A DNA stretch of 44,639 nucleotides from Candidatus Kaiserbacteria bacterium (GTDB lineage: Bacteria > Patescibacteriota > Minisyncoccia > Phycocordibacterales > UBA2100), in contig JAHFMV010000009.1 in assembly GCA_023267655.1 (NCBI GenBank), positions 1 through 44,639 on the forward strand, written 5' to 3'. The notes under the pieces were generated by a model that did not search any database, was not told where the DNA came from, and saw nothing but the letters and a program-made list of their open reading frames with translations. Below, piece by piece: positions 1 through 44,639 of the stretch. Position numbers and translations under genes: made by a program. The first letter of the stretch is position 1. The number at the start of each line of letters is the position of its first letter.

Positions 1-2
1 CC

Positions 3-125
3 GACTGGCTCATCGAGTACACCTTCGTTCGTCCGCATCAATCACTTGGCTACCTCACGCCATGGGCGTATTATCAATCTGCTGCCAGAGTGTCACCGAT
101 GTGGTCGTCTCGTACACAGAGTTCG
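3..125 (+). pseudogene. C-terminal remnant of an IS481/IS3-type DDE integrase/transposase
   Basis: Frame 3 reads DWLIEYTFVRPHQSLGYLTPWAYYQSAARVSPMWSSRTQS, the typical rve_3 C-terminus (RPHQSLGYLTP). No stop before the downstream NeuA-like frame; upstream part is outside the window. Confidence 0.75.
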
Positions 126-170
126 ACACTGCTATATGCACGTGGTACAGTGCGGCCGCGTATGCATGCA

Positions 171-890
171 ATGAAAATACTCGCGGTTATTCCAGCACGC
201 GGTGGCTCAAAAGGCATCCCACACAAAAATATTCGCCGATTTGCCGGTAAACCACTTCTTGCGCACACTATTGAGGTAGCGCGTACATCTCCATCAATTG
301 ATCGTAGTATCGTGTCGACCGACGACAAGAAAATCGCGAATGTGGCACGCGCCGCGGGCGCAGACGTGCCATTTTTGCGCCCAACTGCCCTTGCGCGAGA
401 TACAAGCACTATCGTCGACACCCTCATCCACCTTCTTTGTTGGCTCAAGGCGAAAGAGGATTACGTACCGACGCACGTCCTTCTTTTGCAGCCGACGAAT
501 CCCCTTCGCTCCGAACATGATATTGAGAAAGCAATTCGCTTGCTTCGCAAAAGTCGTGCACAGAGTCTCGTGAGTATCTGCCGCACTGAAAATATACTTC
601 TCTCCAAAGACAAACGTCAGATGCTGAAGATTATGAATCCGGATCAACTTTCCAGTTCAAACCGTCAAGAACTTCCACGATACTACCGCCTCGATGGTTC
701 AATGATATATCTCGTAGAAACAAAGGCACTGTTGCGCACGAAATCGCTTCTTGCCGGAAAACTCGTTGGGTACGAGATCGAAAGATGGCGCGCAATCGAT
801 ATTGATGAGCCGGAAGACTTCGTCCTGGGTGAACTTGTCTTTACACACAAAAAAGATATTGTGAACCGTATACGAAAATTCAAAGTATGA
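171..890 (+). CDS. Acylneuraminate cytidylyltransferase family (CMP-nonulosonate synthetase, NeuA/LegF-like)
   Basis: MKILAVIPARGGSKGIPHKNIRRFAGKPLLAHTIEVA nucleotidyltransferase motif; next to neuB/neuC-type genes. Start set at 171 rather than 90. Confidence 0.9.
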   Translation: MKILAVIPARGGSKGIPHKNIRRFAGKPLLAHTIEVARTSPSIDRSIVSTDDKKIANVARAAGADVPFLRPTALARDTSTIVDTLIHLLCWLKAKEDYVPTHVLLLQPTNPLRSEHDIEKAIRLLRKSRAQSLVSICRTENILLSKDKRQMLKIMNPDQLSSSNRQELPRYYRLDGSMIYLVETKALLRTKSLLAGKLVGYEIERWRAIDIDEPEDFVLGELVFTHKKDIVNRIRKFKV

Positions 891-2206
891 ACAAGGCACG
901 ATTAAACGCTCTCCTTAAAAAACGCCACGATTTAATCCCGGGCGCGGCGCACACCTATTCAAAGGGCGATGATCAATTCCCTGCCATTGCCCCGGCCGCA
1001 ATTGTGCGAGGGAAAGGCGCATATGTCTGGGGCAGCGATGGAAAAAAATATCTTGACTGGTGCATGGGCCTACGATCAGTTAGCTTAGGTCATGTCCACC
1101 CAGCAATAAATACGGCGATAACGAGGCAGATGAAGGAGGGCACCAATTTCGGTCGTCCGCATCCAATTGAATACGAATTCGCTGATCGATTAATACGACT
1201 ATTGCCCTGGGTTGAAATGGTGAAATTCGCGAAAAGTGGCTCCGCAGTGACGACTGCCGCCGTTAAACTTGCCCGCGCATACACAGGTCGCTCAATCGTC
1301 GCATCATGTATAAATCACCCCTTTTTCAGTTACGATGATTGGTTTATCGGGACTACTCCGGCGGACTCTGGGATTCCATCGGAATCTAAAACGCTAACCA
1401 AGACTTTCAAATACAATGATCTTGAAAGTCTGCAGAAACTATTCGTGCATCATCCAAAAGACATCGCCTGTGTGATCATGGAAGTGATCACGACGGAGAA
1501 ACCTGATCCGAAATTTCTGAGGGGTGCCCAAGCACTTTGCAAAAAATATGGCGCACTCCTCATTCTCGATGAGATGATAACGGGATTCAGATGGAATCTT
1601 CGCGGCGCAGCTTCCGTGTATGGCCTCAAGCCCGATCTGGTAACGTACGGTAAAGGTATCGCGAACGGATACTCGGTTGCCGTTCTTGGCGGCCGCAAGG
1701 ATGTACTCGAGTTGGGCGGTATTCGAAGCCGAAAGCCGCGCGTATTTCTTCTTTCCGCGACTCATGGTGCGGAAACCATTTCACTTGCCGCTGCTCTTGC
1801 AACGATTGATATTGTTGAAAAACAGAAGATTCCAGCACAACTCTGGAAGTATGGAGCCCACTTGCAAAAAGGATTGGAACAAGCGATCTCACGCCATGGT
1901 CTCGAGAAACACGTGCGCGTTATTGGATTTGCACCAAATCTCTCTCTCAGCATTACCGATGCGTTAGGTACACCCTACCCCGTTTTGCGAACAATCTTCC
2001 TGCAAGAAGTAATCAAGCGCGGCATCCTCTTCCAAGGATATTTTGCGATATCGGCAGCACACAAAAAGCCGGAAATAGAAAAGACGGTACGTGTATTCGA
2101 TGATGCACTCGCATCATTTCGCACGGTGATCGACGACGGTGAGAAGAAATACCGTTCACACCTTATTGGTGAACCATGCAAGCCGGTATTTCGTAAATTC
2201 AACTAA
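887..2206 (+). CDS. Class III PLP aminotransferase, glutamate-1-semialdehyde aminomutase-like
   Basis: GKGAYVWGSDGKKYLDWCMGLRSVSLGHVHPAI, LLILDEMITGFRW and LVTYGKGIANGYSVAVLGG motifs; 4-nt overlap with preceding gene. Confidence 0.88.
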   Translation: MNKARLNALLKKRHDLIPGAAHTYSKGDDQFPAIAPAAIVRGKGAYVWGSDGKKYLDWCMGLRSVSLGHVHPAINTAITRQMKEGTNFGRPHPIEYEFADRLIRLLPWVEMVKFAKSGSAVTTAAVKLARAYTGRSIVASCINHPFFSYDDWFIGTTPADSGIPSESKTLTKTFKYNDLESLQKLFVHHPKDIACVIMEVITTEKPDPKFLRGAQALCKKYGALLILDEMITGFRWNLRGAASVYGLKPDLVTYGKGIANGYSVAVLGGRKDVLELGGIRSRKPRVFLLSATHGAETISLAAALATIDIVEKQKIPAQLWKYGAHLQKGLEQAISRHGLEKHVRVIGFAPNLSLSITDALGTPYPVLRTIFLQEVIKRGILFQGYFAISAAHKKPEIEKTVRVFDDALASFRTVIDDGEKKYRSHLIGEPCKPVFRKFN

Positions 2207-2208
2207 AT

Positions 2209-2961
2209 ATGCAACTACCTAAGAAAACAGTGGTGATCCTCGGCGGGGCCGGATTACTCGGGAGTGAATTTGCGCGAGCGTGTGCATCTGAAGGCGCACA
2301 TGTGATCATCGCTGACGTGAATTACGCAACGGGTACCGCGCTTGCGCGAAAAATCGGTGCGACATTTATGCATGCAAATATCGCAGAGGCGACTTCGCTG
2401 AAAAAATTGGTCAGCGAGATTAAGAAAAAATATTCAACCATTGACGGGCTCGTGCACGCTGCCTACCCGAAGACAAAAAAGTATGGGGCTCCCATAGAGA
2501 CAGCCGATGCAGATGATCTATTGAAAAATCTTGATTTGCAGCTGGGTGGTCCCCTTCTCTCTACGCGGGCATTCATGCCAATCTTAAACAAGAAAGCATC
2601 GGTGATTTTTTTGTCATCGATTTATGGCGTCGCCGCTCCTCGTCTCGAAATCTACAAAAGCACGAAAATGAAGGGCGTTCCTGCGGAGTATTCGGCAATT
2701 AAGGGCGGCACCATCGCATTAACGCGCTTTTTTGCCGCGCTCCTTGGAAAACGCGGCATCCGGGTTAATGTAATCTCCCCGGGTGGCATTTTCGACAATC
2801 AGCCAAAATCATTTGTGCGAGCCTACTCCCAAAAAGCATTCATTCCACCAGGCATGCTTTCGCCAAAAGATATTGCTGGCGCAGTCGTTTTTCTCCTCTC
2901 GGATGTGTCGCAAAAAATGACGGGACAAAACATGATTATTGATGGAGGTTGGACGCTATGA
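2209..2961 (+). CDS. SDR family oxidoreductase (PtmA-like)
   Basis: VVILGGAGLLGSEFARACASEGA Rossmann motif, YSAIKGG, C-terminal GQNMIIDGGWTL. Confidence 0.88.
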   Translation: MQLPKKTVVILGGAGLLGSEFARACASEGAHVIIADVNYATGTALARKIGATFMHANIAEATSLKKLVSEIKKKYSTIDGLVHAAYPKTKKYGAPIETADADDLLKNLDLQLGGPLLSTRAFMPILNKKASVIFLSSIYGVAAPRLEIYKSTKMKGVPAEYSAIKGGTIALTRFFAALLGKRGIRVNVISPGGIFDNQPKSFVRAYSQKAFIPPGMLSPKDIAGAVVFLLSDVSQKMTGQNMIIDGGWTL

Positions 2962-4013
2962 AAAAAATCAAAATTGGAAACAGAAGAATTGGAACTGGTG
3001 AGCCTGTTTTCGTCATCGGTGAAGCGGGGGTCAACCACAATGGTCGGCTTGATCTTGCGCTCAAGCTCGTAGACGCAGCGGCGGGTGCGGGTGCGGACGC
3101 TATTAAATTTCAGACATTCAAGGCAGAAGAAATGGTTGTGGCCTCGGCAGACATGGCCGAATATCAGCAGAAAAATCTCGGCGTGAAAGAAAGCCAGCTC
3201 TCGATGCTACGCAAACTTGAATTTAAAGAGGAACACTATCCGACAGTGATTAAACGATGCAAGGAGCGCGGTATTACGTTCATCTCGACACCACACGGCG
3301 GGATTCCAAGTATTGATCTTCTCAAAAAGATGAAGCACCCCGCATACAAGATTGCCTCGGGCGATCTCACCAATCGTCCCTATATTGAGCATGCAGCAAA
3401 AACAGGAAAGCCGATTCTACTTTCAACGGGTATGGGAACAATGCGCGAAATTCAAGATGCGGTGCATTGGATAAAAAACAGCGGGAACGAAAACATTCTT
3501 GTCTTTCACTGTACGACCAATTATCCGACTCCGCCCGAAGAAACGAACCTTCGTGCAATGATCACCATGATGAAAAAGTTGAACGTCCTCATCGGATACT
3601 CCGACCATACCGAGGGAATACAGGCGGCAGTCATGGCCGCAACACTTGGCGCATGTATGATCGAGAAACACTTTACACTCGACCGTTCGATGGAAGGACC
3701 AGATCATGCGGCATCGCTTGAGCCAAGTGAACTAACTGAACTGGTTCGTGAAGTAAAAAATGTTGAACGCTATATGGGTTTACCGGAAAAAAAGCCGACA
3801 AAGAGTGAGTTGAAGATGCGGCCGCTTATCCGCAAAAGTATCGTAGCTGCGCGAGCGATTGGACGAGGGGAAAAAATTACGCTCGATATGCTTCGATTCA
3901 AGCGTCCCGCGACCGGTATCTCCCCTGCGCAATACCGATCGGTGGTCGGAAAACGAGCAGGAAAAGATCTTCCGAAAGACCACCTTCTGCGCACGACCGA
4001 TTATGGCGCATAA
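2958..4013 (+). CDS. N-acetylneuraminate/legionaminate synthase family (NeuB/LegI-like)
   Basis: VFVIGEAGVNHNGRLDLALKLVDAAAGAGADAIKFQTF, IEKHFTLDRSMEGPDHAASLEP, C-terminal SAF-like domain. Confidence 0.93.
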   Translation: MKKIKIGNRRIGTGEPVFVIGEAGVNHNGRLDLALKLVDAAAGAGADAIKFQTFKAEEMVVASADMAEYQQKNLGVKESQLSMLRKLEFKEEHYPTVIKRCKERGITFISTPHGGIPSIDLLKKMKHPAYKIASGDLTNRPYIEHAAKTGKPILLSTGMGTMREIQDAVHWIKNSGNENILVFHCTTNYPTPPEETNLRAMITMMKKLNVLIGYSDHTEGIQAAVMAATLGACMIEKHFTLDRSMEGPDHAASLEPSELTELVREVKNVERYMGLPEKKPTKSELKMRPLIRKSIVAARAIGRGEKITLDMLRFKRPATGISPAQYRSVVGKRAGKDLPKDHLLRTTDYGA

Positions 4014-5145
4014 GAAGAAGATCTTGGTGATTACTGGAAGCCGTGCAGAATACGGCCTACTTCGACCTGTTATAGCCGAGATTAAACTAAGCCGCACTTT
4101 AGAGTTGCGGCTTCTTGTTACTGGCATGCACACACTCAAGAAATATGGGGATACACTCAAAGAGGTCCGCCGCGAGACACGCGTGCACGTCGTGGTTCCG
4201 ATTCGCAATAACAACACGATGCTGGAAGCGCTCGCCACAGAAATTCAGGGTATTGAACGGTACTGTAAAAAATACAAACCCGATATTATTCTCGTTCTTG
4301 GGGATCGAGACGAGGCACTCGCTGGTGCACTCGTTGGCGGACACAATAAAATAGCGGTCGCGCACATTCACGGCGGTGACACACTCGGATTTCTTGTTGA
4401 CGAAGCGATCCGACACTCAATTACCAAATTTGCACACATTCACTTCCCCGCTACAAAAAAGAGCGCCGGGCGCATCGCACATATGGGCGAAGAAAAACGT
4501 CGTATTCATATGGTTGGCTCGACCGCGTTTGATGCGCGGGAATTGAGGGATATGAAGAGTCGCGCCGAGCTTGCGACGAAATTCAAACTTAATCCGCATT
4601 CATCATGGCTTCTTGTCGTCCAACATCCGACGCCGCTCGACACGACACCTATTGAAAAGCAGCTCAGTCCGACATTGCGCGCCCTTCGCGACAATTCTTC
4701 GCAAAAGATTTTCATATATCCAAATTCCGATACGGGCTCCGATCAATTCGTCTTTGCAATCGAAAAGTTGCGCGGCTTGAAAGATTTCACCGTATTGAAA
4801 AATCTTCCACGCACTTATTATCTGAGCTTCCTAAAAGAGTGCGGGGCTGTTGTTGGAAATTCAAGCTCCGGCATTATTGAGGCCGGACACTTCGGGAAAC
4901 CAGTTATCGATATCGGCGGACGCCAAAGAGGTCGCGAATGCGGAAACAACGTCATACATGTACCGTATCATGCCGTTAAAATCACGCGAGCACTTTCGAC
5001 AGCGCTTTCAGCGTCGTTTAAACGAAAAATCGCAGGCACACATAATCCGTATGGAAGTGGTAACGCGGCAAAAAAGATCGTGAACGCGCTCGAAAAACTG
5101 CAGATTAATGATCAGCTCTTTTACAAACGCTTTTCCTCAATATGA
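4003..5145 (+). CDS. UDP-N-acetylglucosamine 2-epimerase, hydrolysing (NeuC/LegG-like)
   Basis: KKILVITGSRAEYGLLRPVI, LVLGDRDEALAGALVGGHNKIAVAHIHGGD, VGNSSSGIIEAGHFGKPVIDIGGRQRGRE. Confidence 0.93.
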   Translation: MAHKKKILVITGSRAEYGLLRPVIAEIKLSRTLELRLLVTGMHTLKKYGDTLKEVRRETRVHVVVPIRNNNTMLEALATEIQGIERYCKKYKPDIILVLGDRDEALAGALVGGHNKIAVAHIHGGDTLGFLVDEAIRHSITKFAHIHFPATKKSAGRIAHMGEEKRRIHMVGSTAFDARELRDMKSRAELATKFKLNPHSSWLLVVQHPTPLDTTPIEKQLSPTLRALRDNSSQKIFIYPNSDTGSDQFVFAIEKLRGLKDFTVLKNLPRTYYLSFLKECGAVVGNSSSGIIEAGHFGKPVIDIGGRQRGRECGNNVIHVPYHAVKITRALSTALSASFKRKIAGTHNPYGSGNAAKKIVNALEKLQINDQLFYKRFSSI

Positions 5146-6083
5146 TGAACGGGAATGTCTTTATTTCAATGAATCGATTTGGATATGCGCTTTTAGAAGA
5201 GCTTCTATTGCGACGCGTACCCATCTCGCAGATCTACACTGTTGATCCAAAAAATGCCACGAACATATCAGACTATGAGGATTTTCACCCTCTGGCAAAG
5301 AAAAATAATATACCCATTCAATCAGTCAAGCACATAGCGGATGTTAAAAAAGATGTACGACGCCTCAAGCCGCCCTATATATTTGTCTTCGGGTGGTCAC
5401 AACTATTGGATGTGGAATTTCTTAATCTAGCCCAAATTGGCGTTATCGGCTCACATCCCGCACTTCTTCCTAAAAACCGAGGGCGCGCGGCAATTCCCTG
5501 GCATTTTATTCGAGGAGAAAAAGAAGGCGGTATAACCTTTTTTTACATGGACGAAGGATGCGATTCCGGCGATATTATCGCACAGGAGCGATTTCGAATC
5601 GGTCCGAACGATACGGCAACAGATTATTACAGAGCAATTACACAACGAGGCATCAGAGTTATCAGTCGACTCGCGGGACAACTAGTGCGAGGCAAACGCC
5701 TGCCGGCTCGGAAGCAAAACCATACACGTGCGACATATCTTTCGAAACGAACGTTTGCCGATGGACTGATTGATTGGAATCAATCAGCGGTGCAAATCGA
5801 CCGATTGGTTCGTGCCCTGACCGATCCATACCCAGGTGCGTGGACCACGTATAAAGACGCGACAGTATATGTCGATCGTACGCATGTTGTTAAAAAAGAG
5901 ACATATTCGGGAACTATTGGTCAAGTAGTTGGGCAAACCAAAGATGGTATGGTGGTACAGACCGGAAAAGGACTTCTGGCGATCACTAGTATGCGCGGTG
6001 CGGAAGGGTCCCCTTCCAGCCACATTCCTGTCGGACACAAATTAGGTTTTTCAATCGTAGACTTATGGCTAAAAAAATCTTAA
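5142..6083 (+). CDS. Formyltransferase family protein (Fmt/sugar N-formyltransferase-like)
   Basis: IGSHPALLPKNRGRAAIPWHFIRGEKEGGITFFYMDEGCDSGDIIAQERF formyl_trans_N motif; C-terminal Fmt_C-like region. Confidence 0.88.
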   Translation: MMNGNVFISMNRFGYALLEELLLRRVPISQIYTVDPKNATNISDYEDFHPLAKKNNIPIQSVKHIADVKKDVRRLKPPYIFVFGWSQLLDVEFLNLAQIGVIGSHPALLPKNRGRAAIPWHFIRGEKEGGITFFYMDEGCDSGDIIAQERFRIGPNDTATDYYRAITQRGIRVISRLAGQLVRGKRLPARKQNHTRATYLSKRTFADGLIDWNQSAVQIDRLVRALTDPYPGAWTTYKDATVYVDRTHVVKKETYSGTIGQVVGQTKDGMVVQTGKGLLAITSMRGAEGSPSSHIPVGHKLGFSIVDLWLKKS

Positions 6084-6733
6084 TTATTTCAGCCCACCCC
6101 GACGATGAGACGATCGGTATGGGAGGGGCAATGCTCAAGCATCGCGCCGCCGGCGATGCTCTCTACTGGCTGATACTCACCGACGCAGTGCGGCCGAAAT
6201 GGTCGCAAAAATATATCGACCAAAAGGAACTCGAAATAAAAGCCATTGCAAAATTCTTCGGCATTACAAAAACATTCCGATCCCATTTCCCAACAATGCA
6301 TCTGAACGCTCTCTCGAGTGATGTCATAACTGACGCGATTTCAAAAATTATTACTGGGGTACGCCCTGATGTTGTGTATTGTCCTCCTCCCAATGATATC
6401 AACAGTGACCACCGCGCTGCATTTCAGGCTGCGCTTGTGGCCACTCGCCCGCTTCTTCAAAGCTCTGTGCGAGAATTTATTGCGTATGAAATACCGGTCA
6501 CTACACGTTTCGTTGATGCTGCGTCGGGAAATTTCTTCGTACCAAATCTCTATATGGATATCAGTCGGTTCCTGAAGAAAAAGATCCAAGCGTTCAAGCT
6601 CTATAAAACCGAAGCGCGATCATTCCCACATCCACGCTCACCGAAGGGACTTGAAATTCTCGCTCGGGAACGAGGCCTCGCTATCGCACATGACGCTGCC
6701 GAAGCTTTTATTAGTGTACGGTCAAGTCGTTAG
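6065..6733 (+). CDS. PIG-L family deacetylase
   Basis: ILIISAHPDDETIGMGGAMLKHRAAGD plus PPPNDINSDHRAAF. Confidence 0.92.
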   Translation: MAKKILIISAHPDDETIGMGGAMLKHRAAGDALYWLILTDAVRPKWSQKYIDQKELEIKAIAKFFGITKTFRSHFPTMHLNALSSDVITDAISKIITGVRPDVVYCPPPNDINSDHRAAFQAALVATRPLLQSSVREFIAYEIPVTTRFVDAASGNFFVPNLYMDISRFLKKKIQAFKLYKTEARSFPHPRSPKGLEILARERGLAIAHDAAEAFISVRSSR

Positions 6734-6738
6734 AATCT

Positions 6739-7149
6739 ATGATCCCCCGATTTAAAAAATGGAAGCAACCGCACGTTGTTCACGGCAAGCTAACACAATG
6801 GCAGTGGATTGTTTTTCGACCAGAGAAATTTCAATTAGGGAAAAATACTGATATTGGTGCATTCACCAGCATTTTTGCGCACCATGGAGTTGAGATTGGA
6901 GACAACGTCCAAATCGGTTCTCACTGCTCCATTTATAGTTTCAACACAATTGAAAATAAAAAGGGGAAGGTAACGATACAAAAAGACGCGCGCATCGGAA
7001 CACACTCATCCATAATGCAAGGCGTAACGATTGGTGAAGGTGCAATCATTGGTGCTCACAGTTTCGTTACTTCCGACGTTCCCCCCCATTCGCTCGCCGC
7101 TGGTGTTCCGGCACGAGTTATTGAAAAATTAAAACGGTCCGCACGATAA
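6739..7149 (+). CDS. Hexapeptide-repeat acyltransferase (left-handed beta-helix)
   Basis: IGAFTSIFAHHGVEIGDNVQIGSHCSIYS...ARIGTHSSIMQGVTIGEGAIIGAHSFVTSDVPPHSLAAGVPARVI. Confidence 0.92.
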   Translation: MIPRFKKWKQPHVVHGKLTQWQWIVFRPEKFQLGKNTDIGAFTSIFAHHGVEIGDNVQIGSHCSIYSFNTIENKKGKVTIQKDARIGTHSSIMQGVTIGEGAIIGAHSFVTSDVPPHSLAAGVPARVIEKLKRSAR

Positions 7150-7150
7150 T

Positions 7151-8257
7151 ATGCACTACCCGATTGCACGTCCGTATATTACGAAGGAGGAGGAGAAAAA
7201 CGTACTTACCGTTCTACGCTCAGGAACACTCAGTATTGGTCCGTGGATCGAACAGTTGGAACAAAAGTTTGCCAAGATGCTCGGTGTGAAATATGCCTGC
7301 GCCGTTTCTAGCGGTACTGCAGGTCTCCATATTGCACTTGTTGCGGCGGGCATTGGCGACGGCGACGAGGTGATTACATCCCCGTTTTCATTCGTCGCGT
7401 CATCCAATTCAATTTTATATGTTGGAGCAAAACCGGTATTCATTGACGTTGACCCGGTGACCTACAACATGGATCCTACCAAGATAGAGAAATGTATAAC
7501 GAAAAAGACCAAAGCGATCATGCCGGTTCATATTTTCGGCCAGACCTGCGATATGGCAGAAATTACGCGGATCGCAAAAAAACACAAGCTGCTCATTATC
7601 GAGGATGCATGCGAATCACTGCGGGCAATGTATCGCGCAAAAGAAGCGGGCACTTTTGGCCTCGCGGGAGTGTTTGCGTTTTATGCGAACAAACAGATGA
7701 CCACCGGCGAAGGGGGAATGATTGTCACGAATGACAAACGAATCTACGACCTTGCAAAAAGCCTGCGCAATCAAGGCCGCGCGCCAAACATGCAATGGCT
7801 TGATCACGATCGCCTCGGCTTTAACTATCGAATGGATGAGATGAGCGCGGCCCTAGGCGTGGCACAACTTACAAAACTGCCGATGAGTATTCGCGAAAGA
7901 AAGAAAATTGCCGGTTGGTATAATAAACATTTGGCTCCCTACAAGAAATGGGTCGTGACCCCGAAAGTGGCCCAGCATAATTCGCATACGTATTTCGTTT
8001 ACGTCGTGCAGATTGTAAAGAAAGGCTCACGACGCGATGAGACAATTCGCCGTCTTGCCGCGCAGGGTATCGGATCAAAACCGTACCTGCCGTCGATCCA
8101 CCTCTTCTCATTCTACAAAAAACTCCTCGGAACGAAAAAAGGTGACTTCCCCATCTCGGAAACCATCAGCGATCGTACGCTTGCGCTCCCCCTCTATGTT
8201 GGATTGACAGAGAAAGACGTACAGATCATAGTACGGACTCTCATTTCGATCCTATGA
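7151..8257 (+). CDS. DegT/DnrJ/EryC1/StrS sugar aminotransferase (LegC-like)
   Basis: ACAVSSGTAGLHIALVAAGIGDGDEVITSPFSFVASSNSILYVGAKPVFIDVD, IIEDACESL, FAFYANKQMTTGEGGMIVT. Confidence 0.93.
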   Translation: MHYPIARPYITKEEEKNVLTVLRSGTLSIGPWIEQLEQKFAKMLGVKYACAVSSGTAGLHIALVAAGIGDGDEVITSPFSFVASSNSILYVGAKPVFIDVDPVTYNMDPTKIEKCITKKTKAIMPVHIFGQTCDMAEITRIAKKHKLLIIEDACESLRAMYRAKEAGTFGLAGVFAFYANKQMTTGEGGMIVTNDKRIYDLAKSLRNQGRAPNMQWLDHDRLGFNYRMDEMSAALGVAQLTKLPMSIRERKKIAGWYNKHLAPYKKWVVTPKVAQHNSHTYFVYVVQIVKKGSRRDETIRRLAAQGIGSKPYLPSIHLFSFYKKLLGTKKGDFPISETISDRTLALPLYVGLTEKDVQIIVRTLISIL

Positions 8258-9216
8258 CCAAGGAGCTAGTCAAGGGTAAAACTATCATCGTAACCGGGGG
8301 AACGGGCTCTATTGGGTCTGAAATCGTCAAGCAGCTCCTCGATACGGAAGCAGGCCAAATCCGCATCTATAGCCGCGATGAACACAAGCAACATGAATTG
8401 CAGCAGATTCTCGGCGGAGATGACCGCTTACGCTTTCTCATCGGGGATATTCGCGACAAAGATCGAATGGATTTTGCATTCCATAACGTCGATATTTGCT
8501 TCCATACCGCGGCGCTCAAGCACGTCCCTTTTTGCGAATACAACCCGTTCGAGGCAATTAAAACCAATATTGTCGGTACTCAAAACGTGATTGACCTCGC
8601 GCTCAAGCACAACCTCGAAAAAGTGATCGCAATCTCGACGGACAAAGCCGTGAACCCAACTTCCGTTCTTGGCACCTCAAAATTGATGATGGAAAAACTT
8701 ATTACCGCGGCCAACTTTCTTATCGGCGACAAGCGAACGCGGTTTGCGAGCGTCCGCTTCGGCAACGTCCTAAGCTCTCGTGGCTCGGTGCTCCCGATCT
8801 GGCTCAAGCAAATCGAGAGGAATGAGCCGATTACGATCACCGACAAGCGCGCGACCCGCTTTTTTATGGAAATTCCGGAAGCAGTCGATCTCGTGTTTTC
8901 TGCGATGGAAATTATGCAAGGCGGGGAGATTTTTGTCCTGAAAATGAAGCGCAAGTTTAAAATCACCGATTTTGCGAAACAAACGCTCAAAAAACACGCA
9001 CCGGAGAAAAAGATTTCTCTAAAATTCATCGGTCTTCGCCCCGGGGAAAAGTTGCATGAAGAGCTCCTCACGAAAGATGAGGCTGACTTCGCGCTCGAGA
9101 CGAAAGGAATGTTCGTCATACTTCCACAGCACGCTCCACCAGGAGAAATACTGCGGCCTCGGAAATATGCCAACGCTCGTAAAGCAAGCGTACAGGCGTA
9201 TCGATCCAATCAGTAG
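8254..9216 (+). CDS. UDP-GlcNAc 4,6-dehydratase / polysaccharide biosynthesis protein (LegB/FlaA1/CapD-like)
   Basis: KTIIVTGGTGSIGSEIVKQLL, HTAALKHVPFCEYNPFEAIKTNIVGTQNVI, VIAISTDKAVNPTSVLGTSKLMMEKL. Confidence 0.93.
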   Translation: MTKELVKGKTIIVTGGTGSIGSEIVKQLLDTEAGQIRIYSRDEHKQHELQQILGGDDRLRFLIGDIRDKDRMDFAFHNVDICFHTAALKHVPFCEYNPFEAIKTNIVGTQNVIDLALKHNLEKVIAISTDKAVNPTSVLGTSKLMMEKLITAANFLIGDKRTRFASVRFGNVLSSRGSVLPIWLKQIERNEPITITDKRATRFFMEIPEAVDLVFSAMEIMQGGEIFVLKMKRKFKITDFAKQTLKKHAPEKKISLKFIGLRPGEKLHEELLTKDEADFALETKGMFVILPQHAPPGEILRPRKYANARKASVQAYRSNQ

Positions 9217-9258
9217 CACTTAGCGGGAGATGACGAGATCTTTCGTCAAGCAAGTGCA

Positions 9259-9430
9259 TTAGAAGGGATATTGTTTACCTGCCCCGCTGTTATAGAGTTG
9301 TGTGACCTCTGCCGCTGAAAGCGCTCGATTCCAGATTGCAAGTTCGTCGACTTGCCCCGCCGCTCCATGTAGTATACCGGCCGCTGAAACCTGATCCCCA
9401 ATTACCATTGCCGTTGCCCTTAAGTTCACG
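9259..9430 (-). pseudogene. C-terminal remnant of a LamG/concanavalin-A-like domain protein
   Basis: Minus strand reads VNLRATAMVIGDQVSAAGILHGAAGQVDELAIWNRALSAAEVTQLYNSGAGKQYPF-stop (stop 9259-9261), the characteristic LamG C-terminal motif. No upstream part remains. Confidence 0.75.
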
Positions 9431-11252
9431 TAATCGAATACACTTTGTAGAAATACGAGTCTTTGTCGCCAAGAAGTTTTGATGGACTCCCCGTTTCGAC
9501 AATGCGGCCGTTTTCAAGTGCGATGAGTGTATCGGCATCGGTAATGGTTGAGAGTCGGTGCGCAATCGCGATAATGGTGACCTTCCCTTTTAATTCTTCC
9601 AAAATTCCCTTGATATGCGCTTCGCTCTCCGCATCGAGCGCTGATGTTGCTTCGTCAAGAATGAGGATCTGTGGCTTGTGGGCAAGTGCCCGCGCAATGA
9701 CGAGACGCTGGCGCTGTCCGGCAGAGAGCGTCATCCCGCGATCACCAAGAACGGTATCGAGGCCGTGTTCACTCATGCGTATGACATCATCGATGCGCGC
9801 CATTTTCGCCGCTTCCCAAATTGCATCGTCCGAAATCGACGTCGAGTAAAAGGCGATGTTGTTACGGATGGTGTCGTTTATGACAAAGAAATCCTGCGAC
9901 ACATAGCCGACATTGGTGCGCCACGCGCCAATATCAATATTGCGCGCATTTACGCCATCAACCGTGAGCGAACCAGAATTCGGCTGCAGCAATCGAAGCA
10001 GGAGATCGACGCACGTCGTTTTCCCCGCACCGGAGGGACCGATGAGACCGATGAAGGAACCACGCGGGATAGTGAACGACACCTGTTGCAGCACGGCATG
10101 CTCGCTCGTGTAGGAAAACGATATATTTTCAAACTGTAATTCTTTGGTAAAGGTAAATGGTTTTGTCCCTGAACGATGCTCCGCGTTACGCTCTGCATCT
10201 TCGGTAAAATTCAAAATGCGCTGCACATTCGGTGCATATTCGTTAATAATCTGTACCGCCGCCTGCAGCTGTTGCACATAGACCGCAATGCGATAAATAA
10301 GATAGACGATCGCCGGAAGCGCGGCGAGCGATATGATGTTGTACCGGAACGAGAGTGCGAAAATGGCGGCGATGTAGAGAACGCCGAGCATTGGGATCGT
10401 TGTGTTGGTGAGGTAATAGAGCATGAGGACGCGCCGACTTAAGGCGCGTAAGCGTTGAAAAACCGACCGCGTCGTCGCAACCGATTGCTCTTCAACACCA
10501 GACGCTTTGATCGTCTTGATACCGTAAATCGTCTCGCTCGTGCGATGCGTCATTTCGCTCGTCACGCTTGCGCGCTCCGTCGATGTTGCGCGCACACGGG
10601 AGAGAACCGGACGGAAACAGATAATCATGATCGTGCCAACGCCGAGCGTGGTGAGCATGATGGCGGGCGAAATATTAAACGCGACGATGAGATAGATACA
10701 CAGACTCGTCGCAAGCATAATGAGCGACGAGATGTTTCGCAACAAGTTGACGGTATTCGGAATATCGGCGAGCAACCATGTCTCAAGATGCCCCATTTTG
10801 TGTTTTGTGAGATAGGGCCACGATGCACGCAGGACAGCTGATGTGAGGCGTGTGCGCGTGTTTGCTTCGTACTCGGTCGTGATGCGCGCCTGTGTTGCGT
10901 ACAAGAAAAGCAGAACCGCAGAGCGTGCGATAAAAAGGATGACGATAAAAATCAGGAGAAATTTCGGCGCAAAGTCGATGTGGAGGAGGTCGAAAAATGA
11001 ACGCAGCATGACCGATATCGTGTCAGTCGCCGCCGTTTTCGTGTTGAGAATGAAGGTAAGGAGCGGGATCAGGGCGTTGATACCGATGCCTTCCAAAATA
11101 CCACCGAGAAAGCCGAAAATCGTGAGGGTGAGGATCTGCGAGCCATAGCCGCCATAGGCGCGGCGAATAAGACTCACCAGCGACCCGAAGCGGTCTAAAA
11201 AGTGCCTTTTTGAGGCATTCTGAGGGTCTTTTTGAGCTGTTTCTACGGTCAT
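9426..11252 (-). CDS. ABC transporter, fused permease-ATPase (MsbA-like exporter)
   Basis: Six-TM N-terminal region; Walker A GPSGAGKTTC, signature LSAGQRQRLVIARAL, Walker B ILILDEATSALD. Confidence 0.95.
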   Translation of the reverse strand: MTVETAQKDPQNASKRHFLDRFGSLVSLIRRAYGGYGSQILTLTIFGFLGGILEGIGINALIPLLTFILNTKTAATDTISVMLRSFFDLLHIDFAPKFLLIFIVILFIARSAVLLFLYATQARITTEYEANTRTRLTSAVLRASWPYLTKHKMGHLETWLLADIPNTVNLLRNISSLIMLATSLCIYLIVAFNISPAIMLTTLGVGTIMIICFRPVLSRVRATSTERASVTSEMTHRTSETIYGIKTIKASGVEEQSVATTRSVFQRLRALSRRVLMLYYLTNTTIPMLGVLYIAAIFALSFRYNIISLAALPAIVYLIYRIAVYVQQLQAAVQIINEYAPNVQRILNFTEDAERNAEHRSGTKPFTFTKELQFENISFSYTSEHAVLQQVSFTIPRGSFIGLIGPSGAGKTTCVDLLLRLLQPNSGSLTVDGVNARNIDIGAWRTNVGYVSQDFFVINDTIRNNIAFYSTSISDDAIWEAAKMARIDDVIRMSEHGLDTVLGDRGMTLSAGQRQRLVIARALAHKPQILILDEATSALDAESEAHIKGILEELKGKVTIIAIAHRLSTITDADTLIALENGRIVETGSPSKLLGDKDSYFYKVYSIT

Positions 11253-11259
11253 ACGATAG

Positions 11260-12354
11260 TCAAATTGTGGCAAGAATCGCACGTGCGCGAGTATCCCATG
11301 TATACAACAAAACGGAGCTCTTGGCAATACTTACTTTTTCTGAAGCGCTCAGGTCACTCTGCGCTTTTTGAATTGCCTCCGCCAAACTTTTCGCGTCGTC
11401 TGCCACAAACCAGTACGCGGCATTCTGCGGCAACACTTCGCGCGTCGATGGAATATCCGAGGCGACAATTGGTCGATCGGAGGCCATGTAGGTAAATAAT
11501 TTTAAGGGCGAGGTGAAATGCGTCGCGATGACATCTTTTCCGGTGTTCGGTAGAACCAGCACGTCCGCGGCTGCTTGATTGTTTGCAATATCGCGATACG
11601 GTTTTTCTCCGAGAAATAATACGCGCGGATATTGCTGCCGCGCTTTCGCTATCTGATCTTGTGTGCCGCCGATGACGGCGATGCGGATCGTATCGGGCAA
11701 AAATTCTGATGCTTTGAAAAGTGTGTCGGTCCCCTTCCATCCACCGAGAGCTCCTATGTACAGGGCCACGCGCATATCGTGCGGAAGTCGGAGCCGCGTA
11801 CGCGCATCTTCTTTTGATTCAGCATGTTCGAAATTGGCAAGGTCGAGTCCGTCGTGCGCGACCACTATTTTTTCTTGTGGCACACCACGAGCAACGTAAA
11901 AATCACGAAGTCCGCCGGTAATGACAATCACTTTTTTTGCACGGCGTGCAACGAAGCGCGCGAGAAAATTCCACGAACCCGTATGGGATTCCCACACGAT
12001 GGAACGGTTTGTTAAAAATGCAACGGCGGCGAGGACGATTTCATCGCGACCGTATACCAGAGAATCGCGGCGGCGCGCGAAGCGCGCCGCCACAAGCGCA
12101 AACACAAACGATTCAATCAAAAACCCGATAAACCCCCACGACACGATATCCGGCACCCACAGCCGTGTGACGGGAAATGAATGCTTTAAACCGTAGTATT
12201 CCGCGACACTTTCTTTGATATGCGTGCGACGATTCGGAACGACGAGCTCAACGTCCGCACCCGCTTTTGCAAACGCCTCGCACGTCTTTGCAATCTGTAT
12301 ACCATGTGCCTTTTCGCTCGGCATCCGCGCGTTGGCGACGTAGAGAATCTTCAT
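11260..12354 (-). CDS. Glycosyltransferase family 4
   Basis: MKILYVANARMPSEKAHGIQIAKTCEAFAKAGADVELV; YIGALGGWKGTDTLFKAS; PLKLFTYMASDRPIVASDIPSTREVL. Confidence 0.9.
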   Translation of the reverse strand: MKILYVANARMPSEKAHGIQIAKTCEAFAKAGADVELVVPNRRTHIKESVAEYYGLKHSFPVTRLWVPDIVSWGFIGFLIESFVFALVAARFARRRDSLVYGRDEIVLAAVAFLTNRSIVWESHTGSWNFLARFVARRAKKVIVITGGLRDFYVARGVPQEKIVVAHDGLDLANFEHAESKEDARTRLRLPHDMRVALYIGALGGWKGTDTLFKASEFLPDTIRIAVIGGTQDQIAKARQQYPRVLFLGEKPYRDIANNQAAADVLVLPNTGKDVIATHFTSPLKLFTYMASDRPIVASDIPSTREVLPQNAAYWFVADDAKSLAEAIQKAQSDLSASEKVSIAKSSVLLYTWDTRARAILATI

Positions 12355-12460
12355 AACATGCGTAAGCATACGCTCTTTTTTCTTCCGCTCAAATCGTACG
12401 TTCGTTACGCGTTCCTTTCAATTACGTATACCCTTCACGAAATGCCATGGGGCACATCCA

Positions 12461-12496
12461 TCCCTTAACATACGACACCTGTCGTAATATAAGGGA
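12461..12496. promoter_or_regulatory. 36-bp palindromic operator-like site A
   Basis: tcccttaacatacgacacctgtcgtaatataaggga; arms match at 14/17 positions; 26/36 identical to site B; contains TATGTT on the minus strand upstream of the GT4 gene. Confidence 0.55.
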
Positions 12497-12538
12497 TATG
12501 CCGGCACCTCTCCCTCCTGCCCGATCTTCGAGAATATG

Positions 12539-13117
12539 CTAGAGACCAAAATGATCTTTGATGTGCTGATCATTTTCAATTTCTTCGACAATTGCATATA
12601 AAATATCCTTGCCAACCTTGAGTTCTGCTTTGATGAGCGCGATGAGTTCTTCGCAATCGTACGGGTGTACCCACACACTCTGCTGAAGTCGAAAAAAACC
12701 TGCGTCGCGCATGAGATGACGCAATTGATCGCGAACGAGCCGCCGTTTTTGCGGAATGTCGAAAATGACCATTCGATACCGTCTGTCCCACCGCTTCTTG
12801 ACACGAATTGCAAGCGCCACTTTTGCCTGTTCGAGAGCCAGTGCCTGCACACCCTTTGGGGTGAGACGCGCAAACTTCATTCCGTTACGCGTTTCGAATG
12901 TAACGAGACCCTTTTGTGCGAGTCGTCCTGTAGCCGTTTTCGCGCGATACCCGAGATGTTTCTTGCCAGTAATGCTGGCAAGCGCCATAGGAAGTGCTGG
13001 AGCAATGGCAATGACCGCAAGTGCCCCAGTGAGCGCCAGTGTGCCAAGGACAGCCTGTTGAATATTCTCTCGCCTTCGCCGCTTCGCAGCTCTCTGTTCC
13101 AATTGTTCTTTGTGCAT
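12539..13117 (-). CDS. PaaX-like transcriptional regulator with Cas2-fold C-terminal domain
   Basis: N-terminal basic/TM-like segment, winged-helix-like GRLAQKGLVTFETRNGMKFARLTPKG, then RYRMVIFDIPQKRRLVRDQLRHLMRDAGFFRLQQSVWVHPYDCEELI (PaaX/Cas2-like ferredoxin fold). Confidence 0.8.
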   Translation of the reverse strand: MHKEQLEQRAAKRRRRENIQQAVLGTLALTGALAVIAIAPALPMALASITGKKHLGYRAKTATGRLAQKGLVTFETRNGMKFARLTPKGVQALALEQAKVALAIRVKKRWDRRYRMVIFDIPQKRRLVRDQLRHLMRDAGFFRLQQSVWVHPYDCEELIALIKAELKVGKDILYAIVEEIENDQHIKDHFGL

Positions 13118-13127
13118 ACCACGACAG

Positions 13128-13163
13128 TCCCTTAAGTATACACCCCTGTTGTATTGTAAGGGA
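13128..13163. promoter_or_regulatory. 36-bp palindromic operator-like site B, 10 nt upstream of the PaaX-like start
   Basis: tcccttaagtatacacccctgttgtattgtaaggga; TATACT -10-like hexamer on the minus strand at the same relative position as TATGTT in site A. Confidence 0.55.
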
Positions 13164-13194
13164 GTAATAAAGTTGTCTGACGATGATGGAATAT

Positions 13195-13812
13195 TTATTT
13201 CACCAAAAAGATGTTGTACCCGCTTACTTGATTGCTGCTCAATTTTCCGGCGAGTTTGTCGAAAAAGAACCCTAGACTGCAGAGTACTTTCCACCTCCCA
13301 AGCGGGGAAAGACGGACGAGTGTCTCGATCGGACCGCGGACACCGATCATCTCACGCTTCGAAAAATCCTTTGTCAGATGCTCGAGTCCGTCTTTCGTGA
13401 AGCGCCAAAAATCTTTGTAGTAGCCTTCGTGCGCGTGGTAGTAGTACAGAAATGGGACGTAGATAAAACAAAAGCCACCCGGTTTTAGCGTGCGATACAT
13501 TTCGCGCACCGCGAGCGCGGGGTCTTCCACGTGTTCGAGAACGGCGATGCAAATAAGCGCATCTTGCGAATTGTCATCAAACGGCAGCGCATGGATGTCG
13601 CCGACGATGTCAGGATGATAGTCGGGAACCTTGTCGAGGATTTTGTAGTCCACCTTCTTCGTGAGTGGAAGGAGCCACTCGCGTGATCGGTCGTAGCGGT
13701 TATTTTTTTCCTTGTCGATGCGGAGGCCACCGCCGATATCGACGACGGATTTTTTCTCCAAAAAAATCCGTCGCATCTTTTCTTCAAAAAAAACATCCCA
13801 CGGGCGCGTCAT
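13195..13812 (-). CDS. SAM-dependent methyltransferase (type 11)
   Basis: KSVVDIGGGLRIDK, ALICIAVLEHVEDPALAVREMYRTLKPGGFCFIYVPFLY. Confidence 0.88.
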   Translation of the reverse strand: MTRPWDVFFEEKMRRIFLEKKSVVDIGGGLRIDKEKNNRYDRSREWLLPLTKKVDYKILDKVPDYHPDIVGDIHALPFDDNSQDALICIAVLEHVEDPALAVREMYRTLKPGGFCFIYVPFLYYYHAHEGYYKDFWRFTKDGLEHLTKDFSKREMIGVRGPIETLVRLSPLGRWKVLCSLGFFFDKLAGKLSSNQVSGYNIFLVK

Positions 13813-15233
13813 ACGATGATTGTAACTTTTTTCTCCAGAACCGTCCCATATTTCGTCGCCGGTTGTACATCGACGAGTACTTTGTTGCCCTCGTACCGAA
13901 GAGACGTTGCAGCGCCATAGCCGCTTGTGTATCGCGGCAGCAGCATGACAAGACAGTTGAGTTTGAAATACAGCAGTCGCAGGAATGCCTCGCGCACATA
14001 TCCACCTCGGAGCGCATACCACGCGTGGTTGAGATTTTCGCGGAGGCTGTACAGCAATGCCGGTGGAAGCTGCGGCAGAGAGAGCCGCCACTGCACTTTT
14101 CCCGAAAGACCGTTTGCAGAGATTCCGACAGTTGGGTTGCGCGACGTGAGCAGCGTATTTACGAGCACTCGTTTTTCGGAAGTCGTTTTTGCGTACACCT
14201 CCTTCCCCTTTAATTCGAATGAAAATGGCTTCAATGAATCCGCTGCATTAAACATCTCCGCGATATTCGGAATGCGGGTGAGCCACGCAAGATGCGCCGT
14301 CCAGAAAATTGGACATTGAAAATTAATTGGTGCGCCGATATGCGAATGTAAGTAACCGTCAAAGAAATGCCGACGGATTTGATAGAGCACATTGTTGAGC
14401 GCGATCTGTGCGTCCGGAAGCGACGAGTGCGCAAGCACATACGCATCAAACGAATGCGATGCAACTTCGTATTTCGAGAGCCAGTACCATCGTTTACATT
14501 CCATGCGCAGATCCTTCGTACCGTCGGCGCAGTACATCGCAAGGAGCGCTTTCTCGCTTTCTTTCAGACGATCTTCGTAGGGCGCACTCGACATACCTAA
14601 TTCGCCGAGTACGTAACGAATAAAGGCACTACAGCGGGATTGGTAAAACGTCGTCATGCCATCGTAACCGGCGAACGTCCCGTGTTTTTCAGCGTCCGGA
14701 TAGTAGCGGAAGAATCCGTCGACGGTCATCTTTGAAAATGCCGCATCAATTGATTTGTGTGCCGTTTCAGAATGAGAAACGCTCACATAAGCCGCGTATG
14801 ATGCGATACCCGTGAGACCCCAGAGTCTCTGGTTCGTTAACGGCTTTGAATCAGTAGTGCCCAAGAGATACGTCTCGACGACTTTTTTGAGCTTCTCGCT
14901 GTATTCCGCGTGCTCTGCTTCTGAAAATGCATCGCGATGCGTTGTTAAAAATTGCGAAATGGTATCGACGCACGAACCGCAGTCGATGACGTTGTTCGAC
15001 ATGTTCCGTGGCTCAAGAAGTCCCGGATAAAAAATCCACTGTTCGCCGTCTTGGACAACGCGCTGCATGAGCGTCGCGACTAATTGCTTCCCTTTCTCAA
15101 CCTCGCCAAGGTAGGAATAGATGTCTAAAAGGTACGTCGTGTTGCCGGTGTGTTCAACGTGGTGTTTCGGGCAGCGCATATTTGACTCGAGATAGTGAGC
15201 CGCTTCGCGCATCATTTCATCAAAAGTGATCAT
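13809..15233 (-). CDS. Hypothetical protein, possible alpha/alpha-toroid enzyme of glycan metabolism
   Basis: Long intact ORF overlapping both neighbours by 4 nt inside a glycan operon; helical/aromatic composition; no motif I can name with certainty. Confidence 0.7.
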   Translation of the reverse strand: MITFDEMMREAAHYLESNMRCPKHHVEHTGNTTYLLDIYSYLGEVEKGKQLVATLMQRVVQDGEQWIFYPGLLEPRNMSNNVIDCGSCVDTISQFLTTHRDAFSEAEHAEYSEKLKKVVETYLLGTTDSKPLTNQRLWGLTGIASYAAYVSVSHSETAHKSIDAAFSKMTVDGFFRYYPDAEKHGTFAGYDGMTTFYQSRCSAFIRYVLGELGMSSAPYEDRLKESEKALLAMYCADGTKDLRMECKRWYWLSKYEVASHSFDAYVLAHSSLPDAQIALNNVLYQIRRHFFDGYLHSHIGAPINFQCPIFWTAHLAWLTRIPNIAEMFNAADSLKPFSFELKGKEVYAKTTSEKRVLVNTLLTSRNPTVGISANGLSGKVQWRLSLPQLPPALLYSLRENLNHAWYALRGGYVREAFLRLLYFKLNCLVMLLPRYTSGYGAATSLRYEGNKVLVDVQPATKYGTVLEKKVTIIV

Positions 15234-16039
15234 AATTTTGTCTGAAAGACTTTCTTTCCCATTTCCATCAGAAGCCGCACTTGGAAGCGCACACGACCAA
15301 ATTCTATTTTGAGCGGCATGCAGGCGCCAAAGGAATGCAACGTACGATCACGCAGTGTCTTTACGATAACTGCAATAATAACGCGCGAATGCCATGGAAT
15401 GTGGTACGTGAAATAATCCCACACAGAAAGATTTGGAAATGATTTTAGTTCCTCTGCAATATATTTAAAACTGCGCGTGTCATATTCATCGACGTCTTTC
15501 GTTTCCCAATACACATTCCATGGATTTTTAAATGTGCCGGTTGAAAGTGTGGTGTCGAACGCGATCTTATTGTGCACGGGCCGAATGAATCGTGCGCCAC
15601 TTTTCCGATTGAAAAATCGATATTGGTAGCCGGGATAGTTGGACGAATAGAGGATTTCCCGATCCCCGATATGCATACGCATCGGCACACGATAGATGAG
15701 TGGACCTTGCATCTTCACCGCTGCGCGAATTTCTTCCCGAAGTCCATCGGAAATCGATTCGTCGGAATCAAGAATGAGCACCCAATCGTGTGTTGATGCA
15801 TCGACAACTTGATTCCGCAAACCACCAATGTCTTTCAGTGTATTATCCGGATTCTTGAATTTTGCATCCTGCGCAATCACACGACATCCGTATTCAGCAG
15901 CGATCTGCAACGTATCATCAGTTGAGCCCCCGTCATTGATCACAATCTCATCAAAATCCCGCACGCTCTCAAGCGCCCGCCGCAGATCCTTCTGCGAGTT
16001 AAAGGTGAGCATGCAGACACTTGCTGGAATTTTTTCCAT
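15230..16039 (-). CDS. Glycosyltransferase family 2
   Basis: SVCMLTFNSQKDLRRALESVRDFDEIVINDGGSTDDTLQIA...WVLILDSDESIS. Confidence 0.92.
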   Translation of the reverse strand: MEKIPASVCMLTFNSQKDLRRALESVRDFDEIVINDGGSTDDTLQIAAEYGCRVIAQDAKFKNPDNTLKDIGGLRNQVVDASTHDWVLILDSDESISDGLREEIRAAVKMQGPLIYRVPMRMHIGDREILYSSNYPGYQYRFFNRKSGARFIRPVHNKIAFDTTLSTGTFKNPWNVYWETKDVDEYDTRSFKYIAEELKSFPNLSVWDYFTYHIPWHSRVIIAVIVKTLRDRTLHSFGACMPLKIEFGRVRFQVRLLMEMGKKVFQTKL

Positions 16040-16040
16040 A

Positions 16041-16805
16041 TTACTTGAACCAACGAGAGAGTCGGGAATACCACTCAAATGCTTTTGTGACGCGCATCAT
16101 GACTTCCCAGTTTCTCATGTCGCGTTCGATGACGTTGCGCTGGATGAGATACGGATTACTTTCTTTGGTGACGAGGCCCGGCTTTATGGCAAACGCCGCG
16201 TCGTAGCCAAGTTCTTTTGCTATACGCATCGCTTCGTGGGAATAGCTGCCGCCGGGGTACGCGAAATATCGCATGTTGTCTGGGCGAGCCATTTCGGTGC
16301 GTAATTCTTCCGTCGAGAGTTTTGCGACATTGGCGTGCGTGCGACCATGGAAGCCAAATGCGACAAGCGGATTTGTGCGAAGACGCTCGATCGATTCGCG
16401 TGTAAGAAGTGGGAGGTCGTTGCCGAGCCTCGGGCGAGAAGTTTCCGCATCGCTCATTATGAACATCGCTGCGGGCGCCCCGAATTTTTCCAAAATCGGG
16501 AGTGCTGCTGTTTCGAAATCTGCGTAGCCGTCGTCGAACGTGAGCGCGACGGCGCGGCGCGGTAGTGGTGCCCCGTGCTTCAGCCACGTCACGATCTGTG
16601 CAAGCGACACGAACGCGTCGCCTTTTCCTTTCAAGAGCGCGAGATGCTTTTCAAAATTCGCTGGCATGACCGCGATGTCGATCGTCGCGTCACTAATCGA
16701 GTGATACGTCAAAATTGAAATGTCTTGAAATTGAAATAGCGGATTGAGCATTCGATATACTCCATAGAGGAACGCCGCGATGATTTTTTTGAGCATAGTC
16801 CGCAT
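16041..16805 (-). CDS. Polysaccharide deacetylase (NodB homology domain)
   Basis: ILTYHSI, AVALTFDDGYADFETAALPIL, FGFHGRTHANV, YFAYPGGSY. Confidence 0.92.
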   Translation of the reverse strand: MRTMLKKIIAAFLYGVYRMLNPLFQFQDISILTYHSISDATIDIAVMPANFEKHLALLKGKGDAFVSLAQIVTWLKHGAPLPRRAVALTFDDGYADFETAALPILEKFGAPAAMFIMSDAETSRPRLGNDLPLLTRESIERLRTNPLVAFGFHGRTHANVAKLSTEELRTEMARPDNMRYFAYPGGSYSHEAMRIAKELGYDAAFAIKPGLVTKESNPYLIQRNVIERDMRNWEVMMRVTKAFEWYSRLSRWFK

Positions 16806-16806
16806 G

Positions 16807-17571
16807 TTATTTTCTGACGACAAATACGAATCCGAGAGGGTTACGCTCCATGCTTTTCGGCCGCACACGGACAAATAACGCGTCGAGAAGACCGTACGAC
16901 AGGTACAGGATAGGGCGTACAAACCGCGGGACGGATAGTACGATCGTGTTGAAATTCGCAAGAACAGGCCCGCCACCGATCGAGCGGATGCGGGCGCTTG
17001 AATAGCCAACATCCTTAAAGATCATCTGGAGCGCTTCTTTTGTGTAGCGGAAATAATCATGCGGATCGGGATGATAGCCGACCCACCACGGCACGAACCC
17101 GATCAGCTGCCCTTCTTTTTTCAGTACTCGCCTGATCTCCTGCAACAGGTGTTCGTAGTTATAAATATGCTCAAGCACATTACAGAGCACGATAGTATCG
17201 ATCGAGTCCGACGTATAGGGGAGCATGTCGTGCTCAAAATTGATCCCCGTCATCGAACCGTCGATTGGCTCGATCGACGCATGCTCTTTTTTGAAATACT
17301 CAAAATAATCCGGATTGCGCCCACCGCCGATGTCGACTACCTTTCCGCGCAGCGTCTCTGTTGCAAGCGCGCGGTTCATGAGGATGCGCAGCATCGTCTG
17401 CCCGCGATACAAATGCTTCAAAGTCGCAAAAAGAGACCATCTGCGTCGTTGCGAGTCCCCAACGTCGCCCTCACCGTACGAGTTGTACGCCTCGGGCGCC
17501 GCTTTCCCCGCGCCTAGCATCTGTGTCTCTTTTTTCAACTTTGAAGAATCGTTTTGCAAAGTATTGTTCAT
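16807..17571 (-). CDS. SAM-dependent methyltransferase (type 11)
   Basis: GKVVDIGGGRNPDYFEYF, IDTIVLCNVLEHIYNYEHLLQEIRRVLKKEGQLIGFVPWW. Confidence 0.9.
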   Translation of the reverse strand: MNNTLQNDSSKLKKETQMLGAGKAAPEAYNSYGEGDVGDSQRRRWSLFATLKHLYRGQTMLRILMNRALATETLRGKVVDIGGGRNPDYFEYFKKEHASIEPIDGSMTGINFEHDMLPYTSDSIDTIVLCNVLEHIYNYEHLLQEIRRVLKKEGQLIGFVPWWVGYHPDPHDYFRYTKEALQMIFKDVGYSSARIRSIGGGPVLANFNTIVLSVPRFVRPILYLSYGLLDALFVRVRPKSMERNPLGFVFVVRK

Positions 17572-17573
17572 AG

Positions 17574-18530
17574 TTACTTGGACTTCAACGAGTGCATGAT
17601 GGTTGGGATCAGTTTTTCGAGTGAATGATTCGCACGGACGCTGCTTGCACGATCTCGCGGCTCGGGTGCCGTGCGGAGTGCTTCCGCGATAGCTTCCGGC
17701 GTTGCCGAAACTTTTTCTACGGGGAAACCTCCGTACGCATCACTCGTCGTAATGACCGGTAAATTCGTCGCGAGCGCTTCGAGCACGACTTTGTCGAGGC
17801 TTCCGGTCTCGCTCGTGTGCACAAGAAATGCGGCTACTCCGTATTCATCGCGCACCTGCGCCTGCGTGCATCCGCCGAGAAATTCCACCTCCGCCTTCTG
17901 TGATTGTGCAAGCTTTTCGAGCGCAGGCCGCTCGGGACCTTCGCCGATGATGCGGATGCGACGACCCGCTTGTGCGGCTCCCGTAATTGCAAGATCGTGT
18001 CGTTTGCTCTGCATCAAACGCCCGACAGAGAGCACCCACTCGCCGCGCATCTCCGGCGAAACCGGCGCGAAAAAAGCAGTGTCGATGCCGTGCCCGACCA
18101 CCGCGACTTTGCGCGAGGGAAGACGGAAACTTTCTTTCGACGCCGTAAGCACCGTGTTTGCAAAAAACGTCGCGATGCGCAGCCGAAGATTGACGCTCTT
18201 GTGCGTGTACCACAGCACCACTTTTTTTTGCATCAGCCGCCAGAGCCATCCCGCAGCGACAATATATTCCGGATTCATGTGCACGAACACGGCATCATAT
18301 TCGGCATGGCGACCGAGCGCGATCGCACACACTTCGAGCCCGCGCAGAAATCGGTGCCGCTCGCCGAGCGATATCACTTCGACGTTTTTCGGAAGCGTAT
18401 GAATGCCCTTGCGGAGGCACACGACGAGCACATGTTCGCACTCGCGAGCGAGACGCTCAATCCACGCGAGAAAAAATCCGAGTGCCGGATCATCGCGATC
18501 GACTGCTTGTGTGCAAATTAAGAGGCGCAT
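17574..18530 (-). CDS. Glycosyltransferase family 4
   Basis: VLSVGRLMQSKRHDLAITG...IIGEGPERPALEKLA...VHTSETGSLDKVVLEALATNLPVITT. Confidence 0.9.
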   Translation of the reverse strand: MRLLICTQAVDRDDPALGFFLAWIERLARECEHVLVVCLRKGIHTLPKNVEVISLGERHRFLRGLEVCAIALGRHAEYDAVFVHMNPEYIVAAGWLWRLMQKKVVLWYTHKSVNLRLRIATFFANTVLTASKESFRLPSRKVAVVGHGIDTAFFAPVSPEMRGEWVLSVGRLMQSKRHDLAITGAAQAGRRIRIIGEGPERPALEKLAQSQKAEVEFLGGCTQAQVRDEYGVAAFLVHTSETGSLDKVVLEALATNLPVITTSDAYGGFPVEKVSATPEAIAEALRTAPEPRDRASSVRANHSLEKLIPTIMHSLKSK

Positions 18531-19405
18531 ACGGATTTCGGATCATCACCATACACACCTTTCAAAAGATCCAAATCCTTTTCACTATCAACAAGCAAAT
18601 TAATATTCTTACACTCGAGCGCACGCAAGACACGTGCGCCGGCTGCATCTTCCGGTACAACCTTTTCGTACATTTCACGGAATGCCGCGATGTCTTTGAT
18701 AAAACAGAGGCCGCCGGCGCCGCGCCCCGTCTTTGATCCCACGTGTCCGCTCGCATGGGTCACATCCAGATGCGAGGCACCGATACGCGGATCAGCAGCG
18801 ACTGTATTTTTAATGACATCATAGTCGCAGCCCTCTTTTTGCGCGAAATCATACAGAAGATTCGCGAACATTACTTTCATATACAAGAAAAGGTTTCCGG
18901 CATATTTGATGTCTTCTGCCTCGCGCGCGGTGCAGATTATTTTGTATGGCGCCGATGGCAGAAGATTCATTACCTGCGACGCAGCCTTTTCATGCGCCTC
19001 GCGTTTCTCGGTAATGCCGATGATATTTCTATCGGGATGCGCTGCGTCCTCTCCGGCAGTCGTCACGCGCAGAAATTCGGGCGAATGCATCACGATCTTC
19101 CCCGGATGTTCTTTTTGGATTGATTCAGTCGTTCCCGGAAGCATTGTCGATTTGATCACGATCGTCGCACCGTCTTTTGCAAGTGATGCCGCACCACGCA
19201 CGATGGAATCGTCGTAGCCCTGCGGCGTCGTAGGAGTCGGGACCGCGATAAAGACAATATCGCACTCCTTGATTCGATCTTTATTCTGGATATAGGGCTC
19301 TTCGAGGGCATAGCGCACCACCTTAAACCCCCGGCGCTCAAAATCGTCGGCGTAGCTTTTGCCGATAAACCCCTGGCCGATAAAGCCGATGGTTGGCTGA
19401 TCCAT
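18518..19405 (-). CDS. Short nucleotide-sugar dehydrogenase (UDP-glucose/GDP-mannose dehydrogenase family)
   Basis: TIGFIGQGFIGKSYADDFERRGF, VIKSTMLPGTTESI, HSPEFLR, GRGAGGLCFIKD; only 295 aa. Confidence 0.87.
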   Translation of the reverse strand: MDQPTIGFIGQGFIGKSYADDFERRGFKVVRYALEEPYIQNKDRIKECDIVFIAVPTPTTPQGYDDSIVRGAASLAKDGATIVIKSTMLPGTTESIQKEHPGKIVMHSPEFLRVTTAGEDAAHPDRNIIGITEKREAHEKAASQVMNLLPSAPYKIICTAREAEDIKYAGNLFLYMKVMFANLLYDFAQKEGCDYDVIKNTVAADPRIGASHLDVTHASGHVGSKTGRGAGGLCFIKDIAAFREMYEKVVPEDAAGARVLRALECKNINLLVDSEKDLDLLKGVYGDDPKSVCAS

Positions 19406-19446
19406 CGAGCTAATATAGCCTTATTTCAGGCTTTTTGCCACGAATG

Positions 19447-19483
19447 CTCTGTGCCTCATTTCGCCCGAAATGAGGCACAAGAG
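19447..19483. repeat. Perfect-arm hairpin H1
   Basis: ctctGTGCCTCATTTCG-cc-CGAAATGAGGCACaagag; near-identical to 20793-20825. Confidence 0.7.
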
Positions 19484-19498
19484 TGGTACACTTTTGGC

Positions 19499-19966
19499 AT
19501 GTCAGACGATGCTGGGGATGCAAGTGCTCCGCCGCCAGTAGAGACGCCGAGGGCGGAAGCAACTACGCCCCCAGAAACTCCAGAGTCGATCCCAGAACCG
19601 GAAACCGTATCGACGCCAGGAGCGGAATCTACTGTCGTCACCGAACCGGCAGTTGCTCTTCCAGGAGAGAGCCGAGAAGTTCCGTCACGATCTGAACCGA
19701 CTACTTCTGCGTCGCCATCGTCCGGCACCACCATTCCGGAAAACTTCCCTGCCCGCGGCCTCGCGGCACGCCGCGCACGCCAAGAAACAAAACTTTCAAA
19801 AATCATTGACCTCGCGAAGCGACAGGAATTCATCACGAACGACGATGTCGAGAAATTACTTCACATCTCCAACGCAACCGCGACGCGATATCTGAATACG
19901 CTCGCGAAGAGCGGTAAACTGCAGCGGATTGGAAATAGCAACCACGCCCATTACAAGTTACCATAG
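19499..19966 (+). CDS. Pro/Glu/Thr-rich protein with C-terminal winged-helix/HTH domain
   Basis: Low-complexity N-terminus, then KLSKIIDLAKRQEFITNDDVEKLLHISNATATRYLNTLAKSGKLQRIGNSNHAHYKL (DeoR-type wHTH pattern). Confidence 0.75.
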   Translation: MSDDAGDASAPPPVETPRAEATTPPETPESIPEPETVSTPGAESTVVTEPAVALPGESREVPSRSEPTTSASPSSGTTIPENFPARGLAARRARQETKLSKIIDLAKRQEFITNDDVEKLLHISNATATRYLNTLAKSGKLQRIGNSNHAHYKLP

Positions 19967-19970
19967 ACAT

Positions 19971-20786
19971 ATGGATATTGAAGGCGGGAAAGGAAATAAA
20001 AAGCGAGGAAATAGCAAGAGCGAACTACCAACGCTAGAAAATATTGGAGATCAAATTAAGAAAGCGTCGAAGAATACCGTAAAGCGTACGGACGCCGCCC
20101 TACAGAAAGCCCGTACCAAGGGGCGTGATGCACTGTCCGCGGATGAGGAACGCCTTGTGTTTGACGAGATCCATCGACTGGAACGACAGATGGAGCAAGA
20201 AGAATTTAAAGATCTATCACCAGACGAATGGACAGAGATACATAAGCAGGTGGAGGAGGAAATTAAAGAACGGGACGAGGACGAGAAAAAAGACCGCGAA
20301 GAGGTAATGCGGATGCCGATTGATGAACGCATCAGAGCAACGTTTGGGTCATCGGTTGTTAACTATTTTTTCTCTGCCGTTATTCCACGAGATTTCCGAG
20401 ACTCCGCCGATCCTGATTATTGGAAATTCAAACAAGAACGTATTTCCGAAATAGTGCATACCGCCCGAAATCGAGTGCATCAATTTGTCGAAAAATACAT
20501 TGAAGTAAAGGCTAGAAAGAATGATGTATCCTTCCGCGATTCTCATAACACGCCTACTGCGATGGACAAGGAAAAACAAGAACTTGCCAGAAGCATCGAA
20601 GCGATCTTGATAGAAGTACTTACCGACGAATACGATGAAATCCATGAGATGTTCGCTCAAGGGGTTGGTCAAGAAATCGCGAAACAGGTTGAAAATGGTT
20701 GGAATATATCCTTCCAAGTAGAGAAAATCGTCCCGGATTATCTAAAAAGAAAGGTGCTACCCGACTCATATCCAAACAGCGCATAA
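19971..20786 (+). CDS. Charged, helical hypothetical protein
   Basis: Intact ORF directly after the wHTH gene; strongly charged coiled-coil-like sequence. Confidence 0.65.
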   Translation: MDIEGGKGNKKRGNSKSELPTLENIGDQIKKASKNTVKRTDAALQKARTKGRDALSADEERLVFDEIHRLERQMEQEEFKDLSPDEWTEIHKQVEEEIKERDEDEKKDREEVMRMPIDERIRATFGSSVVNYFFSAVIPRDFRDSADPDYWKFKQERISEIVHTARNRVHQFVEKYIEVKARKNDVSFRDSHNTPTAMDKEKQELARSIEAILIEVLTDEYDEIHEMFAQGVGQEIAKQVENGWNISFQVEKIVPDYLKRKVLPDSYPNSA

Positions 20787-20792
20787 ACTAGT

Positions 20793-20825
20793 CTGTGCCT
20801 CATTTCAGGCCGAAATGAGGCGCAG
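20793..20825. repeat. Hairpin H2, near-identical to H1
   Basis: CTGTGCCTCATTTC-aggcc-GAAATGAGGCGCAG. Confidence 0.7.
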
Positions 20826-20830
20826 AGGCT

Positions 20831-21886
20831 TTAAGATCGAGCCGTTTGTTTGATGTCGTCGGTGTACTTTTGGACATATTCCTCAAACGATTGGTACGGA
20901 TACTGCTTCAGAACGCCGACGCGGTCGCCTTTTTCGAGCCACTCTTTCAGAGCGTCGGCGAAATGTTCTGGATCAGTGACGTACGCACCCGCGTCGAGCG
21001 CGATGCCGACGTCAGTCGCGAGGACGGGCTTGCCTGCGGCGAGCGCCTCGATGATGACGTTGCCGTAGCCTTCGTAGAGAGAGGGAACGAGAAGGAGATC
21101 GGCGGCGGCGTAATATGGAAGGGGATCCGTCTTCCCTTCAAAAAAGATACGGACGGAGAGACCGAGCTGCGCCGCGCGCTTTTCGAGCGCGCGGCGTTCC
21201 CTGCCGTCTCCAACGATAATCAGGCACACATCATGCGGTGCGACTTTCGCGAAACTGTCGATCGCGACCATGACATTCTTTTCCTTTTCCAAACGCGCGA
21301 CTACAAGCAGCCGCGCCTTGAATTTTGAAAATCGCCCCGCAAGGATTCCCGCGTGTGCGCTCTGAAATTTCGCGATGTCGGTATAAATCGGCAAGACGGT
21401 AACGGGCGCTGTAGAAAGTTGATTCTTCGCAATCCCCTCCTTTATCCGATTCGAATTCACGCGGACGCGATCCGCGTGCGGAAGGACGAATCGCGCGATC
21501 AAGAAACGCAGCCGATTCAACGACGTATGCCGAAATGCGGGCGCAAATAAATCCGTGTGCACCTGTACGTGTAATTTCGCGCCACGCAGGCGTGCAATTA
21601 ACCAGCCAATTAATCCCGTCTCGAATGGATCTTGTACCGTCACAACATCAGGTTTCGGCAGATCTCGTGCGAGGAGAAGTGCGCCGAGACCGGTCACGAA
21701 GCGTGAATCTGAACATGTGGAGAACACCTTCACTTTTTCAGAAAGCGACACGGGTCCATGAGACACTATCGAAAGAACGATGATCATAAGAGAGTCAAAA
21801 TGCTCTCCGTACGCAATCTGCCGCTTCGCGCTCTCGCTTAACGGATTTAAGACTTCGCGATCAGTGCCGATTGAAAGTATTTTCAT
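20831..21886 (-). CDS. Glycosyltransferase family 4
   Basis: LLVVARLEKEKNVMVAIDSFAKVAP...LLLVPSLYEGYGNVIIEALAAGKPVLATDVG. Confidence 0.92.
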   Translation of the reverse strand: MKILSIGTDREVLNPLSESAKRQIAYGEHFDSLMIIVLSIVSHGPVSLSEKVKVFSTCSDSRFVTGLGALLLARDLPKPDVVTVQDPFETGLIGWLIARLRGAKLHVQVHTDLFAPAFRHTSLNRLRFLIARFVLPHADRVRVNSNRIKEGIAKNQLSTAPVTVLPIYTDIAKFQSAHAGILAGRFSKFKARLLVVARLEKEKNVMVAIDSFAKVAPHDVCLIIVGDGRERRALEKRAAQLGLSVRIFFEGKTDPLPYYAAADLLLVPSLYEGYGNVIIEALAAGKPVLATDVGIALDAGAYVTDPEHFADALKEWLEKGDRVGVLKQYPYQSFEEYVQKYTDDIKQTARS

Positions 21887-22872
21887 AGTCGTTGAACAAT
21901 CTCTGCAGCAATCTCATCCCACGAATGCGTAAACGAAAATGCGCGGATGTTCTCACGAAGCCGCTCGTACACGCTCGAATCCAAGAGGGATTCGATTGCT
22001 TCGGCCAATTTCTTTTCATCCCGCGTGTCGACAAAAATGCCGCACCCGCCGAGTCGTTCGCTCGTCCCGGTATCGTCGGTGATGACGAACGGTTTCCCGT
22101 TTGCAATGCCATCGATCACGTTATTTGAACCGACTTCGGAAATCGAAGGCACAACAACGGCGTAGGCATTTCTATTGCGCGCGAGATGTTGGTCGTGCGA
22201 GAGCAAGCTGGTGTCGAGCGTCGCGGCGGGATATTTGGCGCGGACGCGTTTGAATGCGCGCTCTAGAGTGTCATTGTTTTTGTAGACCCGCTCGCGGTTG
22301 CCACTCACAAACACCGTTCCGATCGCTTCGTGCATAACAACGGGAGGATAGAAATTCTCCAAAAGGTATGATTTCGAATTCGGAAATCCATACGCGTCTT
22401 CCCAGATTTTCTTCTGGAATTTGGTGTTGAAGAAGATAACATCGGCACCGCGCAACAACCAGCGCGTCGCAAAGAAAATAAAATGTTCTTTCAAAGAATA
22501 CGATCGCGGACGCGCATAAAATTCCGAGAGTCGCACTTGACTGTTCGTGCGCTCGATATATGACTCCCATAGAAAATCGCCGCCAACGCGCACCACAAAC
22601 GGGACGCGGCGGATTTTTGCGGCGATGAGCGCAGGAAGTCCGACACTCCACGTATCGAGTGCAAGCACAAATGTCGCGCCGGGAGCAATCGTGAGCATGC
22701 GGGAAAAATAGGCTATGTGGCGGAGAATCGGCGGCAAATGCTTCGTGTCGCCGAAGGGGACGACGGTCACCGTGTCTCCCCGCTTTTCAAACGCGTCCGT
22801 GAGACCCTTCGTGTAGACGGCGAGGACTCCCCGCTCCGGCGGAGAGAAAGGAGTAGCGATAACGACTTTCAT
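21883..22872 (-). CDS. Glycosyltransferase family 4
   Basis: MKVVIATPFSPPERGVLAVYTKGL...AVVVPSISEVGSNNVIDGIANGKPFVITDDTGTSERLG. Confidence 0.9.
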   Translation of the reverse strand: MKVVIATPFSPPERGVLAVYTKGLTDAFEKRGDTVTVVPFGDTKHLPPILRHIAYFSRMLTIAPGATFVLALDTWSVGLPALIAAKIRRVPFVVRVGGDFLWESYIERTNSQVRLSEFYARPRSYSLKEHFIFFATRWLLRGADVIFFNTKFQKKIWEDAYGFPNSKSYLLENFYPPVVMHEAIGTVFVSGNRERVYKNNDTLERAFKRVRAKYPAATLDTSLLSHDQHLARNRNAYAVVVPSISEVGSNNVIDGIANGKPFVITDDTGTSERLGGCGIFVDTRDEKKLAEAIESLLDSSVYERLRENIRAFSFTHSWDEIAAEIVQRL

Positions 22873-22974
22873 TCTTAAAACTCTAGCGCATATGGTGAGG
22901 GAGCGCCATGAGGAAAGGGGCGCCAGTGCGGCACCCCTTGGTGTTCTGCTCTCACGTGAGAGCCTACGTGAGCC

Positions 22975-23130
22975 CTATCCTATTGGAGGGCGATGTTGGT
23001 AGTCGTGTGAGGCACGAGCATCTCCCCGCGCTTCAAGTTCCGCAAGGAAACCGTCCGTCGCGTAACACGCGTCCCTTACGCCCCACCAGAACTGGAAAAA
23101 AGCCACGATTCCGAGTGAAAATGGATTCAT
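22975..23130 (-). CDS. Possible 51-aa small protein
   Basis: MNPFSLGIVAFFQFWWGVRDACYATDGFLAELEARGDARASHDYQHRPPIG-stop; AAGGAG ribosome-binding-like motif upstream of the ATG. Confidence 0.4.
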   Translation of the reverse strand: MNPFSLGIVAFFQFWWGVRDACYATDGFLAELEARGDARASHDYQHRPPIG

Positions 23131-23223
23131 GCGCTCGCTCCTTATTCAAACCTGCTAGAACATAGTCCCTAGCTACTTGTAACCTACCTGACGCATCATG
23201 ATAGTGCAAGTGGATAGCTATGC

Positions 23224-24423
23224 CTAGAAAACCCGCGCAAAAACCTTCTCGCGCATTTGTTTCGCAATAATATCCCAATCGTACTTGTCGATAACCATCT
23301 GCTTCGCGGTCGCGACGACAGCACGAACCTTTTCCGGCCTTGCCATGATGTCTTTGATTGCATCCGCGATTTGCTGCGGCGAATCTTTATCGACTGCCCA
23401 CGCTGTTATCGGCATATCCGGATTTCGTTTTTCATCAAAAATGAAATCGGAGAGACCGCCTTCTTGCGTTGTAATCACCGGTAGGCCTGCCGCCATCGCC
23501 TCCGCAAATGATGCACCGAATCCCTCCGAGCGCGATGGGCGTGTAAAGATATCTGACGCTTTCAAATATTTCGGCATCTCGTCGTGACCGATGTGCCCGA
23601 GGAATTGCACGCGATTCTCAACCTTCAAATCCTTGGTTAATTTCTTCAGCATTGCTTCGTCGGGACCGGTACCGAGGATGATGAAATGAACGTTCTCGGG
23701 TAGAAGCGGCAGTGCACGAATCACATCATCAACCGCATTCTTCAAAACAAGCCGCGACGTCGTAATCACAAACACATCACCCATCTTCTTGCCGAGTCGA
23801 TCTTTGATTTCATTAATGACGGCGGGTGGATACTCCTGCGCAAAATGCTTCACACTCACCGCATTCGGTACCACTTCGATTGGTCCCGTAAATCCGCGCC
23901 GACGTGCCCACTTTGCGAGAAATGTCGAGAGTGTCTGGATGATATCGGCTTTAGTGAATGCACGTGAAAATAACGGCCACAGTGGTCGCAGCTTCCTTTC
24001 TATATATTCCGGCGGATCGCCTTCTTGCAAATTAAGAATGTATTTCACGCGCGGATTGAGCATTTTGAAAATCGCCGCCGGAACTCCGCATGAATGCGCG
24101 GTCATCGCCCACGTCGCGTCATAGCCGTATTTCCACTGCAGCTGTTGTGCTTTAAGCGCCGCAAGAAACTGGAAGAGCAGTTTATTCAAATGGAGAGGGA
24201 ACTTCTTAAGGTCATTCATCGTCGGATTTTTCGTCACAATCCCAATGCGGTGCACGAGTACATTGCCTATTTTCTCGATGCGCGGCAGCGTCGAATCAAA
24301 CCGGTTTGTCACCATATGAAATTCAATATCCGGGATACGATCCGTAATTTCTTTAATGGAAACCTCTGCCCCACCGACGTGTTTTGGAAAATAGGCGAGG
24401 GAAAATATCAGTACTTTTTTCAC
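23224..24423 (-). CDS. Glycosyltransferase family 4 (GTG start proposed)
   Basis: KKVLIFSLAYFPKHVGGAEVSIKEI...FTRPSRSEGFGASFAEAMAAGLPVITTQEGGLSDFI. Confidence 0.9.
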   Translation of the reverse strand: MKKVLIFSLAYFPKHVGGAEVSIKEITDRIPDIEFHMVTNRFDSTLPRIEKIGNVLVHRIGIVTKNPTMNDLKKFPLHLNKLLFQFLAALKAQQLQWKYGYDATWAMTAHSCGVPAAIFKMLNPRVKYILNLQEGDPPEYIERKLRPLWPLFSRAFTKADIIQTLSTFLAKWARRRGFTGPIEVVPNAVSVKHFAQEYPPAVINEIKDRLGKKMGDVFVITTSRLVLKNAVDDVIRALPLLPENVHFIILGTGPDEAMLKKLTKDLKVENRVQFLGHIGHDEMPKYLKASDIFTRPSRSEGFGASFAEAMAAGLPVITTQEGGLSDFIFDEKRNPDMPITAWAVDKDSPQQIADAIKDIMARPEKVRAVVATAKQMVIDKYDWDIIAKQMREKVFARVF

Positions 24424-24478
24424 GCGTACAGTCTGACATAGAAATAATATAAGCGCGAACAGGCATCGTGCGTTCTTG

Positions 24479-24507
24479 TTGACATAATGAACGAGATATT
24501 GCAATAT
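24479..24507 (+). promoter_or_regulatory. Sigma70-like promoter candidate
   Basis: TTGACA, 17 nt, CAATAT upstream of the 24541 gene. Confidence 0.45.
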
Positions 24508-24540
24508 AGCCCGGTAGATCTTTAACTAGCGAGGTACGCC

Positions 24541-24996
24541 ATGTTATGGCAAATCGAACTTGGCATCTACCAGACGGCAGCGAGATATGAGGACGTAATC
24601 CGCAAGTCGGACATCCACATCAGCATCACCAGAGGAGCGGAATTGACTCTCCGTTCAAAAGATTTTGTTTGTGAGACGGTAAGAACGGAAGTTGAGTTGC
24701 GTGATATATCGATCGACGAACTCGGATTCAAAGACGGTGCCTTTTACGAACAGATCTTGAAGCACGCGGAAGAGAAAAAGTACAGAGTGTGCCCTCTTGA
24801 AGTCGGTCCCGCGATTCGTCTTGCTCATCGTGCGCAACCCCACGGTCAGGGTTATGTTATCGCATCACAGCCCTGCAGCGGAAGACTTTTTCAAATCTAT
24901 CGCGATAGTCTGGGTTTGACTTTGGGGAGCCTATCACTTCCGAGTCGGCAATTCTTGGTTGATACCTCAATGCGGCTGCTGCTCGTCCAATATTAA
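24541..24996 (+). CDS. Hypothetical protein of a CPR-style family
   Basis: EQILKHAEEKKYRVCPLEVGPAIRLAHRAQPHGQGYVIASQP; resembles, from memory, a family with a CPAEVGPALRL motif. GAGG before ATG; terminator follows. Confidence 0.7.
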   Translation: MLWQIELGIYQTAARYEDVIRKSDIHISITRGAELTLRSKDFVCETVRTEVELRDISIDELGFKDGAFYEQILKHAEEKKYRVCPLEVGPAIRLAHRAQPHGQGYVIASQPCSGRLFQIYRDSLGLTLGSLSLPSRQFLVDTSMRLLLVQY

Positions 24997-25005
24997 CGGG
25001 CTTTT

Positions 25006-25040
25006 TCGGACCCCTCCATTTCGGAAGGGTCCGATGCTTT
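25006..25040 (+). terminator. Stem-loop terminator
   Basis: TCGGACCC-ctccatttcggaa-GGGTCCGA followed by tgcttt, 9 nt after the 24996 stop. Confidence 0.55.
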
Positions 25041-26505
25041 ATGTGTGTTCTGCGTGTACTCGCTCCCGCACAAAAGCCGAATATGCAAAGCGAATCTGGT
25101 TCGCAAATGCATCCCCTTCGCCCATCGACGCGCGCATGTGATTGCGCCGTGCGATTACTGACGCCGTCTTTTCTTGCGAACGCTCTGACGCATACACCTG
25201 ATCGGCGCCCTTGAGGATCGTGCTCATCGCAAACCGCGAGTGCCACGGAACATCGTCGAATAATTGATCGGCGAGCGTAAGGAGAATAGGGAGGCCGGTC
25301 GCGCGCTTGAGAAAGAGAGCTGCAAGTGATGCATAGCTCGCCATGAGCGCCCACGCGAAAAGGTATTTGTGTTTTGTATGCAGATTCTTTGCAACACGAT
25401 ACCCAAGCACCGGAAGCAGAAACTTATCCAGTGGATTCCCAAAGCCGACACGGTACACAGTCGCGTTATCGACAGGACAGACTGCGCTTTTCGCGTTTTG
25501 CGAATAGACCGTCGTAACAATATCAAAATGCACATCGGGCATCGCACGCATCAAGTCGCACAGCGCCTCTTCAGCAGGACCAGCGACGGGATGGAACGTT
25601 GTGGTAAAGACGAGCAGTCGCTTCTCACGCTTTTCGATTTGCGCACGCGGATTTTCGCGGAGGAATGTGATGATCTCATCTTCAAGGGCGATCGTCGCTT
25701 CCCAACCGATCGCACGGGATTTCGAAATATCGAGCGATGAATTCATGCGATTCCCCTTGCGCTCCGGAAGCATGATGATGTCGTTCCCAAAGAGTCGCGC
25801 AACTTCAAGCATCGAAAACGATTTCTCATGGCCGAGTCCGTATTCATCGCCGTGCCCTTTCTCGCCCACCAGCATCAGGCCTTCAACAATGTCATCGATG
25901 TGTGTGAAATTTCTTTTTTGCGTTCCGGGCAACGTCACCGTAATCGGCTGACCGTTTTTATACTGTTCCATAAACCATCGGATCACCGTGCCATATCTGC
26001 CGCTGCGCTCACCGGGGCCAAAGACATTGTAGAAATAGGTGATTGCGTAGGGAAGGGAATGCTGCTCTCCAACTTTTTTTACGAGCTCAGTGTTTGCGGC
26101 TTTCGTTGATGCATAGGGCGTCGCTTCGCGTGCAAGTCCCCCGTCGCCGAATTTTGTTGATGAACCGGCGTAGACGATCTTACATTTCTTTTGCATCCAA
26201 TAGTCAACTACTGCCCGCGTTCCAACGACATTCAAATCATTGACGACATCCGGTTCTTCAAGACTTTGCTCTACGCGTGAATATTCACCGAGGTGATAGA
26301 TCAGATCCGGCGTCTCGGGCACGAGTTGTTCGATGTCTTTGGTGTGCCCCTCGCGATATTCGGCACCTTCCACGTGCGCCTCTCTTGTACCAGCAAAATA
26401 GTTATCCAGTGAAATGACCCGATTGCCGTCTGCAACGAGGCGCTTAATGAGATTGGAGCCGACAAAACCGGCTCCCCCGGTGACGAGAATTAACTTCCCT
26501 TGCAT
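25039..26505 (-). CDS. NAD-dependent sugar epimerase/dehydratase fused to an N-terminal half GT-B domain
   Basis: LILVTGGAGFVGSNLIKRL...YASTKAANTELV...NFTHIDDIVEGL, then KRLLVFTTTFHPVAGPAEEALCDLMRAMPDVHFDIVT (GT4 N-lobe start) without a C-lobe. Confidence 0.82.
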   Translation of the reverse strand: MQGKLILVTGGAGFVGSNLIKRLVADGNRVISLDNYFAGTREAHVEGAEYREGHTKDIEQLVPETPDLIYHLGEYSRVEQSLEEPDVVNDLNVVGTRAVVDYWMQKKCKIVYAGSSTKFGDGGLAREATPYASTKAANTELVKKVGEQHSLPYAITYFYNVFGPGERSGRYGTVIRWFMEQYKNGQPITVTLPGTQKRNFTHIDDIVEGLMLVGEKGHGDEYGLGHEKSFSMLEVARLFGNDIIMLPERKGNRMNSSLDISKSRAIGWEATIALEDEIITFLRENPRAQIEKREKRLLVFTTTFHPVAGPAEEALCDLMRAMPDVHFDIVTTVYSQNAKSAVCPVDNATVYRVGFGNPLDKFLLPVLGYRVAKNLHTKHKYLFAWALMASYASLAALFLKRATGLPILLTLADQLFDDVPWHSRFAMSTILKGADQVYASERSQEKTASVIARRNHMRASMGEGDAFANQIRFAYSAFVRERVHAEHT

Positions 26506-26514
26506 TGAGGCAGA

Positions 26515-27321
26515 TTAGCCTGTTTCCTCGATTTCTTCAACGATGTCCCATTCGTCTTTTTTCAGATGCCGTGACCACGTGATGCCGACTGATGCGAGGA
26601 GGGCTAGAAGAAGCGGCGCGAGCCACCAGTAGAGAACGCCGCTATCCGGTGCAGCCGCTGCGGCAACGAGAACCTTTGGTGGTGGCACCGCATCATCGCC
26701 GACAAGGAGCGGCACTTCAGCTGACGCGGGAGCTGTTGATTTCGCTGTCGTGGATTTTTTTGCCGCTGCCTTTCCCGGTTTCGGCGGAGATTTTTTCAGG
26801 CCGCCTGTCGGAATCGGCAGACCGGGCGTGGGAATTCCGGCTCCAAACACATTCGACGATGGTGCGCGTTGCAGCGAATCCCCGGTGCCATTCGCGCTCG
26901 CGGCAGTATACGAAACGGAATCGATCGTCGTTCCCTGTGCATCCGCAATCCCAATGGTTTCCCCGCTGTTGCTCAAACTGAATGCACTATCGAATAATTG
27001 TCCTGAGTATGTCGGATAATCGGTTTTGAATTTTGCCGGATTATCGGCAATGACAGCGTACGATCCGGCGGCGACTCCGTCGCCGCCGGCCACCGCGCCG
27101 ATTTTATGACTTGCACCATTCTCAACCACTTTAAAATCCGTCAAAGTAACAGGGAAGTTCCCTGCATTAAAAATCTCGATCCACTCGCGCCCTGAATCCG
27201 ACCCACTCGCTAGGTCGTACATGATTTCCGTTATGACAACTTGCGCATGCGCAAAGGCCGGCATGAAAACGAAACCGCAAAGAAATATAAGTCTAGCCGT
27301 TAAGAATCTTGCGCAGATCAT
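26515..27321 (-). CDS. Secreted/anchored lamin-tail-domain (LTD) protein
   Basis: Signal peptide FLCGFVFMPAFAHAQ, VVITEIMYDLASGSDSGREWIEIFNAGNFPVTLTDFKV, C-terminal TM helix and basic tail. Confidence 0.85.
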   Translation of the reverse strand: MICARFLTARLIFLCGFVFMPAFAHAQVVITEIMYDLASGSDSGREWIEIFNAGNFPVTLTDFKVVENGASHKIGAVAGGDGVAAGSYAVIADNPAKFKTDYPTYSGQLFDSAFSLSNSGETIGIADAQGTTIDSVSYTAASANGTGDSLQRAPSSNVFGAGIPTPGLPIPTGGLKKSPPKPGKAAAKKSTTAKSTAPASAEVPLLVGDDAVPPPKVLVAAAAAPDSGVLYWWLAPLLLALLASVGITWSRHLKKDEWDIVEEIEETG

Positions 27322-29035
27322 CCGTCGAAATTTCCGGTGCCCCCGCGTCCTCATTTTTCGGTATCTCCGGCTGTCGCGCCATCGGCGAAGACTCACGCGG
27401 CGCCTCCGGCTTTTTATGCCGCTCACGGAGCATGTCTGCAGGAGATTTTTCTGCGGTGCGCACGGACGCGATCGCGTCGCGCAAAGCGTTTCGTTGATTC
27501 TGCACCGGCGACGCGGGTCTCTCGTGCGGCCGCTCGTCGCGTCGCGGCATCGGCGCTATTTCACGCTCACGCACCGGCTCGGGCGCACGCGGCCGCTCTT
27601 CGCGCCGTTCTTCCCGAGGCGGTTGCGGTCGCGGTGCGGAAAACTGCGGACGATCATTGCTGCGGATCGGCGTAAAATTCCTCTTTTCTTCTTTTGGACG
27701 CGGCGGAGACGGCGCAAAATCGAGCTGGCGCTTTGCGACGATTTGTTCAACCTCCGCGCGAGTCCGCGCATAGTGCTCACGCGTCGAGCGGATCACATTT
27801 TCACGATACGAGACATGCGGTGCCTCTATCGGCGGAATCGTATCGGCGGAAAACGGCACGCTGCCGACGCCGTCGATCATGAGCGTGAGATAAATCTGAC
27901 CTAATCCCAAGTTCACCAAATCCTCCGGCGCAAACGTCGGCTCGAAGACGACTTTTAATACCTCGGCATCAAAGGGCCCGACGCGGAATGTAATGAGTGT
28001 CCCCACGTTGCCGAAAACCGCGTTCCGGACATTTTCTTCCATCTGTTCGATGTACTGGTTCGCAAGCGTGAGCGCGAGTTTGTATTTGCGGCTTTCTGAA
28101 AGAATGTCGGCAAACGCCTCGTTCATCATCGATTGGAATTCGTCGACGTAGAAATAACAGCGGGGGAGCGCCGCCATGCGCGCGGCTGGCTCGTCAGCAC
28201 GCGACATCGCGGCGAGATAGATTTTGACCGTAAGCATCGAACCGAGGAGCGCCGCATTCGACTCACCCATCCGCCCTTTTGAAAGATTCACGATGAAAAT
28301 CTTTTTGGTGTCCATCATCTGCCGCAAATCAAACGTCGATTTCGGCTGCCCTACGATATTACGAATCAAAGGGTTCGAGACGAACTGGCCGACTTTGTTT
28401 TGAATAGCCGGTGTCGCTTCCTGTGTGTACCGATCAGTGTACGTCGCGAATTCTTCCGACCAAAATGACTTCACAACCGGGTCGGTGATCTTGTCGATAA
28501 CCGCGTTGCGAAACGGCTTATTGGTGAGCATGCGGTTCACGTCAAGCAGCGTCGTGTCGGGATATTCAAGAAGCGCGAGAAGGACGTTTTGCAAAATGTA
28601 TTCCATGCGGGCGCTCCACATGTCCACCCAAATTCGTTTGAACGCACCCATGAGACCGGAAACCACGAGATGGCGTTTGTCATAACCCACATCCTCCATC
28701 ACGTTGAAGCCGATAGGGTATTCAGTATCAAACGGCGCGAAGTACAGCACGTCTTTCACGCGCTCGTGCGGCACGAAATCGAGCAGCTTTTCGGCGCTCG
28801 AGCCGTGCGGATCGATAAACGCAATACCTTCGCCGTTCTGGATGTCTTGGATCGCCATGTTCTCGAGCATGGTCGATTTACCCATGCCGGTTTTGCCGAT
28901 CACGTACACATGCTTGCCACGGTCGATCGCGCGGATGCCGAACATCTCGCGTTTCCCGCGCGTGTGCGTCGTCGCAAAATAGGTGATTTTGCGTTCGTCG
29001 TTTTCTCCGCTCTTATTCCCTTTAAAAGGCGGCAT
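27293..29035 (-). CDS. VirD4/TraG-like (HerA/FtsK-superfamily) ATPase with Arg/Pro-rich C-terminal tail
   Basis: HVYVIGKTGMGKSTMLENM Walker A; YFYVDEFQSMMNEAFADILSESRKYKLALTLANQY Walker B region. Confidence 0.88.
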   Translation of the reverse strand: MPPFKGNKSGENDERKITYFATTHTRGKREMFGIRAIDRGKHVYVIGKTGMGKSTMLENMAIQDIQNGEGIAFIDPHGSSAEKLLDFVPHERVKDVLYFAPFDTEYPIGFNVMEDVGYDKRHLVVSGLMGAFKRIWVDMWSARMEYILQNVLLALLEYPDTTLLDVNRMLTNKPFRNAVIDKITDPVVKSFWSEEFATYTDRYTQEATPAIQNKVGQFVSNPLIRNIVGQPKSTFDLRQMMDTKKIFIVNLSKGRMGESNAALLGSMLTVKIYLAAMSRADEPAARMAALPRCYFYVDEFQSMMNEAFADILSESRKYKLALTLANQYIEQMEENVRNAVFGNVGTLITFRVGPFDAEVLKVVFEPTFAPEDLVNLGLGQIYLTLMIDGVGSVPFSADTIPPIEAPHVSYRENVIRSTREHYARTRAEVEQIVAKRQLDFAPSPPRPKEEKRNFTPIRSNDRPQFSAPRPQPPREERREERPRAPEPVREREIAPMPRRDERPHERPASPVQNQRNALRDAIASVRTAEKSPADMLRERHKKPEAPRESSPMARQPEIPKNEDAGAPEISTDDLRKILNG

Positions 29036-29118
29036 ATGAGAACGATTATATAGCGAAATCAAAAGAAAAGCGCGCCGGATCACCGACGCGCCTTGCAATA
29101 CCATCCATCATGTTTGCG

Positions 29119-29238
29119 TCACGGAAGCGGAATCATCATCAGTACTCCGATGATGAACAGCGCGATTGCGCCGGTCATTATCTTTGCGTCTTCTCGTGAG
29201 CAACCACCGAAGGCTTTAGCCACCAGGTCAACTACCAT
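29119..29238 (-). CDS. Possible 39-aa single-TM microprotein
   Basis: MVVDLVAKAFGGCSREDAKIMTGAIALFIIGVLMMIPLP-stop; GGAG upstream of the ATG. Confidence 0.45.
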   Translation of the reverse strand: MVVDLVAKAFGGCSREDAKIMTGAIALFIIGVLMMIPLP

Positions 29239-29352
29239 CGACTCTACTCCACGCTTGATCTGGCCCCATAGTCTCAACCCGCCGCAAGTATGCCTCTACC
29301 AGCATGAAAAGCAAGTGAGGGAAATGGAGGGAGTGGATATCTCTCGACCGAC

Positions 29353-29577
29353 TTATTGCGCGTCCATACCACCGCCCGAATTTTCTACAAACGAGGTTGT
29401 CGGAGATTTTTGCGGCGCGCGCGGCATAAATCCACGACGTCGCACGATGATGCCGAGCGCGATGATGAAAACTCCAAGGATCACAAGGATGACGTTGTCC
29501 CACTTAAGCGGAAAACCTAAAAACGGAAGGAGTGCAACAAGCGTGCCGGCAAGCATGATGAGTGCATCAAGTGTCAT
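29353..29577 (-). CDS. Small two-TM membrane protein
   Basis: MTLDALIMLAGTLVALLPFLGFPLKWDNVILVILGVFIIALGIIVRRRG; hydrophobic pattern and intact ORF. Confidence 0.65.
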   Translation of the reverse strand: MTLDALIMLAGTLVALLPFLGFPLKWDNVILVILGVFIIALGIIVRRRGFMPRAPQKSPTTSFVENSGGGMDAQ

Positions 29578-29587
29578 AGATAGGTGG

Positions 29588-29671
29588 TAGCCACTAGGGT
29601 ATAGGGTTTAGGGAAAAAATGCAATGCTTTTTTGTATTCGAATTTCCCTATTGGCTATACCCTAGTGGCTA
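29588..29671. repeat. Inverted pair of heptamer-word (SSNNTAG) arrays
   Basis: TAG-CCACTAG-GGTATAG-GGTTTAG-GGAAA and, on the reverse complement, CCACTAG-CCACTAG-GGTATAG-CCAATAG-GGAAATT; also at 36770. Confidence 0.75.
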
Positions 29672-29680
29672 GTGGCTGCA

Positions 29681-30781
29681 TCATTGGTACTGGATGTAAA
29701 TCGGGCGCGGTATGAGCCGTAAGACTTCTTTTGGTGTCATCAGTGCCGTGGATGGCGGCAAAATATCGTTTTTATAAAACAGTTTGAATCCCGTGAACTG
29801 CACCGGCTCTGATGCGACGACAGTATTGTACGTATTGATTTTCTTTGCGGCGAAACCCCAACCATCCATATCCATCACGATCTGCACTTCAGGAAGCGGT
29901 GTGATGCGTTTGTAGCCGGTCACCATCTCCTCGGTAAAACGATGCACGATGAGAATTTTCGGCGGCAGATTGTTTGCTTTTACGATGCCTGCCATATAAT
30001 TTGCGACCCAATTGATATCCGCCGCATCAAACGTGCCAATCTCGCGTCCGGGGGGCACGCCGTCTTTCATCGAAAACTCCGGATCAATACCGATATGCAC
30101 GTTGGGCATTGCAATATATTTTTCATACTGCGGCAGTTCTTTTTGCACCGTCGAAAGACCGACTTGGAAATCCAAGAAAACGACGCCGTGCACTTCTTGT
30201 GCGAGTTCGAGCGCATGATCGATCTGCAAATCCGACATCCGTGCGCGATACATCCCATCTTTTCCCGCTGCGGCCTGCGCCGTCACCACGATGTAATGGA
30301 TCGCGGGTACAACCGGTGTCGAAGGATCGGCCGCCTGCCACTCCGCAGCGGCCGCTTTCAATTTCGCCAGCATCTCTTCGCGCGGATATTCTCCCAAAAC
30401 TCCCATGCCTTTGGAAAGGAAATTTCCGTAGTACGCAACAATACGATAGAAGGGAAGCAGCGCGCCGGCATTTGGGTACGGCGCGCGCAAGACCGGCCAT
30501 GGTTTTGTCGACGACGCGATGTTCGGCGTCGTGGTTGCTGTCGAAGTCGCGATGGAAGGGTAGTTGGCAAGCGCGATCATTCGGCGGTCGTAATCAACTT
30601 TGTCCAAGACCGGCGGCGGATCTTTTTTCACCATCGTCTCACCGCGCACGTACCGCAGATTATGACCAGGAACAAATGAGTAAAAAAGAGCGACCGCTGA
30701 AAAGAGGGAAATCAGAACGAACACAACGCCGATGAAAAAAAGAAGCGCGCGTGACGCGCGCGCGGTAGGATTTTTGCGCAT
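29681..30781 (-). CDS. Membrane-anchored hypothetical protein, possibly TIM-barrel/glycoside-hydrolase-like
   Basis: N-terminal TM helix; RIVAYYGNFLSKGMGVLGEYP, VVFLDFQVG, NVHIGIDPEF motifs. Confidence 0.75.
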   Translation of the reverse strand: MRKNPTARASRALLFFIGVVFVLISLFSAVALFYSFVPGHNLRYVRGETMVKKDPPPVLDKVDYDRRMIALANYPSIATSTATTTPNIASSTKPWPVLRAPYPNAGALLPFYRIVAYYGNFLSKGMGVLGEYPREEMLAKLKAAAAEWQAADPSTPVVPAIHYIVVTAQAAAGKDGMYRARMSDLQIDHALELAQEVHGVVFLDFQVGLSTVQKELPQYEKYIAMPNVHIGIDPEFSMKDGVPPGREIGTFDAADINWVANYMAGIVKANNLPPKILIVHRFTEEMVTGYKRITPLPEVQIVMDMDGWGFAAKKINTYNTVVASEPVQFTGFKLFYKNDILPPSTALMTPKEVLRLIPRPIYIQYQ

Positions 30782-30813
30782 ACGTTGCTGCAAGTATACC
30801 GTACGCAGAAATT

Positions 30814-31476
30814 TTATGCAGGATGTACGATCACGACAAACTCACCGCGCACCGCGTCTCGCCTTTTGAGGTCCAAAAAGTTATCCACACCCCTCCCGTG
30901 GATGAATTCTTCATGGAGCTTGGTGAGTTCTCGGCCGACCGAGACCTCCCTCTCCCCTAGTTCCTGCAATAATTTTTCAACACGATGTGGCGATTCGTAA
31001 AGGACGACGGGAACCTTGCTATTCAAGACCTCTCTCATTGCCGTCTGCCTTCCCTTTTTATGCGGCAAAAATCCCTTGAAAACGAATTCGCCGTGTTTGA
31101 GACCCGCGACCGAAAGCGCCGCCGTGAGTGCCGACGGCCCCGGAATCGCCTCAATGCGCGCGTCAGGCGCAAAGCGCCGTATGCGCGCCACAAGCCTCGC
31201 TCCGGGATCCGAAATCCCCGGTGTCCCTGCATCAGACACCAGCGCAAGTTTCTTCCCCTCTTCCAACATCTCAATCGCCCGTTTCGCCGCTTTCTCTTCC
31301 ATCTTCTCGTCGCAGCGGATTAATGGTTTTGAGATTTCGTATTTCGCAAGCAATTTAGAAGTTACTCGCGTATCCTCGCACAAAATCGCATCTGCCTCGC
31401 GCAGCGTTCTAAGTGCCCGAAGCGTGATGTCTTCGAGATTGCCTATTGGTGTCGCGACAATTGAGAGCGTTCCCAT
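30814..31476 (-). CDS. rsmI: 16S rRNA (cytidine1402-2'-O)-methyltransferase
   Basis: LSIVATPIGNLEDITLRALRTLREADAILCEDTRVTSKLL, LVSDAGTPGISDPG, IPGPSALTAALSVAGL. Confidence 0.93.
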   Translation of the reverse strand: MGTLSIVATPIGNLEDITLRALRTLREADAILCEDTRVTSKLLAKYEISKPLIRCDEKMEEKAAKRAIEMLEEGKKLALVSDAGTPGISDPGARLVARIRRFAPDARIEAIPGPSALTAALSVAGLKHGEFVFKGFLPHKKGRQTAMREVLNSKVPVVLYESPHRVEKLLQELGEREVSVGRELTKLHEEFIHGRGVDNFLDLKRRDAVRGEFVVIVHPA

Positions 31477-31477
31477 A

Positions 31478-32797
31478 TTATTCTTCAGTAATCTGCTCCG
31501 CAACTTTGTAAATATCCCCTGCTCCCATTGTGATGATTAGTGTTCCCTCTTTCTCTTTCAATAATTCTTCGCGGATTTCATCGAATGAATCGAGTGCGAT
31601 TACATTTTCTCTCGCGTTTTCGGCAAGGATGTGGTGCGAGACCGTCGGGTCTGCTTTTTCACGCGCAGCATAGATGGGTGCGACGATTGCTTTATCTGCC
31701 GTCGAGAGTGCCTCCGCAAATTCTTTCAGGAATGATTTGGTGCGCGAGAAAAGGTGCGGATGGAATGCGACCACAATTTTCTTATCCGGAAATTTCTCAC
31801 GCGCCCCTTGAATCGTCTTTGCAACAGCGGTCGGATGATGCGCATAATCGTCGTATACCAGCGCACCGTTTGGTGTCTCGCCCTTATATTCGAATCGGCG
31901 CCACGAACCTTTGAATTCTGAAAGAGATTTCACTCCTGCTTCCTGCGAAAGCAGCGGCACCGCCGCCTGCGCAGCCGCAAGCGCCGCACGCGCATTTTCG
32001 CGGTTGAATTCCCCCACTAACTGCAGCGAGCCGACGGCTTTGTGTGTGTAATCGATAACGCGCGCCTTTGCGCCTTTCAAAACCGCGGCAACATTCGGGT
32101 CATTCGGATTGGCGATGATCGCACCGTTTTCCGGCACTTTTTCAACAGCTGCACGGAAGGTGTTTTGCAACGCCGAGAGCGATGGAAAGAAATCCGTGTG
32201 ATCGAGTTCGATATTCGTGATCACGAGAATTTCCGGCGAGAGTTCGAGTAGATGATCGCGATACTCACACGCCTCTACGACAAATAATTTATCGTCACCC
32301 GCCAAAAAATTTGAGCCTAAAACAGGCCTATGGCCTGTTCGGCCGACCGCCCCTTCGGGGCGGTTTAGGCCAAAATCACGCACGATTGATCCAATGATCG
32401 CCGTCGGCTTTCCACCAGCGTCAGAGAGAATTTTCGCCACCATCCCCGTCGTAGTTGTCTTCCCATGCGTCCCCGCGATCGCAACCGTACGCATCGATGC
32501 GGAAATTTGTCCGAGCATTTCAAAATACGAAATCTGCTGGATTCCTCTCTCGCGCGCCTGCACCCTCTCCAGATTATCCGCCGGAATCGCGTCGCTGTAC
32601 ACAAGCAGCTCCGCATCAGTCGGCAGTGCGCCGCTCCCGATGTGCACGTGAATTCCTTTCTCTTCAAGCAACCGCGTCGTTGGCGATTCGTCACGATCCG
32701 ATCCTGTTACGGCAACTCCTCGATGCGCCAATAGCTGCGCAAGCGCCGACATCCCGATCCCACCGATCCCAACCATGTGAACGTGTTTGGGAATCAT
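31478..32797 (-). CDS. murC: UDP-N-acetylmuramate--L-alanine ligase
   Basis: HVHMVGIGGIGMSALAQLL, VAIAGTHGKTTTTGMVAKIL, VVEACEYRDHLLEL, YDDYAHHPTAV. Confidence 0.95.
   Translation of the reverse strand: MIPKHVHMVGIGGIGMSALAQLLAHRGVAVTGSDRDESPTTRLLEEKGIHVHIGSGALPTDAELLVYSDAIPADNLERVQARERGIQQISYFEMLGQISASMRTVAIAGTHGKTTTTGMVAKILSDAGGKPTAIIGSIVRDFGLNRPEGAVGRTGHRPVLGSNFLAGDDKLFVVEACEYRDHLLELSPEILVITNIELDHTDFFPSLSALQNTFRAAVEKVPENGAIIANPNDPNVAAVLKGAKARVIDYTHKAVGSLQLVGEFNRENARAALAAAQAAVPLLSQEAGVKSLSEFKGSWRRFEYKGETPNGALVYDDYAHHPTAVAKTIQGAREKFPDKKIVVAFHPHLFSRTKSFLKEFAEALSTADKAIVAPIYAAREKADPTVSHHILAENARENVIALDSFDEIREELLKEKEGTLIITMGAGDIYKVAEQITEE
32315..32370. repeat. Palindromic insertion-like element inside murC
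   Basis: GCCTAA-[AACAGGCC tat GGCCTGTT]-cggccg-[ACCGCCCC ttc GGGGCGGT]-TTAGGC; encodes about 18 extra aa between DFG and SNF. Confidence 0.75.
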
Positions 32798-34098
32798 AGT
32801 GCGGAAATAATCTTCAAAAACTGGTCGTTGCGATCGTATTCATTTTTGAACATGCCGAATGACGCGAACGCGGGGCTGAAAAGAATCGTGTCGCCAGTAG
32901 TTGATTCGAACATCGCGGCATCAACTGCGCCTTGGAGCGAATCAACGACGCTTGCGTGAGGAAAACCTTCTTTAATCCTCTCCGTACCGGATCCGGATAT
33001 TAAAATGACTTTTTTGCAGTTGTGCGCCACGGCAACAAGTTCACTCATTTCGAGCCCCTTGTCAGCGCCGCCCATAATGAGAATTGTTTTCTCGAGAGGT
33101 ACTGTATTGAGCGCCATAAGAGTCGCGACCGGCGTTGTCGCGTTGTTGTCGTTGATGATCCGGACGCCGCTCACATCCCGTACAAACTGCAAACGTCCTT
33201 CAATGCCGCCGAACGATTCAACGCCTTCACGAATTTCTTTCTCGGAGAGCCCGAGCTTCTTCAAGGCAGCGACCGCAAACGATGCGTTGTCGCGGTTGTG
33301 TTCGCCAAGGATTTGTAGCTGCCACTCCGGTGGCAAGGGCGGCGGAATCTCGCCTGCAACCGGTGAGCGTGCTTCAGCGACCAGTTGCGCCACCGATTGG
33401 CCGACAAAAAGGCTGTCGCCGGCTTTTTGACTGCGGAAAATCAACGCCTTGTCCGAAAAGTACGTCTGTATGTCGGGATAGTAGTTCAAATGATCCGGCA
33501 TGAGGTTGGAAAAAATCGCGATATGCGGACTGATGCGCAAATCCCCGAATCCCTGCAATTGCCACGAATCCAGTTCGAGAACGGCGATATCTCCTGCTTT
33601 CACTTCAGCTATTTTTGCAAGTGTCGAGCGGCCGCGCACGTTGCCGCCGAGGATCGCGTGCTTCCCCGCTTTTTCGAGCGCATGGAAAATCATATGCGCA
33701 ATCGTTGACTTGCCGCGAGTACCCGTCACCCCGACAAGTGTGACACCGATTTCAAGTGCAAATTTTGCAAAGAGGGCGCCCGACATGTACACCGGAATGC
33801 CTTTGTCCCGCGCAGCCTGCACGTATTTTGAATCGAGAGGAACGCCCGCTGCCTTGATGACCATGTCGGCGTGCGTGAAATCCACCATGTCATGCTGTCC
33901 GAGGCGGAACGTGATGTTGACGTACTTTTTCTTGAGGTAGTCGACGGAGGGGCTAAGCTCGGACGCTGGCTTGAGGTCCGTCGCAATGACTTGCGCGCCG
34001 CACTGCGCGAGGAATTCCGCATCACCAACGCCGCGGCCGAGAAGGCCGAGGCCCATGAGGGTTACTTTCTTTTCGTTAAAAAATTCCTGGTAGGTCAT
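32794..34098 (-). CDS. murD: UDP-N-acetylmuramoylalanine--D-glutamate ligase
   Basis: VTLMGLGLLGRGVGDAEFLAQCGA, VGVTGTRGKSTIAHMI, MPDHLNYY, INDNNATTPVATLMAL. Confidence 0.94.
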   Translation of the reverse strand: MTYQEFFNEKKVTLMGLGLLGRGVGDAEFLAQCGAQVIATDLKPASELSPSVDYLKKKYVNITFRLGQHDMVDFTHADMVIKAAGVPLDSKYVQAARDKGIPVYMSGALFAKFALEIGVTLVGVTGTRGKSTIAHMIFHALEKAGKHAILGGNVRGRSTLAKIAEVKAGDIAVLELDSWQLQGFGDLRISPHIAIFSNLMPDHLNYYPDIQTYFSDKALIFRSQKAGDSLFVGQSVAQLVAEARSPVAGEIPPPLPPEWQLQILGEHNRDNASFAVAALKKLGLSEKEIREGVESFGGIEGRLQFVRDVSGVRIINDNNATTPVATLMALNTVPLEKTILIMGGADKGLEMSELVAVAHNCKKVILISGSGTERIKEGFPHASVVDSLQGAVDAAMFESTTGDTILFSPAFASFGMFKNEYDRNDQFLKIISAL

Positions 34099-34853
34099 AT
34101 CACTTCAAGTGTACTCGGTGTTTCGAGGAAAAAAGGCGTAATGCGATTGCGGAATTCGTGCGAGTCTTTCGAGATGACGAATTTCAACATACCACCGCCC
34201 GCGCAGTCGAAACGCTGTACCCCTTCTTCTGCAACGGCATCTGCAGGGTCAAGGAGCGGCGCACTGCCCAACAGTGCTCGTACTTCTTTCTCAATGATAT
34301 CGCGAACGAGCGGATAATGCGTGCAGCCGAGGAGAATTTTGTCATACGAATTCCCTTTCCGAGTCTCGAGCGCGTCGCGCACGATTTGCGCGATGGCCTC
34401 TTTCGATTTCCCTTCCTCAATGGCAGTTGCAAGATTCGGCACCGGCAATTCATCGAAAGCGACGATAGACCACAGCGCTTCGCGATAGATGCCGCTATCG
34501 ACCGTCGCTTGTGTCGCGAGCAAGAGCACTCGCTCTCCCGCGTACTTCCGCATCATGCGCGCAGCCGGCCGCGTCATCTCGATCAGGCGGTCGTGTCCGG
34601 CAGCGCCGGCGAGAATTGAGAATGAAATGCTGTTGCAGGCCGCGATAATTTCTGTCGCGCCGCGTGCTGCAAGCTCCTGCATACCGCGAGCAACGAACGC
34701 GGCGAGTTCATTCGGTGACTTCGAGCCATACGGCGCATTTCCGATATCGCCGAAATAGACGACATCCGCTTTTGGAGCCTTTTTTCGCAGCGCCGAAAGT
34801 ACCGAAAGCCCGCCCGATCCGGAATCAAAAATCCCTATCATCTCCCCATTCAA
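34095..34853 (-). CDS. murI: Glutamate racemase
   Basis: IGIFDSGSGGLSVLSALRKKAPKADVVYFGDIGNAPYGSKS, ACNSIS, LGCTHYPLV. Confidence 0.95.
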   Translation of the reverse strand: MNGEMIGIFDSGSGGLSVLSALRKKAPKADVVYFGDIGNAPYGSKSPNELAAFVARGMQELAARGATEIIAACNSISFSILAGAAGHDRLIEMTRPAARMMRKYAGERVLLLATQATVDSGIYREALWSIVAFDELPVPNLATAIEEGKSKEAIAQIVRDALETRKGNSYDKILLGCTHYPLVRDIIEKEVRALLGSAPLLDPADAVAEEGVQRFDCAGGGMLKFVISKDSHEFRNRITPFFLETPSTLEVI

Positions 34854-34868
34854 GCACAGAAATACGTC

Positions 34869-35309
34869 TTAAAATAGTTTTTCGCCGTGCGCCTTCCAAC
34901 GAGTATACAGGTGATATCCCGCAGCAATATACGCGATAGCCGTGAGCGTAAACACCAGACGGCTGTGGTCAATCGACATGCCGATATTTTTGCTCAAGAG
35001 AGCCGTGAGGCCAAGATTGACGCCGGAGATTGTCATGACCAAAAACGCGATCATATCCTTCGTATTCTTTCGTCCAAAGAGCGTATGATTCGCGACATGC
35101 CAACGATACAACAAGTAGATCGCCGCGATACCGGAAATCACCCAACACACGAGAAGTCCGAGGCGCGCGATGCCGAAGAGCCCCGGAGGCGCGACGAGAT
35201 AAATCGGTGGGACACCGCCGATAAGGAGAGCTACAGCCGCAACTACTAAGCGCACTTCTGACCACAGGAAGCCGTACCGCTCGCGGTCATGAGTATTGTT
35301 AAGGTTCAT
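34869..35309 (-). CDS. Hypothetical membrane protein
   Basis: Four hydrophobic segments (VVAAVALLIGGVPPIYLV, LGLLVCWVISGIAAIYLL, etc.). Confidence 0.65.
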   Translation of the reverse strand: MNLNNTHDRERYGFLWSEVRLVVAAVALLIGGVPPIYLVAPPGLFGIARLGLLVCWVISGIAAIYLLYRWHVANHTLFGRKNTKDMIAFLVMTISGVNLGLTALLSKNIGMSIDHSRLVFTLTAIAYIAAGYHLYTRWKAHGEKLF

Positions 35310-35381
35310 GGCGCAAGTATGACAGGCTTTTCCCGCGGGTAGATTGCGCTTTGGGTGGGCTGTGGATAGTATTGGTTTCTC

Positions 35382-35462
35382 GGGCGCGTGGTGGAACAGT
35401 ATACACGTACGCTTCAGAAGCGTATTCCGCAAGGATTGGGAGTGCGAATCTCCCCGCGCCCA
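35382..35462 (+). tRNA. tRNA-Leu (CAG)
   Basis: Acceptor GGGCGCG/CGCGCCC, D stem GTG/CAC, anticodon arm TACGC-TTCAGAA-GCGTA, long variable arm, T arm GGGAG-TGCGAAT-CTCCC. Confidence 0.88.
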
Positions 35463-36764
35463 CTATTCAATCGCTTCAATATCGGCGCCTAATGTTTTAA
35501 GACGCTCATGGAGGCGCTCATAGCCGCGATTAATCGGATACACATCACGAAGAATGCTCTCGCCTTCGGCGGCAAGCATGCCGATAAGGAGAAGGGTTGC
35601 GGGGCGCAGAGCGGGCGGCGTTTCGATATCCGCAGCATGCAATTTCGTCGGACCTTCAACTTCGACACGATGCTGATCGATGCGCGTTACTTTCGCGCCG
35701 AGCTTGTTCATTTCCAAATAATATTGCGGCCGCACTTCGTAGACCCAATCGTGGATAAGCGTTTTTCCTTTTGCCTGCGTCGCAATCGGTACGAAATACG
35801 GTAAGTTGTCGATGTTGATGCCAGGGTACGGACGCGGCGCGATTTTCTCCGGCGGCTCGATGAGATCGCCGCCAAGTAATTCAAGGTCAACTAATTTGGT
35901 GAGTCCGTTTTCCGCTATGTATTCTTTGGAGCGATTATAGCGGAAGCCCATGCTATCGAGTGTTGCGAGTTCGAGTTCGAGAAAATCAATCGGGCAGCGC
36001 TTCACGGAAAACTTTGAATGTGTCGTCGCGGCGAGTGAAATAAAAAACATGCTCTCGATCGGATCTTCGCTCGGATACGCCGTGATATCGGCATCCACGG
36101 ATGAAACACCGTGTACCACGAACGTTGTGGTGCCGATGCCTTCTATTTTCACGCCGCATTGCTGCAAAAAAACACACAAATCCTGCACCATATAATTCGC
36201 ACTTGCGAATTTAATCGTCGTAACTTTCGGCATCAGCGCCGCGGCCATGAGCGCATTTTCTGTTCCTGTGTCGCTCGCTTCATACATCACAATATTCGCT
36301 GCGTGGCGATTGGACGCCTCGACGCTGTACATGCCTTCGTTCTCGCTTTCGCCGATATGAATTCCCAATTTCGAGAGCGCATCAATGTGCGGCATCATCG
36401 TTCGTCCGCCGAGTTTGCAACCACCGGGGAGCGGCAATTCGAACGAATCATAGCAGTGCGCGAGTGGCGCGGTAAGAAGAATGATGGAGCGTACTTTCCC
36501 TGCCGCAACTTTGTCGATCGTATCGAGCGTGAATTCTTCGGGCGGTTTGATGACCACGTCGCCGCCGACCCATTCCACCGATACGCCGATTGATTTGAGG
36601 ATTTCGATCACGCGATTCACCTCTTCGATATGCGGCATTTTCTTCAATGTCGTCGTGCCCTTATTCAGAAGCGACGCAGCCAAAAGCACCACCGCCGCGT
36701 TCTTAGAAATGTTCGTTGTCACCTCTCCCGAGAGGGTCTTTCCGCCGGTTACTTTGTAATTCAT
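35463..36764 (-). CDS. murA: UDP-N-acetylglucosamine 1-carboxyvinyltransferase
   Basis: GGKTLSGEVTTNISKNAAVVLLAASLL, LPLPGGCKLGGRTMMPHIDAL, PYPGINIDNLPYFVPIATQAKG. Confidence 0.93.
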   Translation of the reverse strand: MNYKVTGGKTLSGEVTTNISKNAAVVLLAASLLNKGTTTLKKMPHIEEVNRVIEILKSIGVSVEWVGGDVVIKPPEEFTLDTIDKVAAGKVRSIILLTAPLAHCYDSFELPLPGGCKLGGRTMMPHIDALSKLGIHIGESENEGMYSVEASNRHAANIVMYEASDTGTENALMAAALMPKVTTIKFASANYMVQDLCVFLQQCGVKIEGIGTTTFVVHGVSSVDADITAYPSEDPIESMFFISLAATTHSKFSVKRCPIDFLELELATLDSMGFRYNRSKEYIAENGLTKLVDLELLGGDLIEPPEKIAPRPYPGINIDNLPYFVPIATQAKGKTLIHDWVYEVRPQYYLEMNKLGAKVTRIDQHRVEVEGPTKLHAADIETPPALRPATLLLIGMLAAEGESILRDVYPINRGYERLHERLKTLGADIEAIE

Positions 36765-36769
36765 ATAAA

Positions 36770-36807
36770 TAGCCACTAGCCAATAGGGTTTAGGGTATAG
36801 GAAATTC
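36770..36807. repeat. Heptamer-word (SSNNTAG) array, third copy
   Basis: TAG-CCACTAG-CCAATAG-GGTTTAG-GGTATAG-GAAATTC. Confidence 0.7.
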
Positions 36808-36816
36808 AATACACCG

Positions 36817-37383
36817 CTATCTTCCTTTGATCCAAAGGATCCGCGCCTGGTAGAGAGCCGCGATCGTTTGGGTGACCCCCATCATAGCGAAAAGCGCGGT
36901 AAAAGAATACCTCGTCACAATGAGGCCGCCGAGGACGATCCCGACCGCGTGGATCATGTTGCTCGCCCCCGCTTCGAGCCCCCAGGACGAAGCGCCCGCG
37001 CCCTTTTTGTTGTTATCGGAATAGAGTGAGAGCCATGTCGGAGAAGAGAGTGCCGTCGCGACACCGAGGCCGGCTTGAACCATAAAAAGGGTTGTTGGAG
37101 AGTGCACAAAGAGATACATGAACGTGAAAAACGCGTTCAGCGCGTAGCCACAGATCATGATCTTTTCCCTTCCCTGCCGCTTGGCAAACAGATCAGCGAT
37201 CCGTCCGACGAAAATCTGCAGGACTCCGGTCACCGCAAGAAAAATCGCCCACGCAGAAGTAATGTCGAGAATGTTCCCGCCAATCTGCCCGGCAAACACA
37301 GCGAGCAAGGGCCCAAACATCCCCTCGCCGAAGTACCACAAATTGGCACCCCAAAGTAAGTTCCGTTCCCTGGCGGAGAGCAT
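36817..37383 (-). CDS. Half-size (188 aa, about 6 TM) MFS-like protein
   Basis: LLWGANLWYFGEGMFGPLLAVFAGQIGG...GRIADLFAKRQGREKIMICGYALNAFFTFMYLF MFS motif A-like loop. Confidence 0.75.
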   Translation of the reverse strand: MLSARERNLLWGANLWYFGEGMFGPLLAVFAGQIGGNILDITSAWAIFLAVTGVLQIFVGRIADLFAKRQGREKIMICGYALNAFFTFMYLFVHSPTTLFMVQAGLGVATALSSPTWLSLYSDNNKKGAGASSWGLEAGASNMIHAVGIVLGGLIVTRYSFTALFAMMGVTQTIAALYQARILWIKGR

Positions 37384-37511
37384 GAACTTGATTATACCTC
37401 TTTGGTGGTCAGGAATAATTTATTTGCCGTCACAAATAAATTTTCCCGACCCGGACTCCGCCGTTTCGCCTGCTAGCGAAACATGCGTCCGTCTCGCACT
37501 AACGCGAAAAA

Positions 37512-37534
37512 AGCTGGCGCAGGCCAGCTCTTTT
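37512..37534 (-). terminator. Rho-independent terminator downstream of tRNA-Ile
   Basis: Minus strand GAGCTGGC-ctgc-GCCAGCTTTTTT; 7-bp stem plus T-run. Confidence 0.75.
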
Positions 37535-37543
37535 CGTCGTTAG

Positions 37544-37615
37544 TGCGCGCAGTAGGGATTGCGCCTACGACCTTCCCCTTATCAGAGGGATGCTCTACTA
37601 CTGAGCTATACGCGC
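37544..37615 (-). tRNA. tRNA-Ile (GAT)
   Basis: Full cloverleaf: GCGCGTA TA GCTC-AGTAGTA-GAGC A TCCCT-CTGATAA-GGGGA AGGTC GTAGG-CGCAATC-CCTAC TGCGCGC A. Confidence 0.93.
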
Positions 37616-37709
37616 GTGGGGATATGTTAGCAAAAAAGCTTTATTTTTGCCACTAAAATGAATCGCCGCCGAAGATTTTGCTTTGGCGGCGACGTTGTCA
37701 TGCCTGACC

Positions 37710-38006
37710 TTAATACCCAAGAGCAAGTAGGAGAAGCGAGACGGGAAACAAGATGAGCGACATGAGATAAATACGCGAAACAAAGAAGCCTGTCCAAGTC
37801 GGCTTCGTATGCTTGGCTTCCTGTATCGCATCCTCTTTTGCAAGTCGTCGCACCTCGGATAGCGACAACTTGCGCACTTGCGGGGTTTTCTCCTTTATCA
37901 ACTTCACGAGCGGCGGCCCTGAGGTAATGCTGTACCCAAAGGTACACACCAACGTTATGAGCCAAAACCACCAGTACGTTGCCACCAGTGCGCGAATCGC
38001 ATTCAT
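37710..38006 (-). CDS. Hypothetical two-TM membrane protein
   Basis: MNAIRALVATYWWFWLITLVCTFGYSI... and RIYLMSLILFPVSLLLLALGY. Confidence 0.6.
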   Translation of the reverse strand: MNAIRALVATYWWFWLITLVCTFGYSITSGPPLVKLIKEKTPQVRKLSLSEVRRLAKEDAIQEAKHTKPTWTGFFVSRIYLMSLILFPVSLLLLALGY

Positions 38007-38116
38007 GTGCGCTTCCTTCCTGTTGTTCAGCCGAGCGCAAAATACCACACCCGCAACAAAATACAAAGCCACTCAGAAGCTGGTGGGAGGGTGGAAGCGA
38101 CCCCGCTCTACCGAAG

Positions 38117-38236
38117 TTATTTCTTCTTATATCTCCCCGGCCAGCAGGTGGGACACGTCGGCGTCTTCGCGCTTTTGTAGAACTCGTGCCCGCGACTGCA
38201 GGTGACGAGTTTTCTTTTCGATATTTTCTTCGCCAT
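38117..38236 (-). CDS. 39-aa zinc-ribbon microprotein
   Basis: MAKKISKRKLVTCSRGHEFYKSAKTPTCPTCWPGRYKKK-stop; C-x3-H plus CPTC metal-binding pattern. Confidence 0.6.
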   Translation of the reverse strand: MAKKISKRKLVTCSRGHEFYKSAKTPTCPTCWPGRYKKK

Positions 38237-38243
38237 ACGGCTT

Positions 38244-38725
38244 TTAGCCTTTTCGCGCAGCTTCGATGGCGGCCACATCAATTTTTTTCATTTTCATCAT
38301 CGCTTCGAACGCACGTTTTGCTTCGGCGCCACCGGCGGCCATAGCTTCGGTCAATACGCGCGGCGTAATTTGCCATGACACTCCCCACTTATCTTTGCAC
38401 CAGCCGCACATACTTTCCTTGCCGCCGTTCCCCACTATCGCGTTCCAGTATTTATCTGTTTCTGCTTGATCGTCTGTCGCGATCTGGAAAGAAAATGCCT
38501 CACTCTGCTTGAAGGCCGTGCCGCCGTTGATGGCGACACACGGAATGCCAATGACGGTGAACTCTACCGTAAGCGCATCGCCTCCTTGCCGTCTGGAAAA
38601 TCAGAAGGAGCTTTACGCACAGCAGTCACTTTGCTATCAGGAAACGTAGCGGCATAAAATTCCGCTGCAGCTTCCGCATCCTTCTCGTACCAAAGGCAAA
38701 CTATATTCTTGGGTTGTGTGTTCAT
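38244..38725 (-). pseudogene. PhnB-like VOC/glyoxalase family protein with one frameshift
   Basis: MNTQPKNIVCLWYEKDAEAAAEFYAATFPDSKVTAVRKAPSDFPDGKE, then out of frame GDALTVEFTVIGIPCVAINGGTAFKQSEAFSFQIATDDQAETDKYWNAIVGNGGKESMCGWCKDKWGVSWQITPRVL; explained by loss of one G near 38580. Confidence 0.8.
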
Positions 38726-38850
38726 ATGCGGACAGTATAGCAAATTCGGCAATTTTAAACGGGTTTGCGAGAGAAAATGTAAGATCTCACCTGATTAATC
38801 TCATGATTGATTCAATCCGATATTACTGATAGATTTCAAGTGCAAAAGCT

Positions 38851-39009
38851 ATGGTCTTCCTATATATCATCTTGGCAATATTCGGGCTTACAATTGCTTA
38901 TGTATATTTCGCTAAACCTCCCCAAAAAGGACGGCCTCTTACACCGTTACAACGATTTATGGGATTCTGGGTCCGCATAGTTTCAACAGTCATGTACTGG
39001 TTAGATTGA
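38851..39009 (+). CDS. Possible 52-aa small membrane protein
   Basis: MVFLYIILAIFGLTIAYVYFAKPPQKGRPLTPLQRFMGFWVRIVSTVMYWLD-stop. Confidence 0.4.
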   Translation: MVFLYIILAIFGLTIAYVYFAKPPQKGRPLTPLQRFMGFWVRIVSTVMYWLD

Positions 39010-39218
39010 AGCAATCGAGTAACTTTATATTTGACACTAAGCCGTGCAGTGTTTTCAAGTATGTTATGCACAGTTATATCAGTTGCGCTTTTGCGTGAGT
39101 AGCTCACAATTACGTTACGTACGAGTTGTACGTTGTACTTTAAATTAAAAATATTTCCCTGCTCGGTGTGTGGAAGCCCGGGCAATTTCAAAGGGGCACA
39201 GCGTTAGCAGTATCGTTA

Positions 39219-39413
39219 ACGACACCAAGAAAGATTTTGCACGGTGCTGGGGTGGATGGATAAAACCATCAATCCCAGCTTCCACTGGGATCAGGTAACA
39301 ATACGGGAACATCCCATTTGTTGTCTCATCCAGCGCTGTGCAAAGTTTTGCTTGGTGTTTTTGTTTATCTCTACAAGTTTCTCTAGGAAATTTGTAGAGG
39401 TGTACAAACACCT
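39219..39413. other. Highly structured non-coding region
   Basis: About 29-nt imperfect inverted repeat (ACACCAAGaAAgAtTTTGCACgGtGCTGG versus ACACCAAGcAAaAcTTTGCACaGcGCTGG), then CTCTACAAgTTTC/GAAAtTTGTAGAG and GAGGTGT/ACACCTC hairpins. Confidence 0.55.
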
Positions 39414-39491
39414 CTGAGCGTATTCTAGTTGTCCGCTGGTACGAATGTGCACTTACCAGAAGACATAATCTTTGACGTTCAAATCAAACAT

Positions 39492-39620
39492 ATGAGCTTT
39501 AAAATCGGGCGTGATGCTCGTACTGGCGAATTCACTACGGTGGAGGAGGCACGTGAGGAAAAAGACACTCATACAGTCGAGATCATCAATCTCCCAAAAC
39601 GAAAGAACCACTCCCGTTAA
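39492..39620 (+). CDS. Small hypothetical protein
   Basis: MSFKIGRDARTGEFTTVEEAREEKDTHTVEIINLPKRKNHSR; GRDARTGxF pattern; terminator-like hairpin downstream. Confidence 0.55.
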   Translation: MSFKIGRDARTGEFTTVEEAREEKDTHTVEIINLPKRKNHSR

Positions 39621-39810
39621 CACAGTGTGGTTCTAACGCGAAAGCTTATTAGCTTAATCAGGCAAACCCTATACTAGATAGGGGTTTTCCTGTTGGGCAA
39701 TTATAGTGCTCTACTTGACTTGACCGCAAGCGGTGAAGCAAAGCGTAAGTTGATATCATCATATTGACACTGAACACTTGATGAAGTGTGAAGAAAACAA
39801 AAATCCCCGC

Positions 39811-39982
39811 TTTTGTCGGGGCGGTCTTTTGCTTTTCTGCGTCACACAAATTGATTCACACGCTTTCGCCTGCCCCGTAGCCAACGCGAAGCGTTGTGGT
39901 ACTGGGGTTCCGTCCAAAATTGACCCACAACGACATTTAAGGTAGTTTTCTCGCAGACATCCGCGAGGAAAGGAACGCTGCT
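39811..39982 (+). repeat. Structured intergenic repeat R1 and conserved 5' leader of mini-kinase A
   Basis: ATCCCCGCttttGTCGGGGC terminator-like hairpin; CTGCGTCACACAAATTGATTCACAC; CTGGGGTTCCGTCcAAAATTGACC...GAGGAAAGGAAC. Confidence 0.7.
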
Positions 39983-40543
39983 ATGTGGTGCATCTCACGA
40001 GGTACAAGCCGCATCGTTATTGCGATTCCTTCTCGAGGAATCGTAATCAAATGTGCGCGAGTACGGCGTTGGCCTATTAAGCTACTGTTCAAAGATGTGG
40101 TCGTGACGGGCAGAATGATGCTTCCGAGTTCCAGTCGAAAGACCAAGAAGCTGTATTTGGAATTTGTCGGTTCGGCTATCAACCGAGCGTTCATCCAGTT
40201 TTTCCAAGGATTTACGTCAAATTGGAGAGAGTGGGCTTACTATAAACGAGTGAACCCACGACATCGATCTTTCCTGCAACCAACGTACTTCTCATTGCTC
40301 GGCATTCTCAATATCCAAAAGTTTGGAGAACCGGTAGATACAACACGAGGTGAAGAACTGTATCATCGATTCTTCAAGGTTGCGGGTCAGGCACTCATTC
40401 ACGATGGTCATCATTGGACGTTTGCACGGAATTTTCATTTGGCGCCCGATGGACCAAAGATTCTTGATTACGGTAGCGTAGCGACGCAGAAAATCATTGA
40501 CGAGTACGGAGCTGCTCTTTTTGCAAATTCACAAAGCAAATGA
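39983..40543 (+). CDS. Mini-kinase-like hypothetical protein, paralog A
   Basis: SRIVIAIPSRGIVIKCAR (VAIK-like), FLQPTYFSLLGILNIQKFGEPVD, HDGHHWTFARNFHLAPDGPKILDYGSVAT (catalytic-loop/DFG-like). Confidence 0.75.
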   Translation: MWCISRGTSRIVIAIPSRGIVIKCARVRRWPIKLLFKDVVVTGRMMLPSSSRKTKKLYLEFVGSAINRAFIQFFQGFTSNWREWAYYKRVNPRHRSFLQPTYFSLLGILNIQKFGEPVDTTRGEELYHRFFKVAGQALIHDGHHWTFARNFHLAPDGPKILDYGSVATQKIIDEYGAALFANSQSK

Positions 40544-40545
40544 AA

Positions 40546-40805
40546 ACGGCGCGACCACTTTCGGTCGCGCCGTTTCCCTTTTTACAAACACAAAACCACC
40601 CTTTCGGGCGTTTGTGTTAAAAATTCTGCGTCACACAAATTGATTCACACTCTTTTGCCTGCCCCGCCGTGCCCCGTTGGAAGCCCTGCTTTCCGACTGG
40701 GGTGGCCAGCTTTGCTGTGGTACTGGGGTTCCGTCTAAAATTGACCTCAGTCTACATTTAAGGTAGGTTTCCGGCAGTGTATTGATCGAGGAAAGGAACC
40801 CGATA
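40546..40805 (+). repeat. Structured intergenic repeat R2 and conserved 5' leader of mini-kinase B
   Basis: GGCGCGACCactttcGGTCGCGCC and AACACAAAaccaccctttcgggcgtTTGTGTT hairpins; CTGCGTCACACAAATTGATTCACAC; leader conserved with R1. Confidence 0.75.
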
Positions 40806-41366
40806 ATGTGGCATATCTCCAAGGGAAGAAGCCGCACGGTTGTTGCGATCCCTTCCTTGGGAATTGCGATCAAGTGCGCGCGCATTCAGAAAAGACCATT
40901 TGAAGGATTCTGTGCCGATTTGGACTTTGCATATCGCGAAATGTTTCCGAATCCTGATCCTAAAGTCAGAAAGATCTTCTGGGAAGTTGTACGCGCAAGC
41001 GCTCATCGAGCTTTTACTGCTTTCTTCGAGGGCTTCGTAAGCAACTGGAGAGAGCGAGCGTATTACAAACACGCGAACGCATTGCATCGGCCTTTTCTAC
41101 AGCCGACGTATTTCTCGCTCTTTGGTTTATTCAATGTCCAAAAGTTTGGAGAGCCTATTGATGAGGCTCGAAGCGACGAGATGTATCGCCTATTTCACGC
41201 CGTAGCTGGCGCAGCGCTCATTCGCGACGGTCACCATTGGACTTTCGCAAATAACTTTCACCTAGCTCCTGATGGACTTAAGATTCTCGACTACGGCAAC
41301 GTAGCAACGCAGAAAATTATTGAGGAGTATGGCGCTGCTCTTTTTGCAGGTTTGCAAAGCAAATAA
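40806..41366 (+). CDS. Mini-kinase-like hypothetical protein, paralog B
   Basis: SRTVVAIPSLGIAIKCARI, FLQPTYFSLFGLFNVQKFGEPID, RDGHHWTFANNFHLAPDGLKILDYGNVATQKIIEEYGAALFA; strongly similar to 39983-40543. Confidence 0.75.
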   Translation: MWHISKGRSRTVVAIPSLGIAIKCARIQKRPFEGFCADLDFAYREMFPNPDPKVRKIFWEVVRASAHRAFTAFFEGFVSNWRERAYYKHANALHRPFLQPTYFSLFGLFNVQKFGEPIDEARSDEMYRLFHAVAGAALIRDGHHWTFANNFHLAPDGLKILDYGNVATQKIIEEYGAALFAGLQSK

Positions 41367-41367
41367 A

Positions 41368-41540
41368 GACGGCGCGACCACTTTCGGTCGCGCCGTTCTC
41401 TTTTTACAAACACAAAACCACCCTTTCGGGCATTTGTGTTTAAAATTTTGCGTCACACACAGTAAAACTAACTGTGATCTGCACTTTTTTGTTCCGTTCA
41501 TTAACCCGCGGTCTTTCCCAAACCAAAGCGAGGCTTTGGT
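41368..41540 (+). repeat. Structured intergenic repeat R3
   Basis: Same GGCGCGACC and ACACAAAACCACCCTTTCGGGC hairpins, TTGCGTCACACA, then ACCAAAGCgagGCTTTGGT hairpin. Confidence 0.7.
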
Positions 41541-41579
41541 CGGACGAACATCTCCATGCAGATTTTTTAGTCCCAGCGC

Positions 41580-41613
41580 TTGACAAAATTCGTACCAAAA
41601 GTAGTATACTGGT
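41580..41613 (+). promoter_or_regulatory. Promoter/operator of the toxin-antitoxin pair
   Basis: TTGACA, 19 nt, TATACT, ending 3 nt before the ATG; GTACCA/TGGTAT inverted repeat around the -10. Confidence 0.55.
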
Positions 41614-41892
41614 ATGAATACAACCTTGACCATAAAGATGGACAAGAAACTCCGGGACGAGGCTAAAAAGACCGCAAAGGATCTTGGCGTCCCGCTTACG
41701 ACCGTCATAAACGCGATGGCGCGGCAGTTCGTGCGCGACCGACGTCTTGTACTCGAAGCAGAATGCCCGTTCCCGTCTCACTCACCGAATGCGGAGACGC
41801 GTCGCGCAATTCGCGATGTCCAGCTGGGGAAAAATCTTGAGCAATTCGACTCATTTGAAGACTGGAGAAAAGCGATGCGCTCACAGAAGTAG
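41614..41892 (+). CDS. RelB/DinJ family antitoxin
   Basis: MNTTLTIKMDKKLRDEAKKTAKDLGVPLTTVINAMARQFVRDRRLVLE RHH fold motif. Confidence 0.88.
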   Translation: MNTTLTIKMDKKLRDEAKKTAKDLGVPLTTVINAMARQFVRDRRLVLEAECPFPSHSPNAETRRAIRDVQLGKNLEQFDSFEDWRKAMRSQK

Positions 41893-41897
41893 CCTCT

Positions 41898-42167
41898 ATG
41901 CGCGTGCCTGTCCAACGGACGAAATTTCGACGGGATTACAAACGACAAGTTAAGCGAGGAAAGAACCTCGCGAAGTTGGATGCGGTTGTAGAATTACTTC
42001 TTCTCGACGGTGTGCTCGATCTTTCCTACCGTCCGCATAAACTCTCGGGCGAATATGCGGGATTATGGGAATGTCACATCGAATCTGACTGGCTTTTGAT
42101 CTACAGAGCAACGGACACCGAGGTCACTCTCGCGCGGACAGGCACGCATGCTGATTTGTTTGAGTAA
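41898..42167 (+). CDS. YafQ/RelE family mRNA interferase toxin
   Basis: TKFRRDYKRQVKRGKNLAKLDAVVELLLLDGVLDLSYRPHKLSGEYAGLWECHIESDWLLIYRATDTEVTLARTGTHADLF. Confidence 0.9.
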   Translation: MRVPVQRTKFRRDYKRQVKRGKNLAKLDAVVELLLLDGVLDLSYRPHKLSGEYAGLWECHIESDWLLIYRATDTEVTLARTGTHADLFE

Positions 42168-42290
42168 CACAAAACCACCCTTTCGGGCGTTTGTGTTAAA
42201 AATTCTGCGTCTTCCACACTATTGATTCACACTCTTTTGTTCCGTTCAATGCCCTTCGTCTTTCCGAAGTGTCCGACACCATGAGGGGAT
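42164..42290 (+). repeat. Structured intergenic repeat R4
   Basis: AACACAAAACCACCCTTTCGGGCGTTTGTGTTAAAAATTCTGCGTC...ATTGATTCACACTCTTTTGTTCCGTTC. Confidence 0.7.
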
Positions 42291-42365
42291 GAGTGTCATT
42301 TCCCTTGAGTACTCGATCGAGATACTCAAATCGACTAACAGCAATCCCGAAGGATTGGTTGTATA

Positions 42366-42405
42366 GAATGAATCCACGAGCAGGTTCCCCTACCCGTGCC
42401 TTGTT
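42366..42405 (-). rRNA. rrs: 16S rRNA 3'-terminal exon (helix 45 and tail)
   Basis: Minus strand AACAAGGCACGGGTAGGGGAACCTGCTCGTGGATTCATTC; helix 45 with GGAA loop intact, anti-SD absent. Confidence 0.8.
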
Positions 42406-42563
42406 CATGTTCTTCACGAATTTCTCCGTGCATGGACTATGCCTTCATCCAATTTCGTTTTTGCGATAATTGGAGCCAACATATTATGGCAGTGTCTCTC
42501 CGGCTTCAGCCGGCACTTCTGCCATCTTCATCCCGCTTGCGCAGGATTCCAGTCTCTACAGGT

Positions 42564-42589
42564 TCTAAGAGAATCACTTACTTATCCGA
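42564..42589. repeat. 26-nt inverted repeat, distal arm (pairs with 43183-43208)
   Basis: TCTAAGAGAATCACTTACTTATCCGA versus reverse complement TCTAGGAGAATCACTTACTCATCCGA (24/26). Confidence 0.85.
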
Positions 42590-43232
42590 GTTTATATTGC
42601 ATTGATGGGATGATCTGCCAATCGAACAGGCCGCGAAATATATTTCGCGACTCTTCGGCGTAGATTCCAATGCGATGATAGCCATTATTTTTCTCAACGC
42701 GCGCACGAATTCCGTATAAATCCGTAAACTCCCGCGCTATGAGCTTGTTTTCTTCCTCTGTGAAAGATTGAGTATTGAGGTTGTATCCTCCAATTACACC
42801 CTTTCGCAGTTTTGCATTTCCATCATCCATGAACCAAACCGCAAGAATCATCGATTCTTGAAGATATTCCCGGATTTTGGATGGAATTACCTTTTTACCA
42901 TTCTTATAAAATTCTTTATACAAAGAAGTTAAATAAGGATGGCTAATAGTTCTCGTTGTGTATGAGCGCGTCGGTTCATACCAACGTGGCGGCGTGAGCA
43001 CGAATGGTTTCAAATGCTCAAACTGCCAATCAACGTATTCTTTTTGCTTTTCTGAGCGCGTAATCTTTAACGTGTAATTGGTTTTAGACCAGTTGGGATG
43101 CAAACACGCATCGCCAAGAAGACTTCCAATTACGATCAAACGCTGTTGTTCTGTGAACGACACTGTCTTTAGCTGCCGTATTTCGGATGAGTAAGTGATT
43201 CTCCTAGATTCCCTCGGCGTTGCCGTCGCCAT
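42582..43232 (-). CDS. LAGLIDADG homing endonuclease (alternative GTG start at 43163)
   Basis: TEQQRLIVIGSLLGDACLHPNWSKTNYTLKITRSEKQKEYVDWQFEHLKPF and LAVWFMDDGNAK, both LAGLIDADG motifs. Confidence 0.92.
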   Translation of the reverse strand: MATATPRESRRITYSSEIRQLKTVSFTEQQRLIVIGSLLGDACLHPNWSKTNYTLKITRSEKQKEYVDWQFEHLKPFVLTPPRWYEPTRSYTTRTISHPYLTSLYKEFYKNGKKVIPSKIREYLQESMILAVWFMDDGNAKLRKGVIGGYNLNTQSFTEEENKLIAREFTDLYGIRARVEKNNGYHRIGIYAEESRNIFRGLFDWQIIPSMQYKLG

Positions 43233-43329
43233 GTTGTGAATTTTATCACGTCATGACGAGACGGTTTCTCCGATTTTAGTTGGATTTTTATGCTGTATTA
43301 CTACAACATGTCGCTATGATTTTGTCAAA

Positions 43330-43418
43330 ACGACTTAGTCTTTGTCATTGAGTTTGCCTTGATACATTACAAGAATGTGCTTCGGGCACTCCCAACTTCC
43401 CTGACTTGACGGGCGGTA
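43330..43418 (-). rRNA. rrs: 16S rRNA middle exon (about E. coli 1398-1498, helix 44)
   Basis: ACCGCCCGTCAAGTCAGGGAAGTTGGGAGTGCCCGAAGCACATTC...ATGACAAAGACTAAGTCGT. Confidence 0.85.
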
Positions 43419-43493
43419 TTCTGTTCCATCCAGAATTACTTCTGAATGTTCAAACGCCACGGGACAAGCGGTTTTCCCGCATCCTCGCGGCTT

Positions 43494-43524
43494 CCAAAAA
43501 TTTTATTGTGTACTGGATAGTAGG
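43494..43524. repeat. Long inverted repeat, distal arm (pairs with 43899-43926)
   Basis: CAAAAATTTTATTGTGTACTGGATAGTAGG versus reverse complement CAAAAATAATTGTGTGCTGGATAGTAGG. Confidence 0.8.
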
Positions 43525-43556
43525 GGCGAGTTGGTTCTCGCCCAATGTTTTCTTCG

Positions 43557-43877
43557 TCAACGGTATTTGTCTTCCCTGTCACGCATTGCTTGTAGCGCGG
43601 CACCAGGTGGTTCAGATTTGAACCTTCGATTCGATCTAGCGACCTCGTGATTTTCGTCGAGGTTGCAGCAGATGCACCCCTCTTCGAATGGGCAGCTTGC
43701 GCCACACCACTTACGAGGCTTGCCATCGAACTTCCGCTCAAAGGCGTACTTGTTGCCGTCGTTGAGTTGCTGGCATCTCGATATGTGATCGACTGCCCAT
43801 TGCTCTCCGCGACGATACGCTTCGGCCAGAGGCTGATTCATTGCGAGCAACATCGGTATGTTCACAACTTGTGCCAT
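43557..43877 (-). CDS. Intron-encoded Cys-rich protein of unknown function
   Basis: MAQVVNIPMLLAMNQPLAEAYRRGEQWAVDHISRCQQLNDGNKYAFERKFDGKPRKWCGASCPFEEGCICCNLDENHEVARS...; GGAG upstream of ATG 43877. Confidence 0.55.
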   Translation of the reverse strand: MAQVVNIPMLLAMNQPLAEAYRRGEQWAVDHISRCQQLNDGNKYAFERKFDGKPRKWCGASCPFEEGCICCNLDENHEVARSNRRFKSEPPGAALQAMRDREDKYR

Positions 43878-44317
43878 CGTTCTTCTCCATGATTGCTTCC
43901 TACTATCCAGCACACAATTATTTTTGAATTTGCTCCTTCCCAATTTCGATAAAGAAATTGGTACTACGAACTCTGCTGACTTCTCGTATTGTGTTTGAGC
44001 TGTCGCTCATACCTCAAGGCAATCTTAACAGACTGCATACCTCGAGGACTCTACGAGATCTCTCACGGTAACCGATACACTGTGTATATCTATCTCGATG
44101 TCACTACACGTTAGACAGTTTTTTCATAGAAGCTTCTTCCTGTACTCGAGGAATCGCCTCCGTCTAACGCCACAAACTGACATTCAAGCTAGATACTGCT
44201 ACTTTCACCCTTCACATGCAGAGTCGCCCCTGCATACTGTGATTTCGCTTCACGACACTATGAACTGTCGCGGCTGGACTTTCACCAACTAGCGTACTCG
44301 ATCGCATGACGACCCGA

Positions 44318-44639
44318 GTACAAGGCTTGAGAACGTATTCACCGCGGTGTGGCTGACCCGCGATTACTAGTGATTCCAGCTTCATGAGGTCGGGTTGCAG
44401 ACCTCAATCCGAACTGACGCCGCTTTTAAAGATTTGCTCCGGGTTACCCCATTGCGCCTCGTTGTAACGGCGATTGTAGCGCGTGTGCAGCCCAAGATAT
44501 CAGAGGGACATGCTGACTTGGCGTCATCCCCACCTTCCTCCCCCGTGAGGGGGCAGTCTCGCCTGACAAATATAACAGGCAACGAGGGTTGCGTTCGTTA
44601 CCCCACTGAAGGGAACGATTCAAACCACGAACTGACGAC
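44318..44639 (-). rRNA. rrs: 16S rRNA, 3'-major/minor domain exon (continues beyond the window)
   Basis: Minus strand GTCGTCAGTTCGTG...GGGGATGACGCCAAGTCAGCATG...GGGCTGCACACGCGCTACAAT...GGAATCACTAGTAATCGCGGGTCAGC...GAATACGTTCTCAAGCCTTGTAC. Confidence 0.95.

Follow-up and report, generated by a model that had tools for sequence, protein, structure and literature searches.

The 16S rRNA gene that runs off the end of this contig raises the question of whether a bacterial lineage has genuinely lost the anti-Shine–Dalgarno (anti-SD) sequence CCUCC from its ribosome, and, if so, what has taken its place. The window, meaning the whole stretch of DNA analysed, is the complete contig C2 (44,639 bases) of a 1.09 Mb genome in 27 contigs. 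The sole 16S found on searching the assembly is split between two contigs, the 5' part lying on C19 and the 3' part on the minus strand of C2, with an exact 120-bp overlap between them. Both contigs terminate within the 16S, and the 23S gene is absent from the assembly. The initial annotation had proposed that the 16S 3' end keeps helix 45 and lacks CCUCC, a description confirmed both by re-reading the sequence and by comparison with relatives.

Exon junctions were placed by blastn against intron-free relatives. The 3' major domain exon occupies positions 44316..44639 of the minus strand (Rfam RF00177, 262.5 bits), its boundary being taken from such relatives and its first 120 nt being identical to the end of C19. 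It is followed on the same strand by a group II intron at 43418..44315, which matches RF01998 above the gathering threshold (50.9 bits) and RF02003 below it (34.2 bits) and is missing from relatives such as L038. The next exon, 43330..43417 (minus strand), reads ACCGCCCGTCA..., passes through the helix 44 region and ends in AAGTCGT; in relatives that lack the introns it directly adjoins the exons on either side. The second intron of the window, at 42406..43329 (minus strand, boundary likewise from intron-free relatives), harbours a LAGLIDADG homing endonuclease gene (42582-43232; PF03161, E=1.4e-39) and is probably of group I type, its Rfam group I match being just 18.2 bits and below threshold. 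The exons at 44639-44316, 43417-43330 and from 42405 onward match three directly abutting stretches in the intron-free relatives L038 and L064, and the sequence from 42405 onward is therefore an authentic 16S 3' exon. At least three further insertions are present in the C19 part. The number of insertions, about five of group I and group II type within a single gene (C19 1-3814; window 42406-44315), is unusually high for one bacterial 16S, and ORFs sit in the loops of these insertions. A near-palindromic pair, TGTGCTGGATAGTAGG ... CCTACTATCCAGTACACA, flanks an ORF module in each of two different introns (window 43926-43500 and C19 650-285, both minus strand), as though one ORF-bearing element had entered both.

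The last exon comprises AACAAGG and a 10-bp helix 45 with a GGAA tetraloop (42375..42405, minus strand, delimited by aligned relatives and pairing), the helix reading CACGGGUAGG-GGAA-CCUGCUCGUG and being followed by GAUUCAUUCUAUAC. Over 42405-42361 of the minus strand we read AACAAGG-CACGGGTAGG-GGAA-CCTGCTCGTG-GATTCATTCTATAC, letter for letter as originally quoted. Helix 45 of this 16S is real: its own sequence is paired at 10 of 10 positions, all cells are paired across 17 distinct relatives, and both sides have changed in six of the ten pairs, amounting to 28 doubly changed cells. The resulting covariation of 0.556 (shuffles, 0.142; slid controls, no more than 0.071) bears out the compensatory changes that had been noticed together with the tetraloop. 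KsgA, which methylates the GGAA loop of helix 45, is present in this genome and scores over the cut-off in 26 of 31 relatives. After helix 45 the 16S terminates in GGAUUCAUUCUAUA and not in GGAUCACCUCCUUA; in the tail alignment of relatives, the place of GGAUCACCUCCUUA is taken by a replacement 3' tail, GGATTCATTCTATA, at 42362..42375 (minus strand), which has no anti-SD.

Three explanations had been offered at the outset for this tail, namely genuine loss of the anti-SD, a further insertion and a rearrangement, and the relatives discriminate between them. A third intron lying directly after GAU1532, with a spliced 3' exon restoring CACCUCC, would be in keeping with a gene already interrupted so often, by two introns within the window and by three or more insertions on C19. 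However, relatives whose 3' ends are contiguous and intron-free bear the same tail, and conservation halts after 13 nt, where a mature 16S would be expected to finish, with no common intron sequence beyond. Furthermore, CACCTCC, originally reported as missing downstream, occurs nowhere on the minus strand of the entire window; its three matches all fall within 13-18 kb of the plus strand, with 2.9 expected by chance. A leader–trailer processing stem is also found just ~113 nt past the tail: the trailer arm TTGAACGGAACAAAAGA (42233..42249, minus strand) is a 17-nt exact complement of leader sequence on C19 that precedes the 16S start by 114 nt, and ~1e-5 matches of at least 16 nt would be expected. 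This pair represents a probable RNase III processing stem, and 3' maturation seems to follow the course of a normal pre-16S. A third intron is thus extremely improbable. We consider it just as far-fetched that this genome alone acquired its tail through misassembly or rearrangement. The breaks of C2 and C19 within the 16S, their 120-bp overlap and the unassembled 23S would allow it, yet 35 further genomes of the genus have the tail, the single-contig genome G027 among them, as does a public record entitled Candidatus Paceibacterota bacterium, so that dozens of independent genomes agree, relatives without a 3'-end intron included. A second intact 16S, which could also have undone the reading of genuine loss, was not found in the assembly.

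Genuine loss is further supported by its phylogenetic extent, which the initial annotation, working from the sequence alone, could not show, any more than the conservation of the tail. A helix 45 pattern search of 117 relatives returned 90 with a match, a few of the matches not being 16S, and readable tails were obtained for 36 sequences of the same genus, 5 of the same family and 27 of other families, i.e. 68 loci of the order. None of the 68, relatives without a 3'-end intron included, has CCUCC directly after helix 45, although a few have CCTCC further downstream, within a variable hairpin. Genus, family and order therefore share the loss at this junction. In the survey of the class, CCUCC is missing from 34 of 34 sequences of the order among those listed (a second, foreign-looking copy in G228 excluded), whereas outside the order, among 114 listed, CCUCC is present in 57, CUCC in 6 and neither in 51, the tails of other orders ranging from intact to eroded. 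The phylum survey shows CCUCC in almost all matched tails from beyond the class, except for G806 (CACTTCC), G989 (TATCTCC), an extra copy in G950 and two non-16S matches. The second copy of G950 has a tail identical to that of this genus and is probably contamination. Conversely, when 397 genomes from the order were searched for helix 45 followed by CACCTCC, seven had a match; the four that were read carry a foreign-looking 16S type (GTCGTCACAAGG...; GUCGUCACAAGG...), and a fifth, G228, contains an order-type 16S as well. These CACCTCC-bearing copies are likely contamination, with proof incomplete for all seven. More generally, foreign-type 16S copies suggest contaminated metagenome bins at G228:C6:265-309, G510, G523, G563, G595, G611, G732 and G950:C1:5406.

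Since CCUCC is near-ubiquitous outside the class and intact to eroded in the sister orders, its loss arose within Paceibacteria, those orders showing intermediate stages, and is both genuine and old. We consider it highly probable that a functional 16S genuinely ends in this tail and that the anti-SD was lost in the ancestor of the order, within class Paceibacteria. The order, whose members are tiny, uncultured Paceibacterota, comprises as sampled about 90 families and 179 genera; a sequence often viewed as near-universal in bacteria is gone across this large group. A literature search covering papers outside subscription found no earlier report of an order-wide loss or of a conserved replacement tail.

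The replacement tail is itself conserved. GGAWUCAUUC is common to all 36 same-genus sequences read, one of them having U for C; columns 5-10 are otherwise invariant, column 4 is A or T, and as far as column 10 the information content is ~2 bits per column. Columns 12-13 still hold 1.7-1.8 bits, whereas columns 19-21 fall below 0.25 bits. At the level of the order the tail approximates GGAWUAWUUCAA, ~13 nt conserved as strongly as helix 45. The mature tail of E. coli 16S is 14 nt counted from GGA, and because conservation stops at a matching length, the mature 3' end would lie at about column 13-14. Conservation over ~13 nt that ceases near the normal mature length indicates that the tail is under purifying selection, and suggests that selection acts on the 16S 3' end for something besides its pairing with mRNA. 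It is unlikely that the tail is a neutral, functionless residue of a decayed anti-SD: the varied eroded tails in other orders of the class would fit such decay, but columns 5-10 are near-invariant in the 36 genus members against the <0.25 bits at columns 19-21, and all 34 sequences of the order among those listed in the class survey have a TTC or ATCC core. Even less probable is an altered anti-SD with a matching new SD, in which AUUC would pair with GAAU. AUUC is indeed conserved, and an initial tally showed AGAAT to be over-represented ahead of start codons. However, duplex energies between the own tail and upstream regions are not above background (p=0.086 for leading and 0.27 for internal genes), GAAT is not enriched in genes without a -10 box (8 versus 15.3), and the enriched hexamers turned out to be -10 boxes, not all of which contain GAAT. 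Pairing of the canonical tail with upstream regions is not above background either. The duplex-energy test is weak for CCUCC-bearing sets too, so motif counts weigh more.

As to what the conserved tail does, we hold, tentatively and a little short of an even chance, that the replacement sequence, which is UUCAUUC for the genus and UAWUUCAA for the order, serves a conserved purpose besides pairing with SD motifs. The likeliest candidates for such a role are 30S assembly, processing of the 3' end and docking on the platform. It might, for instance, dock on the 30S platform, perhaps with a C-terminally extended bS21-like protein, guide 3'-end maturation without Era, or favour leaderless mRNAs. 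If true, a whole bacterial order would have repurposed its 16S tail. By eye, no common stretch of complementarity between the tail and the 16S 5' leader was seen in 21 loci. L207 7721-8086 (plus strand) encodes a 121-aa bS21-like protein whose C terminus bears a long extension rich in Ala, Ser and Thr (TIGR00030 below cut-off).

Loss of CCUCC is accompanied in other genomes of the order by SD motifs at background level, this genome retaining a small residue. Genes were called by a simple ORF rule in 804 kb of this genome and in 1.6 Mb from eighteen other genomes, and start codons were likewise assigned by a simple rule. SD 5-mers precede 0.9% of genes (1/113) in the pooled set of the order, compared with a background of 1.2%, and 2 of 50 genes in G027, near background; in CCUCC-bearing orders the corresponding values are 13-14% versus 2-3%, a modest but continued use of such motifs. 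In this genome the leading genes show a small SD-like excess, 14/308 (4.5%) versus 1.6%, and the genes concerned encode mostly short proteins that look accessory by eye. G442, a member of the class (L166-L169) with the eroded tail GGAATACATCATTTT, has 13% SD-like genes versus 1.5% in the control.

What does stand out upstream of starts is a promoter element. TAnnnT lies at -12 from the ATG in 52 of 308 transcription-unit-leading genes, compared with ~7 at other offsets and with 5 of 664 in the internal ATG control. T at -15 and G at -14 accompany 54% and 63% of the matches, respectively, giving an extended -10 box, TGnTAnnnT, which ends 6 nt before the ATG. The same signal is found in G027 and in five other genomes of the order. 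With the box at -12 and transcription starting 7 nt after it, the predicted transcript begins at the A of AUG; transcription-unit-leading genes are thus predicted to be often leaderless, and many proteins are probably translated from mRNAs that begin directly at the start codon. Initiation in this lineage would be SD-independent. Internal genes frequently show 4-nt overlaps or short spacers, and those within operons probably depend on translational coupling and short spacers. YchF, reported to promote the translation of leaderless mRNA (PMC12641178), is present, and an S1-like protein is found in 31 of 31 relatives.

The -10 signature is also present in the CCUCC-bearing family f62 (28% versus 5%), so leaderless use is not specific to CCUCC loss and is better seen as permissive than as its direct consequence. 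Leaderless use may have come first in the class, relaxing selection on CCUCC. A second constraint could have been imposed by Era, which binds GAUCA together with CCUCC (PMC10582724), and its loss would have removed that constraint. No recognisable Era was found here, with no match over the cut-off in 60 relatives. Era also falls below the cut-off in class members that retain CCUCC, in agreement with PMC12641178; its loss was accordingly rejected as the specific cause of anti-SD loss and is permissive at most. With their intact and intermediate tails, the sister orders make it possible to trace the loss stepwise, in parallel with the use of SD motifs and of leaderless promoters and with assembly factors. 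In practical terms, SD-based gene finders, CCUCC-based 16S annotation and the design of heterologous expression would be misled in this group.

Ca. Campbellbacteria and Ca. Wolfebacteria are candidate phyla that we take to lie within Paceibacteria. One genome of each has previously been tabulated as lacking CCUCC, with little upstream pairing with the 16S, as here (PMC10783764). Those cases are single genomes, whereas here the loss is fixed across the sampled order and comes with a conserved replacement tail and a leaderless promoter signature. Category iii of the same study, which combines an altered anti-SD with an altered SD, is unlikely to apply to the present case, in which own-tail pairing stays at background (p=0.086, 0.27). 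Natural loss of the anti-SD is known elsewhere: Flavobacteria, insect symbionts and haemotropic mycoplasmas have likewise lost CCUCC and SD-like sequences (PMC3522020; PMC6107228). These groups belong to other phyla, and the passages on them do not name CPR bacteria; moreover, Flavobacteria reportedly use A-rich leaders, whereas the signal found here is a -10 box spaced for leaderless transcripts. Bacteroidia also initiate independently of SD, as we infer for this order, but they keep the anti-SD, hidden by bS21, bS18 and bS6 (PMC9976891; PMC8710568), while here the sequence itself is gone. The mammalian mitochondrial small-subunit rRNA resembles the present 16S in keeping helix 45 without an anti-SD, although in that organelle the Era homologue ERAL1 is retained (PMC10582724) and Era was not found here.

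The region downstream of the 16S has several features of its own. A hairpin-like repeat, AACACAAACGCCCGAAAGGGTGGTTTTGTGTT, occurs three times with similar flanks (42210-42165, 41455-41405 and 40635-40590, minus strand), and part of the processing-stem sequence is repeated at ~41500. Between the repeats lie two tandem paralogous proteins of 186 and 194 aa (39983-40543 and 40782-41366, plus strand), for which Pfam gave no match. Just downstream of the 16S, and convergent with it, is a toxin–antitoxin pair (41614-42167, plus strand), the toxin being of the YafQ type (PF15738, E=4.9e-30) and the antitoxin weakly RelB-like. Finally, a tRNA gene, apparently tRNA-Ile (anticodon GAT), follows the 16S by ~4.7 kb on the same strand (37544-37615, minus strand).
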